Positions 1-64,000 of a stretch of 64,000 nt of DNA are shown one piece after another. The stretch covers positions 1 to 64,000 of the forward strand of contig JAAUOU010000011.1 of NCBI GenBank assembly GCA_012034765.1. The letters run 5' to 3'. The notes beneath the pieces are model-generated. The model had not been told where the DNA came from and did no database searches. It worked only from the letters and a program-made list of their open reading frames with translations. The position numbers were made by a program, and so were the translations under genes. Origin of the DNA: Pleurocapsaceae cyanobacterium CSU_1_1. Its GTDB lineage: Bacteria > Cyanobacteriota > Cyanobacteriia > Cyanobacteriales > Xenococcaceae. How positions within the stretch are numbered: position 1 is the first letter of the stretch; the number at the start of each line of letters is the position of its first letter.

Positions 1-964
1 CAATTATGGGCAGAAGCTGATATTCTGGTTAAAGTCGCTCCTCCTGGCGATCGCGACGGACAGCCAGAGATTAATTTCCTCAAACCAGGAGCCGTTTTAG
101 TCGGCATGGTCGATCCCCTAGGTAAGCCCAATCTTATCAAACAATTAGCCGATCGCCAGATTACAACCTTTAGTTTAGAACTCATTCCCCGCACCAGTCG
201 CGCCCAAAGCATGGATGCTTTGTCGTCCCAGGCAAATATTGCTGGCTACAAAGCGACTTTGTTAGCGTCTGCGCATCTGCCGAGAATGTTTCCGATGATG
301 ACCACTGCCGCAGGGACGATTCCTCCGGCGAAAGTGCTGGTCATTGGGGCAGGTGTTGCTGGATTGCAGGCGATCGCAACTGCACGTCGTCTGGGTGCAG
401 TAGTAGAAGCTTTTGACATCCGTCCGACGGTCAAAGAGGAAGTCCAAAAGCGTCGGCGCTAAATTTATTGAGATTCCCATCGAAGAGAATACGGTAGCCG
501 ATGGCGGCTATGCCAAAGAAGTCTCAACGGCAAGTCAGGAGCGAGTTCGCGAAATTTTAACCGAACATATCAAACGCGCCGATGCTGTCATTACCACCGC
601 TCAAGTTCCCGGCAAAAAAGCGCCCTTAATTGTGACTGAAGAGATGGTGGCGCAGATGAAACCGGGTTCTGTCATCGTCGATATGGCAGCCGAACAAGGT
701 GGCAATTGTGCCTGTACGAAACGAGGCCGAGATGTGGTGCAACATGGCGTGACGATTATCGGGCCTATCGATCTTCCTGCTTCAGTTCCCGTCGATGCAA
801 GTCAGGTATATGCCAAAAATATCCTGACCTTGGTGCAATACCTGGTTAAAGATGGCAACTTAGCGCTCAATTTTGAAGACGACATCATCGATAGCGCTTG
901 TGTAACTCATGCTGGAGAAATCCGCAATGCGCGAGTGCTAGAAGCTTTGTCAATCGCCGTGTAA
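1..964 (+). pseudogene. pntA: pntA1, NAD(P) transhydrogenase alpha subunit part 1, 5'-partial and frameshifted
   Basis: This is the NAD(H)-binding soluble part of the proton-translocating transhydrogenase, which moves hydride between NADH and NADP+ at the membrane. The frame is open from base 1, so the start lies outside the window. The dinucleotide-binding stretch VLVIGAGVAGLQAIATARRLG and the adjoining EAFDIRP are clear. After KEEVQ the frame is lost: an A4 run at 446-449 carries one base too many, and removing one A restores KEEVQSVGAKFIEIP, the normal family sequence. The remainder, through PGSVIVDMAAEQGGN and VPVDASQVYAKN, is intact and ends at 964. It is followed after 24 bp by the membrane part, as in other cyanobacteria where the alpha subunit is split. 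The indel may be real or a sequencing error; the rest shows no decay. Confidence 0.9.
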
Positions 965-988
965 TTTTAAAAGATAAATCGAAGCAAT

Positions 989-1282
989 ATGAGTCAAGAA
1001 TTACTGACCGGATTAGTTGTATTTGTGTTGGCATCGTTTGTTGGTTTTGAGGTCATCAATAAAGTTCCGCCAACGCTGCACACGCCTTTGATGTCTGGAT
1101 CGAATGCGATTTCTGGCATCTCCATCGTGGGTGCATTACTCGTGATGGGATCGAAAGATTGGAACTTGGTGACGATTTTAGGGTTTATTGCCGTAATTTT
1201 GGCGACCATTAACGTCGTCGGCGGTTTCTGGGTGACAGATCGAATGCTGCAAATGTTTAAGAAGAAGGAGGTAAAAGCATGA
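989..1282 (+). CDS. pntA2: NAD(P) transhydrogenase alpha subunit part 2 (membrane part)
   Basis: This 97-residue membrane protein has three hydrophobic segments (about residues 5-22, 40-58 and 62-85). It matches the short PntA C-terminal membrane domain, with the stretch KVPPTLHTPLMSGSNAISGI typical of the family. It forms part of the proton channel together with PntB. It lies 24 bp after the pntA1 stop and overlaps the pntB start by 4 bp (ATGA), so the three genes form one operon with translational coupling. The purine-rich GAAGGAGGT just before the pntB start lies inside this gene. Confidence 0.95.
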   Translation: MSQELLTGLVVFVLASFVGFEVINKVPPTLHTPLMSGSNAISGISIVGALLVMGSKDWNLVTILGFIAVILATINVVGGFWVTDRMLQMFKKKEVKA

Positions 1283-2688
1283 GCGACTATTTAGTCACGG
1301 GAATCGAGCTAGCTTACTTAACGGCAGCAGCTTTGTTTATCGTAGGACTCAAACAACTCGGTTCTCCTGCTACTGCCCGTCAGGGTAACGTTATCGCAGG
1401 TGTCGGGATGTTAATCGCGATCGCAGCTACTCTACTGGATCGATCGATCCTCAATTATCAGACAATTTTCGTAGGCATTGTCATTGGTTCTCTCATCGGA
1501 GCCATTACCGCCGAAAAAGTGGAAATGACAGCCATGCCGCAAATGGTCGGGATCTTCAACGGCGTAGGTGGTGCGGCTTCTGCATTGGTTGCCGTCGGCG
1601 AGTTCTGGCGACTGCTAAAATCTACTGGTACTGTCCCTTTAGATGCCACCATCATTGCGATTTTAGGGATTCTCATTGGCGGTGTAACGTTTACGGGTAG
1701 CGTTATGGCCTTTGCTAAGCTACAAGAACTCGTTACGGGAGCGCCCGTTACTTTTCCCCTACAACAGCCTTTTAATCTTTTACTGCTGATTAGTTTCTTA
1801 GTCGGTAGTGGCTATTTAATATTTGATCCGACAAATCTAACCATTTTCCTCATTTTAGTTGGAATTTCTCTGATACTCGGCGTAATGTTCGTGCTGCCGA
1901 TTGGCGGCGCTGATATGCCAGTCGTTGTCTCGCTGTTAAACTCTTTCTCTGGTTTGGCAGCGAGTGCGGCAGGTTTTATCTTGGCAAATAATATGCTCAT
2001 TGTTGCGGGGGCGTTGGTAGGAGCTTCTGGCATTATTTTGACAGAAATTATGTGTAAAGCCATGAATCGTTCCCTTACTAACGTCCTCTTTAGCGCCTTT
2101 GGCAGCGATGGAACGTCTGTGGCGGGAGCAATGGGAGCGCAGCAAGATAAGGTAGTACGCTCTGTCGATCCCGAAGAAGGCGCGATGATGTTAGGTTATG
2201 CTCGTTCTGTGGTCATTGTACCCGGTTACGGGATGGCTGTCGCTCAAGCACAACACGGCGTTCGAGAACTCGCCGCTCAACTCGAAAAAATGGGCGTAGA
2301 GGTTAAATATGCTATTCATCCCGTCGCGGGAAGAATGCCGGGGCACATGAACGTGTTACTTGCCGAGGCAAATGTGCCCTACACCCAACTTTACGACATG
2401 GACGATATCAACCCCGATTTCGATCGCACTGACGTTGCCTTAATTATCGGTGCGAACGATGTCGTCAACCCAGCCGCCCGACACGATACGAGTAGTCCTA
2501 TTTACGGAATGCCAATTCTAGACGTAGATAAAGCGCAGCATACAATCGTCATCAAGCGCAGCATGAGAACGGGTTTTGCCGGAGTCGATAACGAACTATT
2601 CTACAAGGATAAAACGTTAATGCTTTTTGGGAGCGCTCAAGATGTCGTCGCTCAGTTGGTTTCTCAGGTAAAAGAGTTGTCTAATTAA
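1279..2688 (+). CDS. pntB: NAD(P) transhydrogenase beta subunit
   Basis: This 469-residue protein is full length for PntB. The first about 260 residues are a run of hydrophobic helices forming the proton-conducting domain. The C-terminal about 180 residues are the NADP(H)-binding domain III, recognisable by VPGYGMAVAQAQ, HPVAGRMPGHMNVLLAEA and the GANDVVNPAA motif. With PntA it couples proton flow across the membrane to NADP+ reduction by NADH. A strong ribosome site, AAGGAGG, sits about 6 bases before the ATG, which overlaps the previous stop codon. It is the last gene of the pnt operon. Confidence 0.96.
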   Translation: MSDYLVTGIELAYLTAAALFIVGLKQLGSPATARQGNVIAGVGMLIAIAATLLDRSILNYQTIFVGIVIGSLIGAITAEKVEMTAMPQMVGIFNGVGGAASALVAVGEFWRLLKSTGTVPLDATIIAILGILIGGVTFTGSVMAFAKLQELVTGAPVTFPLQQPFNLLLLISFLVGSGYLIFDPTNLTIFLILVGISLILGVMFVLPIGGADMPVVVSLLNSFSGLAASAAGFILANNMLIVAGALVGASGIILTEIMCKAMNRSLTNVLFSAFGSDGTSVAGAMGAQQDKVVRSVDPEEGAMMLGYARSVVIVPGYGMAVAQAQHGVRELAAQLEKMGVEVKYAIHPVAGRMPGHMNVLLAEANVPYTQLYDMDDINPDFDRTDVALIIGANDVVNPAARHDTSSPIYGMPILDVDKAQHTIVIKRSMRTGFAGVDNELFYKDKTLMLFGSAQDVVAQLVSQVKELSN

Positions 2689-3003
2689 CCTCAATTCGGG
2701 TTAAGTAGATTGAGGGAAAAGCCAGTTAAGACGAAGGCTAGGCTTCTTCAGTTGATGACATGATTGCAATCAATCTGCACAAAACATTAACACAGAAATT
2801 AATAGGCGATCGATGTCTTGAGTGTTCAATTTGAGCAATATTTTTGAGTTGGTTATTCGCAGTAAGGCTTAAGTCGTGTAATAAGAAAACTGTTACGCAT
2901 CGTTTTTAGGAAAGGGAAGAAGGGAGACCTTCAACCCTTATCCGCTTATTTAAGATAATGCAAAAGAAGATGACTCACTATTTTTTCTGTACGGATTTCT
3001 AAC
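2689..3003. other. intergenic stretch after pntB
   Basis: There is no gene of convincing length here. A 7-bp inverted repeat (CCTCAAT at 2689-2695 with ATTGAGG at 2709-2715) follows the pntB stop by one base. It could act as a weak transcription end, but no T-run follows it. The rest is AT-rich and unremarkable. Confidence 0.4.
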
Positions 3004-3620
3004 TTACACACAGTCCTTTTGCAAAACTTTTTTAGCAAATAATTTAGGAAGGATTCTACCCGTATGCTTCATATAATTGAAGTATTTATCGCCAAAGCGA
3101 TCGAGCATTCATTTTTCTTCCTTAGAAAACACGAAAGAAAATAAATGATTCCAAAGGGTAATTAAAGCCTGCTAAACCAGCAATATAATTTTGAAGTAAT
3201 AATGGTTGTGCCAGACACCACAACCATATTGATGTATACATAGGATGGCGTATATTTTTGTAGATGCCGGTTGTAATTAGCGTATGCCCTTCTCTTAGTT
3301 GCAAGGTAGGCGACCAGTTTCGTCCCAAATCGCGGTGAGTTTTCCAATACAATCCTGTAGCCACAAAATATAACAAAATACCAACGCAATTCGCCCAGAT
3401 AGGAAGCTTATAATCCGCAAAACTCAGCCAAGAAGTAAACGTGTCTACTATCGGTAGCATTAGCATTCCCATAAGCGCAAAAGTAGTAACAATGGTTGCA
3501 GTTTTAGCTTTCTTTCGTCTACTATTTTGTTTTGTCTGTTCCTCTTTTCATAGGGATAACGAATAATTGACCAAGCTACAATTCCAGAAACAAAAAGAAT
3601 TTGAGGTTAAGTTCGCTCAT
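3004..3620 (-). pseudogene. decayed isoprenylcysteine carboxyl methyltransferase-like membrane protein
   Basis: The core (3122-3472) carries the family signature: a hydrophobic helix, then HRDLGRNWSPTLQLREGH, TGIYKNIRHPMYTS and another helix. This is the ICMT/PEMT-like methyltransferase fold, which uses S-adenosylmethionine at the membrane. The C-terminus is in another frame below 3122 and reads MLDRFGDKYFNYMKHTGRI to a stop at 3004-3006, with a TGA at the join. The N-terminus needs at least two further frame changes to link the ATG at 3618-3620 to the core. At least three disruptions make this a true pseudogene rather than one sequencing slip. The original substrate cannot be inferred. Confidence 0.75.
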
Positions 3621-3748
3621 TGTTCTTACTCCTAAAAGTAAAAATTTTGGAAATTGGATCGCATGGTTGAGGAACAACAGGTTACTTCGTCTGGCTCAGA
3701 CTGCTACTAATTAGCGCGTGTCAATCGATTTAAGTTCGCCAAAAAAAT

Positions 3749-4636
3749 ATGTCTAAACCAAACCCTATTTCAGCCTGGCTCGATCGCGATACTGTAGCTG
3801 CGGGGCTCTTTCTTACTCCTGCACTATTGATTTTAGGTGTATTTCTGTTTTATCCGATCGCTTATTTGCTATATCTGAGTTTTACGACAGGCAGCTTTAC
3901 CGTTACAGGAATTGAGTGGGTGGGAATACAAAACTATCTACGACTGTTTACCGATGGCGATTTTTGGCAGGTGATGGGTAACACGGCTTATTTTACTCTA
4001 GCTACGGTCATACCAACGATTATTATTCCTTTAGTTTTGGCTGTCTTACTTAATCGCGCGATCGCTTTGCGGGGATTATTGCGCGCTGCCTACTTTATCC
4101 CTTCGATTATATCTTTAGTCGCAGTGGGATTGGCTTTTCGCTGGCTGTTTCAAACCGACGGTAAAGTTAATGATTTATTGCTTGCTTGGGGGTTAGAGCC
4201 AATTGCTTGGTTAAGCAGTACAGTTTGGGGGATGCCAGTGTTGATTTTACTCAGTAGTTGGAAACAGTTAGGTTTTAATTTAGTCGTCTTTCTGGCTGGA
4301 CTACAGATTATTCCCCAATCTCGTTATGAAGCAGCAGAATTAGATGGGGCAAACGGCTGGGCAAAGTTTTGGTATATTACCTTACCTGGATTAACTCCTA
4401 CCTTGATCTTTGCAGTCTTAACTACTGCTATCTTTACTCTACGTAGTTTTGAGCAGGTATATATTATTACTGGTGGAGGGCCACTGAACTCGACCAATCT
4501 GCTAGTTTACTACATTTATGAGCAGGCTTTTTCTAGTTTTGAATTTGGTTATGCTGCTGCTGCTGCTACTATTTTATTGGCGATCGCCTTTATTTTTGTT
4601 TATATTTATCTGCGGGTTTGGAATGAAAAGTCGTAA
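3749..4636 (+). CDS. sugar ABC transporter permease (MalF/UgpA type)
   Basis: This 295-residue inner-membrane permease of the binding-protein-dependent carbohydrate transport family has about six transmembrane helices, starting at residues 17-38. The cytoplasmic EAA loop that docks the ATPase is present as EAAELDGANGWAKFWYITLP (about residues 196-215). Such permeases normally pair with a second permease, a binding protein and an ATPase, but none of these is encoded next to it, so partners must be elsewhere or the system is incomplete. The substrate (a sugar or glycerol derivative) cannot be told from sequence. No good ribosome site is visible before the ATG. Confidence 0.9.
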   Translation: MSKPNPISAWLDRDTVAAGLFLTPALLILGVFLFYPIAYLLYLSFTTGSFTVTGIEWVGIQNYLRLFTDGDFWQVMGNTAYFTLATVIPTIIIPLVLAVLLNRAIALRGLLRAAYFIPSIISLVAVGLAFRWLFQTDGKVNDLLLAWGLEPIAWLSSTVWGMPVLILLSSWKQLGFNLVVFLAGLQIIPQSRYEAAELDGANGWAKFWYITLPGLTPTLIFAVLTTAIFTLRSFEQVYIITGGGPLNSTNLLVYYIYEQAFSSFEFGYAAAAATILLAIAFIFVYIYLRVWNEKS

Positions 4637-4718
4637 TCACCTGAAACAAACTATTTACTAGTGGACGTGGACATAAATAAAGCACCTATTCAAAAAATTT
4701 GAAACCTTTGAACTAAAA

Positions 4719-4751
4719 GACTTTTGACTTTTGACTTTTGACTTTTGACTT
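4719..4751. repeat. tandem heptamer repeat (ACTTTTG-type)
   Basis: A 7-base unit GACTTTT is repeated between four and five times without error in the space between the ABC permease and the terB-like gene. Short tandem heptamers of this kind are common in cyanobacterial intergenic DNA. Others in this window lie at 8252, 48484 and 57837. Confidence 0.9.
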
Positions 4752-4773
4752 CCGCCTAGCGGTACTAGTGTTT

Positions 4774-5157
4774 TTATTTAGTTTTATTTAGCCCTGCTTG
4801 GTATAGTTTTTGAATTTGAGAAATTGCCTGATCGAGTACAGAATTAGTTTTTAAATTAGTTGGGTCTAAAGTTTGAATCTTGGTTAATAAAGATGCTTCT
4901 TCAGTGGCAACATCATCATCACTATAAATTAATTTACTGACTGCCTTGAAGAGATGTTCATAATCTGCGGAGGTAGGATTTGCACCCAAATACTGTTCTA
5001 AAAGCTGATAACATTTTTCTAAAGAAGAATCTTGATGCTGTGTCAGCAGTTGTTGTAACTCTATTGTCGAATCCAAATTTTGTTCTGTAGCAATCTTGGC
5101 TAAAAATTCTTGTTCTGCGGGTTGAATTTCGCCATCAATCCAGGCAATTGACACCAA
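4774..5157 (-). CDS. TerB-like (tellurite-resistance/DjlA family) protein, start uncertain
   Basis: This small helical protein has the TerB-like opening VSIAWIDGEIQPAEQEFLAK, where the acidic WIDGEI segment is the family hallmark, followed by an all-helical bundle of about 110 residues. Its function is unknown; related proteins bind metal ions or act in stress responses. No ATG or GTG start is available. The frame is open up to a TAG at 5191-5193, and the only usable start is TTG at 5155-5157, which would clip the first helix. Residues encoded upstream (NNQNLLEI) still look like the family, so the normal start codon seems to have been lost, just beside the tnpB element that begins upstream. 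It may no longer be expressed. Confidence 0.7.
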   Translation of the reverse strand: MVSIAWIDGEIQPAEQEFLAKIATEQNLDSTIELQQLLTQHQDSSLEKCYQLLEQYLGANPTSADYEHLFKAVSKLIYSDDDVATEEASLLTKIQTLDPTNLKTNSVLDQAISQIQKLYQAGLNKTK

Positions 5158-5274
5158 TATTTCTAATAAATTTTGATTATTACTTTTAGTCTAGATAAGA
5201 GTCTATATGGGAATCCCTCTGCTCCGCAGATTGGGAGGTTCAACGTCGGTCATGCTCTATGCTAAAACAATAGA

Positions 5275-6606
5275 ATGTTGACTATGAATTATACCTATCG
5301 AATTTATCCAACTACCGACCAGCAAGTTATCATGCTTGAATGGTTGGAAACTTGTCGCCGACTTTATAATCGTTGTTTGCGAGATTTGAAGGATTGGATT
5401 AATTCGAGAAAATGTAGTTTGTACTCTTGCTCCTTGAATCGGGAATATATTATTTCTCCCGACATTTCTTTTCCTAGCTATTTGGAGCAGAAAAGACAAC
5501 TTACCCAGTGGAAAAAAACTAATTCGCACTATCAAGCTGTTCACTCGCAAGTAACTCAAGACTGTGTGAAACGGCTGCATAACACCTGGGAAGCGTTCAA
5601 ATCTAAAAAATTTGGATTTCCACGCTTTAAAAAGTACGGCAGATATCAATCTTTTCTGTTTCCACAGTTTAAGGAAAATCCAATTACCAACGGAAAAATC
5701 AAGCTTCCTAAAATTGGGGAGGTTGAAATTAATCAACATCGTCCAATCCCAGAAGGTTTTAATGTCAAAGGAGTAAGGATAGCATCCAGAGCAAGAGGAA
5801 CTATTTGGTATGCCGTAGTTACTATCCAGTGCGATGTTAATGTTCCCAACCTTATTCCGTTTGGGCGTGGAATTGGAATTGATATTGGATTGGAATCTTT
5901 TTTGGTGACTAGCGATAATCTCAGGATTGAACCTGCTAGATTTTTCCGAGATCTGCAAAGTAGGCTTAAAGTGCTGCAACGCAGAGCATCTCGCAAAAAG
6001 AAGGGCAGTAAAAACTGGGAGAGCGCACAACTTAAAGTTGCTCGACTTCACCATCAAATAACCAACACTCGAAAAAACTTTCACTTTCAAACAAGCCATC
6101 TTTTGTGTGATCAAGCGGACATGATTTTTGTTGAAGATATCAACTTTAAAATGACTGCTAGAGGATTTCTGGGCAAGCAAATGCTTGATGGTGGTTTCGG
6201 GCAATTCCGAAATTTGCTTTCTTGGGTATGTTGGAAGCGTGGAAAATATTTCCAAGCAGTTGACCATAAATACACCTCGCAAATTTGCCCCGAATGCAAT
6301 ACTCACACAGGAAAAAAGGAACTCAGTGAGCGAGTCCATAATTGTCCTGAATGTGGGTATCGAACTACAAGAGATCATGCTGGTGGAAGAGTGATTTTAA
6401 ATCGAGGATTGGAAAGTATTGCTAAGGCGCGTTTTGAGTGGGAAGCTTCCCACTCAAAAGCCGCCGCTAGTACCGACGGACTGTCGGGGAAAGAAATTGC
6501 CTGTCAAGTCGTACTGTCGGGGGTGTCATGCCTAGACAAGTGGCGTTTTGGGACAGGAATATCCAGCTCGCGAGGATTGGAAGCCAGCACTCTATCCGAA
6601 GGATGA
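5275..6606 (+). CDS. tnpB: TnpB, IS200/IS605-family RNA-guided nuclease
   Basis: This 443-residue protein has the OrfB_IS605 architecture: an N-terminal helix-turn-helix region (NYTYRIYPT...), a central beta domain, and a split RuvC nuclease. The catalytic acids are visible: D203 in GIDIGL, E287 in VEDIN and D367 in TTRDHAGG. A zinc knuckle is formed by C338, C341, C357 and C360. TnpB uses a guide RNA made from the transposon right end to cut DNA. The third RuvC motif is TRDH rather than the usual DRDxNA, and the C-terminal about 60 residues are encoded by a repeat-rich stretch containing a 28-bp perfect palindrome. Two ATGs (5275 and 5284) can start it. No TnpA lies nearby. Confidence 0.93.
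   Translation: MLTMNYTYRIYPTTDQQVIMLEWLETCRRLYNRCLRDLKDWINSRKCSLYSCSLNREYIISPDISFPSYLEQKRQLTQWKKTNSHYQAVHSQVTQDCVKRLHNTWEAFKSKKFGFPRFKKYGRYQSFLFPQFKENPITNGKIKLPKIGEVEINQHRPIPEGFNVKGVRIASRARGTIWYAVVTIQCDVNVPNLIPFGRGIGIDIGLESFLVTSDNLRIEPARFFRDLQSRLKVLQRRASRKKKGSKNWESAQLKVARLHHQITNTRKNFHFQTSHLLCDQADMIFVEDINFKMTARGFLGKQMLDGGFGQFRNLLSWVCWKRGKYFQAVDHKYTSQICPECNTHTGKKELSERVHNCPECGYRTTRDHAGGRVILNRGLESIAKARFEWEASHSKAAASTDGLSGKEIACQVVLSGVSCLDKWRFGTGISSSRGLEASTLSEG
6432..6459. repeat. 28-bp perfect palindrome inside the tnpB 3' end
   Basis: TTTTGAGTGGGAAG is followed immediately by its exact reverse complement. The same palindrome core, with the same flanking GCG and GCC bases, recurs degenerately at 18717-18758 and 23630-23671 in the opposite orientation. 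It probably forms the hairpin of the element end or of its guide RNA. Confidence 0.9.
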
Positions 6607-6923
6607 GTGTCTGGAGATGTCACTAGATTGAACCATAATGATGCTGCTTTAATTAACGACTATTAATCTTGACGACGAGGAATATTACTGAGCATTATTT
6701 ATTCCTAAATCTTAGAAAAAAATTTAATTATCTATTGAAATTGCTCTAGCTTTCTTCGTTAAAGTCCAAACAACTTTAAAAAAATACTCGTTTCTTCGTA
6801 TTTGATGACGTGTTTATTACAGTTATAGTGATGCTGAGATTAACCAATCGCCTTAAAAACTGATAACTAGTGACATAATATAAACGCAAATAATTCAGGA
6901 CAGCGAAATTTCGACAGCTAATT
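6607..6923. other. intergenic stretch after tnpB
   Basis: The first about 40 bases (to GGAGATGTCAC) look like the right flank of the IS element. The rest is AT-rich leader of the DUF4330 gene. No gene, clear terminator or RNA is seen. Confidence 0.4.
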
Positions 6924-7463
6924 ATGAAAATTATTGACTCCAAAGGAAGACTATTCGGCAAGTTGAGCCTACTTGACTTGGCTGCTGCCTGTGTAATTTT
7001 GTTGGTTGTTGTCGGTGTTTTATTTTTTCCAGGTACACCCTTGACAAGCAATTTGGTAGCTCAAACCAAACAAAAACCAATCGAAGTTCAAGTGCTAGTT
7101 AGAGGATTAAGTATTGCTAACTATGATGTTTTAGCCCAAGCATTTAAAAACGAAAAACAGGCAGATATTGTGATTCGCAATCAGCCTGCGGGAAAAGTTA
7201 CCATTCTAGAAAGTAAAGTATTGCCCCGCACCACTGTTGTTCCCCAGCCAGACGGTACAGTGAAAGCGCTAAACGATCCTCGTCCTGAAATAGTCATGGT
7301 TAGGGATTTAATTGTTACCTTGGGTAGCAAAGCTGAAATTACTAACACTGGTTATGTGTTGAGTGGCAGTAAGAAGATTAAAATAGGCTCATCGATTCAG
7401 CTACAGGGCAATATTTATGACTTTAGCGGTACAGTAATTGCTATAGCTGCCCAAGAGTCTTAA
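6924..7463 (+). CDS. DUF4330 membrane-anchored protein
   Basis: This 179-residue protein has a single N-terminal transmembrane helix (about residues 19-38, AAACVILLVVVGVLFFPG), preceded by MKIIDSKGRLFGKLSLLDL. A beta-rich extracytoplasmic part follows (about residues 50-175). Both the opening and the layout match the DUF4330 family, which is widespread in cyanobacteria and of unknown function. It lies 34 bp before trmB on the same strand and may be co-transcribed with it. Confidence 0.85.
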   Translation: MKIIDSKGRLFGKLSLLDLAAACVILLVVVGVLFFPGTPLTSNLVAQTKQKPIEVQVLVRGLSIANYDVLAQAFKNEKQADIVIRNQPAGKVTILESKVLPRTTVVPQPDGTVKALNDPRPEIVMVRDLIVTLGSKAEITNTGYVLSGSKKIKIGSSIQLQGNIYDFSGTVIAIAAQES

Positions 7464-7497
7464 ATTGATTTAATTGTGCCTTAGTGTATTTCTTTCT

Positions 7498-8172
7498 ATG
7501 CCTATTCGTATTCGACAGCATGTTAACCCCCTAGCACGCAAGTTCCAGTCACCTATTGCCATACCAGATTGGCAGGAGATATATCAGAGATGCGATCGCG
7601 GAGCTAGTCCTTTAGGATACCCTTCGGGTAATCGCCCGATTCATCTAGATATTGGCTGTGCGCGGGGTAGGTTTCTGTTGAATTTGGCACAGCAAAATCC
7701 TGAAGTTAATTACCTAGGGATAGAAATCCGCAGACAGCTAGTAGATTTGGCTAATCAAGAACGAGATGAGTTGGGTTTAACTAATTTGCACTATCTATTT
7801 GGCAACATGAATAGTTCAGCCAAAATACTCTTAGAATCTTTGCCCAAAAACAGCCTGACAACCATCTCGATCCAGTTTCCCGATCCTTGGTTCAAGAAAA
7901 AGCACAACAAACGCCGTGTGGTTCAACCAGACTTAGTTAAACTCCTGGTAGATTACTTAGCAGAGGAAGGAGAAATTTTCTTGCAGTCAGATATTAAAGA
8001 AGTAGCGGTAGAAATGCGCGATCGCTTTGCAGCCAATTCAAATTTAATTCAACAGCATCCAGAAATTTGGCTAGAAACTAATCCGTTAAATGTTCCCACG
8101 GAACGAGAATTATATGTATTAGAACAAAATCTCCCTGTCTATCGAGTTCTGTTTAAAAAATCTACTACCTAA
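7498..8172 (+). CDS. trmB: tRNA (guanine-N7-)-methyltransferase
   Basis: TrmB adds a methyl group from S-adenosylmethionine to guanine 46 of tRNAs. The SAM site is HLDIGCARGRFLLNLA (about residues 50-65), and the family signature FPDPWFKKKHNKRR is present. ATG 7498 is chosen because the frame could open at TTG 7474 but homologous sequence begins at MPIRIRQHVNPLA. The protein carries about 12 extra residues (ASPLGYPSGNRP, about positions 36-47) just before the SAM motif. They are encoded by a palindromic repeat and look like an in-frame insertion. The catalytic motifs are intact, so it should be active. Confidence 0.93.
   Translation: MPIRIRQHVNPLARKFQSPIAIPDWQEIYQRCDRGASPLGYPSGNRPIHLDIGCARGRFLLNLAQQNPEVNYLGIEIRRQLVDLANQERDELGLTNLHYLFGNMNSSAKILLESLPKNSLTTISIQFPDPWFKKKHNKRRVVQPDLVKLLVDYLAEEGEIFLQSDIKEVAVEMRDRFAANSNLIQQHPEIWLETNPLNVPTERELYVLEQNLPVYRVLFKKSTT
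7602..7634. repeat. palindromic repeat inserted in trmB coding sequence
   Basis: The segment contains the hairpin TACCC-TTC-GGGTA (7618-7630) next to CTAGTCCTTTAGG. It encodes residues not expected in TrmB proteins, and it keeps the reading frame. Confidence 0.5.
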
Positions 8173-8187
8173 AATGTTCAGACGTAA

Positions 8188-8322
8188 AGTATAGTCATTC
8201 CAATTAATTTCCTGATGGTAGTTTTGTATTGATAATAAGGTCAAATATTATTTGCTACTTGCTACTTGCTATTTGCTACTTTTCTCAGAGATCGTCTGAT
8301 TGTTATTTGAAATGACTATACT
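8188..8322. mobile_element. MITE-like element with terminal inverted repeats
   Basis: The 135-bp segment between trmB and the malic enzyme gene is bounded by a 12-bp perfect inverted repeat: AGTATAGTCATT at 8188-8199 and AATGACTATACT at 8311-8322. The match continues inward to about 20 bp with three mismatches. The inside has no coding capacity and holds a heptamer array. The structure fits a non-autonomous transposon; the parent transposase is not in this window. Confidence 0.6.
8252..8281. repeat. tandem heptamer repeat (TTGCTAC)
   Basis: There are four near-exact copies of TTGCTAC (the third is TTGCTAT), located inside the MITE-like element. Confidence 0.9.
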
Positions 8323-8395
8323 ATTTTGCCCAGATGTAGCGGTTTATCAAGTACGAAACGTTTTACAATAGTCAATCCCGCAAAATAGATAAACA

Positions 8396-9805
8396 ATGGT
8401 AGATTTAAACCCCAGTGCTAGCTTTAGCTTAAAGATTGAGTTAGAAATTCCTAATCGTCCTGGTGCATTAGCCTCAATTATGAGTACTATTGCTAATCAT
8501 GGCGGTAGTTTAGGCGATATTGTCCTGTTACAGCACAACCTTAAGTTTACTCAGCGAGAATTGATGGTTGATGCTTCTAGTACTGAACAGGGAGATAAAA
8601 TTATTGAAGCGATTAAAAGCTTGCCTCGCGTGAAGATAATTAGCTACAGCGATCGCACTTTTGCAGTTCACCAAGGGGGGAAAATTAGCGTTGAAAGCAA
8701 ACTCCCGCTTCATTCTCAATCTGATCTAGCAATGGCATACACTCCAGGCGTGGGTAGGATCTGTCGGGCGATCGCCGAAGAGCCAGAACGTGTTTATGAG
8801 CTAACCATCAAAAGCAATACCGTAGCAGTTGTCACCGACGGTAGCGCCGTACTAGGCTTGGGGAATTTGGGTGCTGCTGCTTCTTTACCAGTAATGGAAG
8901 GGAAGGCGTTGCTGTTTAAAGAATTTGCGGGGATTGATGCTTTTCCCATTGCCCTTAATACTCAGGATACAGAAGAAATTATCAAGGTAGTCAAAGAAAT
9001 TGCCCCTGTATTTGGCGGAGTTAATTTAGAAGATATTGCTGCCCCACGCTGTTTTGAAATTGAACAGCGATTGCGCCAAGAACTCGATATTCCAGTCTTT
9101 CATGACGATCAGCACGGCACAGCAATTGTAGTCTTAGCAGCGCTATATAACGCGCTTAAATTAGTTGGAAAAGAGCTAGATCAGGTTAAAATTGTCATTA
9201 ATGGTGCAGGAGCAGCAGGAATTGCGATCGCCTTGTTGTTACGCAAGGCAGGAGTAAATAAAATTGTGCTTTGTGATTCCAAAGGAATTATCTCAAGTCA
9301 AAGAGACGATTTGAACGAGAGTAAACGGCAATTTGCCCTTGCTGAAACTGGCAATTTAGCCGATGCCATGCAAGATGCCGATGTTTTTTTAGGAGTTAGT
9401 GCGCCAGGAGTTGTCACTCCTGAAATGGTTCAGGGCATGGCAGAACAGCCGATTGTCTTCGCTATGGCTAATCCCATTCCTGAAATTCAGCCTGAACTAA
9501 TCTATGATAACGTGGCGGTGATGGCGACAGGACGTAGCGACTATCCCAATCAAATCAATAATGTGTTAGCCTTTCCTGGAGTTTTTCGTGGAGCATTAGA
9601 TTGTCGAGCCTCGGCAATTACCACCAACATGTACCTAGAAGCAGCCAAAGCGATCGCCAATTTGGTAGATGATGCCGATTTAGATCGCGAGCATATTATT
9701 CCCTCAGTATTCGATTCGAGGGTATCCCCTGCCGTAGCTCAAGCTGTATGTATGGCTGCGCAGCAAGACAATGTGGCACAAAAGATCCAAAAGATCAATA
9801 ATTAG
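8396..9805 (+). CDS. malic enzyme with N-terminal ACT domain
   Basis: This 469-residue NAD(P)-dependent malic enzyme oxidatively decarboxylates malate to pyruvate. The N-terminal about 85 residues ([18 protein letters not shown]...) are an ACT domain, which usually binds a small effector such as an amino acid. The catalytic domain follows, with [15 protein letters not shown], the core [14 protein letters not shown], metal-binding FHDDQHGTA and the Rossmann motif [13 protein letters not shown] (about residues 290-302). The ending is typical. It lies 28 bp before the carboxypeptidase gene on the same strand. The cofactor choice between NAD and NADP is not certain from sequence alone. Confidence 0.92.
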
Positions 9806-9833
9806 CAAACCCATACTAGTTGATGACTGAATC

Positions 9834-10595
9834 ATGGAAGAATTTGAAATTCCAGAGGCAATTAGAGAACACCGAGAAATACCCAAAAAATCTGGATTAC
9901 CTCTGCCGTTGTTAGCTCTTGGCGTAGTACTGCTCGGCATTATTGGTTTTATTTTCGTGCGCATACTCTTACCAGCGTCAAAACCAACCCCAACCGTAGT
10001 CGATGCCCCGACGGCTGAACCCCTCCCTCAAACTAAACCTGAGCCTAAACCTACACCTACACCTAACAAGGCACAAGGCAAGGCACAAGGCAATCTCTTG
10101 GGACATTTACCTTATGATGTTGTCCCCGAATCAGCATTAGTCCCTGTGATGGCTAACAGTAGCTTAAAAATGCGCCCTGCTGCTGCTAGTAAATTTCAAG
10201 AAATGCAGGCTGCTGCTAAAGCTGATGGTGTAACCTTGACCTTAATCTCTGCCTTTCGCGATCTCACAACTCAAGAACAGCTATTTTTTGGTGTCAAAGA
10301 ACAGAAAGTACAGGATGCCACAAAAAGAGCTGAAGTTAGCGCTCCTCCAGGATATAGTGAACACCATACGGGTTATGCCGTAGATCTTGGTGATGGTAAC
10401 GCTCCTGCAACCAATTTAGAAAAAGACTTTGCCAAGACTGCTGCATTTCGCTGGCTTCAGCAAAATGCTTTAAAATATAGCTTTGAAATGTCTTTTCCCC
10501 CTGATAATATCCAGGGAGTGAGTTATGAACCTTGGCACTGGCGTTTTGTCGGCGATCGCGATAGCCTAGAAACCTTTTATAAGGTGAGGAATTAG
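9834..10595 (+). CDS. VanY/DdcY-type D-alanyl-D-alanine carboxypeptidase (M15), membrane-anchored
   Basis: This 253-residue protein has a cytoplasmic head, one transmembrane helix (about residues 22-44), a Pro/Thr/Lys-rich linker (about 48-82) and an M15 zinc peptidase domain. The metal ligands are visible in SEHHTGYAVDLGD (His and Asp) and in EPWHWRF (His), with SAFRDLTTQEQLF as the substrate-side motif. It should trim the terminal D-alanine from peptidoglycan stems outside the cytoplasmic membrane. It follows the malic enzyme gene by 28 bp. Confidence 0.9.
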   Translation: MEEFEIPEAIREHREIPKKSGLPLPLLALGVVLLGIIGFIFVRILLPASKPTPTVVDAPTAEPLPQTKPEPKPTPTPNKAQGKAQGNLLGHLPYDVVPESALVPVMANSSLKMRPAAASKFQEMQAAAKADGVTLTLISAFRDLTTQEQLFFGVKEQKVQDATKRAEVSAPPGYSEHHTGYAVDLGDGNAPATNLEKDFAKTAAFRWLQQNALKYSFEMSFPPDNIQGVSYEPWHWRFVGDRDSLETFYKVRN

Positions 10596-10637
10596 GCTCA
10601 TTAAATCAAATCTAGCTAATAGCTAATAGCTTAAAAA

Positions 10638-11459
10638 ATGACCAACTTTGAAGTAGAAAAACAAAAATGGTGGGTAGAGCGATGGTTGGATTTACTAGCG
10701 TCCTATCGCTTTAAAAAACGCTTGGAACGAGGTCGCAGCTACGCTAGAGAAGGAAATGTCCTCAGTATGGAATTTGCCAACTCTAGAGCTAAAGCAGAAG
10801 TGCAGGGGAGTGACAACCAGCCTTATAAAGTGTCCTTATCTTTAGACTCTTTTAGTAATGAAGACTGGAACTTTGTGATCACCAAAATGTCGGAAAAGGC
10901 GATCTTTTCGGCACAACTTTTAGCAGGAGAAATGCCTGAAACGATTGAAGCAGTCTTTACGGCTAGTGGTTTAAGTCTGTTTCCCTTTAATCTCAACGAA
11001 GTGCGATCGCGCTGTAGCTGTCCCGATCAGGCTAATCCCTGTAAACATATTGCAGCGGTGTATTATCAGTTAGGCGATCGCTTTAGCGAAGATCCCTTTA
11101 TTATTTTCCAACTAAGAGGGCGCACGAAAAATCAGATTATTGAACGCTTAAGGCAGATTCGTAGTCAAAAAGCCCAAAAAAAACTGAAAAATACCGCAAC
11201 AGCAGATCTTAGCAAGCTTAATTTAGCCCTCGCCAAAGACATTAATACAGAACCAAAAGGTTTCTGGCAATATAATGAACCATTGGAGTCTAGTTTAGTG
11301 GCGATCGTGCCAGCAATGGAACAAAAAACTCTCTTGGATATTTTGGGCGAGATGCCTCTGGCTACTGAAGATGCCAATGCAGCACAGCAATATTTAACTC
11401 AGGTATACCAAACCGCAGGACAACAGGCGCTTATTTCAGCTCTAAATCGCTCATCCTGA
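10638..11459 (+). CDS. SWIM zinc-finger domain protein
   Basis: This 273-residue soluble protein has the SWIM motif CSCPDQANPCKHIAAVYY (about residues 129-146), with the CxC...CxH zinc ligands. SWIM fingers bind DNA or proteins and in bacteria often accompany helicases of the SNF2 type. The N-terminal half (FKKRLERGRSYAREGNV) is the usual cyanobacterial lead-in. No helicase gene is adjacent, so its partner is unknown. A short heptamer repeat, TAGCTAA twice, sits just before the start. Confidence 0.85.
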   Translation: MTNFEVEKQKWWVERWLDLLASYRFKKRLERGRSYAREGNVLSMEFANSRAKAEVQGSDNQPYKVSLSLDSFSNEDWNFVITKMSEKAIFSAQLLAGEMPETIEAVFTASGLSLFPFNLNEVRSRCSCPDQANPCKHIAAVYYQLGDRFSEDPFIIFQLRGRTKNQIIERLRQIRSQKAQKKLKNTATADLSKLNLALAKDINTEPKGFWQYNEPLESSLVAIVPAMEQKTLLDILGEMPLATEDANAAQQYLTQVYQTAGQQALISALNRSS

Positions 11460-11482
11460 AACAGATTAAAGAGACTTAAGCA

Positions 11483-11997
11483 ATGCTCATCATTGTCCTG
11501 GAATTCATACACCTGAACTAACTGAGCAGTTTATTCAAGGTATACAAGACACGGTTAAACAAGATTATTTGATATTACCTACAGAATATCTTCCCTATTC
11601 AGCGATCGCTGTTACTCAATGGCTTAATCAGCAAAGCCTATCTAAAAGCGAATCACTATCTTTTATCTCTTTTAGTGCAGGAGTTGTGGGTAGCTTTGGG
11701 GCAGCTTGGGGGTGGCAGCTTGAGGGTGGTCAGATTAGTAATTTTATTGCTGTTGATGGGTGGGGTATGCCGTTGATAGCAAATTTTCCATTCCATCGAG
11801 TTAGTCACGATTATTTTACTCACTGGAGTTCCAGCATTTTAGGCGCAGGACAACAGGGTTTTTATGCCGATCCTGGAGTAGAACATTTAGAGCTATGGCG
11901 ATCTCCAAAAATCAGCTACGGATGGCGGATCATTGCCCCAGGACAGAAAACCCGCGATAATCTAGCCAATTATCTAGGTGATGTCTTAAATTCATAA
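11483..11997 (+). pseudogene. alpha/beta-hydrolase-like protein, frameshifted near the start
   Basis: The long frame (11569-11997) codes for a protein with SFISFSAGVVGSFGAAWGW, a nucleophile-elbow-like SxSAG stretch. The same frame reads back through CPGIHTPELTEQFIQGIQ to about 11494 but has no start codon before an upstream stop. An ATG at 11483 in another frame gives MLII and then runs out. Adding one T in the ATT at about 11492-11494 would give MLIICPGIHTPELTEQ, a natural N-terminus. A single-base deletion is therefore likely, real or from sequencing. The product is a conserved hypothetical protein of about 170 residues; its exact function is unknown. Confidence 0.65.
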
Positions 11998-12206
11998 CAT
12001 TGTTGAGTCTTTACTGTCCGCCCAAAAAAACAATATTTATCCTGTAAAGTGTATATTTTTATATGTTTTACCAAGTATCTACTCGACAGGAAAAACAGTT
12101 TAATTTATATTTAAAAGCTTAACCATAAAAATTAATGCTAGTTTTTGTTGCAGATTAGACTGCAAATTTTACAATAAAGAATAAGCAAGTCATACGGATA
12201 GCAAGC

Positions 12207-14060
12207 GTGGTATCTACAAGTATTCCCCCCAGTTCACAATCAATTCAAACTTCCCAACGTCGCACGGGTGCCTACGCCCTAATGGATAGTCTGCGCCTGC
12301 ATGGTGTCAAGCATATCTTTGGCTACCCTGGTGGTGCGATCCTGCCGATTTACGATGAGCTATATCATTCTGAAGCCAGGGGCGAGGTGCAACATATTCT
12401 GGTGCGTCATGAACAGGCTGCATCCCACGCAGCAGATGGTTATGCTCGCGCTACAGGCAAGGTGGGTGTGTGTTTCGCTACTTCTGGCCCTGGGGCAACT
12501 AATTTAGTCACAGGTATTGCCACCGCCCAGCTAGACTCTATTCCCATGGTGGTTATTACAGGGCAAGTGCCACGAGCAGCGATTGGTACTGATGCTTTCC
12601 AAGAAACAGATATTTTTGGGATCACCACTCCCATTGTCAAAAACTCTTACGTAGTGCGTCGCGCCCAAGATATGGCGCGGATTGTCGCCGAAGCATTTCA
12701 TATTGCCAGCACCGGTCGTCCTGGTCCAGTTTTGATTGATATACCCAAGGATGTTGGTTACGAGGAATGCGATTATGTTCCTGTCTTACCAGGAGCAGTA
12801 AATCTGCGGGGATACAAGCCCACAGTCAAAGGTAATCCAAGGCAAATTAATGCTGCTTTAAAGTTGATTTCCCAAGCAGAAAAGCCTTTACTGTATGTAG
12901 GTGGCGGTGCAGTTGCTGCTGATGCTCATGCTCAAATCAAAGAGCTAGCGGAAAAGTTTAAAATTCCTGTCACGACAACATTAATGGGTTTGGGGTCTTT
13001 TGATGAACACAATCCCCTTGCTGTCGGCATGTTGGGGATGCACGGTACAGCCTATGCTAATTTTGCCGTGAGTGAATGCGATCTCCTCATTGCCCTTGGT
13101 GCTAGATTCGACGATCGCGTTACGGGTAAACTTGATGAGTTTGCTAATCGTGCCAAGGTAATTCACATTGATATTGACCCTGCCGAAGTTGGCAAAAATC
13201 GGACTCCTGATGTGCCAATTGTCGGGGATGTACGCAAGGTATTGGAGCAAATCTTAGACCGCGCCAAAGGTTCAGATTTTGCAGCTAAACCTAACCTGAC
13301 TAAATCTTGGCTAGAAAAGATCGATCACTGGCGTGAGGAATATCCGTTGACCGCCCCTCATCCTGAACAGGGCTTATCTCCCCAGGAAGTAATTGTTGAG
13401 CTAAACAATCAAGCGCCCCAAGCTTTCTATACTACTGATGTCGGTCAACACCAGATGTGGGCTGCTCAGTTTCTCAAAAATGGCCCTCGTCGTTGGATTT
13501 CCAGCGCTGGTTTAGGCACGATGGGTTATGGTTTACCCGCAGCCATGGGGGTAAAAGTAGCTATTCCCGATGAGGAAACCATCTGTATCAGTGGTGATGC
13601 TAGTTTCCAAATGAATCCCCAGGAGTTAGGGACTTTAGCGCAGTTTAACATCAACGTTAAAACCGTGATTATTAATAACGGTTGGCAGGGAATGGTGCGT
13701 CAGTGGCAGCAAAACTTTTTTGGTGAGCGCTATTCTTCTTCTAATATGGAAGTCGGCGCGCCAGATTTTGTCATGTTGGCAGAGGCTTATGGCATCAAGG
13801 GAATGATAGTACGCGATCGCGATCAATTAGCCAGCGCCATAGCAGAGATGCTCGCTCATGATGGCCCAGTCTTGATGGATGTTCGTGTTACCAAAGACGA
13901 AAATTGCTATCCTATGATTGCCCCTGGTAAAAGCAATGCTCACATGCTAGGTTTACCCCAAAAAGAACAGCCTGACGTTGAGTTTGTTAACTGTAACAAT
14001 TGCGGTACTACCAACCCAATCGCCAACAAGTTTTGTCCTGAATGTGGCACTGGTTTTTGA
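12207..14060 (+). CDS. ilvB: acetolactate synthase large subunit with C-terminal zinc ribbon
   Basis: This 617-residue thiamine-diphosphate enzyme condenses two pyruvates, or pyruvate and 2-ketobutyrate, in branched-chain amino acid synthesis. The catalytic Glu lies in [15 protein letters not shown], and the ThDP/Mg motif [17 protein letters not shown] with downstream NN is present near residue 460. The GTG start at 12207 is supported by the family's N-terminal extension before [12 protein letters not shown]. The last about 25 residues are unusual for the enzyme in general. CNNCG...CPECG forms a C-x2-C, 10-residue gap, C-x2-C zinc ribbon that could bind metal or a partner. The small subunit gene is not nearby. 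An IS605 element is inserted right after the stop codon. Confidence 0.95.
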
Positions 14061-14066
14061 CATCCT

Positions 14067-14086
14067 CTCCGACCTGAAGGACGGAG
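14067..14086. repeat. IS605 subterminal hairpin (tnpB side)
   Basis: An imperfect stem in which CTCCG and CCT pair with AGG and CGGAG around a short loop. It is the expected transposase recognition structure at the tnpB end, and it probably lies within the guide RNA. Confidence 0.7.
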
Positions 14087-14091
14087 ATTCC

Positions 14092-15318
14092 CTAGAACAA
14101 TGTTAGTTGTATAGGGTTGGTTAACGCTTCACCGCAAACTGCAAGCTTCGCTTGACTGACACTCGCTCCACGTTCGTTTTTATATTGGTCGGATTGTCCA
14201 CCCGCCCATCTACTCAAGTTAATTGAGGCGTTTAGATCTCTGTCGTGTGTAGTATTACAAAATAGACACTGCCACTGCCTCACATCAAGTTCTTTTTTGC
14301 CTCCTGATTTGCCACAGCAGGAGCAAATTTGTGAACTTGGATACCAACGATCTACGATAGTTAAATCTCTACCGTACTTATCGCATTTGGCTTCTAACAT
14401 GGTCTTAAACTTGCTCCACCCAGCATCAGATATTGCTCGACTGAGCTTACGGTTTTTAACCATGCCAGCTACGTTTAGGTCTTCTACTGCCAGCGCTTGG
14501 TTTTCGCGTACTAAGCGAGTAGTTAACTTGTGCAGAAAATCTGTCCTAGCATCTTTTACCTTGACGTGAAGTTTTGCTAGTCTTAACTTACGTTTTTTCC
14601 TCCGATTAGAATCACGTTTAGCCTTAGCTAGTCTACGATTGGCTAGCTTGATTTTCTTCAACATTTTCTTGTGTAACCGTGGGTTCTCAATCTTTTCGCC
14701 AGTACTAAGAATGGCAAAATGAGTTAAACCCAAATCAATTCCACAACTATTACTAGTTTGTGGTCCTAAAGGATACCGCTCCGCATATGCTATTTGTTCT
14801 GGTATCTCGACCACAAAAGAAGCAAAATACCTACCAGTCGTATCTTTAATTACTGTGACGCTAGTTGGTTGGCTAGGCAATGGTCTTGAAAAAACAACTT
14901 TAACATGACCAATTTTAGCCAAGTAAACTGACTGAGAGTGTACCGAAAAAGCATTAGAAGCAAATCTAATTGCCTGTCTACTATGCTTCTTTTTTGGTTT
15001 TGGTCTACCTACCGCTTTTCCTTTTCTACCTCCTTTTAAGCTAGAAAAGTAGTTATCCCAAGCTTGTTGTAAATCTCTTAAAGATTGTTGCAAAACTACG
15101 GAAGATACTTCAGACAACCATGAGCGTTCTTCAGTTTTCTTAGCTTGAGTAATCACTAAGTTACTGATTTTAGTTGGTCTGTCTAACTTATTTCTCTCAG
15201 CATTTTTGTACAACCACCAGGCATCATTCCAAACAACACGACTCGAACCAAAAGCTTTTGCTAGTGGCGTTAGTTGTGATTGCTTAGGGTAAATGCGGTA
15301 GTTATATCTGGCTTTCAT
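14092..15318 (-). CDS. tnpB: TnpB, IS200/IS605-family RNA-guided nuclease
   Basis: This 408-residue protein has the full TnpB layout: N-terminal HTH (RYNYRIYPKQSQ), a basic linker, RuvC motifs with D195 in GIDLGLTHF, E279 in VEDLNV and D361 in DRDLNAS, and a zinc knuckle CSCC...CLFC. All catalytic residues are present, so it is expected to be an active guide-RNA-directed nuclease, unlike the more divergent copy at 5275. It is transcribed away from tnpA. Its 3' end overlaps the element end where the guide RNA would be encoded. Confidence 0.95.
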   Translation of the reverse strand: MKARYNYRIYPKQSQLTPLAKAFGSSRVVWNDAWWLYKNAERNKLDRPTKISNLVITQAKKTEERSWLSEVSSVVLQQSLRDLQQAWDNYFSSLKGGRKGKAVGRPKPKKKHSRQAIRFASNAFSVHSQSVYLAKIGHVKVVFSRPLPSQPTSVTVIKDTTGRYFASFVVEIPEQIAYAERYPLGPQTSNSCGIDLGLTHFAILSTGEKIENPRLHKKMLKKIKLANRRLAKAKRDSNRRKKRKLRLAKLHVKVKDARTDFLHKLTTRLVRENQALAVEDLNVAGMVKNRKLSRAISDAGWSKFKTMLEAKCDKYGRDLTIVDRWYPSSQICSCCGKSGGKKELDVRQWQCLFCNTTHDRDLNASINLSRWAGGQSDQYKNERGASVSQAKLAVCGEALTNPIQLTLF

Positions 15319-15371
15319 ACTTGGTCTACATGATATAGTTAATACATTATCATGTTTGGTCTGTTAAAACA

Positions 15372-15764
15372 ATGACTCAATATAGACGAGGTAGACACAG
15401 CGTTACATTAATCTATGCTCATTTGGTATTCGTAACCAAATACAGGAAAAAAGTGTTTCAACCACAACACATCAAACGCATGGAGGAGGTTTGCAATCAT
15501 GTAGCAGGTAGAATGAATTTTCGAGTCATTCGTCTTAATGGAGAGTCTGACCACGTTCATCTGTTGATTGAATATCCGCCTAAGCTATCTATTTCTCAGA
15601 TAGTTAATTCCTTAAAAGGTGTTTCCAGCCGTATGCTTAGAAAAGAATTTGGACTAGCTCCACACAAAGAACACTTGTGGAGTCCTAGTTATTTTTGTGT
15701 TAGTTGTGGTGGAGCGCCAATTGCTAAAATCAAAGAGTATATTGACCATCAAGAATCGCCCTAA
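15372..15764 (+). CDS. tnpA: TnpA, IS200/IS605-family Y1 transposase
   Basis: This 130-residue single-strand transposase has the HUH pair H61 and H63 in ESDHVHLLIEY and the catalytic tyrosine Y123 in IKEYIDHQ. The opening (GRHSVTLIYAHLVFVTKYRKK) is typical. It cuts and rejoins the element ends as single-stranded DNA during replication. The stop codon lies inside the right-end hairpin, a normal arrangement in this family. The length is usual for the family. Confidence 0.95.
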   Translation: MTQYRRGRHSVTLIYAHLVFVTKYRKKVFQPQHIKRMEEVCNHVAGRMNFRVIRLNGESDHVHLLIEYPPKLSISQIVNSLKGVSSRMLRKEFGLAPHKEHLWSPSYFCVSCGGAPIAKIKEYIDHQESP

Positions 15765-15814
15765 AGGGCGAGGTTTTCGACCCATCTATTAAATGGATAA
15801 TTGGGTCTAACCGA

Positions 15815-15874
15815 ATTTCTCATAGGAGCGAACAGCCGTATTTCTCATAGGGGCGAACAGCCGTTCTCCCCTAC
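15815..15874. repeat. tandem 25-bp repeat plus GGGGCGAAC/GTTC palindrome
   Basis: Two adjacent 25-bp copies (15815-15839 and 15840-15864) differ at one base. The second copy continues into an inverted repeat in which AGGGGCGAAC pairs with GTTCTCCCCT. The same GTAGGGGCGAAC/GTTCGCCCCTAC arms occur inside ileS at 62153-62204, so this is a dispersed family. Confidence 0.85.
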
Positions 15875-15898
15875 ATATTCAAAATCACTGGTGATTGA

Positions 15899-16558
15899 TT
15901 AATTAGCTTTTCTAGCTTTAAACTCTAGTAAGTTAACTTGATTTTGCAAGTCTTTATTTTCAGTTTTTAAGACAGCAAGTTTCTTTTGCGCTCTATAAAA
16001 ATGACCTTTATAAGCTCCCAAACTTTTATTGCTAACCCCTAACTTTTCCCGCCGCTTTACTTCCTGTTGGTATTGGCGCTGAAGTTTATTATACGCCGTT
16101 TGCAAATCTTTTAAGCCACCTTTGCATTGAGATTTTAGCTGTTTTAATTCGCGATCGCGTGTCGCTACCATTTTATTTAAGCATTCAATTTTAACCAACA
16201 TTTGCTTGTCAAAATTATTAGTTTTAACCTGTTTAATTAATCCTTGATAGCTATCATGAATCCAGTCATGTTGAGCCTTAAAAGCACGTCTAGTTGCTTC
16301 ATATTTAACTGTATTTAAAACTGCTTCTTTATAAATTCCCTTGTGTTTACCTTTAATATCAATCAATAATCGATCATAGTTCGTTGCGTTGTGGCGTAAA
16401 CTATCACAATTAGCTTCAATATACTTAACGCGATCGCCTGTAGTAGAGTTAATAATATAAGCTTCTGCTCCTAGTCCTTGGGGTGGATGACAGACAATGC
16501 GATCTTTCCAACTTTGAACTACTTCCTCTAACGAAAATTGTTGGGTGTTAATACTCAT
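15899..16558 (-). CDS. coiled-coil protein of unknown function (paralogue of the next gene)
   Basis: I do not recognise this 219-residue protein. Residues about 10-105 form a compact domain shared with the protein encoded at 16774-17589. Common elements are VVQSW, the CDSLRHNATNY stretch and NTVKYEATRRA. The C-terminal half (about 110-215) is Lys/Gln/Leu-rich and predicted to be coiled coil. There is no signal peptide or membrane segment. It is the third and last gene of a minus-strand cluster and ends next to the repeat and IS605 element at 14.1-15.9 kb. A structural or scaffolding role would fit the coiled coil, but that is only a guess. Confidence 0.7.
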   Translation of the reverse strand: MSINTQQFSLEEVVQSWKDRIVCHPPQGLGAEAYIINSTTGDRVKYIEANCDSLRHNATNYDRLLIDIKGKHKGIYKEAVLNTVKYEATRRAFKAQHDWIHDSYQGLIKQVKTNNFDKQMLVKIECLNKMVATRDRELKQLKSQCKGGLKDLQTAYNKLQRQYQQEVKRREKLGVSNKSLGAYKGHFYRAQKKLAVLKTENKDLQNQVNLLEFKARKAN

Positions 16559-16773
16559 TTGTCTTTCAATTACTAAATAGTTGGTAATAGTTTGCAGCGA
16601 TAAGCTGAGACTACATAAAACAATAAATATAAGTTAGTCAGACCATAGCAACGACAACCATCTATCATATCTTGTTGAATTATGTGCTATGTAAGTCACG
16701 TCAGTTTTAACAAGCAAACTAGAAAACCGCCACTGTAATTACAGCGAGTCAAATAGTCTCTTATAATGATCCT

Positions 16774-17589
16774 TTAACTACATTTAATCTTTAAGAGCTT
16801 AATTTTGTTTTGTAGCTCAATATTATGCTGTTCGAGCAATTGGCGATCGCTCTGTAATAAATTAATTTTATTTTGCGCTTTTATAAAAATATTTTTGCAA
16901 GCCTGTAAGCTTTTATTTTGACTATCAATCTGTTGTTTATGAGTGCAGCTTTTAACAAACTGAGTAATTAATCCTTTGTATTTAAGTTTTAGTTCCTGTA
17001 GCCCTTGATTTAATTCCGATTTCAGACTAATAATTTCGCGATCGCATTTTTGTAGCTGTTGATTTAATTGCGCGATCTGACGATTTTTTTGTTCAATTTC
17101 CGCCTCTTTTTGCTTCAAGAGAACATCGGCTTGAATTGCTGATAACTCTTCCTGACACTCACTTTTAATTACGGCGATCGCTTGGTTTTGTTCAGCAATA
17201 ATTTGTTTAAGATAATCAATTTCTGATGACTGCTGTTCTACTGTTAACTTCTTGTGTTCAATTAATGCTTGATAGCTAGATTGAATCCATTGGTGCTGTT
17301 TGCGTACTACTCTTCTGGTCGCTTCATATTTGACACTATTCAAAATTGCTTCTTTTAAATAGCCATAATACTGCTCTTTAATTTTATTTAAAATTGAATT
17401 ATAATTAGTTCCCAAGTGACGCAATTCGTCACAGCTTGCTTGAATATAGTTAACTAGGCGACCATCTCTAGAATCAACAAAGTAAGCGCCGTAGCCTTCG
17501 CCTTGAGGAGAGAAACAAATAATCTGATCTTGCCAATTTTGAACTATTATTTGTAGGCTATTTTGTTTTTCTATGGTGGAATCGATCAT
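16774..17589 (-). CDS. long coiled-coil protein of unknown function (paralogue)
   Basis: This 271-residue protein has the same N-terminal domain as its neighbour: IVQNWQDQIICFSPQG, CDELRHLGTNYN and NSVKYEATRRV. A longer predicted coiled coil follows (about residues 115-270), rich in Gln, Glu, Lys and Leu. The two genes arose by tandem duplication and differ mainly in coil length, as if the coil were a ruler or dimerisation arm. No family name can be given. The gene begins 34 bp after the gene at 17624-18277 on the same strand, so those two are probably co-transcribed; 215 bp separates it from the shorter paralogue. Confidence 0.7.
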   Translation of the reverse strand: MIDSTIEKQNSLQIIVQNWQDQIICFSPQGEGYGAYFVDSRDGRLVNYIQASCDELRHLGTNYNSILNKIKEQYYGYLKEAILNSVKYEATRRVVRKQHQWIQSSYQALIEHKKLTVEQQSSEIDYLKQIIAEQNQAIAVIKSECQEELSAIQADVLLKQKEAEIEQKNRQIAQLNQQLQKCDREIISLKSELNQGLQELKLKYKGLITQFVKSCTHKQQIDSQNKSLQACKNIFIKAQNKINLLQSDRQLLEQHNIELQNKIKLLKIKCS

Positions 17590-17623
17590 AGTAGCTAGTA
17601 ATAAATTTTAGTTGTTAATTGGC

Positions 17624-18277
17624 TTATTCAATCGGGCTATATTTAAGTAGTTGGCTCAATTCATGTTGAGCTAAAAATTGTTCCAACCAAGCTCTTTTTA
17701 ACAAATCTAAAGTAGAAGCCTGAGTTGCCAAAGTATACTCCCACTGCGCTCCTTTCCACCAGCTAATATAGCTTGATAAATCGTCATAGGCTTCTTCCAC
17801 CGCTGTACTGCCTGTAAGCTGATGATAATTTTGCTGATGAATTGCCAAAATAAAAGCTTCAACATCTTGTTTAAATTTGGCAAATGCTTGCGAATCTTTA
17901 GTTAAATTGTCGATCGCGTAAGCGCATTGTGACCAAGAAATTTTGGTGCGAAAATCGTACTGCTCGTTTTTAAAGATGGGAAAAGCCAACTTTAATTCCC
18001 TCAAACTGTCAACCTCTCCCAAATCATAGGTTTTGGCTTTAATAATTCTCAGGGGAAAGCGATCTGGATGAGCCTGAATTTCCAGACAAGAAATAAACTC
18101 TAGATATTCATAATTTTTAATTGCGGTCAGTCTTTCCAAATCACTTTGAGACAATCCTAACTGCAAGCAGCGTTGATACTCCACCTCTAAAACTGGCAAA
18201 GCAGAATTTAATTTAACCGTCACTAACCCTGCGACCTGATATTGTTTTAATCTTCGTTGCAGGTCTATATATTTCAT
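17624..18277 (-). CDS. hypothetical protein, first gene of the coiled-coil cluster
   Basis: This 217-residue soluble, acidic and helix-rich protein is not one I recognise. Visible landmarks are the opening MKYIDLQRRLKQYQVAGLVT, a Trp/Tyr-rich segment (SSYISWWKGAQWEY, about residues 168-181) and the end LLKYSPIE. It has no signal peptide or membrane helix. It leads a three-gene minus-strand cluster with the two paralogous coiled-coil proteins, and the 34-bp spacing to the second gene suggests an operon. Function is unknown. Confidence 0.7.
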   Translation of the reverse strand: MKYIDLQRRLKQYQVAGLVTVKLNSALPVLEVEYQRCLQLGLSQSDLERLTAIKNYEYLEFISCLEIQAHPDRFPLRIIKAKTYDLGEVDSLRELKLAFPIFKNEQYDFRTKISWSQCAYAIDNLTKDSQAFAKFKQDVEAFILAIHQQNYHQLTGSTAVEEAYDDLSSYISWWKGAQWEYTLATQASTLDLLKRAWLEQFLAQHELSQLLKYSPIE

Positions 18278-18484
18278 CTCTTAATCATGATTTAGGAACT
18301 AAAGTTGAGCGCTAAGAATTAAAATTAACCAACTTATCAGGTATAACTTCAAAACTTATGGGTTAGCAACTTATTGGTTTTCAACTTGAGGCTCTAAGCC
18401 AAAAAAATAATCAGTGAGTTTCAGGTGATCGGGTAAAATAACAAATAATCAACCATAAAAAACAAATTTTACAGGAGATCTTCA

Positions 18485-18580
18485 ATGGGTGGCGCGATCG
18501 CATTTTTACTAATCATTGGTTTGTATACAGGAATTGCTTCTGGTTTATATTTAGGTTTACGTAAGTTCGATATCATTTAA
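18485..18580 (+). CDS. petL: cytochrome b6f complex subunit PetL
   Basis: The gene is only 31 codons long. The peptide begins MGGAIAFLL, continues as one transmembrane helix with the turn TGIASGLYLGLR, and ends KFDII. The length and the pattern G-[IA]-A-x-G-L-x-[FL]-G-[LI]-R near the C-terminus match cyanobacterial PetL. PetL is a peripheral single-helix subunit that stabilises the b6f dimer in the thylakoid membrane. A strong ribosome site, AGGAG at 18473-18477, lies 7 bases before the ATG. The neighbours are unrelated. Confidence 0.75.
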   Translation: MGGAIAFLLIIGLYTGIASGLYLGLRKFDII

Positions 18581-18602
18581 TTTAACCAGTCTTCTACCGC
18601 TG

Positions 18603-18779
18603 GTAAGTAGGTGGGTCAAATTAATTAGAAGGTGGTTTGGTAGGGAATTAGGGAATTAGGGAATAGAGATAGCTAACTAATTACTCTCAAAATCTATTTT
18701 GTCTTTGGTTTTATACGGTCGGCTTTTGAGAGGGAAGTTTCCAACTCAAAACGCGACCTATTTAATTCCACCTACTTAC
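18603..18779. mobile_element. MITE-like element, copy A
   Basis: This 177-bp element is bounded by a perfect 12-bp inverted repeat: GTAAGTAGGTGG at 18603-18614 and CCACCTACTTAC at 18768-18779. From 18635 on it is nearly identical to 23468-23691. It contains a GGGAATTA tandem pair and a hairpin with GGTCG/CGACC arms and a TTTTGAG/CTCAAAA stem (18717-18758). That palindrome is the same as the one in the tnpB 3' end at 6432. There is no coding capacity. Confidence 0.7.
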
Positions 18780-18790
18780 GTATCTAAAAG

Positions 18791-18818
18791 AGCATCGTTA
18801 GACCTGACGATGCTTTTT
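18791..18818. terminator. bidirectional intrinsic terminator
   Basis: The perfect stem AGCATCGT/ACGATGCT has an 8-base loop and is followed by TTTTT on the plus strand. On the minus strand the same stem is followed by CTTTTAG. It probably ends petL transcription, with copy A of the MITE sitting between gene and terminator. Confidence 0.8.
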
Positions 18819-18978
18819 ATGTGAAGTTTACTCAAGGATTCAGACATAATAGACAGAGCAAAGCTAATCTCACAAAATTGGGGTGAAATTCTTGGGCAGA
18901 GACGGCACAATTAAGAAGCAAAGTTGCTTGCTAATGCTGGGTCATTATCGAATTCAATAAAATTAGAGGTAAGTTAGG

Positions 18979-19752
18979 TTGGACGAATCATATCAAGAAT
19001 ATATTAATCGAGTTGCGCGGTTAACTCTACCGAGTGTTTGTGCCTTGCAGCTTCAGGGTATTCAGCAATCACCTAAATTTGTTGATGGTAAACCCGTATC
19101 ATTTCCAGGCTACAGCGTGATTACTCCTCCCGCAGCGGAGGATGATGTTAACCATAAATTTTATCAGCAGCTAGAAACTCTACAACGACAATTATTTGAT
19201 GGTTTGGGACAAAATTTCTTTATTCCTCTACCAACGACAAGTTTTCATTTCACCCTAGCCGATTTAATTTGGGATGAAAGCTATCGTCAGGTAGTTAAAG
19301 ATAATCCTAATTTTGATCGAGAATTGCAGCAGCAGGTTGCAGCTAGTATGAATGAGTATCAGGCAGAGTTGGATCACCAGCCGATCTCTTGGCAGTTGTG
19401 GGGCGTAATCACCAGACCAAGAGCAATTATGGCTTGTTTAGTGCCAAAAGATCAAAACAGCTATCAATCAGTAATCAAGCTGCGTCGCGCCCTATATCAA
19501 AATGCAGGAATTATTGGCTTGGGTGTTGAGCAACAGTATGACCTAACGGCACATATTACTTTAGGCTATTTTGATCATATTCCCGACAGCTTAAATCGCG
19601 ATCGCCTTTGTATCGTCATGTCACAGATTAATGATCGACTGGTAGAAAGCGAGTTGCCAGAGTTTACTCTTAAACAGGCAGAGTTAAGAAAATTTGAAGA
19701 TATGATTCACTACAACCGTGAGTCAGATTGGGCAGTAGTTAACTTGGGTTAG
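18979..19752 (+). CDS. DUF1868-like 2H phosphoesterase-superfamily protein
   Basis: This 257-residue protein has two HxTx motifs, HFTL (about residue 91) and HITL (about residue 194), the signature of 2H phosphoesterases such as RNA 2',5'-ligase/cyclic phosphodiesterase proteins. The overall layout (YSVITPPAAEDD..., TSFHFTLADLIWD..., LTAHITLGYF) fits DUF1868. It could hydrolyse a cyclic nucleotide phosphate, but the substrate is unknown. The start is TTG 18979: the frame is closed by a TAA 9 bases upstream, no ATG is available, and AGAGGTAAG precedes it. Confidence 0.75.
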   Translation: MDESYQEYINRVARLTLPSVCALQLQGIQQSPKFVDGKPVSFPGYSVITPPAAEDDVNHKFYQQLETLQRQLFDGLGQNFFIPLPTTSFHFTLADLIWDESYRQVVKDNPNFDRELQQQVAASMNEYQAELDHQPISWQLWGVITRPRAIMACLVPKDQNSYQSVIKLRRALYQNAGIIGLGVEQQYDLTAHITLGYFDHIPDSLNRDRLCIVMSQINDRLVESELPEFTLKQAELRKFEDMIHYNRESDWAVVNLG

Positions 19753-19835
19753 TTTAGTTAGTTTAATTGTTCCCGAACAGTCGGGACAAGGTTTTCGTCT
19801 CTTAAATAAGATCATTGAGATCATCACTAAATTAA

Positions 19836-20447
19836 TTGAGTAAACTAAATCATCCAATTGTCGAACAAAGCTTTGCAATTATTGACAGCGAGGTGGGAAA
19901 ACATCAACTTAATCCCCAAGAATATGCTCTTGCTCGCCGAGTAATTCATGCTACGGCAGACTTTGAGTATTTGAATTTGTTACGCTTTAGCTCTGGAGCG
20001 ATCGCTGCTGGGATTCGCCATCTGCAACAGGGAATACCAATTGTCACGGATGTAACCATGGTTAAGCAGGGCATCGCCAGCCTTGTCAATAAAACATTTA
20101 ATAACCCCATTATCAGTGCAGTTGAACAAGCAAAAAGAGCCGAAGCTGGCAAAACTCGAACCGAGACAGGTATGCTGCGGTGTTGTTCTAAATATCCCCA
20201 GGCTATTTATCTAATTGGCAATGCGCCGACAGCATTATTAGCTTTATGCCAAGAGATAACTGATTCTACAATCAAGCCAGCACTAGTTATTGGTGTCCCT
20301 GTGGGCTTTGTTGCTGTGATTGAAGCTAAACAAGCCTTAATTGAGCAAGATGTTCCATACATTACAATCGAGGGGAGAAAAGGTGGTTCTCCCGCAGCCG
20401 CTGCAATGCTCAATGCCCTGCTAATTTTGGCAGCAGAAATGCAATAA
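19836..20447 (+). CDS. cobH: precorrin-8X methylmutase
   Basis: CobH/CbiC moves a methyl group on precorrin-8X to form hydrogenobyrinate (or the cobalt analogue) in cobalamin synthesis. The 203-residue length, the opening HPIVEQSFAIIDSEVG, the catalytic-region ARRVIHATADFEY and the end motif GRKGGSPAAAAMLNALL are all family features. The start is a TTG immediately after an in-frame TAA, so no earlier start is possible. Another cobalamin gene, cbiX, lies 3.3 kb away on the other strand. Confidence 0.93.
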   Translation: MSKLNHPIVEQSFAIIDSEVGKHQLNPQEYALARRVIHATADFEYLNLLRFSSGAIAAGIRHLQQGIPIVTDVTMVKQGIASLVNKTFNNPIISAVEQAKRAEAGKTRTETGMLRCCSKYPQAIYLIGNAPTALLALCQEITDSTIKPALVIGVPVGFVAVIEAKQALIEQDVPYITIEGRKGGSPAAAAMLNALLILAAEMQ

Positions 20448-20472
20448 GCTGTAGTGACTTAAGTACGTTCTT

Positions 20473-20506
20473 ATTCAAATGATATAATTAAAACATTCAT
20501 TTGAAT
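20473..20506. promoter_or_regulatory. operator and promoter of the RES/Xre toxin-antitoxin pair
   Basis: A perfect 10-bp inverted repeat (ATTCAAATGA at 20473-20482 and TCATTTGAAT at 20497-20506) encloses a consensus -10 box TATAAT at 20483-20488, 30 bases before the antitoxin start. The layout suggests autorepression by the antitoxin or the toxin-antitoxin complex. This is inference from position and symmetry. Confidence 0.65.
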
Positions 20507-20515
20507 GAATAACTA

Positions 20516-20947
20516 ATGATTAATTCGGCTGGCACTGCTGCGATATTGGGTGGCAAAACTATTTTAGGAGTTGAGATCGAAAACGACTCTAGTTTAGAAA
20601 AGATAGTAGATCGGGGATTACCCTATCAAACTCTGGAGATGTTAATCGGGCAAATCTTTCCCAGCGATCGCAGTAAATATTACGATGTTATTCCCGCCTC
20701 AAATTGGCATCGTCGCAAAAAAACTGGATATTTGAACAGGGAAGAGAGCCAGAAAATCGAAAGAATTGCGAGAATCTTTGCTTACGCAATTGAAATATGG
20801 GGAAAAGAAACTAAAGCACGCTATTTTATGCAAAAACCTCATCCTATGCTTGAGGATCGCAGCCCTTTTCAAGCTAGTCTTACTGAATTGGGAGCAAAAC
20901 GAGTAGAAGACATACTGAACAGAATTAGATTTGGTATTGCTGCATGA
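20516..20947 (+). CDS. Xre/MbcA/ParS-type antitoxin
   Basis: This 143-residue protein has an N-terminal region of about 50 residues, an HTH-like segment (ASNWHRRKKTGYLNREESQKIER), and a C-terminal toxin-binding domain ending in ELGAKRVEDILNRIRFGIAA, the DUF2384 (MbcA/ParS) signature. It should neutralise the RES toxin whose gene overlaps it by 4 bp (ATGA), and probably represses the operon through the inverted repeat upstream. Confidence 0.88.
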   Translation: MINSAGTAAILGGKTILGVEIENDSSLEKIVDRGLPYQTLEMLIGQIFPSDRSKYYDVIPASNWHRRKKTGYLNREESQKIERIARIFAYAIEIWGKETKARYFMQKPHPMLEDRSPFQASLTELGAKRVEDILNRIRFGIAA

Positions 20948-21420
20948 GTGCATCTTTACTGAATTATGTTGTTAAAGCTTACCGCATTGGAGAACATAGT
21001 AACCGTTACCCTATTTTTGATGATACGGGGTCAATCATCGTTCCTGGGCGCTGGAATCATAAATATCCTGTAATTTATACTGCCGAGAACTATTCACTAG
21101 CAATGTTAGAAAAATTAGTTCATTGTAATACAGGGGATATACCCGAACATCAGCAATGGATTGAAATTACCGTTCCCTCAGGAATCAGCTACGAAACTGT
21201 AACGCCCTATAGTTTACAACAGTGGCACAATCCCCCAAAAAGCCGTCAATTTGGCGATAAATGGTTAAAGTCATCTCGTTCTTGCCTTCTTTTTGTTCCC
21301 AGCATCATCGCCCCAATTGAGAGCAACATTTTAATTAATAAATCTCATCCAGATTTTTCGCAAATAACTGTTAGTATTAATCGCCCTGTAATTTGGGATC
21401 GGCGATTATTTTTGGCTTAG
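20944..21420 (+). CDS. RES-domain toxin (NAD+-degrading family)
   Basis: This 158-residue protein is of the RES family, named after its conserved Arg, Glu and Ser. Visible are AYRIGEHSNRYPIFDD, GRWNHKYPVIYTAENYSLAMLEKLVH and the C-terminal Asn-rich INKSHPDFSQI, all typical. Characterised members deplete NAD+ and stop growth. Its ATG overlaps the antitoxin stop, so the pair is translationally coupled. No active-site residue is obviously missing. Confidence 0.88.
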   Translation: MSASLLNYVVKAYRIGEHSNRYPIFDDTGSIIVPGRWNHKYPVIYTAENYSLAMLEKLVHCNTGDIPEHQQWIEITVPSGISYETVTPYSLQQWHNPPKSRQFGDKWLKSSRSCLLFVPSIIAPIESNILINKSHPDFSQITVSINRPVIWDRRLFLA

Positions 21421-23374
21421 AAATAAATCAACAGATTTAAGCCAGGAATGGTACGAGAAAGCGTCCATAGTAGCAACACAATATATAAAACTCCTAAACA
21501 CCATTGATACCAAACTAAAGCAGCAACCAACCCTGGTAAATGCCGATCCCGCAGGCGAATATCGTTAAATCCTAGCTTGAAAATATTATTTAAACTAAAG
21601 TCATAATAATTGAGCCAATTCCAGCGTGTCTCCCAAATAATCGGCATAAAGCGATCGCGATAGAAAGGAAACCTGGGCATAATTGGTAAGCGTCCAATTA
21701 ATAGTCTAAATTCCCTAAACTCACCATTTTCGACAAAGTAGGAAGTATCTAATAGTTTGTGATATCTACCACGCTGATAAATTAAGCTAGTAATAATCAT
21801 GGGAATTGGCAGTAAAATAATCGCGATCGCCATTAAAGTTAGCCAGGGTCGATCTGTTGTCACTAAAATATTGATAATACTGAATAAATTAGCCACACTA
21901 CAGCTAAAGATCATCATCATTATTTCAGCGCGATCGGGAATTACAGGCTGAGAAATATGAGGACGATAGCGATCGATCAGCCAAAACAACAGACTAAATA
22001 AGGCAATTGTAATAATGCCCAGACTAAACAGCAAATTGATATCTGTGCCATAGTTTCCTAACAGCAATAATAAATTTAAACTCAACCATTGGGGAATCAA
22101 ACTTATCCAACCCCAAGTAAATATTTTACGCCAAGAAACTTTAGTTAAGCGATCGCTTATTGTTTTAGCTTTTAATTGTTTCTCTTTATATTCAAGATAG
22201 TTAGCATCAGTAATTTGTTCAAGACTACGGAAATTGCGAATCAAATTGCGAAAAACAGTTTCGTTTCCCTGTGAGCGATTAACGCTAAGATAATTACCAA
22301 TTATTCCTGACTGACCAATAATCTGAGCTTCAATACTATCAAAAGCTAATCCCGAAACATTAATACTAGCTTGAGGCGTAAAAAAGCATTACTAAAGTCG
22401 AGCCGATTAAATAAATGAGCATCTTGTAAGTTAATTAGAGAGTTAAGATAAATATCTCTAAAAGTAATAGTCTCGTCAAAACTACTATTGATTAATAGGA
22501 GCGGATTAAGAAATTTACTTTTAGTAAAAATTAGGCGATCGCGAAATCTAGTTTGACTAAAATCAACTGTTTCAATAAAGGTACTACGAGTAAAGTCTGC
22601 TAACTGTGTAAACAGAGCTTGCTTAAATTCCGTTGATGCCTCAAACTGACTCTTACTAAAGTCAACAATTCCTGTGAACTTTGCTGAATTAAACTTTGCC
22701 TGCGAGAAAATATGGCTTTTAATAAAAGTTAGATTTTGCTTAAAAGTTGCCTTGTTGAAATTAATGTCCTTAACAAAAATGCTTTGATCAAAATTTACAA
22801 ATTCCTGAAAATCACTACTATTAGCTACTATCGACTGAAGATATAAGCTATTAGAACCATCAATATTTCCCGTAACTATTGTGTTCTCTAAATATACACT
22901 ACCCCGAAATATATTTACGCGAGGTATTTCTTGAACAGCATTAATTTTAATCGGATAAAACTGCTGAATCTTTTCTTGTTCCAAAGTTGTAAATAATGAA
23001 GACAATGCGCCTTCACCAACCGAACTAACAATTCCCAACTGTTTAAGTAAAAAATCTCCCTGAACGATTGAGTTACTTAAATCCAGATTAACTGGATTGC
23101 TAGTACGACTGATTGTATTGTTTATCTCTTGATAAAAATACTGGCTAAATTGACTATTAGTATCAGCCAAATCGATGACCAGGTTACTTAAATCAATTGT
23201 CTCCCTACCATCTTGTCGAGTTAAATTTTTAGTTTTTTCTTGCAGTATTTCTTTAGTTAAATAGCTGCGAGCGATCGTTTGAGCATTTACCTGCAATGGT
23301 ACAGCTATCAAAACTAGCAAACAGAAAATCAAACATAAAGTTATCAAAGCTTTTGCTACAGCCGACATAAACAA
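21417..23374 (-). pseudogene. pentapeptide-like membrane protein split by a frameshift
   Basis: There are two frames (22346-23374 and 21417-22244). They join into one gene if a single T is added to the run of six (A6 at 22380-22385 on the plus strand). The joined sequence then reads FFTPQASINVSGLAFDSIEAQ and continues into the second frame. The N-terminal part has a signal-like helix, and then many imperfect five-residue turns of the form A(N/D)F(x)(x)(A/S), for example IVDFSKSQF, KFNSAKF and VDFSQTRF. The C-terminal part has about six transmembrane segments. The function is unknown. The homopolymer indel may be a sequencing error. Confidence 0.75.
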
Positions 23375-23467
23375 TCAGAGTGTGTTTGGAAAGTAAACAT
23401 TAAACTGTAGAAAATTGAGTAATAAGTATTAAAAACTTATCTCCTCCACACAGCAAGCTTCTCTCAC

Positions 23468-23691
23468 GTTTGGTAGGGAGTTTGGGAAATAGGGAAATAG
23501 GGAAATAGGGAAATAGGGAAATAGGGAAATAGGGAAATAGGGAAATAGGGAAATAGGGAAATAGGGAAATAGGGAATAGAGATAGCTAAATAATTGCCCT
23601 CAAAATCTATTTTGTTTTTGGTTTTATACGGTCGGCTTTTGAGAGGGAAGTTTCCCGCTCAAAACGCGACCTATTTAATTCCACCTACCTA
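23468..23691. mobile_element. MITE-like element, copy B, with expanded octamer array
   Basis: It matches copy A (18635-18779) closely, sharing GAGATAGCTAA, ATTTTGT, TTTATACGGTCGG and the hairpin at 23630-23671. Its right end is CCACCTACCTAC. The left terminal repeat is not visible, so this copy may be truncated. Where copy A has two GGGAATTA units, this copy has about eleven GGGAAATA units. Confidence 0.7.
23484..23571. repeat. octamer tandem array (GGGAAATA, about 11 copies)
   Basis: The array is exact with period 8 and is followed by one degenerate unit. There are no spacers, so it is not a CRISPR. It is likely to vary in copy number between strains. Confidence 0.95.
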
Positions 23692-23717
23692 CATACAATT
23701 TCAGTTTGCAACCAAAA

Positions 23718-24728
23718 TTATGGTGTTTGCCAAATACGTTGATGGTAATCTTCTAACTTGGCATAGGGATCGTTGCTACCATGATGGTGTTCGTGTCCGT
23801 GTCCATGTCCATGTCCGTGTCCATGTCCGTGTCCGTGTCCATGTCCGTGTCCGTGTATATCGGCGGCTGCAAGACGAAACTTACACATTTCGCAGTTCAT
23901 GGCTACTTGACCCAACTGTGCCTCTATCTCTCTGGCGCGAAATACCTCAAGCAATTGAGTAGCTATACCCATCTCTGGTAAACAAGCAAAATCAACTTCG
24001 GGATGTTGTTCTTCTTGTTGAGCAGTAAGATCAAATATCTTCTCCATTAATGTGCCAGTAAACAAAAAATAGGGCAGGACAATGACCCGTTTTGCCTGAT
24101 GCAGGTATGCTCGACGAAAACCCTCTTCTAGACGAGGATGAGTAATGCCAATAAAGCAAGTTTCTACTGTTTTGTACCCACTACCTTCCCACATAATTCG
24201 GGCTAGTTTGCAGACATCTCCATTGGCATCAGGATCGCTAGAACCTCTACCAACAAATAGCAAGACTGTATCTTGACGGGAAATATTACGAGGATTATGT
24301 TGAGGCTGATCTAATTCCTGTAGACGATCGCGCCAGAGTTCAATAATTTTTGGCGTGATGCCAAAGTGACGACCATAGCTGAAGTTAATCTGAGGATAGG
24401 GCGATCGCGCACTATCTAGTGCGTTGGTTACATCAAACTTATTATGTCTGGCAGCAAACAATAAAATTGGCAGTGCTGTAATGTCTGTATAGCCTTGTTG
24501 GACACATGCTTCAACACCCTCTTTAATCGTCGGTTCAGTCAATTCTAAAAAACAGGGAATTACAGGGCGGGAAGTGTCTAATTTTTGATAAATTTCCACA
24601 AAATCAATGAAAGTTTGTCTGCCGTGATCGTTTCTTGTCCCATGACCAATCGCCAGTAAAGGTCGTTGATAGGGTAAGGACGGTAATTGTAGAGAATTAA
24701 AATTGTCTTGAACTAAAGCGTTGACCAT
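23718..24728 (-). CDS. cbiX: sirohydrochlorin cobaltochelatase with His-rich tail
   Basis: CbiX inserts Co2+ into sirohydrochlorin early in anaerobic-type cobalamin synthesis. This 336-residue version is the two-domain form. The first half has [15 protein letters not shown], the second half [16 protein letters not shown], and each is a chelatase-like fold. About residues 293-318 are an almost pure His-Gly run (about ten HG pairs, then HEHHHG) that should bind cobalt or nickel. A CxxC (NCEMC) precedes it. A cobalamin riboswitch lies directly upstream, so the gene should be switched off when B12 is plentiful. Confidence 0.93.
23787..23857. repeat. hexamer array coding for the CbiX His-Gly tail
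   Basis: Repeats of GTGTCC, GTCCAT and close variants encode the HG pairs. The unit length of six keeps the frame, so the tail length can change without breaking the gene. Confidence 0.85.
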
Positions 24729-24760
24729 GATTATCTGTACCTCGCAGAATTAATTTAGTG

Positions 24761-24872
24761 AACTATGGTGATCGGTGGGCATCCTGACTGAGAGATAACT
24801 TGCGCTATCTCATCACAGTTGCGGGACAGCGTTGGACTCACACCAAACTTTCCCCATTATTTCTAAATAGTT
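24761..24872 (-). promoter_or_regulatory. cobalamin riboswitch
   Basis: Read on the minus strand, the element contains GGGAAAGTTTGGTG, the conserved core CTGTCCCGCAACTGTGA, and the B12 box AGTCAGGATGCC, all in the right order. Closing stem AACTAT/ATAGTT (plus-strand 24867-24872 and 24761-24766) frames it. It ends about 30 bases before the cbiX start, with no room for a separate terminator, so control of translation start is likely. Confidence 0.93.
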
Positions 24873-25139
24873 AATTTAGAACCGAATTATAGCTATGCTC
24901 GTAATGTTAGCCGATCTTCAGCTTACTTCTACCAAAAACTTAGCTTTAATTTAGATAACCAAAGAATTTAACCATTTTGGGCTACGGAATCAAAAAATTT
25001 GCTTATTTTTAATTGGTTAAAATTAATTCTTTTGACAGACACTTGATTTTGATTATTCAGGCATAATTAGCTAAGAATATCTCTAACTACTTTGTTAAGT
25101 AGCTTTGATTTTAATCGTTTAATATTTTACTTTAAGCTT
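24873..25139. other. divergent intergenic region
   Basis: AT-rich DNA between the cbiX riboswitch (minus) and the lipid kinase gene (plus), presumably holding both promoters. Nothing else is recognised. Confidence 0.4.
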
Positions 25140-26186
25140 ATGAATCGTTCAGCCTGTTTAATCTTCAATCCTGTTGCTGGACAAGGCGACTCAGAACAAG
25201 AGTTAGCCACGATCAAACGTATTTTAGATCCAGCATTTGATCTCGATATTCAATACACTACCCCAGAAATTAGCGCGGGAGAATTAGCCTTGAAAGCGAT
25301 CGAGAACAATGCCGAGATAATTATTGCCTCTGGGGGAGATGGGACGGTTTCAGCCGTAGCTGAAGCTTTAATTAATAGCAATATTCCCTTGGGTGCGATC
25401 GCCAGAGGCACAGCCAATGCTTTTGCCAATGCTTTGGGTATTCCCGACACTATTGAAGCAGCATGTAAGGTAATTGTTGATGGTGCAACTAAAAAGGTAG
25501 ATGCAGCAATCTGTAATGATAAGCCGATGATTTTATTGGCAGGAGTGGGTTTTGAAGCCGAAACCGTAGAAGATGCCGATCGCGAAGCGAAAGATCGCTT
25601 AGGGATGCTAGCCTATGTTTTGTCTGGATTAAAACAGCTTAGGGAATTTGAGAAGTTTACCACCACAATTGAAACCGATGATAAAATCATCGAAGTCGAA
25701 GCTAACGCCGTGACAGTTGCTAATGCTGCGCCATCTACTTCAGTCTTGGCTCAAGGCACAGCAGGAGTAGTTTATGATGATGGATTATTGGATGTTACCA
25801 TTATCGCTGCCCAAACTAGAGCAGGAGCGATCGCCATTTCTTATCATCTGCTTCAAACTGCCAGTAATAACGAAGCAGCCGAACGAGACGATGTTGGCTA
25901 TTTACGTACTAAGTGGGTCAAAGTTACTACCAATCCACCACAAAAAGTAGTTTTAGATGGAGAATTGATTGGTTCAACTCCCATAGAAGTTAAGTGTATT
26001 CCTCAAGGCTTAACTGTATTTACTCCTATTGATCAGGTACTACAAGTACAAGAAAGACTCGATCATTTGCCTGGAATTAAAATTACTGCTAAAAATTCTG
26101 CTGAAGAAAAACCACAGTCGTTCATAACCATGATCAAGGATGGAGTTACAATAGACGGCGAAGAGTTTATTGATGGCAAAGATTAA
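25140..26186 (+). CDS. diacylglycerol kinase-family lipid kinase (YegS/BmrU-like)
   Basis: This 348-residue protein opens with CLIFNPVAGQGDSEQELATI and has the catalytic loop IIASGGDGTVSAVAEAL (about residues 63-79) and the second nucleotide-site motif GAIARGTANAFANALG. ATG 25140 is chosen over an upstream in-frame start at 25092, since the family begins only a few residues before the FNP motif. The enzyme should phosphorylate a membrane lipid with ATP. The lipid is not known. It ends convergent with the prepilin peptidase gene, 32 bp apart. Confidence 0.9.
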   Translation: MNRSACLIFNPVAGQGDSEQELATIKRILDPAFDLDIQYTTPEISAGELALKAIENNAEIIIASGGDGTVSAVAEALINSNIPLGAIARGTANAFANALGIPDTIEAACKVIVDGATKKVDAAICNDKPMILLAGVGFEAETVEDADREAKDRLGMLAYVLSGLKQLREFEKFTTTIETDDKIIEVEANAVTVANAAPSTSVLAQGTAGVVYDDGLLDVTIIAAQTRAGAIAISYHLLQTASNNEAAERDDVGYLRTKWVKVTTNPPQKVVLDGELIGSTPIEVKCIPQGLTVFTPIDQVLQVQERLDHLPGIKITAKNSAEEKPQSFITMIKDGVTIDGEEFIDGKD

Positions 26187-26218
26187 CAACAAACACGTAA
26201 CTAGATTCTAAATTGAAG

Positions 26219-27034
26219 CTAAAAACGCCAAAAATTTCTGAGATAGGCATCAATTAGAACATCACCAAAAAACAAGCTTAAAACCCCACCTAATGCCAAA
26301 AAAGGACCAAAAGGCATAGGCTGTTTTCTGCCGATAATTCTCAAAGCGATCGCGCCACCGCCGACAATTGAACCCACCCCACAGGCAATAAAGCTAGACA
26401 GTAAAACATATTTCCAGCCTATCCACGCACCAATAGTTGCCATTAATTTACCGTCTGCATCACCCATTGCCTGCTGTCCCATCATTATTAAACCGATTAG
26501 GGCAATAATTTCTAGCAACCAGATGCCTGAAACTGCACCACCAATACCAAACATCAAACCATTGGCGACACCTTGCACTTGACTTGCTTCCCAGCCGATA
26601 ACCACCTGAAAAACTAACCCCAAGACTAAGCCTGATTTAGTTAGAGAAGAGGGTAAAGTCATGGTATCCAAATCGATCAGTGACAATGACAATAACCAGG
26701 ACAAAAAAAGACAGTAGCCAACAGTTTCTAGACTGTAGCCAAAACGCCAAAAAACCGCCATGAAGATCAAACCCGTGACTGCTTCGACAATTGGATAACG
26801 ACTGGAAATTTTAGTTTTGCACCAACGGCAACAACCCCGAAGCCATAACCAGCCAAGCACAGGAACATTTTCTGTAACTCCTAATGGATGCAGACATTGA
26901 GGACAACGAGACGGGGGATAAATTAAAGATAATTTTGCGGGAATACGATATATAACTACGTTGAGGAAACTACCAATACACACGCCAAAGGTCAAAGCTG
27001 TGGCGTATCCCATTGCCATAACCAGTGTTTCCAT
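26219..27034 (-). CDS. pilD: type IV prepilin peptidase / N-methyltransferase
   Basis: This 271-residue polytopic membrane enzyme cleaves the leader of type IV prepilins and methylates the new N-terminus. The N-terminal domain has two CxxC pairs (CPQC and CRWC, about residues 44-71), which bind zinc for the methylase part. The catalytic aspartates lie in LIDLDTMTLP and GDADGK. The A24 aspartic protease core spans about residues 100-260 with seven or so helices. No pilin gene is adjacent. Confidence 0.93.
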   Translation of the reverse strand: METLVMAMGYATALTFGVCIGSFLNVVIYRIPAKLSLIYPPSRCPQCLHPLGVTENVPVLGWLWLRGCCRWCKTKISSRYPIVEAVTGLIFMAVFWRFGYSLETVGYCLFLSWLLSLSLIDLDTMTLPSSLTKSGLVLGLVFQVVIGWEASQVQGVANGLMFGIGGAVSGIWLLEIIALIGLIMMGQQAMGDADGKLMATIGAWIGWKYVLLSSFIACGVGSIVGGGAIALRIIGRKQPMPFGPFLALGGVLSLFFGDVLIDAYLRNFWRF

Positions 27035-27088
27035 AATTTAATTTGCAGTTTAAATAAACAAAAATATTAGCAATAATTCAAGTTGTTT

Positions 27089-27367
27089 TTAATATACTTC
27101 CGCTTCAATTTGCTTGAGAGGAATAAAACACTCTCTAGGCAACAATATAGGCTTAGAATTAAACGCTAATTGACCTCGATGGTTATCTCGATTAATTACT
27201 ATTCCCCTTGGTTTATTTTCCGTAGCAACGTTCAAATTACAGTAGCTACGATAAATATTTTTGGCGGCTTTAATCAAGCTTGGATCAAAAAACATCGTAT
27301 TCGTTTGAGTGTTAACTGAATCCTGGTTGCGCGTTGACGATTTCAAATTCACAGAAAGATTCCTCAA
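27089..27367 (-). CDS. small hypothetical protein
   Basis: A soluble 92-residue frame without a recognised family. It starts at TTG 27367. An ATG at 27296 would give a 69-residue product beginning MFFDPSLIKAAKNIYRSY. The C-terminal part is basic and Leu/Pro rich. It sits between the prepilin peptidase and the PepSY-GGDEF gene on the same strand. It may be a real small gene, but support is only the open frame. Confidence 0.4.
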   Translation of the reverse strand: MRNLSVNLKSSTRNQDSVNTQTNTMFFDPSLIKAAKNIYRSYCNLNVATENKPRGIVINRDNHRGQLAFNSKPILLPRECFIPLKQIEAEVY

Positions 27368-27581
27368 AAGACAACTCCAAATTTAACCTAATTTTTTCCA
27401 GAAGGAGAGGAGAATAAATAAATTTTTGTTACGAATATTGGCAATTGTTTAGTTGTCCAGAGTAATAACCAGTTAATACAAATGAACTTTTTTGCTGACT
27501 GTATACCCATAGCTTATCTGACTTTAAATGTATCAAGATGAGCAAGCGATCGCGCCTTCTGATTACTTGGGAAAATTGATC

Positions 27582-29282
27582 TTACCAAAAAGTCTTAATC
27601 TCAACTTTTTGTTTGGCAATATTACAAGTTGCTTTGATTACATTAAGTAAATCGGTTTGGTTATCGCTGTCTGCATTAATTTCTAGCAAGCCGACACTGG
27701 TATTAATCGGATATTCATCACCCTGCCACTGAAATGAAAATTCATTTAAATCTTCTCGTAGTTTGTTAATTGATATAGATGCTTGGTCTAAGGAACAGTT
27801 AAGTACTAATGTGACCAATTCGCGATCGCTTAGACGAGCCACATAATCTGATGATAAATGCAACTTAATTTTAGCTGCAATCTGATACATCAAAATTTCA
27901 CTAATTCGAGAATCTTGTTGTAAGTCAGAAGTTGCTTCTGAGTTAAAATCTATCGTTAAATCGTCAATAACCAAACAGCAGATGGCATGATGGTAATCGT
28001 TTTGAGCAATCTGTTCTAAAGTCAATTCCAAGATTTCTGCTAATTCTGGCTCACTTAACAAGAAAATCGTATCTTGACTACTATGATTTGATGAATGCTC
28101 TGAATTGACTAAAATTTGATTTAAATCATAAAGCTGACGAATTATAATCAATACTTCCGCCATCCCAATGGAACTAATTCTTGCTTCGTAATATTGTCGC
28201 CCACCATTATCTAAAGGTAGATCAAAGCGGTGTGAATGAGTTAAACCAGATTTTAAAGATAGTTGAGCATACTTGATAAACCGCAAGGCTATTTTAGGAT
28301 CTAAAAACTCATTAATATGTTTGTTAATGATTTCTCCTGTGATTATAAACGAGTTAGCTTCTTTGGCTGGAATATAGCCTAAACAAATACCGCCTTCGGT
28401 TATCCGCAACATAGAATCAGGAATAGCTCTGAGTATAGTCGCGCTTTCACTTTCAGAGTCTTCAAGTTGAGGCTGAATTTCTTGCTGTCTTTGCCAATCT
28501 TGAATTAGTCGTTCGGCTATAAACAAAGCAGGAAGAGTGAAGACAATTACAACAATTAATAATGAAAGTAATATTGTTGATGTTGCCAAAGAAAGAATAA
28601 CTAGAAAAATTAAGGAGAAAATTATAATTACGTTACGGATTTTTTTGCGCAGCAGTGCAATATTATTTAATAAAGTCAGAGGAGATTCAAATGTTTGTTC
28701 AACTGGAATTAAAGAAGAAACCAGTTCATTTTGAGGTAATGATGTTTTAGCAGTAATTAAACTCGTTTCCACACCTATGATAGATAATAAAATTAAGCTA
28801 AAACCAGTTACTAATGTATAAGAGATTCCGAGAATCGTTGTCAATGGAGTTCCTGTGTGTAGAGACAAAAATATTGCTGTTTGTTGACTAGTTAGATCTA
28901 ACCAATCTGTTCCCAAACGATAAGCCACACCAGTTTCTACACAAACACCTAAAGGAAAAACTACCATTAAAGCCACGATTTTGTAGATATTAACGGCAAG
29001 AGATTTAACTCTTTTAGATATGAGAATATCTCTAACTTTAATAAGAATATTTAAACCAATTATCAGCACTCCTAAGCCTAGAAGTAAAACATAATAAGGA
29101 GTTATCTTTTCACCTAAAAACTTGCCTTGATGAATTACCAAGAGAGCATCGATTACCACTGTGGGCAAAATTCCTAGACGATTACCTAAGCCTAAAATTA
29201 TTCCTGTTAATGCGGTTATTAACAGGGGAAACAAAAGTACTGGAGCAATCTGGAGGTTAAGTTTGCGAAATACTCTATTCAT
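27582..29282 (-). CDS. PepSY-like membrane protein with PAS and degenerate GGDEF domains
   Basis: This 566-residue protein starts with two PepSY-type membrane blocks: residues about 10-80 (APVLLFPLLITALTGIILGL and VIHQGKFLGEKITPYYVLLL), then about 95-185. Two more helices follow at about 215-255. A PAS-like region spans about 285-385. The last about 170 residues follow the GGDEF fold (AICCLVIDDL..., SVGLLEIN..., IAKQK), but the active-site turn reads RLSDREL where GGDEF is expected. It is therefore unlikely to make cyclic di-GMP and may act as a binding or scaffold domain. PepSY proteins often handle metals or redox; the signal is unknown. Confidence 0.8.
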   Translation of the reverse strand: MNRVFRKLNLQIAPVLLFPLLITALTGIILGLGNRLGILPTVVIDALLVIHQGKFLGEKITPYYVLLLGLGVLIIGLNILIKVRDILISKRVKSLAVNIYKIVALMVVFPLGVCVETGVAYRLGTDWLDLTSQQTAIFLSLHTGTPLTTILGISYTLVTGFSLILLSIIGVETSLITAKTSLPQNELVSSLIPVEQTFESPLTLLNNIALLRKKIRNVIIIFSLIFLVILSLATSTILLSLLIVVIVFTLPALFIAERLIQDWQRQQEIQPQLEDSESESATILRAIPDSMLRITEGGICLGYIPAKEANSFIITGEIINKHINEFLDPKIALRFIKYAQLSLKSGLTHSHRFDLPLDNGGRQYYEARISSIGMAEVLIIIRQLYDLNQILVNSEHSSNHSSQDTIFLLSEPELAEILELTLEQIAQNDYHHAICCLVIDDLTIDFNSEATSDLQQDSRISEILMYQIAAKIKLHLSSDYVARLSDRELVTLVLNCSLDQASISINKLREDLNEFSFQWQGDEYPINTSVGLLEINADSDNQTDLLNVIKATCNIAKQKVEIKTFW

Positions 29283-30131
29283 GTTTGGGTATGTATTTTG
29301 ATTAGTAGAAAAACTTTCTGTAGCTTTTTTTCAAAAAAGCCTAAAAACAAAAGCGATTTTTAATTAAAATTAATAAATATTAATATTTAATAGATTATGG
29401 GCGGTCGCTTACAACACAACCTCTACACACCTAATATTTGAAATATGAACAGAATTTTGTTAAGACTATACTGTTTTTTTTACGCAATATTTTAGAAGAT
29501 AACTATTAATTATCTTTTAAAGCTATGCTTTAAACTCCCAGATTCAATCTAGTTTCAAATAACCATTGAGTTTTGGATAATTACTTGAAATTACTACTCA
29601 ACTAAAACATATTTGTGTGTTAGTTAATTTTTTACGTAAATTTACTGACAGTTATGCTATAAATATAAACAACACAAGAAATACTAACTATGGTAATAAC
29701 TAATGTCAAGATTACTTCAGTAAATTCTCCTAGTTTTCTCTCGTGTCTGTTAAATTTGGAACATGCTACCAAAACAAAACTTACTGTAAGTAATCACAAT
29801 AATACAAAATCTCGTCAATTGCTAGAAATAATTATGCAATTTTTGCATTAATTTAATGATCGATTTAATCTAGTTGAATGCTCAACATTTAAGCATAACC
29901 TAATGTCTATTATGCTGACGTAACTGGTTATACAGTCTCTTATTTTTTGAATATATTTGCTTTATCTATGTTGAAATTACTTGAGCAATTTTACTTAATA
30001 CCTGAAACTAATTAAAACTAGATATTTAGATATTTTAGTCAGCTTCAGAAATAGTGAAAGTAGAAATAGAAACTATGTTTGCTCAATCTCAATAGTTACT
30101 AGTTGTTTGATATTTACTTGGTGTATTGTTA
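29283..30131. other. long AT-rich intergenic region
   Basis: About 850 bp between divergent genes. It holds one small candidate ORF (29690-29851). Otherwise it is AT-rich with no clear RNA, repeat or terminator. It presumably contains the promoter of the large fusion gene. Confidence 0.4.
29690..29851 (+). CDS. possible small protein, 53 residues
   Basis: An ATG-initiated frame coding for MVITNVKITSVNSPSFLSCL and ending in EIIMQFLH. It has no good ribosome site and no recognised family. Support is only an open frame in AT-rich DNA. Confidence 0.25.
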   Translation: MVITNVKITSVNSPSFLSCLLNLEHATKTKLTVSNHNNTKSRQLLEIIMQFLH

Positions 30132-33100
30132 ATGAAAAATATCTTTCCCGAAATAATTGCTATTTGTGTAGTGGCATTTATAGGCATTGAAAATCCAAAC
30201 TTACAGCTGGTTTTTTCACTTTACTGGGGAACTGCTCTGACACTCAGGCTTGTTTGGAATAGCGCTATCCTAATTCATGAGTTAGGTCATGCTGTAGCTA
30301 TATCTGCTATTGATCGAGATAGACAATCAGCTTTAAGAATCAATAACATTAGTGATCTTCTCAAAGCTGGAAATAACCCAAATACATTAAGCTCATTGAT
30401 TCCTGGTGCGCCAATTTTCATCCCATTTATACCAGGAATAAAACATGACGATTATCCTTCAATACCAGCAGGAGATGCAGTTCCTTGGCGGATACGGTTA
30501 AAAGCCATAGCGGGCATCTCTTTTAATTTACTTGCTGCTGCGATCGCTTTTGTAGTTTGTAGTAATAATCTTTCTCTTCCCTATTTTTTTAGACTTTTTG
30601 GTCAAGTTTTTACCGTTGCCAATTTATTAATTGCTTTTTGTTCTTGGACAGACTTTTATGCCTTGGCTACAGGAATAGGTGAAAATTTTTATTGTGGTAA
30701 TTTTGGCTTTATTTGTCAACGTCGAAAAGGTGATCAAGATCTGCTTTTGTCTGAAAGGATGACAAACATTTATTATCAAATGGGGCGAGAAACGGAGATA
30801 CGCGGAGAACAAGCTGGTGGGGGATTGGTAGTAGCCCAAAACCAAGACAAGCAAATTGTTTTTGTCGGTGATAAAATTGTTAATCGTAAACGAGATAATC
30901 TGACTAATTCTCTTGAGAAAACTTTCGCTTTGGTTCGACAAAAATCTCAAAACAATGGTATTGCCCCTTTAGAAACGACAACTACGGGAGTATGGCATTA
31001 TCGGTTTGGCACTAGTGGCCCTCCCGCAATCATAGAAACTCATTGGCATGAATGGATGAGCGCTAGGGTTGAAAGAGTTTGGGAATTTACAGAAGGTCAA
31101 TGGGTTTGCCGAGACAAAAATATTAATCATCGTATTACTCACAATGGAGATTTTGATGCCTGGACGCTATATAACCAAGAGGTATCTAATGAGGCGTTGG
31201 GATTGTGGTTAGAGCGGGCATTGCATACATATAATTATGCCTTGGGAGATTCCCCCAAAATTGCGGGAATGATCGATCTTTTGGTAACCAAAGGAATGTG
31301 GTATGCTTCGGTGAGATTAGCGTATCATTTGGCGGGTGCTGATTCCATCGAATCCTCCTTTGATGGACAAACTCCCCATCGAGATGCTCCTAATACTGCT
31401 GCAACAATCTTAAAACTCAGTAACTGGGCAAAAGTATTTGAAAATACTTTTATGCTGTACCGTAAATTATTGGCAGCACCCGATTCTCCTGCCTGTAACC
31501 AGTACTTGTACCGCTTAGAACAAGATGTGCTACAGGTAATTGCCAAGGACGATATGATTGGTCAATGGTCGTGGCAAAAAAGAGTCAATTTTGTGAGAAC
31601 TGCAATTCATGCTTTCTTCTATAACGATCTCAATCTAGCCACTAAAACGTTCATGGCTGGAGCGATTGGCACTTTTGGTTTAGTTGTCGCCTCTACATTA
31701 GAAAAAGAACGACTAGTAATCGGCGCAAAAGGGCAGCCAATGTCAATTGGCTTTAATAAGCAAGATAATTATATGGTTTATGCCTCCGAACCAGCTGCTG
31801 TTGATGCCGTGCTTTTAAATCTTCCACAATCTCTTCGTTTAGATTTAAACCAAAAAGAAGGAGAGATTGCCTTGGTGAGTGCTAGCGAAATCACCATCTA
31901 TTCTCTGGAAAAAGGCGAAGAATTAAATTATTTGCAACTAGAAGATCGATGGATTTCTATGGAAAATCATCCTTATTTACCTCATGTCAAATATCCTACT
32001 TGCAATACCCAAGACCCGATTGCTAGCGATAATCAAGAAATTCCCGCTATTTTTGAAGAAATAAAATTAGATTGGAAAAATCCTGACTCTCTTAATTGTC
32101 AAAGTGCAGATTATTTAGTTCAACTATTAAGCGAAAAAGCTCGTAACTTCGATCAGCAAAGGCAAAAAATGCTGAGAGCAGGATTATCTAAGTTGAGTAG
32201 ACAATTGCCCACAGTTGATTTGCTAATTATTGGTGTGGAAAATAGCCTTTGGCTAGGAGAGAGATTTTGCCAAGATTTAAGAATTATTTTTCCCTGGCTG
32301 AATGTTCGTAGTGTTTCCTCTAATCAAATTTTGCAGCAATTAAAACATAATTTTGGCAGTTTACAATTGGGGAAAGATTCAATCGTCTTGGCTGTTACTC
32401 AATCAGGTCAGACCTTTCCTACTATTCAGGCAATAAATGCTTTAGATCAGCTATATCATCAAGGAGAAATCAAGGAGCTTTTTCTTTTAACTGGAGAATT
32501 GGGCAGTTTTTTGGGTTCGCCTGTAATTAAAGTCAAGGAAGCTGAACTGGAAAAGCGTCATCACAAAATTTTTGTTAATGGTAGTGGACGCAGAACATCA
32601 GAGCCAGCAACAGTTGCTGTGGCAGCAGCCCAGCAGACTTTTACTGAGTTGTTATTGTATTTAGCTAAGAATATTAAGCAAGCTTTGCCCAATTCAACAC
32701 CGCCTTTTGGCATGACTTTAACATCCCAAAGCATTGCCGTGTTAGAAAACATGAAGGATGACTTTGTTGAGGTCAGTGTAGTGCAAATTATGGGAGCAAC
32801 CCCAACAGGGAAAAAAATCGATTCTTCAATTGAAAAAGAACTAATTAAAAGTGGTCGTAAGTGGGCTTGGCATATTATTGAAACTCCTACTGCCTGGGCA
32901 ATACACGCTTTATATATTTTAATCACTGTGGGCTGGGCAATTCCCTTTGGCTATACAATCCCTTTAGCAAAAACACTCTTGGCAAGCGTACTTTGGCTAC
33001 TCCCAATACCTCAAGATTCCTTTATTCTTCAGCTGATTAATTCTGTTGTCACTTTAATCGATATCGGAATTTATATTTTTGGATCGTGGTTATGGACTCT

Positions 33101-33878
33101 AGGAATACGTTACGTTCAGGGTAGAGAGCTACTAGCCAGAATTGGTAAGAGAAGCTTGGTTATTGGCGATGTTCCCTGGGTAAATCAGCTTCTGAAGAAC
33201 TATGTCAGCAAATTGTTTTCTCTCAGCTATGGCATCGCCTCTCTTGATGTGCATGGAGCTAATCCAGAGGACGATTTGTTACACGATTTTGGACATCGAG
33301 TTGTTAGAGGCACTTTAATGTTTCTAGGCGTACCTGATGGGAGAAAAAGCGATAAGCTCAAACATCAAGAAAATGCTGTAATTATGACGGGGAAACAAGC
33401 TGATGGTGTTCGAAATATTGATGTTGGGCCAGAAGTAGTGGTGATGGGGTCTAATCCTGAAATAGCTCATAAAGGTTTTACCAACGCAATTATTCTCAAT
33501 AGCGATGATGAGCATTTCCATCTGCGTAATGATTTTGTCTACTTCCAAAGCGAACATAGTAAAGAGCAAAAGGCTTTAATCGAAGAGTTAAGAGAATCAC
33601 GCTTTACTGCATTTGAACGACTGTTGGCAAGCTATGTTTTCTTTTGGGCATTGGCGAAGAAAGTGGCTTCTTTCCCCATCTTGGGCTATGAGCATTGGAA
33701 ATCTCAAAGCCGAACTAAGATTATGACTACTGCTGCACCAGTTTCAGGAGTGATCCAATCCCATGCAGTCACTAAAGCAAACCAAGTCATGCAGTCACTA
33801 ACTCGCCTCCAGTCAATAGCAGTAGACAATAGCAGAGATCAACAAAATAATGAACCAAATTCTGAAGAACAAGCCTAA
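30132..33878 (+). CDS. fusion of metalloprotease-like membrane domain, class II glutamine amidotransferase, SIS domain and membrane C-terminus
   Basis: This is a 1248-residue protein (ATG 30132; TTG 30126 is upstream). Residues 1-185 are membrane helices with the zinc motif HELGH (49-53), an AGISFNLLAAA helix (127-137) and Asp174, arranged as in M50 site-2 proteases. At residue 188 comes CGNFGFIC, equal to the N-terminal CGxxG nucleophile of GlmS-like amidotransferases. RGEQAGGGLVV (224-234), RFGTSGPP (291-298) and HNGD (337-340) complete that domain, which ends near 600. A SIS domain follows (about 690-850: AVTQSGQT, SEPATVAVAAAQ). Then come two or three helices (915-990) and a basic cytoplasmic tail domain of unknown type. 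The amidotransferase Cys must be N-terminal to work, so cleavage is implied. Substrate is unknown; an amino-sugar phosphate is likely. Confidence 0.85.
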   Translation: MKNIFPEIIAICVVAFIGIENPNLQLVFSLYWGTALTLRLVWNSAILIHELGHAVAISAIDRDRQSALRINNISDLLKAGNNPNTLSSLIPGAPIFIPFIPGIKHDDYPSIPAGDAVPWRIRLKAIAGISFNLLAAAIAFVVCSNNLSLPYFFRLFGQVFTVANLLIAFCSWTDFYALATGIGENFYCGNFGFICQRRKGDQDLLLSERMTNIYYQMGRETEIRGEQAGGGLVVAQNQDKQIVFVGDKIVNRKRDNLTNSLEKTFALVRQKSQNNGIAPLETTTTGVWHYRFGTSGPPAIIETHWHEWMSARVERVWEFTEGQWVCRDKNINHRITHNGDFDAWTLYNQEVSNEALGLWLERALHTYNYALGDSPKIAGMIDLLVTKGMWYASVRLAYHLAGADSIESSFDGQTPHRDAPNTAATILKLSNWAKVFENTFMLYRKLLAAPDSPACNQYLYRLEQDVLQVIAKDDMIGQWSWQKRVNFVRTAIHAFFYNDLNLATKTFMAGAIGTFGLVVASTLEKERLVIGAKGQPMSIGFNKQDNYMVYASEPAAVDAVLLNLPQSLRLDLNQKEGEIALVSASEITIYSLEKGEELNYLQLEDRWISMENHPYLPHVKYPTCNTQDPIASDNQEIPAIFEEIKLDWKNPDSLNCQSADYLVQLLSEKARNFDQQRQKMLRAGLSKLSRQLPTVDLLIIGVENSLWLGERFCQDLRIIFPWLNVRSVSSNQILQQLKHNFGSLQLGKDSIVLAVTQSGQTFPTIQAINALDQLYHQGEIKELFLLTGELGSFLGSPVIKVKEAELEKRHHKIFVNGSGRRTSEPATVAVAAAQQTFTELLLYLAKNIKQALPNSTPPFGMTLTSQSIAVLENMKDDFVEVSVVQIMGATPTGKKIDSSIEKELIKSGRKWAWHIIETPTAWAIHALYILITVGWAIPFGYTIPLAKTLLASVLWLLPIPQDSFILQLINSVVTLIDIGIYIFGSWLWTLGIRYVQGRELLARIGKRSLVIGDVPWVNQLLKNYVSKLFSLSYGIASLDVHGANPEDDLLHDFGHRVVRGTLMFLGVPDGRKSDKLKHQENAVIMTGKQADGVRNIDVGPEVVVMGSNPEIAHKGFTNAIILNSDDEHFHLRNDFVYFQSEHSKEQKALIEELRESRFTAFERLLASYVFFWALAKKVASFPILGYEHWKSQSRTKIMTTAAPVSGVIQSHAVTKANQVMQSLTRLQSIAVDNSRDQQNNEPNSEEQA

Positions 33879-33889
33879 AGAAACAATAA

Positions 33890-34516
33890 TCACCATAATT
33901 GAGGACGCAAACACCAATAAATTAAAGCGCCAAATAAAGGAATAAAGGCGATCGCCTTGAGCCAGCCTTTAACTCCCCTGCGTTGCATGTCGTCCCCTAA
34001 AATAGCAGGAAATAAAAGACTGAGGAGGCAAAAGTCGATACTCATGACGTGAATAAATTGACTGGTTTGCCATTGAGCAACATAGTCTGACCAATCTCCC
34101 TGGGTTAACCCCCAGATCATTAGGGTAATAAAAGCAACGCTAGCAGCGATCGCCGTCAAGGGAGAATCTAATATTTTGAGCAACCAATTTTTTGATTTAT
34201 TCCCAGTAATATCAGTCTGACGTAAGGCGAGATAGGGCAACAGCGCAAATGCGCCTAGTCCAAATGAGACAGCAGAAAAAGGGTAGGGGGAAATCTTTTG
34301 ATTACTGTCAAAGAGAATGAATGCTGCATAAATTACGGGAAAAATCCCCATAATGTAGAAGATAGCAATGATTATTGGGTTAATTCCCGCCAATTCTCCC
34401 GTAGACAGCTTGAGAATTAAATCAAAATCTCCTTGCTGTGTTTTTGTAAAAGAAGAGGCGATCGCGTAGGTGGTTAAAGCTAACCAAAGCAATCCTAAAA
34501 AAAGTTTACGCGCCAT
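33890..34516 (-). CDS. polytopic membrane protein (DUF2834-like C-terminus)
   Basis: This 208-residue protein has about six hydrophobic segments. The last part, FIHVMSIDFCLLSLLFPAIL followed by DDMQRRG, resembles DUF2834. Its role is unknown. It converges with the large fusion gene (11 bp between stops) and starts 21 bp after the DUF2237 stop codon on the same strand, so it is probably in one transcript with that gene. Confidence 0.75.
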   Translation of the reverse strand: MARKLFLGLLWLALTTYAIASSFTKTQQGDFDLILKLSTGELAGINPIIIAIFYIMGIFPVIYAAFILFDSNQKISPYPFSAVSFGLGAFALLPYLALRQTDITGNKSKNWLLKILDSPLTAIAASVAFITLMIWGLTQGDWSDYVAQWQTSQFIHVMSIDFCLLSLLFPAILGDDMQRRGVKGWLKAIAFIPLFGALIYWCLRPQLW

Positions 34517-34537
34517 TCTAAATATGGTTATGTTTGA

Positions 34538-34909
34538 TTAGCTATTCAAATTCAGGGAATGTTCTTTCAGCACCTCTAGAGGAATAAACTTCAGCATTGA
34601 TTCATGAGTGGCTTCAAGATTAATCGGTGGTGCGAAACCTGCATCTAACGCTTCTTTCCAGCGTAAAGCACACAAACACCAACAGTCTCCTGGTTTTAAA
34701 CCAGGAAAATTGTACATTGGCATCGGTGTACTAAGATCATTCCCTTGTTCTTGGCTGAAAGTTAAAAACTTAGCAGTAACTTCGGCACAAACGATATGTA
34801 CACCTCGATCTTCTGCTCCAGTATCACATTTACCATTACGATAAAATCCTGTCATGGGAGAAGTGCAGCATGTTTTTAATTCTCCACCTAAAACATTCTT
34901 GGCATTCAT
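34538..34909 (-). CDS. DUF2237 family protein
   Basis: This 123-residue soluble protein is rich in Cys and His. NVLGGELKTCCTSPMTGFYR at the start, CAEVTAKFLTFS in the middle and GDCWCLCALRWKEALDAG later are the DUF2237 signature. The family is widespread and uncharacterised. The conserved cysteines suggest metal or redox binding. The length is typical. Confidence 0.9.
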   Translation of the reverse strand: MNAKNVLGGELKTCCTSPMTGFYRNGKCDTGAEDRGVHIVCAEVTAKFLTFSQEQGNDLSTPMPMYNFPGLKPGDCWCLCALRWKEALDAGFAPPINLEATHESMLKFIPLEVLKEHSLNLNS

Positions 34910-35012
34910 GGCTAAATTATTCGGTCAATGTCAATAAGGACTGTAAGCATAAATAAATTTTAGCGAAATTGAGCTACAAAAAGACGCTTCATCGCCAACA
35001 CCTCGAAAATTG

Positions 35013-36614
35013 TTAGTTTTTATCTATGAATTCTGCATCCCCTGCTTTGGCAATAATATCTTCTAATATAGAAGAAAGATTATCATTTAATTGACCTGCT
35101 CTGATAAATTCGGCATAAGTATCGGCTTCAATATCTAATAACTGTTCATTAAGCTGTTCCATAGTAAGCGATCGCAAATCATCATATTTTTGCTGCATAG
35201 CGTCAATTTTTTCTTTAATGTTTTTGAGTTCTCCTTTAACCAATTCTTGTTGATAGCGATAGTATTCAGGATCAATCTCTAAAGCTAATTCATTGTTAGC
35301 TAAATAGTTTAAAACACGCTTCATGGCTACTTTGCGAGCTAATAACTCTGAATACTCCTGACGCTGAGACTGATCGTCAACAAGATTGAGAGTGCTTAAC
35401 AGCCACTTCATACTCAATCCTTGAACCAAAAGGCTAAATAGCACTACCCCAAAAACTGTATCAATAATTTCTTGTCTACTGGACAATATTTCAGGAACAC
35501 TTAAGGCTAGAGCAATGGATACAGAGCCTCTTAAGCCACCCCACCATAGTACGGTTTGTTCTGGCAGATTAGTTTTAGTTTTACTAAATAAATTACTAAT
35601 ATTACCCAAACCAAAGATCATTATTGCTCTGGTAATTGATACAGCAGCGATCGCCATGACAATTAGACCAAAATTGCTTTTAAGACTACTAAAGTTCACC
35701 TGGTCGCCAATCAACAAAAAAACAATAGAATTAACAAAAAACGCCAGGAAATCCCAAAATTCCGAAACTAATTGTCTAGTACGGGGATTCATCCCAATCC
35801 GAGAACCAAAATTGCCCAAGATAATACCAGCAATCACAACACCAATTACCCCAGATCCGCCTAATTCTTCCGTGATTAAATAGGTTCCATAAGCCGATAC
35901 TAAAGTCAAAGATTGTTCTACCAAAGGTAAATCAAATCTTTGAGTTAGATAAGAAATCCCAAATCCAATTAAGCCACCAACACTAAAACCAATACCTACG
36001 AAAGTTATAAAGCTGATCGCAATAGTTGAAAGGTCAAATTCGCCAATACCCAGAGGAATATTAACCAACAGCAAAAATGCAACTACCGCTACCCCATCAT
36101 TAAATAGACTTTCTCCCTCCATGAGAATTGTTAAACGTTTACTTGCTCCCAATTCTCGTAGCAAAGCTACTACAGACACAGGATCGGTGGAGGACAGACT
36201 AGCACCAACTAAAAGCGCTGTAGCCAACGACATATCGGTAAAATAGTCGAGGGTAAAGGCTACCCCGACTACAGAAATAACTACTCCGACAACCGCAAAC
36301 AAGCTCACGGGAATCAGACTGTTCTTGAGACTGCGCCAACGTATATTCCAGGCGGCTTCAAACAGCAAAGGAGGCAGAAAAATTTCTAAAATCAACTCTG
36401 GGGAAAGACTGACTAGCCGAATATCTACAAAAGCTAAACCAAGTCCGACGATCACTAGCAACAAAGTATAGGGAATTTGGCGAAACCAGCTAAAGATACG
36501 TGAAATAGTTGCCACGCTTAAAGAGACGGATAAGACGATCAAAAATTGTTCTAGATTGTCCTGAATAGAAACCTCCGTTACGCTGGGTTCTATCGTCAAA
36601 AAGATTGTTTCCAT
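35013..36614 (-). CDS. Na+/H+ antiporter, CPA1 (NhaP) family
   Basis: This 533-residue protein has about 12 transmembrane helices and a C-terminal cytoplasmic tail (about residues 420-533) rich in charged residues. The family hallmark GESLFNDGVAVVAFLLL (about residues 166-182) contains the ion-binding Asp, and ASLSSTDPVSVVALL precedes it. It exchanges Na+ or K+ for H+ at the plasma or thylakoid membrane in pH and salt balance. Confidence 0.92.
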   Translation of the reverse strand: METIFLTIEPSVTEVSIQDNLEQFLIVLSVSLSVATISRIFSWFRQIPYTLLLVIVGLGLAFVDIRLVSLSPELILEIFLPPLLFEAAWNIRWRSLKNSLIPVSLFAVVGVVISVVGVAFTLDYFTDMSLATALLVGASLSSTDPVSVVALLRELGASKRLTILMEGESLFNDGVAVVAFLLLVNIPLGIGEFDLSTIAISFITFVGIGFSVGGLIGFGISYLTQRFDLPLVEQSLTLVSAYGTYLITEELGGSGVIGVVIAGIILGNFGSRIGMNPRTRQLVSEFWDFLAFFVNSIVFLLIGDQVNFSSLKSNFGLIVMAIAAVSITRAIMIFGLGNISNLFSKTKTNLPEQTVLWWGGLRGSVSIALALSVPEILSSRQEIIDTVFGVVLFSLLVQGLSMKWLLSTLNLVDDQSQRQEYSELLARKVAMKRVLNYLANNELALEIDPEYYRYQQELVKGELKNIKEKIDAMQQKYDDLRSLTMEQLNEQLLDIEADTYAEFIRAGQLNDNLSSILEDIIAKAGDAEFIDKN

Positions 36615-37113
36615 AAAGTCACTTGCGAAATACGGTTTTAGGTAGACTGCATTATTTAGTTAATCATGACGTAGATTTTCATGATAGTTATTAGAATAGA
36701 ATAGACCAAATCAACTAGTTTGATTTTTTGAGAATCACCCAAAATTTTGATAGCTCGAAATAATTATTGTTATTCCTCAGCTAGACTCAAGCAAAGACTT
36801 GTATACTATTTAGAACTTGTTTTAAGGTTATTGTATTTACATGTAACACTACAAAAAATTTAGAATAACAGCTTTTGATCAGCGTTTTTTTGACTATTGA
36901 TGCTAAATAATTAAACGAATAAATTAGAGATTGTTTAATCTTTGATTGCTAATTTTGCTAGTTGCATAAACCTTCTTTACAAACAGTTTAAGAGTTGATA
37001 TGTAATCTTTTTTTTTTCTCTAGATCTATTAAAATAATTTGAAATATAAATTGGCAACTTGCTCTGGCAAGAATATTAAAAATTAAAATTATTAAATTAT
37101 TTAGGTATATTGA
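36615..37113. other. AT-rich divergent intergenic region
   Basis: About 500 bp between divergent genes, with a long T-run near 37009-37017. No coding frame, repeat or RNA is recognised. It presumably holds both promoters. Confidence 0.4.
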
Positions 37114-38190
37114 ATGATTACTGTTTTATTAGTAGACGATCAAACTCTGCTCTGCGAAATCCTCAAAACTTGGCTGGATGTAGAAAAAGATATTAATGTT
37201 TTGGGTGTTGCTCATAATGGACGGGAAGCGATCGCTAAAGTAGAAGAGTTACAACCTGATATTGTCTTGATGGATATTGATATGCCCCAAATGGACGGAT
37301 TACAGGCTACTAAGATTATTTCTCAGCGATTTCCCAAGGTGAGAGTAATTTTTCTCAGTGGTCATGATGAAGATGTTTATCTAGGCAAATCACTGCGTTC
37401 TGGAGCAAAAGGATATCTACTTAAAAATACCAGAGCCGAAGAACTGGTTAAGAAAATTCGTTCTGTTTACACAAATGTTAACTTATTAGAGTCATTGCAA
37501 AATAGTGATTCTTTAATCCCTTTACAAGTTCAAGTAGAAGAATTAATTGAAACCTATCGTCTTAAATTAGAAGATCTGATGGCCACACAAAATGCTCACT
37601 ATTCATCAAATAATTTGGCACAAATCGAGCAAAAATTAGAGCAACGCCTTGATGAATTAGAAGACAAAATTGATGCTAATCAGGGAAACAAATTTAATCA
37701 GCTAGAAAATAAAAATCAATCAAGCTGGAGATCAGTTCGTCAAGAATTAATTAATGTTAATAGCCAATTTAATCAAGCAAACCGTAGTTTGAGTAGCCAA
37801 TTTAGTCAGCAAATTGTTAATTTGCGACAGGATCTCGAGGGTAAACTAATCGAAGCTTTAGATGATTGGTCACGTCAGCGGGCGGCACTACAGGAATGGG
37901 CAGTACAGCGAGATGAGATGCGCCCTGATTTGGAGGATTATGAGTTAAAAAATCGTCAAGAATTAATATCCGTGCTTAATCCCCTGCGAGCTTCATTAGA
38001 GGAAACAGATCAAAATCTCAAAGCCACTCGTAATTGGTTAAAAGCTTGTGGATTATTGGCTTTATTAGCCCTAGGGCTTTCAGGATATCTCCTGCTTCAG
38101 ATTAAGTCAGGGAGTTTAATTAATCCTGCTAAAGGCACACCAGGTAGCAATGTTGAATCAACCAATACCAATTCTCCAAAGCGAATTTAG
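37114..38190 (+). CDS. response regulator receiver protein with coiled coil and C-terminal membrane anchor
   Basis: This 358-residue protein has a NarL-type receiver domain (residues 1-120): acidic pair DD at 8-9, phospho-acceptor Asp in VLMDIDMPQMDG, and Lys in GYLLKNTRA. There is no DNA-binding output. Instead residues about 135-300 are Gln/Asn/Glu-rich coiled coil, and a single transmembrane helix lies at about 311-327 (ACGLLALLALGLSGYLLL), with a short tail. A receiver tied to a membrane by its C-terminus is unusual and suggests control of a membrane complex or localisation. No kinase is adjacent. Confidence 0.85.
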   Translation: MITVLLVDDQTLLCEILKTWLDVEKDINVLGVAHNGREAIAKVEELQPDIVLMDIDMPQMDGLQATKIISQRFPKVRVIFLSGHDEDVYLGKSLRSGAKGYLLKNTRAEELVKKIRSVYTNVNLLESLQNSDSLIPLQVQVEELIETYRLKLEDLMATQNAHYSSNNLAQIEQKLEQRLDELEDKIDANQGNKFNQLENKNQSSWRSVRQELINVNSQFNQANRSLSSQFSQQIVNLRQDLEGKLIEALDDWSRQRAALQEWAVQRDEMRPDLEDYELKNRQELISVLNPLRASLEETDQNLKATRNWLKACGLLALLALGLSGYLLLQIKSGSLINPAKGTPGSNVESTNTNSPKRI

Positions 38191-38294
38191 GATTATTTTC
38201 AACCAATAGTATAAGTAGTGAATCAAAAGTCAAGATAGGGACAAGGGACTGCCTTGCCCGTACATTTTCTTTAGCTTATTTAGCTATTTTCAAC

Positions 38295-39881
38295 CTATTC
38301 AATTTCAATTTTTGGTGCAGTTAAAGACATTATTGAATAACTATTAGAAGAAACTTGTGCCTGTTGAGCCAAGCTGGGTATAGAAGCACGCAATTTGGCT
38401 GTGAGTTGACTGATGCTGGAATCATAAATTTGGGTAACTAATTTGGGATACAAACCAATCCCAATAATGGGAATTAATAAGCAAGCGATGATAAACACCT
38501 CTCTGGGTTCAGCATCAACTAAATTAGTGTGATCGACCAATTCTTTGTTCTCAGGGCCATAAAGCATTTCTCTTAGCATTGACAGCAGATAAATTGGCGT
38601 TAAGATAACGCCGATCGCCGCCAAGAAAATGATACACACCTTGAAAGTGGAGTTGTAAGCATCACTAGTAGCAAAGCCAACAAAGACCATTAATTCTGCT
38701 ACAAAGCCACTCATGCCTGGGAGGGCTAAAGAAGCGAAGGAACAAGTCGTCCACATGGCAAAGATCTTTTTCATCTTTTGACCAACACCGCCCATCTCAT
38801 CGAGCATTAAGGTATGGCTGCGGTCATAGGTAGCACCCACCATGAAAAAGAGGCTAGCCCCAATCAGACCATGGGAAATCATTTGCAGCATTGCCCCACT
38901 AGTACCCAAATCGGTAAAAGAAGCGATCCCAATCAAAACAAATCCCATATGAGAGATCGATGAATAGGCAATTTTGCGCTTGAGGTTACGCTGGGCAAAA
39001 GAAGTTAACGCTGCGTAAACAATATTAACTACCCCCAAAATTACTAGAGCGGGAGCAAAAAAGGCATGAGCATCGGGGAGCATCCCCGCATTCATCCGTA
39101 GTAGAGCATAGCCCCCCATTTTTAACAAAATACCCGCCAGCAGCATATGGGCTGGGGCTGTTGCCTCTCCGTGAGCATCGGGTAGCCAGGTATGGAGAGG
39201 AAAAATCGGCAGTTTAACCCCATAGGCAATCAAAAAGCCAGCATAGAGAAATAACTGGAGATTGAAGGCATAATCTTTAGCAGCGATCGCCCTCATGTCA
39301 AAGGTCACTACATCGCCATAGAATGCCATGGTCAAGGCAGCGATTAGAATAAACAGCGAACCCCCTGCGGTATAGAGGATAAACTTCGTCGCTGCGTAAA
39401 GACGCTTCTTACCACCCCAAATGGACAGGATGAGATAGACAGGAACTAATTCTAATTCCCAAACCAGGAAAAACAGCAGCATATCCTGAACGGCAAAGAC
39501 GGCAATTTGTCCGCCATACATTGCCAACATGAGAAAATAAAACAGCTTTGGCTTATAAGTAACTGGCCAAGCGGCCATCATGGCGAGGGTTGTAATGAAC
39601 CCTGTCAGCAAAATTAAGGGCATGGAAAGACCATCTGCCCCAACTGACCAGTTGAGATCTAGTTGAGGTATCCAAGCATAACTTTCGACTAACTGGAGGT
39701 CAGGATTACTAAAATCGTAGTCTTGATAGAAGCCATAAACTAGGATAGCAAAATCAATTAAGCCAATAACTAAAGCATACCAACGAACGGTTTTACCTTC
39801 CTTGTCAGGAATAATCGGCAAAAATAAAGAAGCGACGATGGGAAATAAAATACAGGTAGTTAACCAAGGAAAGTGGGTCAT
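38295..39881 (-). CDS. ndhD1: NAD(P)H-quinone oxidoreductase subunit D (NdhD1-type)
   Basis: This 528-residue antiporter-like membrane subunit of the NDH-1 complex, which is used for respiration and cyclic electron flow around photosystem I, has 14 or so helices. Recognisable stretches are [40 protein letters not shown] and [20 protein letters not shown]. The length and C-terminus ([17 protein letters not shown]) fit NdhD1. The usual partner ndhF1 is not adjacent. No frame damage is seen. Confidence 0.95.
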
Positions 39882-40047
39882 AGAGAAAAAAGCGAAAATT
39901 TAGTGATTCTACTAGGTCGTTTTACTTATAAACTTCCTTTCTTGTTTATATGTTCTGAGGTATTTCAGCTAATCACTAGCATTCTTAACAAATTGTTTAT
40001 AGGTTGATTAATTTTGGTGAGGGGATCGCTGCTCTACTCTACAATAC

Positions 40048-40905
40048 TTAACTTAATCCCAAACATTCACCCCGAATTAGCCTAATTTGCGCCACAGTAA
40101 ACACAATCGGAATAACACGCCCATAATTAGTGGCGATCGCTTTCCAACCCAAATCGGCGACAAAATAGCCCCAAGCCACTGGGCCTAGAATACTAAAGAT
40201 ACCTCTTGCTGTCCCATAGCGAGCCGCATTTGTCATCATTCCTTTTTTCGCTGCCTGTAAGGCTAGCTGATTACCCAATCCTGCTACTACCGTTGTACTA
40301 CCTTCGATCAACGCTGTTTTAGCAGCTTGATAAGTTGCAAAATGCAGGGCAAACTGCCGAGCAATGTGTTTAAGTAGCCATGATTTAAGCACGGTATTAA
40401 CTGTCACAATCCCTGTTCCTTTCAGCAGAATTTTTAGAGGACTATGTTGCAACTGCACTGGTAGAGGCTCAGGAGGATGAGCTGTAACTAAAGAGTTGCC
40501 CACCTGCGCTTGAAGAGTCTTTTGTTCTTGAAGAGGCAATTTATCCCAAGCTTTGCTAACTAAATGGAGAAAAATTTCGGCTTCAATATCCGTCGTTCTC
40601 ATCTGATTGGAGTAAGGAATTTTCAGATAGTTACAAACTTTAATCAAAATGTCCCGATAAGATACTTCTTGAGTCCGCCCTCGCAATACCGTCATTCCGT
40701 CTGCTGCTAAATAGCGGAATCTCTGGTCTAAAGAATCGAGCCATAAGTCCAAATCCTGACTCTGAATCTCAATCGGCTCAGGTGTCTGCCAGTAGTCTAG
40801 GGGATTGAAACGACGGTTAAACAATATCTGCGTAATCTGCTGTAATTCTTCTTCGGTGGCCAAAGCTAATCCTGCCCTGAGTTCGTCCAATGCCGTCTCC
40901 TCCAC
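40048..40905 (-). CDS. YaaW-like (UPF0174) protein
   Basis: This 285-residue protein has the YaaW-type opening DELRAGLALATEEELQQITQ, a middle region linked to acid-stress or chaperone-like proteins, and a more hydrophobic C-terminal part (about residues 150-275, rich in Ala/Gly with possible membrane-associating helices). Function is not established. It lies 75 bp after the kinase gene stop on the same strand, possibly in the same transcript. Confidence 0.65.
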   Translation of the reverse strand: MEETALDELRAGLALATEEELQQITQILFNRRFNPLDYWQTPEPIEIQSQDLDLWLDSLDQRFRYLAADGMTVLRGRTQEVSYRDILIKVCNYLKIPYSNQMRTTDIEAEIFLHLVSKAWDKLPLQEQKTLQAQVGNSLVTAHPPEPLPVQLQHSPLKILLKGTGIVTVNTVLKSWLLKHIARQFALHFATYQAAKTALIEGSTTVVAGLGNQLALQAAKKGMMTNAARYGTARGIFSILGPVAWGYFVADLGWKAIATNYGRVIPIVFTVAQIRLIRGECLGLS

Positions 40906-40980
40906 AACACCGTCTAGGTTATTATTTAAAATGCTCTTGATTATTCCATCTTGAATTATAGCTAAGAGTCTTAAATGTGT

Positions 40981-42261
40981 TTAATAATTGCTTAAGTTTA
41001 AACCTAAAGTAATCCCGATCGCGATCGCGCTTAACCAACAGCCTCCTTGAGCTAAATTACCCATTTTGCTGGGTAACTGCGCCCAAAAGTAAGAAAGTAA
41101 CAAAACTTCGGCTATGGCGATCGCCGTTGAGATTGCTACTGCTGAATCCATCCCCCAAATCAATCCACTCACAGCAACTAAGATACTGGGCATAATCACA
41201 CCCAAGGCTATTCCCTGAGTTTTTGTCTGGGTATCCAAGCTCACTATTGTAGCTGCGCCTAATTGAGCAACAGCGATCGCGATCGTCGCTATAATGGCGA
41301 TCGCGATTGTGGTGATCCTTAATTCAACCTGACTAGTAGTAAAGCCTATTGCCCAAGTAGCAAATGTTGTAGCTACAGAAATTGCCACTCCACCAAGAAT
41401 TTTGGGTTTATATGTCTCCCCCGGTGTAAGAGTAGCTAGATCTTTGGATGCTACGACGGGTAATTCTATTTTGAGTAAGGCATTTTTAGCAGTTTGAGCA
41501 TCCGAGAAGCGTTGACTAACTTTAGCATTGGTCATTTTTTCTACCCAACCCAAAAACTGACGATCAGTGTCGGGCAAAAGCTGCTTTAAGTTTAGCTGAT
41601 ACGGATCATCAGCCGAAGTAAAAGTATGAACTTCTGTAATGTCTTTGTGGGCTAGCATACAGACTAAGCTAACTCCTAAACTGTAAATATCCGATGCCAT
41701 AATAGGTTGAACAATTTGTTCGGGAGCAATAAATCCTGGTGTCCCGCGAAAAACGCTGCTAGCAGCAACTTCCTTACTTCCTAGGCTGGCAAAGCCAAAA
41801 TCGATCAGGTAGACATTTAAAGATTCATCCAGCAAAATATTTTCGGTCGAAAGATCGCGATGTAGGATCGGCGGAGTTTGTTGCTGTAAATAAATTAAGA
41901 TATCGAGCATCTTTACGGCTATTTGCTTAACTTCATCTAAAGTTAAGAGTCGAAAGCTACTACAGGGAACTGCTGTAATATATTCTTGAACCAAACAAAA
42001 ACCATTGTCAGTTTCAATACTGTTTAAGTATTGAGGAATGTTAGGATGACTTAACTTTTGTAACAAGGCAATTTCTTGAGTATAAGCTTTGTATCCTGAC
42101 CAGCTTGAGTTAGCTTGAGCAAAACAAAATTGTTTAACAACCACAGTTTTTTGAGTTTTGATTTCAATGGCTTTCCAAGTAATTCTACCTCCCTCGCGAT
42201 TACGACCTAATTCTGCTTTGATTTGATATCCATAGCTAGTTAAATCCAAATAGTCGCTCAT
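40981..42261 (-). CDS. Ser/Thr protein kinase with C-terminal membrane domain
   Basis: This 426-residue protein has a eukaryotic-type kinase domain (residues about 10-270). K43 lies in TVVVKQF, the catalytic loop is HRDLSTENILL (D136) and the metal motif is DFG (154-156), followed by RGTPGFIAPEQ. The Gly-rich loop is atypical (LGRNREGG). After about residue 285 come four hydrophobic segments that anchor it in the membrane with the kinase in the cytoplasm. All catalytic residues are present. The signal and targets are unknown. Confidence 0.92.
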   Translation of the reverse strand: MSDYLDLTSYGYQIKAELGRNREGGRITWKAIEIKTQKTVVVKQFCFAQANSSWSGYKAYTQEIALLQKLSHPNIPQYLNSIETDNGFCLVQEYITAVPCSSFRLLTLDEVKQIAVKMLDILIYLQQQTPPILHRDLSTENILLDESLNVYLIDFGFASLGSKEVAASSVFRGTPGFIAPEQIVQPIMASDIYSLGVSLVCMLAHKDITEVHTFTSADDPYQLNLKQLLPDTDRQFLGWVEKMTNAKVSQRFSDAQTAKNALLKIELPVVASKDLATLTPGETYKPKILGGVAISVATTFATWAIGFTTSQVELRITTIAIAIIATIAIAVAQLGAATIVSLDTQTKTQGIALGVIMPSILVAVSGLIWGMDSAVAISTAIAIAEVLLLSYFWAQLPSKMGNLAQGGCWLSAIAIGITLGLNLSNY

Positions 42262-42703
42262 TTTAAACTTTTTATATTAGTGCTTATTTACTATTGATAA
42301 CTTTAAATGAAGACTAAGTAAACTTATATTATTTTTGTATATTATAGACTGGCGCTTTAAATCCAGAAGCAAACAAATAAGCTATAAACTTTACAGTATG
42401 AAAATTCAATTAACCATCTTTAAAAGTAGATCTTTGCTAAAAATAATACTTTTTTAGGAGGTTTATGTTCTGGCAAAATTATTTTGACCAAAAAGTTGTC
42501 TGGAAGTCTTGCTAATACCATCTTTAATGTGATAAAAGATACAGAATGAGAAAAAGTGAAGTATCTAAAGAAGTATCTGAAATTAAAAATGATCAGCTCA
42601 TATCTTATTTTGAAAGTTAAAATTTTGATTTATAAAAAATATAAATATTATTAATAATTAGTCAATAATCAAGAACTAATTTTATCAATATTAAAAATTA
42701 ATA
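42262..42703. other. AT-rich intergenic region
   Basis: Divergent region between the kinase gene and a response-regulator gene. It contains a 16-codon frame behind a perfect AGGAGG (see 42465). No other feature is recognised. Confidence 0.4.
42465..42515 (+). CDS. possible 16-residue micro-ORF with strong ribosome site
   Basis: AGGAGG (42456-42461) is placed 3 bases before ATG 42465, which opens a frame coding for MFWQNYFDQKVVWKSC. The ribosome site is far better than those of most genes in this window, though the spacing is short. It could be a leader peptide of the downstream regulator gene, 190 bp away, or chance. Confidence 0.25.
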   Translation: MFWQNYFDQKVVWKSC

Positions 42704-43180
42704 ATGCCAACTAAAAATATCTTGTTAGTAGAAGATAATGCTGACGATCGCGAGTTGATGAGGCTTGCTTTCGCTCAGGGAGAAATTTCGCATAACTTAA
42801 TTGTAGTAGCCGATGGAATTGAAGCTTTAAACTACCTTCAAAGACAAGCAGATAATCAAAGTCAAACAGCAGAATCAGGCAATTTAAGCATGGCAACAAT
42901 GCCCGCTTTGATCATGCTAGATTTAAATTTACCGAGAATCAACGGTATTGAAGTTTTAAAGCGCATCCGCGCCAATTCTTACAGTAAAATTATTCCTGTA
43001 GTCATAATAAGCTCTTCAAATGAGCCACAAGACCTCATTGACAGTTATATTAATGGTTGCAACAGTTATATTAGAAAGCCAATTCACTTTACGCAACTCC
43101 AAAATTTTGTGAGAGAGATAAGTACATATTGGCTGACTGTCAATCAGCTTCCCACTGTTTTTGGAGTCCCAAATGAGTAA
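42704..43180 (+). CDS. Rcp1-like response regulator (receiver only)
   Basis: This 158-residue single receiver domain has DNADD as the acidic pocket, the phospho-acceptor in IMLDLNLP and the Lys in YIRKPIHF. It belongs to the Rcp1-type group that partners phytochromes and hybrid kinases. Its stop codon lies inside the first codons of the next gene (ATGAGTAA), so the two are translationally coupled. Confidence 0.92.
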   Translation: MPTKNILLVEDNADDRELMRLAFAQGEISHNLIVVADGIEALNYLQRQADNQSQTAESGNLSMATMPALIMLDLNLPRINGIEVLKRIRANSYSKIIPVVIISSSNEPQDLIDSYINGCNSYIRKPIHFTQLQNFVREISTYWLTVNQLPTVFGVPNE

Positions 43181-44882
43181 ACTTCTCCGAGTCTTAATTA
43201 TCGAAGATTCAGAAGACGATGCCGAACTATTAGCTATTACCCTCAAGCGGGGTGGTGATCAGGTAATTTATCAGCGAGTTGACACCAAGACAGATCTCGA
43301 AATTGCTTTGTCCACTCAACCTTGGGATATTGTTTTAGCTGATTATTCTATGCCTCAGTTTAGCGCGATCGCTGCTTTGGAGATCTTAAAAGAACGGGGA
43401 TTAGATTTACCTTTTGTCATTGTATCAGGAAAAATCGGCGAAGATACTGCCGTAGCAGCTATGAAGGCAGGAGCGCACGATTACTTAATAAAAGGGCAAT
43501 TGTCACGCCTGCTTCCTGCGGTGGAGCGAGAGCTAAGAGAAGCTATCTTTAGAGAGGAGTATCGAGCAGCCCAAAAAAGGCTCAGATATCTTGCTTACTA
43601 TGATAAGCTGACTAACCTACCCAACAGAATTTCATTTTTAGATCATCTCAACAGTGAAATCGCTCAAGAGCAAGAAGAACCCAATTCTACCCATATTTTT
43701 GCTGTATTGCTACTGAGTATCGATCGCTTTCACAGCATTAAGCGTAGTCTTGGCTATGAAATTAGCGATAAGTTGTTAATCGCGATCGCCCGACGGTTAG
43801 AAAACTATGTAGTTAATATTAATGTAAATGTAATCTCTAGAATTGGCGAAGATGAATTTGCGCTGCTAATTAGCCAACTCAATAATCATTATGAGGTAGT
43901 TGATCGAGCCGAGGATTTATATCACGAACTGATTAAACCTTTCGAAATTAACGGTGCAACAGTTTGTTCGACAGTCAGTATTGGCATTTCCTTAAACCAA
44001 GAAAACAATCGCGAACCAGAAAAAATGTTGCGCTGGGCAGATACTGCCATGCAGTATGCTAAAGTCAACTTTGCCAAAACATCGGTACTGTTTGATGAGA
44101 CGATGGAGAGTAAGGCAGTCGAAAAACTCAGACTAGAAAACGATTTACAAAGGGCGATCGATAATCATCAGCTATATTTGAACTATCAGCCGATTGTTTC
44201 TTTAGACACAGGCAAGATTAATTGTTTAGAAGCTCTCGTTAGGTGGAAACACGATTCTTTAGGGATAATTTCTCCAAATAAATTTATTCCCATTTGTGAA
44301 GAAACTGGACAGATTATTGTCCTTGGTCAATGGGTATTGTCAGAGGCTTGTAGTCAGCTAGTAACCTGGCAAGAGTCTTTTGTGGGTGACTCACCCTTAA
44401 CAGTCAGCGTAAATCTTTCCCGAATTCAGATTTATCATCCCGAATTAATTCCCCAAATAGATAATTTGCTTGAATCTTTAAATTTAAAAGGACAAGACCT
44501 TAAATTAGAAATTACCGAAAGTACTTTAATGGAAAATACCTCCGCTGTTACCAAGGTTCTCGAACAGCTAAAGGAACGAGAAATTAAGCTATGTCTTGAT
44601 GACTTCGGGACAGGCTATTCTTCTCTAAACTATTTACGCTATTTACCTGTTGATACGGTCAAGATAGACCGTTCCTTTATTGGTCCTGAGATCAACAACA
44701 CCAATTACGATATTATCAAAGCGATTATTAACTTAGCTCACAGCTTGGGCTTAGACGTTGTTGCCGAGGGAATTGAAACTGAAGCGCAATTAAAAATACT
44801 GAAGAATTTAGGTTGCGAATATGGGCAGGGATATCTTTTTGCTCCTGCGCTGAATGCCCCTGATGTGATTAAGATATTGTAG
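43173..44882 (+). CDS. REC-GGDEF-EAL cyclic di-GMP signalling protein
   Basis: This 569-residue protein has a receiver (about 5-120, EDSEDD and LADYSMPQ), a GGDEF domain (about 140-300) and an EAL domain (about 310-565). The GGDEF site reads RIGEDEFALL, so its second Gly is replaced by Glu; many such variants still work. The EAL domain has EALVRW and LCLDDFGTGYSSL, both needed for phosphodiesterase activity. It may make or break cyclic di-GMP depending on phosphorylation. ATG 43173 is chosen over TTG 43161 because it overlaps the previous stop and MSKLLRVLIIED starts a normal receiver. Confidence 0.92.
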   Translation: MSKLLRVLIIEDSEDDAELLAITLKRGGDQVIYQRVDTKTDLEIALSTQPWDIVLADYSMPQFSAIAALEILKERGLDLPFVIVSGKIGEDTAVAAMKAGAHDYLIKGQLSRLLPAVERELREAIFREEYRAAQKRLRYLAYYDKLTNLPNRISFLDHLNSEIAQEQEEPNSTHIFAVLLLSIDRFHSIKRSLGYEISDKLLIAIARRLENYVVNINVNVISRIGEDEFALLISQLNNHYEVVDRAEDLYHELIKPFEINGATVCSTVSIGISLNQENNREPEKMLRWADTAMQYAKVNFAKTSVLFDETMESKAVEKLRLENDLQRAIDNHQLYLNYQPIVSLDTGKINCLEALVRWKHDSLGIISPNKFIPICEETGQIIVLGQWVLSEACSQLVTWQESFVGDSPLTVSVNLSRIQIYHPELIPQIDNLLESLNLKGQDLKLEITESTLMENTSAVTKVLEQLKEREIKLCLDDFGTGYSSLNYLRYLPVDTVKIDRSFIGPEINNTNYDIIKAIINLAHSLGLDVVAEGIETEAQLKILKNLGCEYGQGYLFAPALNAPDVIKIL

Positions 44883-44955
44883 CCTCGTATGAAGTTAAAA
44901 GTTAGAAGCCGTAAAATATCTATGCTCATGGAGTTAAATTACTGGTAATTAAACA

Positions 44956-45315
44956 ATGGATTCAATTCAAGTTAGTGGTATTCGCGCTTATGGTTACGTT
45001 GGTTATTTACCCGAAGAGAAAGTATTGGGACAGTGGTTTGAAGTAGATTTAACTTTGTGGATAGACTTGAGCGCTGCGGGCAAAAGCGACCAGATTACAG
45101 ATACTTTAGACTATCGAGAAGCGATCGCCATTGTCAAAGAGCAGATTACTACCGCTAAGTTTGATTTAGTAGAAAAGTTAGTTAGTGCGATCGCCGACAA
45201 GATTTTAAGCCTAGAAAAAGTCAATCAGGTTCGAGTCCAACTATCAAAACCAGCAGCACCGATCCCTGATTTTGGTGGTCGTATTACTCTCGATATTACT
45301 CGCAGCATAGCTTAA
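44956..45315 (+). CDS. folB: dihydroneopterin aldolase
   Basis: This 119-residue protein of folate synthesis converts dihydroneopterin to hydroxymethyl-dihydropterin and glycolaldehyde. GIRAYGYVGYLPEEKVLGQ carries the active Glu, DTLDYREAI follows, and the catalytic Lys lies in VQLSKPAAPIP. The length is typical. It is monocistronic as far as can be seen. Confidence 0.93.
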   Translation: MDSIQVSGIRAYGYVGYLPEEKVLGQWFEVDLTLWIDLSAAGKSDQITDTLDYREAIAIVKEQITTAKFDLVEKLVSAIADKILSLEKVNQVRVQLSKPAAPIPDFGGRITLDITRSIA

Positions 45316-45881
45316 AATATACAGACTTTTGCTGATTTGACAACTAGTAAGAATACTTAAAGTACCTTGATCCCCACCTAAATTTTAGGCATTTCCGAGC
45401 ATGGGGAATCAAAGCCAATTGGGCAAAATTAATAATATAAGGCAATTCCACAAGTTGATTAGCTCCAGTCGAATTCTGCGATTAGCTAATAGCTTAAAAT
45501 AACTTTTAATTATTAATTAAGGATATTGGTTGATGAATAGAAAGATACAGCTCATTACTTTATTAATTTGGCAATATATTAACCAGCAGCTAGGTCATCA
45601 ATATTCTGTTTGGAATATTAGACATTTTTGGTATTTATATCAAATCACTTTATTTAAAAGATGCTGGGAACAAGAATGTTCTCAAGAAAGTCATCCACAT
45701 TGTTAATTCTTAAATAGCTTTGTTGGTCAATATTTAAACCGCCTGACGTGAATTAAAAAATCTTAAAAGATATTAGATAATAGCTAAAAACTAGTAAACT
45801 AGAACGAAGCTAATTCACATTAGGCGTTATTCAGTTTAAAACCCAAACGTTAGTGATTATTTAACTAAACACGGTTTAATT
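45316..45881. other. intergenic region with hairpin and small ORF
   Basis: It contains an imperfect inverted repeat at 45367-45412 (TTGATCCCCA with TGGGGAATCAA, enclosing the palindrome CCTAAATTTTAGG) and a 57-codon frame at 45533. The rest is AT-rich. Confidence 0.45.
45533..45706 (+). CDS. possible small protein, 57 residues
   Basis: The frame opens with ATG 45533 behind AAGGA at 45519-45523. It codes for MNRKIQLITLLIWQYINQQL, has many aromatic residues (SVWNIRHFWYLYQ) and ends in CSQESHPHC. The Trp/His/Cys content is unlike random AT-rich DNA. No family is recognised. Confidence 0.4.
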   Translation: MNRKIQLITLLIWQYINQQLGHQYSVWNIRHFWYLYQITLFKRCWEQECSQESHPHC

Positions 45882-46670
45882 TTAAAATGCTTTCTTGCAG
45901 GTCAAGATTATTCGACTTGAAGGTTCACTCCCATCTAAGCTATCAAAATCTTGAAGTTCTAGACTTCCTCCCATAGTTTCCAAAAGAGTTTTTGACATCA
46001 GCAATTTCATGTTGGCAGATAAACTAATCTCTTGTAAAAGCTCGCGAATTTCTGATAAGTCATGAGTTTGAAAATTTGGCTCAGGAACAGTAGATTCTTG
46101 CCAAAGAACCGCAGGACAATCTAAATCGATTTCGATTTTAATGCTGTCGCTAGTTACTTCTGTAGTTGATAGTTTAATTACTCCTTTTTTCATTAGAGCA
46201 ATTCCGCTATCAATGAGGTTGAAAATTAGCTGAATTAGACGAGAGCGATCAGCAAAGACACAAATTTGAGGATCGGGAGCAACAATCTCTAATGTTAAAT
46301 TACGGTTTGCTGCCTGAAGGTGGGTAAGACGGCCGATCTCGGTAAATATCTTGGATAACTCAAGAGACTCTAAATACAGGCTATTACTGCCATATTCTGT
46401 CTTAGAAACAGCAACAATCTCGTCGATCAACTTCATCAATTTGAGAGCTGAATGATAAGCTTGAGCAATAAATTCTTTTTGTTCTTCAGGGCTTTCACAT
46501 AGATCGGACAAAATCAACTGATGTAACCCAATCATACTGCTAAGAGGCGATCGCAATTCATGAGAAGTTCTGGCTAAAAACCCCGCCTTAAATTGACTCA
46601 TCTGCGCTGCCATTTGATAAGCAAGCTGTGCCTGTTTGAGTTCTTCCTTTAGCTCGTCGATTTCGTTCAT
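45882..46670 (-). CDS. histidine kinase-like protein with degenerate ATPase domain
   Basis: This 262-residue protein has an N-terminal helix (coiled coil, about residues 1-25) and an HisKA dimerisation domain with the phospho-His in TSHELRSPLSSMIG (His37). The ATPase region starts normally (an N-box-like LIQLIFNLIDSG), but the DxGxG and GxGLG loops that hold ATP are missing. It may therefore accept phosphate from another kinase or act as a decoy. ATG 46670 is chosen (MNEIDELKEEL); a TTG lies 9 codons upstream. Confidence 0.8.
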   Translation of the reverse strand: MNEIDELKEELKQAQLAYQMAAQMSQFKAGFLARTSHELRSPLSSMIGLHQLILSDLCESPEEQKEFIAQAYHSALKLMKLIDEIVAVSKTEYGSNSLYLESLELSKIFTEIGRLTHLQAANRNLTLEIVAPDPQICVFADRSRLIQLIFNLIDSGIALMKKGVIKLSTTEVTSDSIKIEIDLDCPAVLWQESTVPEPNFQTHDLSEIRELLQEISLSANMKLLMSKTLLETMGGSLELQDFDSLDGSEPSSRIILTCKKAF

Positions 46671-47004
46671 AATTTCAGAAGATAAGTTCCACAGCAAAGC
46701 TGACTAGAGATACTCATTAACCACTTTTATTGTAGCTACTGATCGCTTCGCTGATTCGCACCCAGAGTAACACAGCATTTGTTCAACTAAGCTAACCCAT
46801 CATATAAGAGAATCGGCTCTAGTGGGTGGCATGACACATTTATCTCGCTGCGTCACTCTTAAATTAAGCTCTAGTTATGAATATCAGTGAGATTAAAGTG
46901 GAAAAGGGAACATAACCATTTTCCCATATCCATTTTGACTTTTCAAACTGTTTTGAAAATCTATAGCTTTCTTAAATGAGGCGCTTTGTCCACTCAATCA
47001 ATTT
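46671..47004. other. intergenic stretch
   Basis: No gene, terminator or repeat of note is seen between the kinase-like gene and the sphingosine-kinase-like gene. Confidence 0.4.
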
Positions 47005-48324
47005 CTAACCATTCACAACGGCTAAATTGGGCATTACTTTCATTTCTATAGGTGTATAATCCACAGGTTCGCCATCAACTACTAAAATACCTTGATCAGT
47101 TAAAGGTTCTAGCTTAAAAGCGCTGACTTTGTAATATTCCATGTGAGGTAAGCTGAGGTGTTGCCCTTTTCCGCAACGTAAAAGAGCTTGTAGCAATTCC
47201 CAGCGGGATGTTCCCTGGCGCATTACTAAAACATCGATCGCCCCATCATTTATGCTGGCATAAGGCGTAACGTTCATATCATGGGCAGCCCAAGGGGTAT
47301 TCATCGCCCAGAGAAAGATAAAATTGTCTTCCATTACCTGCCAACCTGTTGGCGATAAGTTTTCCTGTTTCTGGGTATGCTCAAAATCAGGATGAGGAAG
47401 ATAAGAAAATCTGCCTTTGTAAGTACGCAGTAAACTCAGCAGCATGACGGCATAAACATCAAATCTTAATGCACCTAAAAACTTGAGCTTTTCTGACTCG
47501 ATATCGACATCACTAATTAAACCCCAAGCAAGGGACAAAAAACTATAATACTCTTGACCATTTTGAGTAACGCTAGCTAGATCAAAACTCTGTTGTTTAC
47601 CCTTGGCGATCATAAAAGCAGCATTAAGCGGATCGTAGTTTTCTTTGGCAGATTCTAGTATAGATTTACACAAACCGTTGCCCGTACCTCCAGGAATTAT
47701 CCCCAGAGGTAATTTAATTGCTGTTTCGCGATCGCCACGACTCATTAAACCAGCGATCGCGTCATGAATCGTACCATCTCCCCCCACAATTACTAACCCG
47801 TCTAGTGCCGATAAATTGAGATTACCCACAAAGTTTTTAGTATCGGCTGCACTGCAAGTTTGTGTGACGGTGTAGGTTAAATTACTGCAATCTAATAATG
47901 GACGCACCTGCTCAAATACCTTACTAGCTAGTTTCTGACCGCTATTGGGATTGATCACAACCTGTAACTTTCGACATTTAATATCTGCGTCGATTGCTTG
48001 ACCAACTAGAGTATTATTAATTGCTTGCTGCCATTGCGATCGCGTTGCCAAATCTGCACAGGTAAAATAATATTCCCGCAATACTCGACGTTCTTTTTTA
48101 GCTATCAAACCAAATGTTTGCTTGGGATAAGCTGACACCAAGAGACAAGGCTGGCGATCGTCTCCATGATTAACCAGTGCAGTACCCACCACATCATCTA
48201 GGCAAAGCTGCCGTTTAATTCTCTGATGCTGCCAAAACAAATAATCTTTGGTTAAGATACCTGGTTCTGTTGCCGTTTCAGGATAACTAGCTAGTTTGCT
48301 TTGAAAAATGACGTAGTTTTCCAT
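47005..48324 (-). CDS. sphingosine/diacylglycerol kinase-like lipid kinase
   Basis: This 439-residue protein has a DAGK catalytic domain from about residue 117 (VVINPNSGQKLASKVFEQ), ATP loop VIVGGDGTIHDAIAG and GIIPGGTGNGLCKSI. The end VDGEPVDYTPIEMKVMP matches eukaryotic long-chain-base kinases. The first about 110 residues form an extra N-terminal domain, as in those enzymes and unlike the shorter YegS type. It should phosphorylate a long-chain base or diacylglycerol. It is the second lipid kinase in this window (compare 25140). Confidence 0.88.
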   Translation of the reverse strand: MENYVIFQSKLASYPETATEPGILTKDYLFWQHQRIKRQLCLDDVVGTALVNHGDDRQPCLLVSAYPKQTFGLIAKKERRVLREYYFTCADLATRSQWQQAINNTLVGQAIDADIKCRKLQVVINPNSGQKLASKVFEQVRPLLDCSNLTYTVTQTCSAADTKNFVGNLNLSALDGLVIVGGDGTIHDAIAGLMSRGDRETAIKLPLGIIPGGTGNGLCKSILESAKENYDPLNAAFMIAKGKQQSFDLASVTQNGQEYYSFLSLAWGLISDVDIESEKLKFLGALRFDVYAVMLLSLLRTYKGRFSYLPHPDFEHTQKQENLSPTGWQVMEDNFIFLWAMNTPWAAHDMNVTPYASINDGAIDVLVMRQGTSRWELLQALLRCGKGQHLSLPHMEYYKVSAFKLEPLTDQGILVVDGEPVDYTPIEMKVMPNLAVVNG

Positions 48325-48483
48325 TCAAATCAACATTAGATTAATTAATTTGACTGCTTACCGCTGTAAACGGTCTGTGATTCTAGCTTTTAGCTTTTAG
48401 CCCTTAGCCTTCAGACAACCTCTTAAATCTAGAACAACGATAAGCTCAATCAATAATCATAGTGGATTTAGTATTAGTAATCG

Positions 48484-48504
48484 CTAATCACTAATCACTA
48501 ATCA
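48484..48504. repeat. tandem heptamer repeat (CTAATCA x3)
   Basis: Three exact copies just after the hemF stop codon, one more instance of the heptamer type scattered in this genome. Confidence 0.9.
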
Positions 48505-49533
48505 CTTCTCCTGCCAATTAATCCAATCTTGAGGCTTAAGAAATGTCTCGTATAATTCTGCTTCAGGAGTATTAGGTTCAGGTTGATAATTGTATTGCCA
48601 GCGAACTAAAGGTGGTAACGACATTAAAATCGATTCAGTTCTTCCATTGGTTTGTAAACCAAAAATAGTCCCACGGTCATAAACTAAATTAAATTCTACA
48701 TAGCGTCCACGGCGATATAACTGAAAATTGCGCTCTCTTTCGCCATATTCTAGATCTTTGCGTCTGGCGATAATTGGCAGATAAGCTGGCAAAAAGCTTT
48801 TGCCGCAGTCTTGCACAAAGCTAAAAATATCCTCCCAACTGCGGTGATCGACTTCTCCCAACTTATTGCTATACTCCGCTGCTGCTTTATCTGGATGAGG
48901 TCCTTTGTATAGTTGACCTGTACCATCTTGATAGTCAAAGAACAGTCCGCCTACTCCCCTAGTTTCCTGACGATGTTTGAGATAAAAATACTCGTCGCAC
49001 CAATATTTAAATACGGGATGATATTCAGGATGATGGCGATCGCAAGTTTCTTTATATGTCCGATGAAAATGGGCAGCGTCTTCGGCAAAAGGATAATAGG
49101 GCGTTAGATCCGCACCACCACCAAACCACCAAACTGGCCCCGCCTCAAAATAACGATAATTAAGATGAACTGTAGGAATGTAAGGACTACGGGGATGTAA
49201 TACCATGGATGTTCCTGTAGCATAAAATCCATGTCCTTCCGCTTCGGGACGTTGTTTAAGGATTGAAGGAGGTAACTGACTCCCCCATACTTCGGAGAAA
49301 TTCACTCCACCCTGTTCTAAAATACCGCCATTTGCCAGGACACGCGATCGCCCGCCTCCACCTTCTTCTCTCTCCCAACTATCTTCCTGGAATTTTCCCC
49401 CGCCATCGACTGATTCTAAACCAGCACAAATTTCATCCTGTAACTGTTTCATAAACTGACTTACTCTTTCTTTCGAGTCAGCAGGAGGTTGGTCAGGTTG
49501 CTTTTTGGTGGGGTTAGTATTTATGGCGGTCAT
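48502..49533 (-). CDS. hemF: oxygen-dependent coproporphyrinogen III oxidase
   Basis: This 343-residue enzyme of heme and chlorophyll synthesis oxidatively decarboxylates coproporphyrinogen III to protoporphyrinogen IX. Family motifs include [19 protein letters not shown]-like [39 protein letters not shown] and [16 protein letters not shown], followed by [17 protein letters not shown]. The full length is present with no frame damage. It is transcribed alone. Confidence 0.95.
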
Positions 49534-49670
49534 ATAAAAGATTTAAAAATTTAGATCATAAAACTACTTTGTTTACCCTATCTCGATCTGGTGTAATCCC
49601 ACCAGCACTGGCAAGCAGGAACAATTATATCTTTACGAATTCGCAAAATTCCTTAACGAAAATACAACTT

Positions 49671-49697
49671 CCCTAATTCCCTAATTCCCCAATTCCC
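49671..49697. repeat. octamer repeat (CCCTAATT) overlapping the sufR 3' end
   Basis: Three near-exact octamers. The sufR stop codon (49681-49683) lies inside, so the last residues of the protein (ELGN) are repeat-coded. The unit is the complement of the GGGAATTA unit in the MITE-like elements at 18.6 and 23.5 kb. Confidence 0.85.
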
Positions 49698-50336
49698 TTT
49701 TCTCAATGGAATATCCACAACGATGTTCCCCATCGTTAATCCACTGAGTCCGCTGTACAATACAGTCAGGCAATACCGCCGCAAACATTTCTAGTTCATG
49801 ACCACAAATACTGGGATAGGATTCCGCGACATCGGAGATGGCACAGTTATGTTCTACCAAGACAAAACCCTGGTTCTGCGGAGGAGAGGGTTGGTGTAAT
49901 TCTGCCATGTATCCTTCCTCTTGTCTTAACTGCACCAATTTAGCAATACGCTGCTGTAGGTTGCCTTTGCCAAGGCGATCGCGATATTCCGCTGCCTTAC
50001 GCTGCCACTGTTTCTCTAAAACCAGACTTACCTGCTCTTTGCCGACGGTTTCGGCTAAAGTATCTAAAAAACTCACGGCGAATTCACTATACTTTTGGGG
50101 ACTCAGCGATCGCGTCCTGCACTACTCAACTGATACAGATGCTGTGGTCTACCCATGCCTTGCTGTACTGAATGATATTCAATCAAGCCATCCGCTTCTA
50201 ATTCATGCAAATGGCGACGAACAGCTTGGGGACTCAAATTTAAATCTTGAGCTACTTGGCTGGCGGCTGCTTGTCCATGCTTCAATAAAGCTTGGAGAAT
50301 ATTTTGTTTAGTAGACGGTAAACCAGTGGTCGTCAT
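49681..50336 (-). pseudogene. sufR: sufR, Fe-S cluster biogenesis repressor, frameshifted
   Basis: SufR is the DeoR-type [4Fe-4S] repressor of the suf operon. The N-terminal HTH part (50103-50336) ends with YQLSSAGRDR and a premature TGA. The second frame carries FLDTLAETVGKEQ and the four cluster-binding cysteines with exactly the known spacing C-x12-C-x13-C-x14-C. Restoring one missing base near 50102-50106 gives RDR-L-SPQKYSEFAVSFLDT, a natural join. The single indel may be a sequencing error, since SufR is normally kept and its binding sites next door are present. It is divergent from sufB. Confidence 0.88.
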
Positions 50337-50393
50337 CGTCTTGAGGGCTATTGTGGGAAATAATAGAGGTCAGCCAAATTTATTCGACTTAAA

Positions 50394-50407
50394 CAACATC
50401 TTTATTG
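50394..50407. promoter_or_regulatory. likely SufR site 1 (CAAC-N6-ATTG)
   Basis: CAACATCTTTATTG lies in the sufR-sufB intergenic space and is preceded by ACTTAA, as is site 2. It differs from the published CAAC-N6-GTTG palindrome by one base. Confidence 0.55.
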
Positions 50408-50430
50408 CTAATGTAACTTACAATATACTT

Positions 50431-50449
50431 AAACAACAAATTTATTGTT
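50431..50449. promoter_or_regulatory. likely SufR site 2 (near-perfect palindrome)
   Basis: AACAACAAATTTATTGTT is an 18-bp near-palindrome with the CAAC-N6-ATTG core (50434-50447). It sits 40 bases downstream of site 1 and about 140 bases before the sufB start. Confidence 0.6.
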
Positions 50450-50585
50450 AAACTCAGACGAAATGTTTCGTCAAACAATCTAAATCAATCTTAAGTTAAT
50501 TCTACCGAAGCTGTAACAAGATTTACCGATCGCAGCTTGTCAAAATTGCAGACACAACAAAAAAAATCGTCATTAATTTCTCATT

Positions 50586-52025
50586 ATGAGTGCTAACGTC
50601 AAAACTCTAGTTAATCAGCCCTACAAATACGGTTTTACCACTAAGATCGAAACGGAACAAATTCCTCGTGGTTTGAGCGAAGATGTCGTGCGTCTGATCT
50701 CGGCGAAGAAAAACGAGCCAGAATTTATGCTAGAGTTTCGTCTTAAAGCCTATCGTCAGTGGCTGAAAATGAGCGAACCCGAATGGCCTCATGTCAGTTA
50801 TCCCGCGATCGATTATCAAAATATTGTCTATTATTCTGCACCGAAAAAGAAACAAGAAAAGAAAGGTAGCTTGGATGAAGTAGATCCAGCGATCTTGGAA
50901 ACTTTTGAGAAGCTAGGCATTCCTTTGTCAGAACAGAAAAGACTGAGTAATGTCGCGGTTGATGCCATTTTTGACAGTGTTTCCATCGGCACAACTTTTA
51001 AAGAGAAGCTAGCGGAAGATGGGGTAATCTTTTGCTCAATTTCCGAAGCACTAGAGGAACACCCCGAACTCGTTCAGAAATATTTAGGCAGTGTGATTCC
51101 TGTGGGGGATAATTATTTTTCGGCTTTAAACTCCGCCGTGTTTAGTGATGGTTCTTTTGTCTTTATTCCCAAAGGCGTAACCTGTCCGATGGAACTATCA
51201 ACCTATTTTCGGATCAACGATGGTGATACAGGACAATTTGAACGTACTTTGATTGTGGCGGAAGAAGGTGCGTCGGTGAGTTATCTTGAAGGCTGTACTG
51301 CACCGATGTTTGATACTAATCAGCTTCATGCTGCGGTAGTAGAGTTAGTAGCGTTAGATAATGCCGATATTAAATACTCTACAGTGCAAAACTGGTTTGC
51401 TGGAGACGAAAACGGGAAAGGTGGTATCTATAACTTTGTGACCAAGCGTGGCTTGTGTAAAGGCGTTAACTCCAAAATCTCTTGGACTCAAGTAGAAACA
51501 GGTTCAGCAATTACTTGGAAATATCCCAGCTGCGTTTTAGTCGGCGATAACTCCGTGGGGGAATTTTATTCCATCGCTTTAACTAACAACAAACAACAGG
51601 CGGATACAGGTACAAAAATGATTCATGTGGGCAAAAATACCCGCAGTACAATTATTTCTAAAGGTATTTCTGCGGGAGACTCTCAGGGTAGCTATCGTGG
51701 CTTAGTTAAAATTGGCAACAAGGCTACTGGTGCGCGGAACTACTCCCAATGCGACTCGATGCTCATCGGCGACAATGCCGAGGCGAATACCTTTCCTTAT
51801 ATCCAGGTAGATAACAACACAGCCAAGGTAGAACACGAAGCCTCTACCGCTAAAATTGGTGAAGAACAACTATTTTACTTTGCTCAACGAGGTATTTCCG
51901 AAGAAGATGCGGTTTCTATGCTGGTAAGTGGTTTTTGTAAAGATGTGCTGAACGAATTACCAATGGAGTTTGCAGCCGAAGCTGATAAATTGTTAAGCCT
52001 TAAGTTAGAAGGAACAGTTGGTTAA
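50586..52025 (+). CDS. sufB: Fe-S cluster assembly scaffold SufB
   Basis: This 479-residue protein is the main scaffold of the SUF system, where clusters are built by SufB with SufC and SufD. The conserved blocks [20 protein letters not shown] and [11 protein letters not shown], and the core [18 protein letters not shown], are all present. It has a normal length and no frame damage. In most cyanobacteria sufC, sufD and sufS follow directly, but here a terminator and unrelated minus-strand genes follow. Control by the divergent sufR is expected. Confidence 0.96.
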
Positions 52026-52053
52026 TTAAGCCAAGACAAAAAACTTTTTTATG

Positions 52054-52090
52054 AAGCGATCGCTCTAAAGACAGCGCGATCGCTTTTTTA
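52054..52090 (+). terminator. intrinsic terminator after sufB, built from HIP1 octamers
   Basis: AAGCGATCGC pairs with GCGATCGCTT around a 12-base loop, followed by TTTTT. It lies 28 bp after the sufB stop. Its presence supports sufB being transcribed alone. Confidence 0.85.
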
Positions 52091-52175
52091 TTGATAATTT
52101 AATTACGATCAGGTAGATGCGATCGCTTTATTCAAAAAACCTTAATATATTTATAGTGTTTGTTAATTTTATTCT

Positions 52176-52723
52176 TCAATTTTGATATTCATTATCTTCT
52201 ATAGCAAGCTTTTCTTCAATTCTTCCTTTAATAATCCCTTTTTGTTCCCAAGATGTAGTAATTTGCATGATCTGTTCCTGTTCCTGTAATTCCATTTTAC
52301 TCAATTGAGATTGAAAAAGCGTCTCTTCATCGCGTTCAAGATTGAGATAAGTATCAATGAAACCCGAAATTAATTGCATTCTGGCTGGATCTAGCTTGAG
52401 AGTAACTAGAACACGAAGACACTGAGCTTTAAGAGACTACAAAAATAGCGAAACATCCTTTGATTAAATTTGGGAGCATTAGAAGCTTGATTCTCGATAT
52501 GAACTAGAAAAGAGTAATCTTGTTCCTGAAACTTAGCCAGCGCCACAATATCCAGGATCTTCTTTTCGCCTCGAACCAAATCGGGAAACAGTTCTTTATC
52601 GACAAATTGAATCGAATCAGTATCAAGATATTCAAGAATTGGAGGGAAGAAAAGTTCCAGGAATTCAACGAAGAAAGTAGTTAAAAGCTCTTTAAATAGT
52701 TGGTCGTGATTAATCTTAGCCAT
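52176..52723 (-). pseudogene. Rpn/DUF4351-family PD-(D/E)XK nuclease relic
   Basis: Two frames are present. The first (52406-52723) opens MAKINHDQLFKELLTTFFVE and has the nuclease-like FVDKELFPDLVRGEKKILDI, with the motif K in LAKFQ, and HIENQASNAPKFNQRMFRYF, all typical of this mobile-nuclease family. After the FRYF stretch the usual central part is missing and the frame ends. The second (52176-52379), in another frame, codes for the C-terminal part beginning MQLISGFIDTYLNLE. Deletion of about 100 residues plus a frame change makes this a pseudogene. Confidence 0.8.
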
Positions 52724-52760
52724 AAATACAGTGTAGAGGATCGAGTCAACACCATTTGAT

Positions 52761-52863
52761 AGAGCGATCGCTTCTTTGTAGAGTGGGCAAAATAACCTAG
52801 AGCAAAAAACGTTTCAAGATGAACGTAGATAATTTAATTGCAATTAAAATAAACGCGATCGCC
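52761..52863. repeat. direct repeat, copy 1, flanking the TA pair
   Basis: The block starts AGAGCGATCGCTTCTTTGTA, then GAGTGGGCAAAATAACCTAG, and ends with AATTTAATTGCAATTAA and CGCGATCGCC. It matches 53499-53586 closely, with about 14 extra bases in the middle. The two copies bracket the RelE-like toxin-antitoxin genes. Confidence 0.8.
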
Positions 52864-52953
52864 TTGTAAATAAGTATTAATAAAATTGGCGATCGCACTA
52901 ATGCTTCTTTGTTAGTTTGAACGAGGGAAAAAATGCTCTCAAAACCACTAAAG

Positions 52954-53214
52954 CTATTTATTTCCTAGCAATTTGTCATATTCTGCATGTGTTCCAATCC
53001 AAAACCATGCAATATTACCATTTTCCTCTACCGCTAAAGCGCGATAATGAATGCCAATCCGCACTGACCAAAACTGTCCTACCTTTTTGAAATGTAGGGA
53101 TGGATATCGTGAATCTTGCTTGAGTAAGTCATAGCAACGATCTGCTAAACTTTGGATTTCATCTGGTAATTGTCGATAGTGATACCAAAAGTCAGGAGTC
53201 GCTCGATATCTCAC
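52954..53214 (-). CDS. RelE/ParE-superfamily toxin
   Basis: This 86-residue protein has the RelE-like fold pattern: DFWYHYRQLPDEIQSLADRC (N-terminal helix), SLHFKKVGQFWSVRIGIHYRALA (beta hairpins with Arg and His) and a final FWIGTHAEYDKLL. The C-terminal GTHAEYDKLL is common in RelE/HigB toxins. It follows its antitoxin and overlaps it by 4 bp. Its target (ribosome-bound mRNA or gyrase) is not clear from sequence. Confidence 0.85.
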   Translation of the reverse strand: MRYRATPDFWYHYRQLPDEIQSLADRCYDLLKQDSRYPSLHFKKVGQFWSVRIGIHYRALAVEENGNIAWFWIGTHAEYDKLLGNK

Positions 53215-53411
53215 AAATCAGTACAACGTCCTTCTCGTAAATGTTGTAACGCCCGATCTGCTAATTTATTGAGCCGACCTGATGCAACATCTTCTTCAAA
53301 TTGCCGATCCCAGATTTCAGCATCGAACTCTGCAAACCAGATTCGGAAGGCAGTCAGTTCATCTGTAGATAATTGACTGATAGCAGTTTCAATCTCTTGT
53401 AGACTACTCAT
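53211..53411 (-). CDS. antitoxin of the RelE-like pair
   Basis: This 66-residue protein starts at ATG 53411 (MSSLQEIETAISQLSTDELT) with a longer frame upstream lacking family sequence. A helical N-terminus and an acidic C-terminal tail (EEDVASGRLNKLADRALQHL) fit small antitoxins that wrap around RelE-type toxins. The stop overlaps the toxin start by 4 bp. The tail motif FDAEIWDRQFEEDV is typical of this group. Confidence 0.8.
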   Translation of the reverse strand: MSSLQEIETAISQLSTDELTAFRIWFAEFDAEIWDRQFEEDVASGRLNKLADRALQHLREGRCTDL

Positions 53412-53498
53412 AAAGCTTGATGAACAATGTATAAACTTAACCGTACACTCCAATATGATATCGTTAACTCCCAAGCTTTGAAACCTTGGTTGATAAAG

Positions 53499-53586
53499 AG
53501 AGCGATCGCTTTTTTGTAGAGTGAGCAAAATAACCTAAAACAAAAAATGTTTCCAGATTTAATTGCAATTAATAAATGCGATCGCC
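53499..53586. repeat. direct repeat, copy 2, flanking the TA pair
   Basis: It matches the block at 52761-52863 from AGAGCGATCGCTT through AATTTAATTGCAATTAA to GCGATCGCC. It lies just upstream of the antitoxin gene. Confidence 0.8.
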
Positions 53587-53623
53587 CTATTAAAAAACCT
53601 TTGATTAGTATGAAGTGAGGTGA

Positions 53624-54859
53624 TTATTGTTTGGTTTCACTTCGTTCTATTTTGGTATCTAAAAAAAGCAAAGGTAAGGTTACGGTTACGGTTGTTCCTC
53701 GATCCACTTCACTATCCAGAACAATTGTACCCTGGTGAGCTTCTACACAGCTTTTAACGATCGCTAGTCCCAATCCAGTACCAGGAATTCTGCCGACGTT
53801 GCTGGCACGATTAAAGGGTTGAAACAGATTCTGATGATCTTTGCTAGGAATACCAATACCCCAATCTTGAATGCGGAAGATAATATCTTGTTTTTGCGGA
53901 ATCAATTCAAAGAGTACTTTATTTCCTTCGGGAGAGTATTTGATGGCATTGGCTAACAAATTGCCTAAAATATGCCTTAATAGACTTTCATCCCAAGCTG
54001 ATTGTGTGATTTTACCTTGAGCTTCAAACACAACTTCTATCTGTCTTTTATCGGCATTAAACTGTAATTGTTCTGCTAATTCTAAACAAAATAGTTCGAG
54101 ATTTAATTCTGTTAAATTACACTGAAAAGTATCTGATTCAGTTTGCCCAACTAACAGCACCTCATCCAAAAGTTGCACCATATTTTTACTGGCGTTTCGC
54201 AGCATTTGAAATAAATAGACTTTTCTTTCTTCGCTTAAAAGATCGTTTTTATTGTGTAATAGTTCCGTACAAGAAAGTACAGTAGTTAAAGGATTACGAA
54301 AATCATGAGAAAACATTGAAACCAATTCCGACTGAAAGTGATTGATTTCTTTTGCCTTCATTAACTCCGAGGTTTTTTGTTGAATTTGATTGGTCAAATT
54401 TTCATTAGTTTCTCGTAGTAAATCTGAGGCTTTTTGTCTTTCAATTGCATATTGAATTGATCTAACTAAAACATCAATATTAATCTTGCGCTTGACTAAA
54501 TAATCCTGCGCTCCTCGCCTTACAGCTTCAATTGCTAACTGGTTATCATTAGTATTAGTTAAGACAACAATCGGTAAATGAGAAAAGTTTTGCACTAATA
54601 ACTCCACAGATGACAATCCTTGACTATCAGGTAAAGTTAAATCGAGTAAAATCAAATCGAATTGCTCCTGTTTTAATCGATTCAAACCAGTTTGCAGCCT
54701 TTGGACATGAGTTAGAACAAACTGATTCAAATCGAAGTTGCGCAGAATCTCTTGTATGAGCCTAGCTTCAGCAAGATCGTCTTCAATTAATAAAATTGCG
54801 ATCGCTTTTTGCCCAGCATTAAGCTGTAACTGAGATATTTCGACGGAGCTTTTGGACAT
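53624..54859 (-). CDS. REC-HisKA-HATPase hybrid histidine kinase
   Basis: This 411-residue protein has an N-terminal receiver (about 20-140; IEDDLAEARL, LILLDLTLPDSQG, DYLVKRKI), a coiled linker, an HisKA domain with the phospho-His in MFSHDFRNPLTTVLS, and an intact HATPase (LLANAIKYS N-box, DWGIGIP, GTGLGLAI). It may take phosphate from the phytochrome module and pass it on. It lies 28 bp after the Rcp1-like gene and is the third gene of the phytochrome operon. Confidence 0.93.
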   Translation of the reverse strand: MSKSSVEISQLQLNAGQKAIAILLIEDDLAEARLIQEILRNFDLNQFVLTHVQRLQTGLNRLKQEQFDLILLDLTLPDSQGLSSVELLVQNFSHLPIVVLTNTNDNQLAIEAVRRGAQDYLVKRKINIDVLVRSIQYAIERQKASDLLRETNENLTNQIQQKTSELMKAKEINHFQSELVSMFSHDFRNPLTTVLSCTELLHNKNDLLSEERKVYLFQMLRNASKNMVQLLDEVLLVGQTESDTFQCNLTELNLELFCLELAEQLQFNADKRQIEVVFEAQGKITQSAWDESLLRHILGNLLANAIKYSPEGNKVLFELIPQKQDIIFRIQDWGIGIPSKDHQNLFQPFNRASNVGRIPGTGLGLAIVKSCVEAHQGTIVLDSEVDRGTTVTVTLPLLFLDTKIERSETKQ

Positions 54860-54887
54860 GATTTTACTGAATCAAGGTTATAAATTG

Positions 54888-55322
54888 CTATTGAGAAGGT
54901 AGAGTAACGGTAGTTAGCCAAAATTCCTCAATTCTTCTCACAATTGTAAATAACTGACTAAGATTACGAGATTTAGTAATAAAACAGTTGGCATTGAGAT
55001 CGTAACTTTGCTGGATATCATCTTCATTTTTAGAAGTAGTCAGAACAATGACGGGAATCCGTTTAAATTGAGGATTAGTTTTGATTTCTGCTAGTACCTC
55101 CCGACCATCTTTTTTGGGCAGATTTAAATCCAAAATAATTAGATCGGGACGAGATGCAGCGGCATATTCCCCTGATTGGTGTAAGTATGCCATTGCCGCC
55201 ACTCCGTCTCTAACCATTGCCATTTCATAAGTCAGAGAACTGTTTTTTAATGCTTCCTCTACTAGCCGAACATCAGCTTTATTGTCCTCCACCAAAAGAA
55301 TAGTCTTTGGCTTTTCTTCCAT
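54888..55322 (-). CDS. rcp1: Rcp1-like phytochrome response regulator
   Basis: This 144-residue receiver-only regulator starts MEEKPKTILLVEDNKADVRL, with phospho-acceptor Asp in LIILDLNLPKKDG and Lys in FITKSRNLSQL. ATG 55322 is the start within the receiver fold; ATG 55340 is 6 codons upstream. It overlaps the phytochrome gene by 44 bp or more and should be the target of that kinase. Confidence 0.92.
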   Translation of the reverse strand: MEEKPKTILLVEDNKADVRLVEEALKNSSLTYEMAMVRDGVAAMAYLHQSGEYAAASRPDLIILDLNLPKKDGREVLAEIKTNPQFKRIPVIVLTTSKNEDDIQQSYDLNANCFITKSRNLSQLFTIVRRIEEFWLTTVTLPSQ

Positions 55323-57594
55323 TTCTAAGGTCACGCTCATGTCCTCCTACAGGGATCGTAAAGTAAAAAGTCGATCCTTTACCTAATTCTGACTCAACCC
55401 AGATTTTACCGCGATGGCATTCAATAATTTTTTTACAAATTGCTAAACCCATCCCCGTACCTGGATATTCATCTCTGGTATGGAGACGCTGGAAAATGAT
55501 AAAAATGCGATCGCTAAACTGGGGATCGATCCCGATACCGTTATCTTGAATCGAGAATAACCATTCATTTTCTTGGCGTTCAACCCTGATTTCAATTTTA
55601 GGTGATACGGCACTGCGGAATTTAAGCGCGTTAACAATTAAGTTTTGGAATAGCTGCATCAGTTGAGTACTGTCTGCTTTTAAGGTAGGTAGCGAATCGG
55701 CAATAATAATCTCGGCATCAGTATCGCGGATTCTTCTTTGGAGATTAGTTAAGGCTTGTTCTAGGGCAACTCCTGCTTCTGTAATCTCAAATTCGCCACT
55801 TTGACTATCTACCTTAGAATAAACTAATACGTCATCAATCAGGGTTTGCATCAAGGTTACTCCTTCGACTGCAAAGCCGATAAAGTCTTTGGCATCTGCA
55901 TCCAGACGTTCGCCATAGCGCATTTCCAGCAATTGAACGTAGTTGGAGACGTGGTTTAAGGGCTCTTGCAGATCATGAGAAGCGACATAGGCAAATCTCT
56001 TTAACTCGGAATTAGAACGTTCTAAATCCTGTGCCAACAATGCCAGTTCGTCTGCTTGACGTAGCACAATATTAACAATAACTCGTCTTAATTCCTTAAC
56101 ACCATTGATCTCTACTTGTTTCCAGGGTAAAGAGGTGAAACGGACTTCTTCTTTCCACAACTCAAAAGATTTACGGGGAGATAAGCGTAACCCTTGCTCG
56201 GAATTAATGGTTTGATAGGCATTATTAGGATCGCCACCCCAGTTTACCGTTTGAATTACTTCTGGTCGAAACCACAGGACATAATTACGACGAGAAATCG
56301 CCATTGCTACTAAACCACTGGCAACATTTTTATAAGCATCCGCTTCGGGATATATTTCTGCTAAGGAATCGGTACAAAATACTTCTTCATCAATATTTTT
56401 ATACAGCCACTGCACCAGCAAATTAAGTGCTTCTTCCGAGGGTGTTTCTCCCACCATTGTCCAAGTTCCATTGAGACACACCGCAGCTCCCGTCGCCGCA
56501 GCTAGATCGAGCAGAGAAGATTCATCTTTAATTAAAGCTTCAACCAGATTTTCCGATTGGGTCATATTATCAATTATCTGCGATCGCAGTCGATCTAACT
56601 TCAGACGATAATCGTAGTCTTCACTTTCTTGTCGATTAGAAATCTCAGAAAAGATTACTCTACCCAAAAATTCGCAGGCTTTACGCAGTTCGTAAGGAAC
56701 ATATTTCGGGGTCAAATGATGACAAGCAATTAGTCCCCAAAGTTTGCCATTTTCAATTAGGGAGATGGTTAATGACGCTCCTACCCCCATATTGTGCAAA
56801 TATTCCAAATGACAAGGATAAGGACTTCTGAGGATGGAAAGAGTCAAATCTACAGGGCGATCGCTGCTAGGATGGGTAGCGGGAAAAAGTTCTACAGGTT
56901 CGGCATAGGCATCAGGAATCAATCTAATCCAGTTGGAACTGAACAGCTTTCTCGCTGGCTTGGGAATATCTGAAGCAGGAAAATGTAGATTCAAATACGG
57001 TTCGAGACGATCTAACTTTTCTTCCGCCACCACTGCACCATGATCGTCTTCGTCAAATTTGTAAAGCATGACGCGATCGAATCCAGTTACCTTGCGTACT
57101 TCTTGCACAATAATTTGGCAATAATCTTTCAGGCTGGCAGAATCTTGTAATTGATTAATTGAAGCTTTAGCTAAATGATAAAAACTGAGAAAAGGAATGC
57201 TTTCTTGAGATTCAGCAGGTTCTAATTCTAAAATTAGAATTCCATCTTTATTACGATGAAAAACTCCATCAAAAATGGCATATTCTCCGCCATTTTTTCT
57301 CACCCACATTTTTGTTGGGTTGATAAAATCTAGATTTTCTTGAGTAACTCCTTTTTGAATAATATCAACTTGAAATGGATCGAAAAGCTCTTCTAAAGTT
57401 TTGCCAATTATTTCCTGAGCCTTAATACCAAAAGCATAATGGCAATTAGTAGTGGCTTGAACTATGTTTAAATTTGGCTCTTCTAGCACTAAAATCATGC
57501 CATGAGGTTGAATCATGCTAGAAGTGTGGATCGCCTGTCTTTCTAGTTCATTTAAATTAGTAACGCTAGCAAATTTAACACTTGTATCTTTCAC
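55279..57594 (-). CDS. cph1: Cph1-type phytochrome histidine kinase
   Basis: This 771-residue red/far-red photoreceptor has PAS (about 20-125), GAF (about 140-320), PHY (about 330-510), HisKA and HATPase domains. The bilin-binding Cys261 in PYPCHLEYLHNMGVGASLTI matches Cys259 of Cph1 and is followed by His262. PASDIP (206-211) holds the pyrrole-water Asp. The PHY tongue PRKSFELW is present, as are the kinase motifs ASHDLQEP and the ATP loops DNGIGI and GTGMGLAI. It should bind phycocyanobilin rather than biliverdin, since the GAF Cys is present. It shares its end with the regulator gene downstream. Confidence 0.95.
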   Translation of the reverse strand: MKDTSVKFASVTNLNELERQAIHTSSMIQPHGMILVLEEPNLNIVQATTNCHYAFGIKAQEIIGKTLEELFDPFQVDIIQKGVTQENLDFINPTKMWVRKNGGEYAIFDGVFHRNKDGILILELEPAESQESIPFLSFYHLAKASINQLQDSASLKDYCQIIVQEVRKVTGFDRVMLYKFDEDDHGAVVAEEKLDRLEPYLNLHFPASDIPKPARKLFSSNWIRLIPDAYAEPVELFPATHPSSDRPVDLTLSILRSPYPCHLEYLHNMGVGASLTISLIENGKLWGLIACHHLTPKYVPYELRKACEFLGRVIFSEISNRQESEDYDYRLKLDRLRSQIIDNMTQSENLVEALIKDESSLLDLAAATGAAVCLNGTWTMVGETPSEEALNLLVQWLYKNIDEEVFCTDSLAEIYPEADAYKNVASGLVAMAISRRNYVLWFRPEVIQTVNWGGDPNNAYQTINSEQGLRLSPRKSFELWKEEVRFTSLPWKQVEINGVKELRRVIVNIVLRQADELALLAQDLERSNSELKRFAYVASHDLQEPLNHVSNYVQLLEMRYGERLDADAKDFIGFAVEGVTLMQTLIDDVLVYSKVDSQSGEFEITEAGVALEQALTNLQRRIRDTDAEIIIADSLPTLKADSTQLMQLFQNLIVNALKFRSAVSPKIEIRVERQENEWLFSIQDNGIGIDPQFSDRIFIIFQRLHTRDEYPGTGMGLAICKKIIECHRGKIWVESELGKGSTFYFTIPVGGHERDLRNGRKAKDYSFGGGQ

Positions 57595-58224
57595 TCTTTT
57601 ACTCCTACATTTTTAGTTGTGATTATTAATATAATTTTTATGCATTAGGTACTTATACCTTTTGAAATTGATAAAGGATCTTGGTCTTTTTATAAAATAA
57701 TCGACTACAGGGACATAATAAGGAGCATGACAATTTTTAATGTGTTTCTTAAAGAACAAACATAAAAGTTTAATTTAGTTAGCTCAATTGTGGTGCTGCT
57801 GGTTTAATGGCTAAAAACGTTAATAGTACTATTGTTAGCTATAAGCTATAAGCTATAAGCGTTTTAATCTAGCCTGGAAAGCTGATTCAATTTGATTTTT
57901 ATACCCCGATTCAGCATTGATTAATACCCTAAATTGAAGCTTGATATTTTAAGTTTAAAACTGAAAAACAGACAAATCAGTAGCGAACTTGATTACCATA
58001 AAGACAAAACTAAGATAGTGGCGCTATGGCGATCGCTCATTTTTGACCTTGATGAGTCGAGAAATGTTCAGGCTCTATCTATAACTAGGCTGACTAAACT
58101 TCATTAAGATTTTAGATAGGCGAAAAAAATTACGGATATTCAAACACCAAAGTAAAATGACAACATCAGTTTATTTGCTTGAGCTAAACCATCATCAAAG
58201 TGTTCATCTCATCACGAGGAATTT
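57595..58224. other. intergenic region upstream of the lapA-like gene
   Basis: Divergent 630-bp region, AT-rich, with a heptamer array at 57837 and one HIP1 site near 58029. No coding frame, RNA or terminator is recognised. Confidence 0.4.
57837..57857. repeat. tandem heptamer repeat (AGCTATA x3)
   Basis: Three exact copies of AGCTATA in the intergenic region, part of the same scattered heptamer class. Confidence 0.9.
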
Positions 58225-58776
58225 ATGAGTCGGATTAAAACACTATTGTTAATATTAATTCTCGCTGCATTGAGTATTATATTTATTCAAAATAGAAACC
58301 CAATTGCTTTAAAGTTACTTTGTGCTGATAGTTCCCAAAGTTGCCTCTATCAGACTCCACCTTTACCTCTTGCAGCCTGGATTGCTCTAGCTACCTTAAC
58401 AGGAGCGATCGCTAATTTGCTAGTACAGAGCCTCAATCGTTACGGCTATAGCGATCATAAAAAGCCTATCCTCAATGATGACTTGTATCCTAATAGTAGC
58501 GATACAGCTTGGAACAATAATCGTCAGAGTAAATACCCTGAAGTTGACGGCATTAGAGATTCTTTTCCCCAGCAGGTATCTGAGCCGAAAAGTTATGAAG
58601 TAAAGCAAGAACCGCAAAATGTAGAGCGATCGGGTTCTACATATTCTTATAAATATCGCGAATCAGGCGATCGCCTAAAAAGCGTTCAAGACAGCACGAC
58701 CAAAAATTCAGTTGAACCTCAAGCTGCTCCTAATCGTAATGCTAATGACGAATCGAATGATGAAGACTGGATTTAA
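58225..58776 (+). CDS. LapA-domain (DUF1049) membrane protein
   Basis: This 183-residue protein has two transmembrane helices (about residues 5-22 and 50-70), the first followed by QNRNPIALKLL as in LapA-type proteins. The C-terminal about 110 residues are hydrophilic and low-complexity, rich in Ser, Asn and Asp, probably disordered. Related proteins help assemble lipopolysaccharide or envelope complexes, but cyanobacterial ones are not characterised. Confidence 0.75.
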   Translation: MSRIKTLLLILILAALSIIFIQNRNPIALKLLCADSSQSCLYQTPPLPLAAWIALATLTGAIANLLVQSLNRYGYSDHKKPILNDDLYPNSSDTAWNNNRQSKYPEVDGIRDSFPQQVSEPKSYEVKQEPQNVERSGSTYSYKYRESGDRLKSVQDSTTKNSVEPQAAPNRNANDESNDEDWI

Positions 58777-58979
58777 AAGCCGTTTCTACTGGCTGCAAAT
58801 ATCTCTTTTGATTCTTGTCTAACTATTCCCAGCATTGTAGCCTGTTGTAAATTGATAAAGGCTTCCAAATCTTCTAGCTCGTATTTGTTCTCTAGCATTT
58901 TTTTGAGCTTTTCTTCTGATTCTAAGGTTAAATACCCCGTATTTAGAGCCTGCTTAACTATTTCGCGAATTAATTTCAT
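58773..58979 (-). CDS. conserved small cyanobacterial protein
   Basis: This 68-residue helical protein begins MKLIREIVKQALNTGYLTLE and continues LEDLEAFINLQQATMLGIVR; the family is common in cyanobacteria and uncharacterised. It has no membrane helix. Its stop codon overlaps the stop region of the lapA-like gene (convergent). Confidence 0.65.
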   Translation of the reverse strand: MKLIREIVKQALNTGYLTLESEEKLKKMLENKYELEDLEAFINLQQATMLGIVRQESKEIFAASRNGF

Positions 58980-59659
58980 GGGAATTTACCAATATTCTAT
59001 TCGATGATTATAAAAACTTTTTTTAAATTATTTTTATTACTTGAGATAGAAGATATATATGTAAGATCTGATTTCTTAGACAAAATCATCTTCCCCGATA
59101 TATCTACTTGACTGTAGTTAAATTTTAGATGAACTTGTGTGTTTTTTCTGTAATTTAGATCACTTTTATTTTTGTAGTTTACTAGTAAATATAATGCTTT
59201 GCCAAAGTAGTCAGTAATTTGGCTCACAGATTAAAAAGAGCAATATAGGCAATCTTTAGCCAATTAATGCTCGATATTCATTACTGAGGCTTATTATTAT
59301 AACAATTAGGTATTTTATTTGATTAAGATTAAGTCCGTATAAATACTGAAAAAATCGACTAAATCGAGTCAATTGTTCATCAGTATTAATAACTAATATT
59401 AGTATGAAAATACTGTAAAAGAACACAAAAAATACCAAGTCGAAAGTTTAACCAGTTATTTGCTCAACTCACTGATAAATTCCCTCTGGATAAAACAAAA
59501 GCGATTAGGCTTGCGCCTAGCCTTCGGATCGCATCATACTGAATATTCATATTCGCTGGGCAATAGAAAATAAAAATCTGAAATTGGTGATGCGATCGAG
59601 TAATAATATACAGATGATCAGATGAGCAAACCTTTAACCAAATTCAACTAGTTGAAACT
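58980..59659. other. AT-rich intergenic region before ileS
   Basis: About 680 bp with no credible gene. Two frames of 76 and 60 residues on the minus strand are low-complexity and lack family sequence. A small palindrome-rich stretch, AGGCTTGCGCCT, lies near 59508. The region presumably holds the ileS promoter. Confidence 0.4.
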
Positions 59660-62605
59660 GTGACAGAAGCAAAAAGCTATACAGAAACCGTAAATCTGCC
59701 CCAAACAGCATTTAATATGCGAGCGAATGCCGTGGAGCGAGAACCAGAATTACAGCAATTTTGGGCGGAAAACAAAATTTATGAGCAACTGTCACAGAAT
59801 AACCCTAAAGACTCTTTTATTCTCCATGATGGCCCTCCCTATGCTAATGGATCGCTGCATATGGGTCATGCCCTGAATAAAGTGTTAAAAGATATTATCA
59901 ATAAGTACAAGCTATTGCAAGGACATAAAACAGATTACATTCCTGGCTGGGATTGTCATGGGCTGCCCATTGAATTAAAAGTCCTGCAAAAAATGAAATC
60001 TAAAGAGCGTCAAGAATTAACACCCCTCAAGCTACGACAAAAAGCCAAAGAATTTGCCATCCAGGCACAGCAAGAACAGTGTGAGAGCTTTAAACGCTAC
60101 GGTGTTTGGGGCAACTGGGATCAGCCTTATTTAACCCTTACGCCTGAATACGAAGCAGCACAAATTGATGTCTTTGGTCAAATGGTGCTTAAAGGTCATA
60201 TTTATCGTGGTTTAAAACCCGTTCACTGGAGTCCTAGTTCTCGTACCGCGTTAGCTGAGGCAGAATTAGAATATCCTGAAGGGCATACTTCTCCGAGTAT
60301 CTATGTGGCTTTTCCTGTTAGTAAGTTGGGAGAAGGCGCAGCAGAATTAGCACAGTATTTACCTAATCTAAAACTAGCGATCTGGACTACTACACCCTGG
60401 ACTATTCCTGGTAACTTGGCGGTGGCTGTTAATGGTGAATTAGAATATGCGGTTGTTGAACTAGATACCCCCCAGCCCCCCTTAATAAGGGGGGTGCCGA
60501 AGGCGGGGGGATCGTACCTAATTGTGGCGAAAGATTTGGTAGAAAGACTTTCAGAAACTTTTGCTACCGAATTAACGATCAAAACTACCCTAACAGGTAA
60601 AGCTCTAGAAAACACTATTTATCGCCATTCTTTGTTTGATCGCGAGAGTAAAGTAGTTATCGGTGGCGACTATATTACGACTGAATCTGGTACAGGTTTA
60701 GTACATACTGCCCCTGGACATGGACAGGAAGACTATATTACAGGACAAAAGTATGGTTTGCCGATTCTTTCCCCTGTAGATGATGGTGGCAAGTTTACCG
60801 AGGAAGCAGGTAAGTTTGCAGGTTTGCAGGTAGTTGCTAAAGGAAATGAAAAAGTTAGCCCAGGTAATCAAGCAATTATCGATGCGCTACAAGAGGCGGG
60901 GGCATTACTTAAACAGGAGGAATATGCCCACAAATATCCTTATGATTGGCGCACAGGTAAACCGACAATCTTTCGTGCTACTGAACAGTGGTTTGCCTCA
61001 GTGGCAGGATTTCGCGAGGAAGCACTAAAAGCTATTTCAACTGTAACCTGGATTCCCGCCCAGGGAGAAAAGCGGATTACGCCCATGGTAAGCGATCGCT
61101 CTGACTGGTGTATTTCTCGTCAGCGTAGCTGGGGTGTGCCAATTCCTGTGTTTTATGACGAGGAGACAAATGAGCCTTTATTAACAGAGGAAACTATCAA
61201 TCATGTAAAAGGAATTATCGCCGAAAAGGGTTCTGATGCTTGGTGGGAGTTATCCGTCGAAAAATTGCTACCTGAGTCTTATCGTCAGAATGGACGCACC
61301 TATCGCAAGGGTACAGATACGATGGATGTCTGGTTTGATTCTGGTTCATCTTGGGCTGCGGTGGCAAAAGGTAGAAATTTGAAATATCCCGTGGATATGT
61401 ATCTCGAAGGTAGCGATCAACATCGTGGTTGGTTTCAATCTAGCCTACTTACCAGTGTGGCAGTTAACGGTATTGCACCCTATAAAATCGTCTTGACCCA
61501 TAATCATGTGTTAGATGAGAAAGGTCACAAAATGAGTAAGTCTAAGGGGAATGGTATCGCTCCTGAACTGATCATAGAAGGGGGCAATAATAAAAAGCAA
61601 GAACCCGCTTATGGTGCTGATGTACTGCGTCTGTGGGTAGCTTCGGTTGACTATTCTTCTGATGTCCGTGTGGGTAAGAATATTATCAAGCAAACTTCCG
61701 ATATGTACCGCAAGGTACGCAATACGGCTCGTTTCTTACTGGGTAACTTACATGACTTCGATCCTAAAAAACATACCATAGCCTATGCAGACTTGCCAGA
61801 ATTAGACAAATATATGCTGCACCGCATGACGGAAGTGTTTGCTGAAGTTACCGATGCTTATAATAGCTATCAATTCTTCCGCTTCTTCCAAGCTATCCAG
61901 AATTTTTGTGTCGTTGATCTATCCAATTTTTATCTCGATATCGCCAAAGATCGGCTTTATATCAGTAATCTTGATTCTTTCCGTCGTCGCAGCTGCCAAA
62001 CAGTATTAGCAGTAGCCATCGAAAACATTGCCAGAGCGATCGCACCAGTGCTATGTCATATGGCTGAAGATATCTGGCAAGCTTTACCCTACGACACAGG
62101 TTATAAATCCGTGTTTGAATCTGGTTGGGTGGAAATGCAGGATGAATGGCGGGTAGAGGCGAACAGCGACGCGCTAGCTAATCCTTTAGGGCGTTCGCCC
62201 CTACAATGGGACGTAATTCGCGATTTAAGAGATGAAGTCAACAAGGTAATGGAACAGGCGAGAACAGCAAAAGCGATCGGTTCTTCTCTTGATGCTAAAG
62301 TGTTGCTTCATGTTTCTGATGGAGAATTAAAAAATAAACTAGCAGCTTATAATTCCTCTAATACTCTTAGTGAGAAAAATGTCGATGAATTGCGCTATTT
62401 CTTCCTAGCTTCCCAAGTTGAATTGGTAGATTATCTTCCTGATTCAGAATATAAAAGCGCATCAGATATTGCCAATATTGCCGTAGTTAAAGCTGAGGGA
62501 GAAAAATGCGATCGCTGTTGGAATTATTCTGTGTCTGTCGGTAGTTTTGCCGAAGATCCGACAATTTGCGATCGCTGTAATGCTGCGTTAAAAGGTGAGT
62601 TTTAA
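59660..62605 (+). CDS. ileS: isoleucyl-tRNA synthetase with two repeat insertions
   Basis: This 981-residue class I aminoacyl-tRNA synthetase has HMGH (residues 67-70) in PPYANGSLHMGHALNKV and KMSKS at about 624-628. The C-terminal zinc site is formed by two Cys pairs (CDRC and CDRC). The start is GTG 59660, since MTEAKSYTETVNLPQTAF is the usual opening. Two segments are alien to the family: about residues 269-284 (TPQPPLIRGVPKAGG) and about 832-848 (VEANSDALANPLGRSPLQ). Both are coded by palindromic repeats that kept the frame. The first lies in the editing (CP1) region, the second in the tRNA-binding C-terminal part. The catalytic sites are intact. Confidence 0.95.
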   Translation: MTEAKSYTETVNLPQTAFNMRANAVEREPELQQFWAENKIYEQLSQNNPKDSFILHDGPPYANGSLHMGHALNKVLKDIINKYKLLQGHKTDYIPGWDCHGLPIELKVLQKMKSKERQELTPLKLRQKAKEFAIQAQQEQCESFKRYGVWGNWDQPYLTLTPEYEAAQIDVFGQMVLKGHIYRGLKPVHWSPSSRTALAEAELEYPEGHTSPSIYVAFPVSKLGEGAAELAQYLPNLKLAIWTTTPWTIPGNLAVAVNGELEYAVVELDTPQPPLIRGVPKAGGSYLIVAKDLVERLSETFATELTIKTTLTGKALENTIYRHSLFDRESKVVIGGDYITTESGTGLVHTAPGHGQEDYITGQKYGLPILSPVDDGGKFTEEAGKFAGLQVVAKGNEKVSPGNQAIIDALQEAGALLKQEEYAHKYPYDWRTGKPTIFRATEQWFASVAGFREEALKAISTVTWIPAQGEKRITPMVSDRSDWCISRQRSWGVPIPVFYDEETNEPLLTEETINHVKGIIAEKGSDAWWELSVEKLLPESYRQNGRTYRKGTDTMDVWFDSGSSWAAVAKGRNLKYPVDMYLEGSDQHRGWFQSSLLTSVAVNGIAPYKIVLTHNHVLDEKGHKMSKSKGNGIAPELIIEGGNNKKQEPAYGADVLRLWVASVDYSSDVRVGKNIIKQTSDMYRKVRNTARFLLGNLHDFDPKKHTIAYADLPELDKYMLHRMTEVFAEVTDAYNSYQFFRFFQAIQNFCVVDLSNFYLDIAKDRLYISNLDSFRRRSCQTVLAVAIENIARAIAPVLCHMAEDIWQALPYDTGYKSVFESGWVEMQDEWRVEANSDALANPLGRSPLQWDVIRDLRDEVNKVMEQARTAKAIGSSLDAKVLLHVSDGELKNKLAAYNSSNTLSEKNVDELRYFFLASQVELVDYLPDSEYKSASDIANIAVVKAEGEKCDRCWNYSVSVGSFAEDPTICDRCNAALKGEF
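60466..60512. repeat. C/G palindrome inserted in frame in ileS
   Basis: An outer pair CCCCCC (60468-60473) with GGGGGG (60505-60510) encloses an inner palindrome CCCCCCTTAATAAGGGGGG (60476-60494). It encodes about 15 residues in the editing domain. Such CCCCCCTTAATAAGGGGGG repeats are a recurrent cyanobacterial dispersed family. Confidence 0.85.
62153..62204. repeat. GTAGGGGCGAAC-type inverted repeat inserted in frame in ileS
   Basis: GTAGAGGCGAAC (62153-62164) and GTTCGCCCCTAC (62193-62204) form 12-bp arms with one mismatch. The arms match the intergenic repeat at 15815-15874. The 52-bp insertion keeps the ileS frame. Confidence 0.85.
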
Positions 62606-62759
62606 CGTTTGTGAGCGAGAAGTCCCTACCCTCAATGAATTAGCAGGTATTAGTTCCTAGATCATCTTCTCTTATGGCGATCGCCAATTGCATTACTGAT
62701 TAATTACGGAGGAGATGCTTTCTTTAGTGCAGTCCCTCTGGTAGATTAATCCTAGCCCC

Positions 62760-62782
62760 AAATTTAAAATTCATTTAAATTT
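62760..62782. promoter_or_regulatory. AT-rich inverted repeat upstream of pgk
   Basis: AAATTTAAA and TTTAAATTT, a perfect 9-bp pair around ATTCA, lie about 60 bases before the pgk start. It could be a regulator site; no particular regulator can be named. Confidence 0.35.
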
Positions 62783-62843
62783 ATCTTTAGACTTGGGTGA
62801 TTTTTATTAATTTATTTAACAAGCAATTAGGAGGAAAGTCGCA

Positions 62844-64000
62844 GTGGCTAAGAAGACTGTCGCGAGTTTGACCGAAGCAGATGTCTCTGGAAAAAGAATT
62901 TTAGTAAGAGCCGATTTTAATGTGCCTCTAGATGATGGTGGTAATATTACCGACGATACTCGCATCAAAGCTGCGTTACCGACAATTAAGTATTTAGTTG
63001 ATAAAGGCGGAAAAGTAATCTTATGTAGCCACATGGGTCGTCCTAAGGGTGAGGTGAAAGAAGAATTACGTCTAACTCCAGTTGCCAAAAGACTTTCTGA
63101 GCTATTAGGACAAGACGTTACTAAGTGTGATGATTGCGTTGGCGACAGCGTAGCTTCTATTGTCAATGCTATGAGCAATGGTCAGGTTGTGTTATTAGAA
63201 AACCTGCGTTTTCATAATGAAGAAGAAGCCAATGACCCTGAATTTGCCAAACAATTAGCTGCTAATGCCGACCTATACGTTAATGAAGCATTTGGTACGG
63301 CTCACCGCGCTCACGCTTCTACTGAAGGGGTAACTCATTATTTAAGTCCTAGCGTTGCTGGTTACTTAATTGAGAAGGAATTAGACTATCTTCAAGATGC
63401 TGTAGATAATCCTAAACGTCCTTTGGCGGCAATTATTGGTGGATCTAAAGTTTCCAGCAAAATTGGCGTAATCGAAACTTTATTAGATAAGTGCGACAAG
63501 CTGCTGATTGGTGGCGGGATGATCTTTACTTTTTATAAGGCTCGTGGCTTGAAAGTAGGTAAATCCTTAGTTGAAGAAGATAAGCTTGAGCTTGCTAAGT
63601 CTTTAGAAGCCAAAGCCAAAGAACAAGGTGTAGAATTGCTGTTACCTACTGACGTTGTGGTAGCTGATAACTTTGCTCCTGATGCTAATGCCAGAACTGT
63701 CAGCATCAATGATATTCCTGATGGCTGGATGGGATTAGATATTGGCCCTGATTCTATTAAAGTATTTCAAAATGCCTTGGCTGACTGTAACGCCGTAATT
63801 TGGAATGGCCCAATGGGTGTATTTGAATTTGATAAATTTGCTGCGGGAACAGAAGCGATCGCTCATACTCTAGCAGAGAAGTCCGATGCTGTGACCATTA
63901 TTGGCGGTGGTGATTCTGTAGCTGCGGTCGAAAAAGTTGGGGTGGCGGAAAAAATGAGCCATATCTCTACTGGCGGTGGCGCAAGTTTGGAATTGCTGGA
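62844..64000 (+). CDS. pgk: phosphoglycerate kinase, 3'-partial
   Basis: Pgk transfers phosphate between 1,3-bisphosphoglycerate and ADP in glycolysis and, in reverse, in the Calvin cycle. The GTG start at 62844 is preceded by a strong AGGAGG at 62829-62834 and begins [20 protein letters not shown]. Substrate motifs [10 protein letters not shown] and [10 protein letters not shown], and the later [12 protein letters not shown], are clear; the nucleotide-site GGGDS lies near residue 356. The window ends at about residue 385, close to the usual length of about 400, so only the last few residues are missing. Downstream genes are not visible. Confidence 0.95.

Follow-up and report, generated by a model that had tools for sequence, protein, structure and literature searches.

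The closest described systems to the protein analyzed here are enzymes of the GlmS/GFAT type, PurF-type amidophosphoribosyltransferases and the site-2 (M50) proteases. Class II amidotransferases can, according to published descriptions, cleave off their own N-terminal propeptides (PMC7056826, PMC9140057), and the propeptides so described consist of "a few amino acids" (PMC9140057). PurF-type enzymes join a phosphoribosyltransferase as the synthase half to a class II glutaminase that carries residues ahead of its Cys and is matured by cleavage there (PMC7056826). For site-2 proteases, HExxH and LDG are the described motifs (PMC10978774).

The window (the whole stretch of 64,000 nucleotides that was analyzed) contains at 30132..33878, on the + strand as are all features below, a single uninterrupted frame of 1248 amino acids counted from its ATG, with a TTG two codons 5′ of this ATG. 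An assembly search found a single copy of the gene in the window's own assembly. It encodes a membrane domain, a GlmS-like class II amidotransferase and two SIS lobes separated by a hydrophobic insert. The sequence-only reading had placed HELGH (residues 49–53), a CGxxG Cys at residue 188 and TQSGQT in one chain, and all of these are present in the translated frame, the Cys within CGNFG and TQSGQT at residues 756–761 (32397–32414). Its SIS assignment stands as to the fold and the TQSGQT motif, but two lobes with a hydrophobic stretch between them are predicted instead of one domain.

The window protein resembles GlmS/GFAT in TQSGQT and in its predicted fold, in which a class II glutaminase precedes two SIS lobes, and its standalone homologues begin with Met-Cys like the cell's ordinary GlmS. 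Compared to GlmS/GFAT, however, it has an additional N-terminal membrane domain, a longer glutaminase and hydrophobic helices between the SIS lobes. With PurF-type enzymes, it shares a class II glutaminase preceded by further residues, for which maturation by cleavage is predicted here; the propeptide is short in PurF-type enzymes and a membrane domain of 187 residues here, and SIS lobes take the place of the phosphoribosyltransferase.

Profile A1 was searched against overlapping samples of 388, 250, 42 and 388 genomes from cyanobacterial orders or the class and matched 25, 10, 5 and 21 of them, respectively, some of these matches being fragments or weak ones at profile positions 496–601 that resemble true GlmS. 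When 386 genomes of the phylum were searched with a single sequence, 3 matched, and a scan of the GTDB species collection with a peptide pattern, sensitive to close relatives only, gave 16 loci, all cyanobacterial by title. No match was found in the plasmid collection by tblastn, and no account of such a fusion was found in the open-access literature by title and abstract opening. The protein apparently belongs to a cyanobacterial, membrane-associated branch of GlmS/GFAT architecture that reaches no Pfam cut-off and is uncharacterized so far.

The amidotransferase and SIS half

No Pfam family reached its cut-off with the window protein, searched as a single sequence and with profiles, and sequence searches of NCBIfam and PDB, run in both ways, likewise gave no match above cut-off. 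The NCBIfam GlmS models TIGR01135 and NF001484 scored 22.9 bits (cut-off 381) and 19.1 bits (cut-off 418), and in alignment A1 all but one of the 15 rows, with the window among the 14, gave the same weak hit. Structure prediction and comparison settled the amidotransferase and SIS assignments, which are real as judged from the model though beneath ordinary profile sensitivity. In the predicted structure, residues 188–623 matched residues 2–318 of GFAT-1 (Z 25.2, rmsd 2.7, 265 aligned) and residues 1–238 of the GlmS glutaminase 1xff (Z 24.6), and the chain from Cys188 on matched GFAT-1 with a Z of 30.2 and an rmsd of 4.4 over 607 residues; matches to the PurF-type glutaminase fold had Z of 17.9–20.4. 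According to this model, the portion from Cys188 is a complete GFAT/GlmS architecture, with the glutaminase (residues 188–~612; 30693..31967) followed by two SIS lobes (residues ~625–1186; 32004..33689; Z 28–31, model 438–999). Cys188 is the first aligned residue and falls on residue 1 or 2 of GFAT-1, GlmS, E. coli and B. subtilis PurF, EgtC, AsnB and Synechocystis GltS. In the predicted model, it also aligns with residue 87 of Arabidopsis GPRAT2 (6lbp), which is described as the known mature N-terminus of that enzyme (PMC7056826).

The core residues C188, R291, T294, N338, G339 and D373, whose equivalence to GlmS was assigned by motif, are all intact in 37 of 41 rows, namely in 28 of 32 fused and all nine standalone proteins, and the window protein is among them. 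In GlmS, Arg, Asn-Gly and Asp are glutamine-binding residues. R291, T294, N338 and D373 have been lost together in a fused clade of four (L018, L055, L056 and L057) that keeps the Cys and the N-domain, so the glutaminase is probably dead in some fused proteins, cut or uncut. Relative to the glutaminase of E. coli GlmS (1xff, 238 residues), this domain has ~185 additional residues. Residue 1030 corresponds by eye (KLFSLSY versus KLKEISY, beyond the point where the profile alignment to GlmS stops) to E488 of E. coli GlmS, which we take to be the isomerase Glu; it is Ser in the window and S, A or G across the 41 rows. The genome also carries a true GlmS (813 bits), and the reaction of the fused protein may be sugar-phosphate amination. 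In nine pairs, dN/dS was 0.07–0.29 for the enzyme part and 0.18–0.45 for the N-domain, and purifying selection acts on both.

The hydrophobic helical insert between the SIS lobes (residues ~915–990; 32874..33101) gave Kyte-Doolittle peaks of 1.4–1.9, compared to a peak of 1.47 that also occurs inside the soluble glutaminase, and the model has helices at 899–996 (window numbering). The sequence-only reading had proposed that the enzyme is released, which is doubtful because the enzyme half itself carries helices that are hydrophobic and membrane-like by hydropathy.

The membrane domain and its HELGH motif

The N-terminal membrane domain (residues 1–187; 30132..30692) is a candidate pro-domain, and the model, which is partly of low confidence, places helices in it at 5–17, 24–60, 73–80, 83–87, 118–145, 151–170 and 172–180. 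Alignment A2 (15 rows) has 16 invariant columns, among them R39, W42, H49, G52, H53, D61, K124, N132, S171 and D174. What resembles a site-2 protease is the order of elements in a membrane domain: HxxGH comes first, (A/G)G-x-x-F-N follows downstream and an Asp lies close to the final helix, an arrangement known from S2P, which includes a GPxxN-like stretch. No LDG motif is found in A2; Asp174 (30651..30653), invariant in 15 of 15 rows, is the candidate equivalent of the LDG aspartate by motif order. Furthermore, 39 of the 40 fused homologues with a readable motif have HGxGH, with Gly in place of the catalytic Glu, and HELGH (30276..30290) occurs in one, the window protein, in which Glu50 is encoded by GAG where the seven relatives displayed have GGA or GGC. 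HExxH, as these sequences indicate, is not a feature of the fused family, because 39 of 40 carry the other motif, and this case illustrates how HExxH in a single genome can mislead. The window's sister strain carries a copy (L003) that is 97% identical over the compared columns, has lost 795 bp including the first 51–52 codons and changes frame near residue 1030. Since that copy is decaying, relaxed constraint and functional re-acquisition are equally likely explanations of HELGH in the window.

Peptidase_M50 (PF02163) was the only Pfam match of the window N-domain, obtained with the window sequence only and non-significant (E 1.1). Compared by hhalign with profiles of three groups of cyanobacterial M50 proteins, the N-domain profile aligned over 12–14 columns only, with nothing past the HxxGH neighbourhood. 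An M50 chain was absent among the 50 structural matches listed, an absence that is uninformative given the poor modelling of the N-domain part (10-residue blocks at pLDDT 40–60). The domain is probably catalytically dead and may be a site-2-protease descendant keeping His49, His53 and Asp174; because there is no significant M50 match, a dead site-2 protease is suggested by these three residues and the motif order. Compared to the pseudoprotease EGY3, which is without the zinc motif, the window family keeps both His.

Fused and standalone homologues

Nine homologues are without the membrane domain, and in all nine an ATG stands immediately 5′ of the Cys codon, at which initiation is assumed (in L069, 30 open codons precede this ATG). 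In the fused genes, no start codon occurs at –1 (0 of 41; 0 of 32 in the set also checked for starts within 12 codons). Position –1 is occupied by Y, H, N or C and position –2 by F or L in all 41, and none of the processing rules that could be tested fits the residue at –1. The predicted cut site of the window protein, Phe186-Tyr187/Cys188 (30687..30695), follows the fused-family pattern (F/L)-(Y/H/N/C)/Cys and adjoins a linker, residues 183–187, with pLDDT below 50 in the model.

In the enzyme tree, which was built quickly and contains one long branch (L039), fused and standalone proteins are interleaved with 5 changes, at least 4 of them forced by starred branches, and a single standalone clade was rejected (p-AU 7e-64). 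Because the standalone forms are scattered among fused ones, repeated losses of the membrane domain are probable, all of which left a Met immediately in front of this one Cys, if loss is indeed the direction of these changes. The N-domain tree recovered four of six named groups whole, and these groups suggest that the fusion was a single old event. The placement of L036 conflicts between the trees: it lies with the FN group in the N-domain tree (starred) and outside 29 rows in the enzyme tree. When the N-domain profile was searched in 12 genomes, nine gave no match at E 0.1 and the three with a match were holders of fused copies. Fused and standalone copies occur together in one genome (G879).

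L123 (G1036) was considered as a free-standing N-domain gene and rejected; L123 and L117 both end at contig ends. At L007, the match extends to residue 155 through stop codons and may represent a remnant N-domain, and G530 (L044) has a short N-domain-like match at profile positions 3–67 that contains a stop and may likewise be what is left of a gene.

Predicted maturation at Cys188

With an extra membrane domain ahead of its active-site Cys, the enzyme very likely must be cut just before Cys188 to work. This cut had been called for by the sequence-only reading, and the case for it has been strengthened by the Met-Cys start of every standalone form, the interleaved tree and the intact core residues in 37 of 41 rows. 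The explanation that we favor, at somewhat better than even chances, is that the protein is made as a GlmS-like precursor tethered to the membrane, which then loses its pro-domain through self-cleavage of the Ntn type. In the precursor, 187 residues forming a separate membrane domain would stand N-terminal to the nucleophile, and a cut between residue 187 and Cys188 would free the α-amino group required by the glutaminase. The likeliest cutter would be the amidotransferase fold itself, acting through Cys188, rather than the HELGH motif. The N-domain may serve as a membrane anchor, a folding aid or a gate for the cut, and it would be dispensable, because several lineages do without it and have Met-Cys as their very start. 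Once cut, the enzyme would probably remain membrane-bound through the insert between the SIS lobes, a topology that we infer, as we do the cut, the self-cleavage and the gating.

The sequence-only reading had instead taken the HELGH domain for an active metalloprotease of the site-2 type whose cut before Cys188 switches the enzyme on. The window does keep HELGH intact, His49, His53 and Asp174 are invariant in A2, and the sole Pfam match of the domain, although non-significant, is to Peptidase_M50. However, the co-conservation survey of HExxH and the internal CGxxG found HExxH absent from 39 of 40 fused homologues, an outcome named beforehand as refuting; M50 similarity is confined to the 12–14 columns; the domain is absent altogether from the 9 of 12 genomes without a fused copy; and Met directly precedes Cys in all nine homologues without the domain, which had likewise been named as a refuting outcome. 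Furthermore, the last predicted helix ends before the cut site is reached; site-2 proteases cut within membrane helices. With class II enzymes described as autocatalytic (PMC7056826, PMC9140057), an in-chain metalloprotease is a highly improbable cutter. A separate cellular protease, such as a genuine site-2 protease of the cell, could remove the membrane domain instead: the window's genome has 5 M50 matches above the Pfam cut-off, three of which read as HExxH proteins (L080, L093, L104), the linker at 183–187 is predicted to be flexible, and the constant F or L at –2 is a possible recognition residue. Since no such gene was recognized by eye beside the listed loci and class II amidotransferases are described as self-processing (PMC7056826), this appears quite unlikely.

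Alternatively, the fused forms may never be cut, in which case the glutaminase would be silent and the protein would use free ammonia or act as a membrane-anchored sugar-phosphate sensor. The joint loss of four glutaminase residues in four fused rows and the signalling genes that adjoin several loci fit such a role, but all six core residues are kept in 28 of 32 fused rows, only 4 of 34 tabulated positions vary among the 22 rows that are not in family code f25 and the low dN/dS of the enzyme part also speaks against it, which makes it unlikely. Internal translation initiation or a split gene, either of which would give an N-terminal Cys with no cut, is hardly credible: although an in-frame ATG, GTG or TTG lies 6–12 codons 5′ of the Cys in 14 of 32 fused genes, none lies within 12 codons in the other 18 and none at –1 in any of the 32, and the sole apparent split gene (L123 plus L117, G1036) ends at contig ends on both sides.

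Self-cleavage of the membrane-tethered precursor could further be under membrane control, with a dead site-2-protease-like domain using its retained metal ligands to sense metal, lipid or membrane state and to permit self-cutting, a possible but tentative extension that we consider rather improbable. If it is true, the synthesis of an amino sugar or a related compound at the membrane would be switched on post-translationally. The same deletion has seemingly been run several times in evolution, and the fused and standalone copies provide ready-made natural controls. As the Met of every standalone form immediately precedes the same Cys, the processing site of the fused proteins should be predictable with single-residue precision.

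A divergent GlmS-like enzyme with a probable membrane pro-domain

An intact frame at 30132-33878 codes for a protein of 1248 residues that carries HELGH at residues 49-53, CGNFG at 188-192 and TQSGQT at 756-761. The sequence-only observation of a motif-bearing fused reading frame was sound. An assembly search found the gene in single copy. When the protein and the other rows of a 15-row homologue alignment were searched, no family reached its Pfam cut-off, and NCBIfam GlmS models gave weak matches far under threshold in 14 of the 15 rows, the window included. The same genome encodes a separate, ordinary GlmS (G000:C69; 813 bits; N-terminus MCGIVGYIG), and the window protein is therefore an additional, divergent enzyme. 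Besides this true GlmS, a second, partial GlmS-like stretch lies at G000:C14:94-1447 (profile positions 1-118 and 106-434, with one stop in the latter).

Two AlphaFold models were built from family alignments, covering residues 1-632 and 188-1248 (mean pLDDT 82 in each). In structure comparisons with the first model, residue 188 falls on residue 1 or 2 of GFAT-1, GlmS, PurF, EgtC, AsnB and GltS and on residue 87 of Arabidopsis GPRAT2; GFAT-1 gave Z 25.2 and rmsd 2.7 with 265 aligned. Against the second model, the GFAT-1 match spans 607 residues at Z 30.2 and rmsd 4.4, and structures of single GlmS/GFAT SIS domains reached Z 28-31. Profile-profile comparison with cyanobacterial GlmS aligned 226 columns in the same order (probability 66%), beginning in the latter half of the glutaminase and reaching the first SIS lobe. 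Hydropathy and the model place a hydrophobic helical stretch at about residues 899-996, between the two SIS lobes; its modest Kyte-Doolittle peaks (1.4-1.9) make membrane insertion there a prediction only. The protein reads as a GlmS-like class II amidotransferase carrying a probable membrane pro-domain, a variant of a known architecture.

The N-domain and the protease reading

Homologues were gathered by one peptide-pattern scan and several genome searches, and distinct CG[NH]FG starts were told apart by the 25 residues beginning at the Cys, so that two nearly identical G515 copies count once. All fetched loci together held 50 such starts: 41 in fused homologues, in which a membrane domain (the N-domain, residues 1-187 of the window protein) precedes the Cys, and 9 in standalone ones lacking it. 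Beyond this start, four of the fused set (L016, L106, L119, L123) are either interrupted or incomplete. Residue -1 in the 41 fused proteins is Tyr (27), His (6), Asn (5) or Cys (3), and residue -2 is Phe (34) or Leu (7). Among 32 fused genes examined, none has a start codon directly before the Cys codon and 18 have none within 12 codons of it; an ATG immediately precedes the Cys codon in all nine standalone genes.

The sequence-only reading had taken the HELGH half for a protease that cuts before Cys188 and thereby switches on the amidotransferase. That proposal fails on both of the refuting conditions named with it that could be checked in homologues, the standalone starts and the motif itself, which is HGxGH in 39 of 40 readable fused homologues and HELGH only in the window (L003, the closest relative, has the region deleted and is not counted). 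The Glu50 codon is GAG in the window, with GGA or GGC at that place in seven relatives compared. The N-domain order of HxxGH, (A/G)G-x-x-F-N (127-132) and Asp174 does parallel the motif order of site-2 proteases; H49, H53 and D174 are among 16 invariant columns in an alignment of 15 N-domains. However, the LDG motif of site-2 proteases is absent, as is, in 39 of 40, the catalytic Glu; PMC10978774 names HExxH and the LDG aspartate as their zinc and activity motifs. Pfam M50 matched the N-domain at E 1.1, in the window sequence alone, and when hhalign compared it with cyanobacterial M50 proteins in three groups, only 12-14 columns aligned. For these reasons the N-domain is at most a possible dead relative of site-2 proteases.

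Selection, decayed copies and gene neighbourhood

In nine close pairs, dN/dS was 0.07-0.29 for the first 600 enzyme residues and 0.18-0.45 for the last 150 N-domain residues (133 for the window versus L003); purifying selection acts on both parts, more weakly on the N-domain. The L003 gene (L003:4974-8625, Pleurocapsa sp. CCALA 161) has lost 795 bp, equivalent to window 29492-30286, which takes out the upstream region and the first 51-52 codons, and it shifts frame near residue 1030; from its sequence it looks like a recent pseudogene. That strain has a second, intact fused copy, L014. In G515, a transposase gene (Pfam DDE_Tnp_1_6) is inserted in the amidotransferase part of a fused homologue (L128:4333-9941), and another copy lies on contig C3.

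Pfam identified a multi-receiver response-regulator gene directly upstream of fused L008 and L009 and of standalone L012 and L013, preceded in L008 and L012 by a SulP-STAS-cNMP-binding gene. In L012 and L013 only 6 bases separate the upstream stop from the ATG. Given this like setting, the N-domain came or went within a conserved operon. Ser/Thr kinase genes lie upstream in L005 and L014 (the one in L014 carries a fused periplasmic-binding domain), and a UDP-glycosyltransferase gene lies further downstream in L006 and upstream on the opposite strand in L011 (all Pfam). The window's divergent neighbour (27582-29282; 566 aa, membrane-like) had no Pfam match at E 1e-5; by eye, similar proteins are encoded next to the fused gene in L002, L004 and L128. 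These neighbourhoods suggest regulation, and the neighbouring genes at the compared loci indicate no substrate. A large WD40-repeat protein (Pfam WD40) adjoins two distant fused homologues (L070:10431-13997, L127:10334-13891), and the window carries two OrfB/TnpB-type IS605 genes at 5275-6603 and 14095-15318 (Pfam OrfB_IS605, Cas12f1-like_TNB).

History of the N-domain and the cut before Cys188

An unrooted enzyme tree, made by a quick method from columns at and after the Cys, covers 32 fused and 9 standalone rows, 41 in all (L039 is a long branch). It needs five changes between fused and standalone states, at least four of them forced by starred branches. A single clade holding the nine standalone rows together was rejected (p-AU 7e-64). 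In a tree of 38 N-domains, four of six named groups (f25, pleuroB, FN, f28/f73) are whole, and pleuroA and f26 are broken up. In the enzyme tree f25 is a clade, pleuroB is a clade without L016 (absent from that tree), FN comprises the fused members of one clade, pleuroA is unresolved with L030, and f26 and f28/f73 are absent. L036 is discordant: the N-domain tree joins it to FN (starred), the enzyme tree sets it outside 29 rows, and its branches are long. At E 0.1, three of 12 genomes searched had an N-domain match, all with fused copies, and the other nine had none; in this sample the gene is identical in G892 and G904, which could be a single strain, and G289 has gene pieces only. One old fusion followed by several N-domain losses explains this most simply, an inferred direction that an unrooted tree leaves unproven.

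The case that the chain must be cut before Cys188 came out stronger: every inferred loss put Met right in front of this one Cys, as expected if the Cys must become the N-terminus. Residues 183-187, immediately N-terminal to it, have pLDDT below 50 in the 1-632 model. In family C44, according to PMC9140057, a few residues precede the N-terminal Cys and are cleaved autocatalytically; PMC7056826 likewise describes class II amidotransferases that process their own propeptides. Self-cleavage is therefore a described route for the class, with no protease required.

C188, R291, T294, N338, G339 and D373, matched by motif to GlmS residues, are all kept in 37 of 41 rows. The exceptions (L018, L055, L056, L057) form one fused clade that jointly lost R291, T294, N338 and D373 and retained Cys188 and the N-domain, perhaps a regulatory or ammonia-using offshoot. 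A Cys kept beside a broken glutamine site would be consistent with its taking part in the cut; it could equally be structural. Genome G879 carries one fused and two standalone copies (L070, L071, L072), the fused and one standalone about 8.8 kb apart, and with both forms it is a natural test strain.
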